A model generated the notes under the pieces. That model was not told the origin of the DNA and searched no databases. It worked only from the letters and a program-made list of their open reading frames with translations. Positions 1-7,083 of a DNA stretch of 7,083 bases are shown here, piece after piece. Within the stretch, counting starts at the first letter, position 1. Each line of letters starts with the position of its first letter. The position numbers and the translations under genes were made by a program. Where the stretch lies: assembly GCA_020061125.1 (NCBI GenBank), contig JAGUYV010000373.1, positions 1 through 7,083 of the forward strand, given 5' to 3'. This DNA comes from a bacterium. Its GTDB lineage: Bacteria; UBP15; UBA6099; DSWB01.

Positions 1-72
1 CGCGGCAAGTGGCAGGGCCGCGCCCGCGCGCGCCGCTTCCGCAAGAAAATCGCGCCGTGTTTTATTGTCCAT
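1..72 (-). CDS. Tat-signal protein, N-terminal fragment (cut by window edge)
   Basis: The minus strand from the ATG at 72 reads 24 codons without a stop and runs off the left edge. The peptide has a twin-arginine signal start: charged residues, then RRDFLAEAARAG and an Ala/Leu stretch, so the product is probably exported folded by the Tat system. The start lies 10 bp after the DUF362 stop codon. A GGG in the stop-codon overlap (TAGGG) and a GGGA just before the ATG could serve ribosome binding. The tight spacing and shared strand suggest one transcript with the DUF362 lipoprotein. Only the signal region is visible, so the mature enzyme cannot be named. Such leaders occur on oxidoreductases, iron-sulfur proteins, sulfatases and more DUF362 proteins. 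Confidence 0.72.
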   Translation of the reverse strand, partial: MDNKTRRDFLAEAARAGAALPLAA

Positions 73-82
73 TCCCGGCACC

Positions 83-1144
83 CTATGCGTTCAGATTTCT
101 GATGGTGATGTTCTTGAGCGAGGCCGCGCCCAGGCGGTGCGCGTCGTCCGCGGCGGTTTTGATGAACTTCGCGGGCCGGCCCTCTTTGGCGAGCGTGGGC
201 AGGCCCTTTTCCCGGCGCTTTTTTTCAATAATGTCCAGACACACCGCATCCAGAGCCACGGGGTCATCGCTTACAATCACGCCCGCGAATTTCCAGGCGT
301 GCGCGGGCTTGTATCCCGGCCCGCCGTGATACTGCGCCAGCGTTGCGTCGCAGATGAACAGCCGCGCCCTGCCCGAAAATTCCGGGAGCGAAAAACAGTC
401 CGCGATGTAGGGATCGCAGTTGTCCGGATGCATTTTGTTGGGATTGTGAATGGCGCCGAACATGTTCTTCATGCATCCGGAAAGGCCGCACAAGTCATGG
501 TCCTTGAGAACCGGCGCGCTGATCAGCGCGTCGCTGTAGCGGGACACAATGCGGCTCACGCGCGAGCCGACTTCTCCGAACAGCGACAGTTCGTTTTCAT
601 AGCCCATGCCCTGGGCGTCGGTGCCGAAAACGCGCGGCCCGCTGCCCGAAAGGTTCAGTTGAAATCCCGCGCGTTCGAGTTCCGCACCCGTGCGGTCGAA
701 GACAAATATCCGGTCCGGAGCCACGCCCGCGGCGCGCAACCCGGCAATAATGCCCTGGGTCAATTCGGGAGTTGTGGACAGTCTGCGGCCCGGCAGACAG
801 TTCACTTTCACGGCCACGCGGTCCGTTGTCCGGAAATACCGGCTCCAGGCTTTTGCGTCGCTTTTTTCCCCGGACAGCTCACGCACGGCTTTCATGAGCA
901 GCGCTTGAACGCGCGCCGCGTCCAGGGTTTCCCCTTTCCACATCCCGGGATCGCGCGCCACGACCACTGTGGCATGGGTCGGCCGTTTGCTCTGCGGCGC
1001 GGGTTTCTGCATGTTTGCGGAGGCCTGCTGCTCTTTGCCGCCCGCGTTGCATCCGATGATGGACGCACCAAGCGCACCCGCGGCCACGCCGCCGGCGGCG
1101 CGGAGAAATTGTCTCCTGGATTCTTTGCGCGTGTGCATTCGCAT
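83..1144 (-). CDS. DUF362-family Tat-exported lipoprotein
   Basis: This 353-residue protein matches the DUF362 family, whose biochemical role is not settled; I infer no reaction. The N-terminus has a Tat motif, SRRQFLRAAGG (residues 9-19). It is followed by a hydrophobic Ala/Gly stretch and a lipobox-like IIGC ending at Cys32, so it is probably a folded protein anchored in a membrane outside the cytoplasm. Residues 37-56 are a polar linker. Family-like segments follow: VAVKVNCL (110-117), a TTPELTQGIIAGLRAAGV region (124-141), FVFDRTG (147-153), SAPVLKDHDLCGLSGCMKN (209-227) and a C-terminal VSDDPVALDAV (291-301). Cysteines at 116, 219, 224, 243, 250 and 265 could bind a metal or cluster, but that is inference. 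The ATG at 1144 is preferred over the one at 1138 because GAAAGG lies 5 nt upstream. The gene is transcribed from its own promoter at 1165-1192, and a second Tat gene follows 10 bp downstream. Confidence 0.87.
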   Translation of the reverse strand: MRMHTRKESRRQFLRAAGGVAAGALGASIIGCNAGGKEQQASANMQKPAPQSKRPTHATVVVARDPGMWKGETLDAARVQALLMKAVRELSGEKSDAKAWSRYFRTTDRVAVKVNCLPGRRLSTTPELTQGIIAGLRAAGVAPDRIFVFDRTGAELERAGFQLNLSGSGPRVFGTDAQGMGYENELSLFGEVGSRVSRIVSRYSDALISAPVLKDHDLCGLSGCMKNMFGAIHNPNKMHPDNCDPYIADCFSLPEFSGRARLFICDATLAQYHGGPGYKPAHAWKFAGVIVSDDPVALDAVCLDIIEKKRREKGLPTLAKEGRPAKFIKTAADDAHRLGAASLKNITIRNLNA

Positions 1145-1164
1145 TGCAGCCTTTCGTTATCAAA

Positions 1165-1192
1165 ATTATAAACGGCCGCGTAGGGGCGTCTA
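1165..1192 (-). promoter_or_regulatory. Promoter for the DUF362 gene
   Basis: On the minus strand a perfect -10 box, TATAAT (1170 to 1165), is preceded by a 16-bp spacer and TAGACG (1192 to 1187), which matches four of six -35 consensus bases. Transcription would start near 1158, about 14 nt before the ATG. The -35 overlaps the first unit of the GTCTACC/GTCTTCC heptad repeat, so changes in that repeat could touch the promoter. Confidence 0.55.
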
Positions 1193-1215
1193 CCGTCTTC
1201 CGTCTACCGTCTTCC
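1188..1215. repeat. Heptanucleotide tandem repeat, GTCTACC/GTCTTCC
   Basis: Four exact 7-bp units alternate as GTCTACC, GTCTTCC, GTCTACC, GTCTTCC at 1188, 1195, 1202 and 1209, making a perfect 14-bp dimer repeated twice. A GCAAAA hexamer repeat (1217-1233, two full units and one partial) follows directly. The tract sits just upstream of the DUF362 promoter. It has no coding capacity that I believe. Confidence 0.9.
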
Positions 1216-1246
1216 GGCAAAAGCAAAAGCAAAGACGGAAGGACAC

Positions 1247-1269
1247 CGCGGAGACGCGGAGTCGCGGAG
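1247..1269. repeat. CGCGGAG array, three units
   Basis: CGCGGAG occurs at 1247-1253, 1255-1261 and 1263-1269, a period of exactly 8 bp with one variable spacer base. It is a variant of the CACGGAG units at 1382-1414 and may have the same origin. The purine-rich stretch continues as GGAGG and GGCGGAG motifs to about 1325. A small GC hairpin (GCGGC-TGC-GCCGC, 1293-1305) lies in this stretch, but it has no T-run on its 3' side on either strand, so I do not call it a terminator. Confidence 0.75.
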
Positions 1270-1381
1270 AAAAGCAGGGAGGGCTTTTTTGGGCGGCTGC
1301 GCCGCTTGGGAGGCGGAGATGCGGAGCTGGCATATTAGCGTGGAAATCATCTGTTGCACATGCGCAAATTAAGGGATTTGA

Positions 1382-1529
1382 CACGGAGAGCACGGAGGCA
1401 CGGAGTACACGGAGGATTATAGGATCGCGCGGCCGCGGGCCGCGCCTTTAGCAGCCTTTTGTTTCCTTGCCCTCTTTGCCTTTGCGTCCGTACTGTCTCC
1501 GTGGCCTCCATGTCTCCGTGTTCTCCATG
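1382..1529. repeat. Inverted pair of CACGGAG arrays with central GC hairpin
   Basis: The left arm has exact CACGGAG units at 1382, 1391, 1399 and 1408. The right arm has CTCCGTG or CTCCATG, the reverse complement form, at 1497, 1506, 1514 and 1523. Unit spacing is 9, 8, 9 in both arms, so the two 33-bp arms can align as an imperfect inverted repeat across an 82-bp middle. Within the middle is a perfect 8-bp stem, GCGCGGCC (1427-1434) and GGCCGCGC (1438-1445), with a GCG loop. The left arm is purine-rich and the right arm pyrimidine-rich on the plus strand. No ORF, transposase or target-site duplication was seen. It could be a non-autonomous mobile repeat or a structured transcript, and neither can be decided here. 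Confidence 0.75.
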
Positions 1530-1575
1530 GTTATCTTTGTTTTTCTCTCCCGGATCAGCAATCTGTCGTTAATTT

Positions 1576-1652
1576 GCCATTTGTCACCTGCACCCTGCAC
1601 CCTACTTTTGCTTTTCCTACACGCTACTCGCTACTCGCTACTCCCTCCTCTC
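1576..1652. repeat. Heptad-phased pyrimidine-rich repeat tract
   Basis: Read in 7-bp steps from 1576, the tract gives GCCATTT, GTCACCT, GCACCCT, GCACCCT, ACTTTTG, CTTTTCC, TACACGC, TACTCGC, TACTCGC, TACTCCC, TCCTCTC. The GCACCCT pair (1590-1603) and the TACTCGC pair (1625-1638) are exact tandem copies, and the units around them are diverged copies in the same phase. It is followed within a few bases by the rhodanese operon promoter. Its 7-bp unit length matches the heptads at 1188-1215, though the sequence differs. Heptameric short tandem repeats are known from heterocystous cyanobacteria (STRR elements); the resemblance here is in unit length only. Confidence 0.8.
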
Positions 1653-1657
1653 CCCCA

Positions 1658-1686
1658 TTGAGCATAACCCGCGCTTCATATACAAT
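1658..1686 (+). promoter_or_regulatory. Promoter for the rhodanese-phosphodiesterase operon
   Basis: TTGAGC (1658-1663, four of six -35 consensus bases) and TACAAT (1681-1686, five of six -10 bases) are separated by the optimal 17 bp. The predicted start of transcription is near 1693, about 30 nt before the GTG start at 1723. The in-frame ATG at 1687 would lie upstream of this transcript, which argues against it as the gene start. Confidence 0.6.
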
Positions 1687-1710
1687 ATGCGGAGCATGCA
1701 ATACACGCGT

Positions 1711-1715
1711 GGAGG
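1711..1715 (+). promoter_or_regulatory. Ribosome-binding site fixing the GTG start
   Basis: GGAGG at 1711-1715 lies 7 nt before GTG 1723. No comparable site precedes the in-frame ATG at 1687 or the ATG at 1696. This decides the start of the rhodanese lipoprotein. Confidence 0.8.
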
Positions 1716-1722
1716 CTTGATC

Positions 1723-2298
1723 GTGAAACAGTACCGCATTTTCGCTCTGATTCTCTTGCTGTGCGCGGCCATGGCCGCATCCATGGGCTGCGACAACAAG
1801 CCCATCGTCAAAGATGTAACGCTCGAAGAAGATGTCGCCATTCCCGAGAGCCTGAAGGCCGCTTCCGAAGAACCCGTGGTCCCGCAGGCCCCGGCGTTCA
1901 GAAGCCTGACAAGGGCCGAATTCGAAACCATGTCCGTGGCCCAGGGCGTGCAGATTCTGAATGTGCTCGAGCCAGGCGAAACCTACCCCGCGCTCGAAAC
2001 CCTGCCCAAAGCCAAAATTACGAATATCCCCCTGCAGCAGCTGCTGACTGGAGATTTCGGAACACTGGACCGGAACAAGAAAGTGATCGCCATCTGCCGC
2101 ACGGGCAACCGCAGCGGACAGGCCGCGGAGTTCCTGGGCCAGAACGGATTCGAGGCGTACAACCTCGAAGGCGGCCTGCTGGGCCTGGCGGAAACCGCAC
2201 CCGCGGACGATGCCGCAGCGCCCACAGACGCCGAGGCGCCCGCGGAAACAGAGGCCGCGGACCCGGCCGCGGAGCCGCAGGCCGCGCCCGTGCAGTGA
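1723..2298 (+). CDS. Rhodanese-domain lipoprotein
   Basis: From the GTG at 1723 the protein has 191 residues. Residues 1-23 form a lipoprotein signal: basic start (MKQYR), hydrophobic core (IFALILLLCAAMAA), then SMGC with the probable lipidated Cys23. The -3 residue is Ser rather than Leu, so the lipobox is not ideal. Asp24 at +2 would favour inner-membrane retention under the E. coli Lol rule; whether that rule holds here is unknown. Residues about 60-153 are a single rhodanese fold (LTRAEFETM, then NIPLQQL, then VIAICRTGNRSGQAAEFL). Cys115 in CRTGNRS is the expected persulfide-carrying residue. The usual GG..W near the domain end reads EGGLLGL, without the Trp. The tail (about 154-191) is an Ala/Pro/Glu/Asp-rich, probably disordered stretch. 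Sulfur transfer or redox is the likely role, with no identified acceptor. It lies 23 bp upstream of the phosphodiesterase gene and probably shares its transcript. Confidence 0.87.
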   Translation: MKQYRIFALILLLCAAMAASMGCDNKPIVKDVTLEEDVAIPESLKAASEEPVVPQAPAFRSLTRAEFETMSVAQGVQILNVLEPGETYPALETLPKAKITNIPLQQLLTGDFGTLDRNKKVIAICRTGNRSGQAAEFLGQNGFEAYNLEGGLLGLAETAPADDAAAPTDAEAPAETEAADPAAEPQAAPVQ

Positions 2299-2321
2299 CA
2301 TCAGACGCCAACGGATAGCCC

Positions 2322-3770
2322 TTGAGCAAAAAACGGCTTGTATTCATTGACATAGACGGCATCAACCCGCAGGTGCTGTACGACATGCTCGACGAGCCTG
2401 GCTCGAACCTGGGCCGCATCGCGGGCCGCGGCGCACGCGTGGAACGCGCCGTCACCGTGTTCCCGGCCGTCACCCTCTGCTGCCAGGCATCCATGTTCAC
2501 CGGGACCTGGCCCGGAACCCACGGCATACTCGGCAATTCCTGGTGGGACCGGTTTTCAAAGCCCCCGCGATTCCGGTATTACACGGACGCGCGCACGGCC
2601 ATGGGCAACTACGGCTACGCCATGTTCGGCTGGCCCACGATCCTGCTGCCCCGCAAGCCAGGACTCCAGTTCGCCAACGACGATTTGAGCAAAAGCGTGG
2701 AAACCATTTACGAAATGGCGCACCGCAAGGGCCTGCGCTCCATGCAGGTGTTCAACCAGTACAGCCGCGGCGTGGACAACTGGGTGGTGCCCTCGCGCAC
2801 GGCCATGATTCTGTTCGCGCTCGCGCACGAGGAACTCCTGCACAACCGGCACTGGGACAAGGCCACCTTCGCCCACCTGTTCCGCGCCATGCGCAAGGGC
2901 GGCGAACTGCCGGACCTCATCGCTTTCTACATCTCCGGGCACGACAACAACAGCCACGAGCACGGCGCGCACGATCAGGCCCAATACTTCAAGAATTTCG
3001 TGGATCCGCTCTTCGGCCGCTTCATCGCCGAATTCGAGAAACACGCCCCGCTCGAGGATTTGTATTTCCTCATCACCTCGGACCACGGACAGGCCAACAC
3101 CATCAAGGACCAGGAGCATGTGGTGGACCACGCGCTGCTGGGCCAGATTCTGGGCGCCGTGGGCGGCGGCGGGTTCCAGCTCGCGGCGCGCAAAAAAGTG
3201 CTGCCCACGGACACGGCCATCGGCAACATGGAAGCGGGCGCGACACAATTCCACCTAATCAACCGCGAGACATTCAACTGGGCCGACCCGCCGCGCTTCG
3301 AGCAGGACATCATGCCCGTGGCCGAGTCGTTCTCGCACTATGGCAAATCCGGCGGGCGCCCGCCGTTCGTGGATTTGCTGCTCGTGCGCCCGGCTCCCGA
3401 TCAGGGTTACATGGTTTTTGAAAACGGCGCGCTCACGGATCTGGAAACCTATTTCGCGGACAAGGACGAGCAATATCCCGACGCCGTGCGCCGCGTGCGC
3501 GGCCTCGAATGCAAGCGCAGCGGCGACATCATTGTGATCCTCGATTATTCGCAGGGGTATTATTTCGGAGACAAACCCAAGGCCGGGGAGCACGGCAACC
3601 TGTGCGCCGCGGACGCGCTCATTCCGTTCGTGGTGTCAGGCCCCGGCATCGCGGACCAGACCATCCCCTTCGCGTCCCTCATAGACGCCGTGCCCACGGC
3701 TGGCGCGCTCCTGGGATTCGACACCTCAAAAGCGCAGGGCCGCAACATCCTCCCGCACGGGGACGAATGA
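2322..3770 (+). CDS. Alkaline phosphatase superfamily nucleotide pyrophosphatase/phosphodiesterase
   Basis: This 482-residue protein has the layout of type I phosphodiesterase/nucleotide pyrophosphatase (NPP) enzymes, which hydrolyse phosphodiester or pyrophosphate bonds with two metal ions. Visible pieces are FIDIDG (9-13, metal ligand Asp12), VFPAVTLCCQASMFTG (46-61, nucleophile Thr51), SGHDNNSHEHG (205-215, Asp208 and His212 with the family D-x3-H spacing), TSDHG (252-256, Asp254 and His255) and GEHGN (422-426, His424). This is a full ligand set, so an active enzyme is expected. The stretch between TSDHG and the last His is long (about 170 residues) and may hold a substrate-specific insertion. 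There is no signal peptide or membrane segment, so it should be cytoplasmic, unlike many NPPs. It starts at TTG 2322 with a modest GGAT upstream; no better start keeps the N-terminal FIDIDG. Substrate is unknown: nucleotide sugars, lipids or phosphonates are all possible. It is likely cotranscribed with the rhodanese lipoprotein. Confidence 0.88.
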   Translation: MSKKRLVFIDIDGINPQVLYDMLDEPGSNLGRIAGRGARVERAVTVFPAVTLCCQASMFTGTWPGTHGILGNSWWDRFSKPPRFRYYTDARTAMGNYGYAMFGWPTILLPRKPGLQFANDDLSKSVETIYEMAHRKGLRSMQVFNQYSRGVDNWVVPSRTAMILFALAHEELLHNRHWDKATFAHLFRAMRKGGELPDLIAFYISGHDNNSHEHGAHDQAQYFKNFVDPLFGRFIAEFEKHAPLEDLYFLITSDHGQANTIKDQEHVVDHALLGQILGAVGGGGFQLAARKKVLPTDTAIGNMEAGATQFHLINRETFNWADPPRFEQDIMPVAESFSHYGKSGGRPPFVDLLLVRPAPDQGYMVFENGALTDLETYFADKDEQYPDAVRRVRGLECKRSGDIIVILDYSQGYYFGDKPKAGEHGNLCAADALIPFVVSGPGIADQTIPFASLIDAVPTAGALLGFDTSKAQGRNILPHGDE

Positions 3771-3809
3771 CCCGTGGCGCACTGTTCAGCAAATTATTTT
3801 TCGTGAAAA

Positions 3810-4898
3810 TCAATCGCCGAAGCTGATGCCGAGGTCGCGCGCGGTGCGCACGAGGTCTCCGTCTGGAGGCACGGTTTTCAGCTTGCCGACGGCGTCCGCC
3901 AGTGGCACGGATTCGATGTTCTGCCCATGCAGGCACACCATGCGATCAAAGCCGCGCTCCACGGCCAGACGCGCGGCGGCCGCGCCGAACCGGGACGCCA
4001 GAATGCGATCAAACGCGCTGGGCGATCCCCCGCGCTGCAAATGCCCGAGCACGGTCACGCGCGTCTCGTGGCCGCTTTTCCGGGCGATGTCGTGAGCCAC
4101 TTTGTGTCCGATGCCGCCCAGCCGCTTGCCGGCGGCGTCGGCATACACGGCGCGCCCGCTTGCGGGCCGTGCTCCCTCGGCCACCACCACGATGCTGAAA
4201 GTGCGGCCCGCATCATGGCGCGCGGCGATGCGCTCGCAAACCCGGCCGATGCGGTAGGGGATCTCCGGGATCAGAATCACATCCGCGCCCCCGGCCACGC
4301 CCGCGGACAACGCGATCCAGCCCGCATCCCGGCCCATGACTTCCAGCGCCATGACCCTGTGGTGGCTTTCGGCCGTGGTGTGCAGCTTGTCTATGGCCTC
4401 GGTGGCCGTGCGCACGGCTGTGTTGAATCCGAATGTGTAATCCGTAGCGGACAGATCGTTGTCTATGGTTTTGGGCACGCCCACCACGGGCATGCCGCGC
4501 AGGGCGAACTCGTGCGCGATGTTCAGGGACCCATCCCCGCCAATCACCACCAGGGCGTCCAGGCCCAGCGCCTTGAACCGGTTCATGACTGTGCGGGACT
4601 TGTCCACGGTCACGGTGCGGCCCTTGCGCGTGGCCGGAAACGCGAACGGGTTGCCGCGGTTGCTGGCCCCGAGAATCGTGCCCCCGCGCGGCAGCAGCCC
4701 GCGCACGCTGTCCGGCGTCAGCTCGTACACGCATCGCCCGTCCCGCACAAGGCCCTCGAATCCGTCCGTGATCCCGAACACCGTCATGCCCAGTTCATTC
4801 ACAGCGGTTTTCACAACCGCCCGGATCACCGCGTTCAGGCCGGGGCAGTCGCCCCCGCCCGTGAGAACCCCGATGCGCTTCACAGCCTGTCCGCTCAT
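3810..4898 (-). CDS. pfkA: 6-phosphofructokinase, mixed ATP/PPi-type signature
   Basis: A 362-residue phosphofructokinase, which phosphorylates fructose 6-phosphate to the 1,6-bisphosphate in glycolysis in the cytoplasm. Motifs in order: GGGDCPG (14-20), GGTILGASNRG (72-82), GGDGS (120-124), PKTIDND (142-148, catalytic base Asp146), MGRDAGW (188-194), PEIPY (211-215) and LGHLQRGGSPSAFDR (284-298). By alignment with E. coli PfkA, Gly123 corresponds to Gly104, the ATP-type residue. Lys143 corresponds to position 124, where ATP enzymes have Gly and PPi enzymes Lys. This Gly/Lys pairing occurs in the mixed group that includes actinobacterial enzymes, so ATP use is favoured but not proven. The ATG at 4898 is chosen because AGGGGAGG (4904-4911) lies 5 nt upstream and the family N-terminus begins there. 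The open frame runs upstream to 5408 without homology. It is convergent with the phosphodiesterase (39-bp gap). Confidence 0.95.
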   Translation of the reverse strand: MSGQAVKRIGVLTGGGDCPGLNAVIRAVVKTAVNELGMTVFGITDGFEGLVRDGRCVYELTPDSVRGLLPRGGTILGASNRGNPFAFPATRKGRTVTVDKSRTVMNRFKALGLDALVVIGGDGSLNIAHEFALRGMPVVGVPKTIDNDLSATDYTFGFNTAVRTATEAIDKLHTTAESHHRVMALEVMGRDAGWIALSAGVAGGADVILIPEIPYRIGRVCERIAARHDAGRTFSIVVVAEGARPASGRAVYADAAGKRLGGIGHKVAHDIARKSGHETRVTVLGHLQRGGSPSAFDRILASRFGAAAARLAVERGFDRMVCLHGQNIESVPLADAVGKLKTVPPDGDLVRTARDLGISFGD

Positions 4899-5048
4899 GC
4901 CTGCCTCCCCTGATGAATTCCGCTTTCGTGATATTTTACACCGCGCCGCACGCCTGCTCCCTGCATGACACGAACAAAATATGATTCGCGGTCCGCGCCG
5001 CCGGGTATAGAGATATTGAGAGCCTGGGGGGACGGGAGGCGCTTCGCC
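4899..5048. promoter_or_regulatory. Divergent promoter region between PFK and STAS genes
   Basis: This 150-bp gap must drive two divergent genes. For PFK, the minus strand has a -10-like TAAAAT (4938 to 4933), about 35 nt before the ATG, without a convincing -35. For the STAS gene, TATGAT (4980-4985) and TATAGA (5006-5011) are -10-like, also without a good -35. A strong GGGAGG (5034-5039) lies 9 nt before ATG 5049. The promoter calls are weak; the region assignment is safer than any box. Confidence 0.35.
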
Positions 5049-5390
5049 ATGCTGCGAATAGAAAAAAAAGAAGACGGCCGGTGCATTATATTGGTGCTGA
5101 ACGGTGAACTCTCTTTCGACACCACGGATCAACTCAAACGCTATGCCGACGACAGCCGCACGCACGACGGCCGGCATCTGGTGCTGGATCTCGCAGGGCT
5201 GGACTTCGTGGACAGTTCCGGGGCCGCGTGCCTGCTGCGACTGCGCACGGACAGCGGCGGCAAAGGGGGCGGGGAGACGGTGCTGGCCTCGGTGCCGCAG
5301 GACATTCATTCCACGCTCATGCGCCTGGGAATCGTGAACAACTACCGCATTTTCAGCAGCGCGGCGGACGCGGCGCTGAAATTGCGCTGA
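5049..5390 (+). CDS. STAS-domain protein, anti-sigma-factor-antagonist type
   Basis: From the ATG at 5049 the protein has 113 residues and is a single STAS domain, like SpoIIAA and RsbV. It opens with a beta-strand pair (MLRIEKKEDGRCIILVLNGE) and the LSFDTTDQLKRY helix start. It then has LVLDLAGLDFVDSSGAACLL, in which Ser56 of DSSG corresponds to the serine phosphorylated in RsbV (Ser56). In that family a partner-switching kinase (anti-sigma factor) phosphorylates the serine and a PP2C-type phosphatase reverses it. The last part (about 76-113) has the expected strand-helix pattern (ETVLASVPQ, then MRLGIVNNYRIF). The start at 5049 is preferred over 4965 because of GGGAGG 9 nt upstream and because the added 28 residues have no STAS homology. 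It stands alone: no sigma factor, kinase or phosphatase is in the window. It could equally regulate a non-sigma partner. Confidence 0.87.
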   Translation: MLRIEKKEDGRCIILVLNGELSFDTTDQLKRYADDSRTHDGRHLVLDLAGLDFVDSSGAACLLRLRTDSGGKGGGETVLASVPQDIHSTLMRLGIVNNYRIFSSAADAALKLR

Positions 5391-5450
5391 CGCTCCACCC
5401 GCATTCATCTGTATTCGGATTGCTTATCAGGAATGCCTGTAATGCCTTGC

Positions 5451-5466
5451 GCCGTGTTTCAACGGC
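5451..5466. terminator. Weak hairpin between convergent genes
   Basis: GCCGT (5451-5455) and ACGGC (5462-5466) form a 5-bp stem with a 6-nt loop in the 94-bp gap between the STAS stop and the GT9 stop. It is not followed by a T-run on either strand, so it is at best a poor terminator. The preceding bases include a small direct repeat (AATGCC at 5432 and 5441). Nothing better was found in this gap. Confidence 0.2.
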
Positions 5467-5484
5467 ATCATGGACTGGTACATT

Positions 5485-6600
5485 TCAAACAGAACCATTG
5501 AGCAACTCGACGGCCGCGCGGGCGATGTCCGCGGCGCTGAACAGGTCCATGCAGGTGTGCCGCTCATCGCAGGATTTGCGGTAGCACGGCGCGCACTCCA
5601 TGTGGGACATGAACTTGCGTCCGCGCCCGAACAAATCAATCTCGCGCGGCGTGGTGGGTCCGAACAGGGCCGCCACCGGGCGTTCCAGGGCGATGGCCAT
5701 GTGCATGGCCAGGGTGTCCCCGGCGATGACAACGCCGCACTGGCTCACCAGCCCGGCGAACAGGCGCATCGAGTGACCGGTGCCGGTGTTCACCGCGCGC
5801 AGTCGGCTTGCCCGCGCGATGTTGTTGTTCTTTTCGGTTTCATTGGGTCCGCCAAGAAGCGCGATGAATACGCCCTTTGTCTCCGCGCTCAAAGCGTCAA
5901 TCAGATCCAGGATCGCGGCCGTGCTCATCATCTTGTTGGCGAACTCCAGGCCCGCGCCCGTGTTGATGCCAATAACTGGCTGCGCGCCGTTCCAACCTGC
6001 CTGGCGCAGGATGTCGCGCCCGGCCTCCCGCTCAACATCCGTAAGGTGCAAAGCGGGCCTTTCTCCCAGATACTCCAGTTCCACGGCTTCGGCAATTAGT
6101 TGGTGATAGGATTTGTCGTTTTTCTCGAACTTGAGTTCATCGGAAAGCCCGAGCGCGAAGAACGGCTCGGCCGCGGCGTTGAGCGGATACGGCGCGCCGT
6201 GGGGACTCAAGCCAAAGCCGCGCCTGGCCCCGGCGTGAACAAGCTCCGACAAACCCGCGGGTCCGGGTTCCTTATCCAGGCTGATGAGCAAATCGAACCG
6301 CCTCGGAGCCAGAGCGGGGTATGCGGCGTGGTCAAACGGCAGGATTTCATGCACCAGGTCATTGCCTATAAGCAACTGGGCCGCGTACGGGGCCGTGAGC
6401 CAGGTGATGCGCGCGCCCGGGTGCGCGCGATGGATGGAGGGCAGCAGCGAGGTGGTGCGCAGCACATCGCCCAGGGCGCCGGTCTTGATTATCAGCACGC
6501 GCGCGCCCGCGGGTTTCGCATGCGGGCAGTCCTCGCACAACTGCCCGTAACGGCACGGCTTGTGCCCGATGTAATGTCTGCATCCCGTCTCGAATTTCAT
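5485..6600 (-). CDS. GT9 family (heptosyltransferase-like) glycosyltransferase with cysteine clusters
   Basis: This 371-residue protein matches glycosyltransferase family 9, which includes ADP-heptose:LPS heptosyltransferases. It would transfer a sugar from a nucleotide donor to a lipid-linked acceptor at the inner face of the membrane. The N-terminal nucleotide-binding half starts at ARVLIIKTGALGDVLRTTSL (33-52). The donor side has GINTGAG (211-217), LLGGPNE (248-254), GDTLAMHMAIAL (294-305) and ALFGPTTP (311-318). Before the fold is a Cys motif C7-x8-C16-x5-C22-x2-C25 followed by His27. Near the C-terminus is C336-x2-C339-x4-C344-x5-C350. Related GT9 proteins often carry the latter; metal or Fe-S binding is inference. 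I prefer ATG 6600 over ATG 6663 because it is preceded by GGAAAGAGA and matches an extended -10 promoter at 6641-6646. The alternative would add 21 residues. No signal peptide is seen, as is usual for the family. Confidence 0.87.
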   Translation of the reverse strand: MKFETGCRHYIGHKPCRYGQLCEDCPHAKPAGARVLIIKTGALGDVLRTTSLLPSIHRAHPGARITWLTAPYAAQLLIGNDLVHEILPFDHAAYPALAPRRFDLLISLDKEPGPAGLSELVHAGARRGFGLSPHGAPYPLNAAAEPFFALGLSDELKFEKNDKSYHQLIAEAVELEYLGERPALHLTDVEREAGRDILRQAGWNGAQPVIGINTGAGLEFANKMMSTAAILDLIDALSAETKGVFIALLGGPNETEKNNNIARASRLRAVNTGTGHSMRLFAGLVSQCGVVIAGDTLAMHMAIALERPVAALFGPTTPREIDLFGRGRKFMSHMECAPCYRKSCDERHTCMDLFSAADIARAAVELLNGSV

Positions 6601-6640
6601 TCCGGTCTCTTTCCATAAAGCATCGAATTCGCTTGATACA

Positions 6641-6649
6641 AGTATAACA
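6641..6649 (-). promoter_or_regulatory. Extended -10 promoter for the GT9 gene
   Basis: The minus strand reads TGTTATACT (6649 to 6641), an extended -10 of the TGnTATAAT type with one mismatch. Transcription would begin near 6634, giving a 34-nt leader to ATG 6600. There is no -35 at 16-18 bp, which extended -10 promoters do not strictly need. If this is the active site, the upstream ATG at 6663 cannot be the start. Confidence 0.5.
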
Positions 6650-6687
6650 GCAGTCCGGGCCATGCGGCTCGCCCGGGCTTGGCGTTC

Positions 6688-6696
6688 ATTATATCA
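6688..6696 (-). promoter_or_regulatory. Second, perfect extended -10 box upstream of the GT9 gene
   Basis: The minus strand reads TGATATAAT (6696 to 6688), an exact extended -10 consensus. The 17-bp position upstream offers only GGGGCA as -35, three of six matches. Transcription would start near 6681, 18 nt before the ATG at 6663 and about 80 nt before the preferred ATG at 6600. It is therefore either a second promoter or evidence for the longer GT9 protein. Confidence 0.45.
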
Positions 6697-6721
6697 CGGC
6701 CGCCCGCCTCTGCCCCGCATG

Positions 6722-6750
6722 CTGGAATTGGCCGTTGTTTCTGCTATCAT
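6722..6750 (+). promoter_or_regulatory. Extended -10 promoter for the GT2 gene
   Basis: TGCTATCAT (6742-6750) is an extended -10 of TGn plus TATCAT, with CTGGAA (6722-6727, three of six) at 17 bp spacing as a weak -35. Transcription near 6757 would give a leader of about 22 nt carrying GGAG (6767-6770) before the TTG start at 6779. The box overlaps the in-frame ATG at 6749, which argues against that ATG and the one at 6719 as translation starts. Confidence 0.45.
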
Positions 6751-6778
6751 GTACCCAGCATATCGTGGAGCATATTTT

Positions 6779-7083
6779 TTGCAGCAAGGGCAATCCGGGG
6801 ACATTTTTCTGACCGTGGTTTTTCCGGCGTACAACGAGGCGGACCGGCTGCCCGCGTCCCTGCGCAGAACCATATCGTATCTGCGGACCCGGGATTTCAC
6901 CTGGGAGATCGTGGTGGCGGACGACGGGAGCACGGACACCACGGCCGAAGACGCGCTCACGGTTTTCGCGCAGGAAAACGCGCCAGGGCGCGTGGTGCGC
7001 CTTGGCCGGAACATGGGAAAAGGCGCGGCCGTGCGGCAAGGACTGCGCGCCGCGCATGGCCGCGTGGCCGCGTTTTCCGACGC
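6779..7083 (+). CDS. GT2 glycosyltransferase, dolichyl-phosphate-glucose-synthase-like, N-terminal part (cut by window edge)
   Basis: The plus strand from TTG 6779 reads 101 complete codons open to the window edge. It contains TVVFPAYNEADRLP (12-25), WEIVVADDGSTDTTAE (42-57) and RLGRNMGKGAAVRQGL (74-89). It breaks off in AAFSDA (97-102), where the catalytic FSDAD motif of this GT2 group is expected. This matches the polyprenyl/dolichyl-phosphate glucosyltransferase group, which loads glucose from UDP-glucose onto a lipid phosphate at the membrane. TTG 6779 is preferred because GGAG lies 8 nt upstream and the N-terminus has the family's usual short lead. In-frame ATGs at 6719 and 6749 would add 20 or 10 residues without a ribosome-binding site. 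It is divergent from the GT9 gene, and the two may belong to one envelope-glycan locus. The C-terminal part, including any membrane segments, is outside the window. Confidence 0.88.
   Translation, partial: MQQGQSGDIFLTVVFPAYNEADRLPASLRRTISYLRTRDFTWEIVVADDGSTDTTAEDALTVFAQENAPGRVVRLGRNMGKGAAVRQGLRAAHGRVAAFSD

Follow-up and report, generated by a model that had tools for sequence, protein, structure and literature searches.

Facing arrays of a seven-nucleotide word and the GxxExxY protein family: probably a type of mobile or self-maintaining bacterial DNA not described before

The array element of the window

In the window, which is the whole 7,083-nt stretch of DNA analysed here, a divergent intergenic region separates a DUF362 gene (83-1144, minus strand) from a rhodanese-domain gene (1687-2298, plus strand) and contains two facing arrays of a short word. 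The question raised by this locus is what kind of element such arrays belong to. The left array (1382-1414, plus strand) has four CACGGAG units starting at 1382, 1391, 1399 and 1408, and the right array (1497-1529, minus strand) has four CTCCRTG units (CTCCGTG or CTCCATG) starting at 1497, 1506, 1514 and 1523. The spacing is 9-8-9 in both arms, as an earlier sequence-only reading of this DNA had described, and 27 of the 33 arm positions are complementary. The fold of the element is far more stable than shuffles on both strands (z −5.9 and −5.6). The perfect 8-bp GC hairpin GCGCGGCC-GCG-GGCCGCGC, which the same reading had placed between the arms, is indeed there (1427-1445), though not midway: the left arm is 12 nt away and the right arm 51 nt. 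The window's own genome has this hairpin at 18 places, versus none for the reversed pattern; the count in 21 repeat loci is 11, most of them within 163 bp of an array. There is no gene between the window arms, the whole window is free of relics of the GxxExxY gene described below, and an Rfam search of the window returned no family at gathering score.

The window feature is larger than first described, with a third array and a recurring composite. The outer array of three CGCGGAG units (1247-1269, plus strand, spacing 8-8) has no facing partner within the window. Together with the CACGGAG array and the hairpin it forms a composite (1218-1449) that recurs at other loci of the same genome, on contigs C339 (75% over 236 bp) and C81 (67% over 267 bp). 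An outer flank with CTACTCG-type short repeats (1587-1647) is also present near other copies, with identities of 80% at the C339 locus, 74% at C81 and 83% at C39. The right array is adjoined by an outer end signature, GGTTATCTTTG (other strand CAAAGATAACC; 1530-1540, minus strand), and a C8 copy aligns to window positions 1495-1539 with an 87% match. A related signature, GATWACCAC, marks the outer ends of other elements in this genome, including the gene-bearing C72 element (L195). More short-word repeats lie outside the arrays at 1190-1216 and 1617-1644 (GTCTACC/GTCTTCC and CTACTCG), and the arrays seem nested because these repeats recur near other copies.

The window's genome is a draft of 513 contigs, 79% complete. 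Over its 4.1 Mb, the spaced pair CRCGGAG-N1-2-CRCGGAG occurs 102 times, compared with 2 for the reversed control. In the own-genome loci read, arrays that neighbour each other at under 300 bp are facing in 11 cases, tandem in 6 and diverging in 1. Such pairs are scarce or absent in the other members of the window's order, and therefore the copies probably expanded in the window's lineage. The earlier claim that matched spacing would not arise by chance is borne out by these counts, by the adjacent unit pairs of the window (6 versus 0 in 300 dinucleotide shuffles) and by the same spacing in a Chromatiales metagenome-assembled genome (MAG).

The GxxExxY gene between facing arrays

Genome contigs were scanned for three units at 9-8 spacing. 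Among the matches listed are Chromatiales, Kiritimatiellales, Verrucomicrobia, Planctomycetota, Accumulibacter, Azoarcus, Neisseriaceae, Tannerella, Treponema, Elusimicrobia and others. A Streptomyces match looks like chance. One Azoarcus match provided the first partner case, a GxxExxY gene inside facing arrays, and a PF13366 search of ten array-bearing genomes found this layout repeatedly, with the words CACAGAG, CACGAAG and CGCAGAT. The gene that the arrays enclose belongs to the GxxExxY family (TIGR04256, E 1e-40; PF13366 PDDEXK_3), with 138 bits versus a cut-off of 35 at L124. The family has so far been a named protein without an assigned role, and it is here tied to the arrays; both this nuclease partner gene and the spread across phyla go beyond the sequence-only reading. 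Three GxxExxY genes were found in the window's own genome (137-147 bits versus the curated cut-off of 22), all framed by facing arrays, of the word CACGGAG in C500, CACAGAG in C72 and CACGAAG in C285. The best gene-bearing relative of the window's left array in this genome is C500:1129-1164 (94% over 35 nt), and the window copy itself is gene-less.

The association between GxxExxY genes and facing arrays is, in our judgement, highly probable. In the majority of loci looked at, which come from many phyla, the gene is framed by facing arrays. We compared the flanks of 119 GxxExxY loci drawn from many bacterial families, a sample that leans to high-scoring genes, with mispaired flanks and with the flanks of neighbouring ORFs; a shuffled-flank control was dropped because low-complexity flanks inflated its result. 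The mean pairing score between a gene's own upstream and downstream flanks was 24.7, compared with 12.2 for flanks from other loci and 12.7 for neighbouring ORFs. Own-flank pairing exceeded the 95th percentile of mispaired flanks in 89 of the 119 loci, about 30 lying below. Word chains around the gene are facing in 63 loci and diverging in 8. The 7-nt word varies among elements (CACGGAG, CACAGAG, CACGAAG, CGCAGAT and more), and the dominant word is identical in both arms in 46 of the 63 facing loci versus 6.4 expected (none of 20,000 permutations reached 46) and within one mismatch in 56.

The gene also tracks the arrays among genomes. In a survey of 389 genomes, one or two from most families, GxxExxY was found in 90. 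It is present in 36 of 41 genomes rich in CACRGAG arrays versus 54 of 348 others (odds ratio 39, kinship ignored), and in 19 of the 20 genomes with at least 20 arrays. The array-rich genomes without a detected GxxExxY are G010, G057, G097, G192 and G241, which may use another partner or may have lost the gene.

The gene runs in the same direction as both neighbours in 63 of 102 loci, with operon settings that include trpE-trpG, fabD-fabG and a position behind radA. The trpE/trpG junction holds GxxExxY elements in Chromatiales, Azoarcus and Accumulibacter, and a planctomycete element lies directly before trpG (L190, L124, L198 and L201), a repeated use of the trp operon junction in distant lineages. 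The 5' array often enters the GxxExxY reading frame and there encodes N-terminal repeats such as HGDHGDTENTE (L124:1494-1541, and others).

The GxxExxY protein is likely an active Cas4/RecB-like PD-(D/E)XK nuclease, judging from its predicted fold and conserved residues. Every one of 121 sequences has the catalytic residues E27, D67, E77 and K79 together with the Q of QxxxY, giving the E..D..ExK..QxxxY pattern of these nucleases. The AlphaFold model (pLDDT 90) has SSO0001, which we take to be a Cas4 protein, as its top structural match (Z 9.3, 101 residues, rmsd 3.9), and Foldseek ranks the same protein first (E 1.3e-3). Below it come lambda-type exonucleases and archaeal Holliday junction resolvases, among other restriction-enzyme-like folds. 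The PADLOC Cas4 profile matches all six GxxExxY members tested, weakly (best E 1.6e-4). A sequence search for solved structures with a small GxxExxY profile returned none. Unlike Cas4, the family lacks conserved cysteines for an Fe-S cluster, as no alignment column has cysteine in over half of the sequences, and neither Cas1 nor Cas2 was noticed beside the GxxExxY genes read.

Copies in other genomes and signs of mobility

In the Chromatiales MAG, 37 of 40 neighbouring array pairs are facing (37 FR, 1 FF, 1 RR, 1 RF) and 81 of 90 arrays have exactly 9-8-9 spacing (39/43 and 42/47). The outer ends of its elements have TGGAAGGAA/TTCCTTCCA in common. The interiors of its gene-less copies are mostly 55-190 bp and are unrelated save for other nested repeats. 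Whole-arm covariation within the Chromatiales elements is significant (p 0.00015), and covariation of the spacers only is not (p 0.12). A second Chromatiales genome has two orthologous copies, whose flanks, set beside those of the first genome, are 85-88% identical; in both, arms, words and spacing are kept and interiors are unalignable. Gene-less copies outnumber gene-bearing ones, and arrays are also present in finished single-contig genomes. The suggestion of a dispersed, non-autonomous palindromic family is well supported by many copies, conserved spacing, covarying arms and gene-bearing versions in the same genome. The opposite outcome named with it, a single copy with neither conserved arm spacing nor covariation, is not what we found. 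The window feature belongs, as a gene-less derivative, to a widespread family of elements bounded by such arrays.

Several loci make it fairly probable that such elements move as units bounded by their arrays. Two sites of G148 carry one unit, about 460 bp long and about 97% identical, between unrelated flanks; the alignment of the two sites starts and stops at arrays, and the unit is tandemly repeated at both. One GxxExxY unit was seen as a tandem dimer and trimer (L315:14036-14979 and L316:1618-3247), and two copies of the trimer have extra inserted sequence within the gene. Within one genus of the window's order, the gene and both arms are present in G013 and G015, and only a solo right array in G011 and G012, with 94-97% identity on both sides of the locus. 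Gain and loss are indistinguishable there because the gene-less allele retains the solo array; a truly array-free empty site was looked for and not found. Target-site duplications were not seen at the few junctions available, those of G148 and G013/G011. At the intergenic site corresponding to that of G148, G409 has a different, very divergent GxxExxY. A phage origin of the gene was considered and rejected: 50,697 phage records contained no GxxExxY, and viral contigs gave no confirmed case. Among plasmids, GxxExxY occurs in 4 of 72,556 records, and the adjoining genes read are mostly housekeeping.

Explanations and relation to known systems

We propose that the arrays are the ends of a mobile or self-maintaining element, and we consider this explanation as a whole to be reasonably probable. 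A full unit of about 450-600 bp, usually intergenic and often within operons, would consist of a GxxExxY gene inside facing arrays of one 7-nt word spaced at 8-9 nt. The arms may pair as a long hairpin or cruciform in single-stranded DNA during replication or repair, and the GxxExxY nuclease would cut the paired arms. Repair or replication would then copy the unit elsewhere, and re-copying of one arm from the other would keep the words matched. The GxxExxY proteins of the genome would act in trans to move or maintain gene-less copies such as that of the window. That the nuclease acts on the arrays at all is a tentative step, to which we lean less than halfway. The elements probably represent a type of mobile or self-maintaining DNA that had not been described before. 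The stronger reading, in which they form a new class of self-spreading DNA with a Cas4-like nuclease as the sole protein, array ends recognised by structure and many gene-less copies in many phyla, falls just short of an even chance in our estimate; recognition would then follow the hairpin of the paired arms and not a fixed sequence. Against the proposal we count the unrelated interiors of the gene-less copies in the Chromatiales MAG, unlike a simple MITE, the lack of target-site duplications at the junctions seen, the five array-rich genomes without the gene, the loci (about 30 of 119) below the pairing cut, the solo array of G011 and G012, which hides whether the gene was gained or lost, and the lack of a gene relic in the window.

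The main rival is that the arrays are a host feature, intergenic hairpin signals such as RNA stems, terminators or boundary and supercoil sites, and that GxxExxY is a guest homing in or beside them. This model fits the unrelated interiors better than a mobile unit does: arms and spacing are kept between species and interiors are not, as in a stem whose loop is free to vary. There are far more gene-less copies than genes, folding z is about −6, and the divergent GxxExxY of G409 at the intergenic site of G148 looks as if sites were reused. However, the arm words follow the individual element, gene-bearing ones too, the gene occurs with its arms as a unit at unrelated sites, and arrays are rare in genomes without GxxExxY, so that we regard the host-signal model as rather unlikely. 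That the facing arrays are a structured RNA, as the sequence-only reading had offered, may also be the case.

Mobilisation by an already known transposase such as Y1/RAYT, as in ordinary MITEs or REP-like palindromes, would account for dispersed, intergenic, gene-less copies with inverted ends, and the window's genome has four Y1 transposase matches. The array-rich Chromatiales genome G001 (a draft) has none, though, the arrays are without the GTAG/CGTC tag, target-site duplications were not seen at the few junctions available, and it is GxxExxY whose presence tracks the arrays; this explanation is improbable. For a chance low-complexity tract or an assembly artefact one could cite the short words and the incomplete draft of 513 contigs, but the shuffle result (0/300), the genome-wide count (102 versus 2), the same spacing in unrelated phyla and the arrays in finished single-contig genomes leave practically no room for it.

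Compared with MITEs, the array-bounded elements are similarly short, intergenic and mostly gene-less, with inverted ends and a gene-bearing partner in the same genome. The window copy has terminal inverted repeats (27/33) with no gene between the arms, and its ends are common to gene-bearing elements of its own genome (94% over 35 nt in C500; outer signature in C72). In place of a transposase, the partner of the arrays is a PD-(D/E)XK Cas4-like protein. Unlike MITEs, the elements end in arrays of an element-specific word and their interiors are often unrelated. They resemble REP/BIME/REPIN sequences with RAYT (an IS200-like Y1 transposase) as dispersed intergenic palindromes with a small DNA-acting partner protein, and differ from them in the missing tag and in the Y1-free G001 draft. 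CRISPR arrays, with repeats of about 23-47 nt and unique spacers, are unlike the 7-nt words and 1-2 nt spacers here. In Beggiatoaceae, heptamer tandem repeats (STRR; TAACTGA) comprise 169 direct sets and one indirect set (PMC4679880). These are also intergenic heptamers of distant lineages with suspected horizontal spread, but the units of our arrays are spaced at 8-9 nt and the arrays face each other, unlike direct STRR repeats.

Literature on the repeat words, GxxExxY, PF13366 and TIGR04256, with subscription journals and preprints outside the scope, gave no link to arrays or mobility. The protein family and short intergenic repeats are known separately, and we hold with moderate confidence that their combination is new. 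A common protein family and a common intergenic repeat, both so far unexplained, are thereby linked, and each receives a role that can be tested. If structure-recognised arrays are the route by which the nuclease drives the spread, the mechanism of mobility would belong to none of the DDE, HUH/Y1, tyrosine and serine classes, and GxxExxY could be a cellular cousin of Cas4. The matching of words from arm to arm would provide a natural record of how inverted repeats stay alike. As a separate observation, GTAG-tagged REP-like palindromes lie beside or inside array elements (L044, L053 and L054) and in the interiors of L079, L107 and L154.
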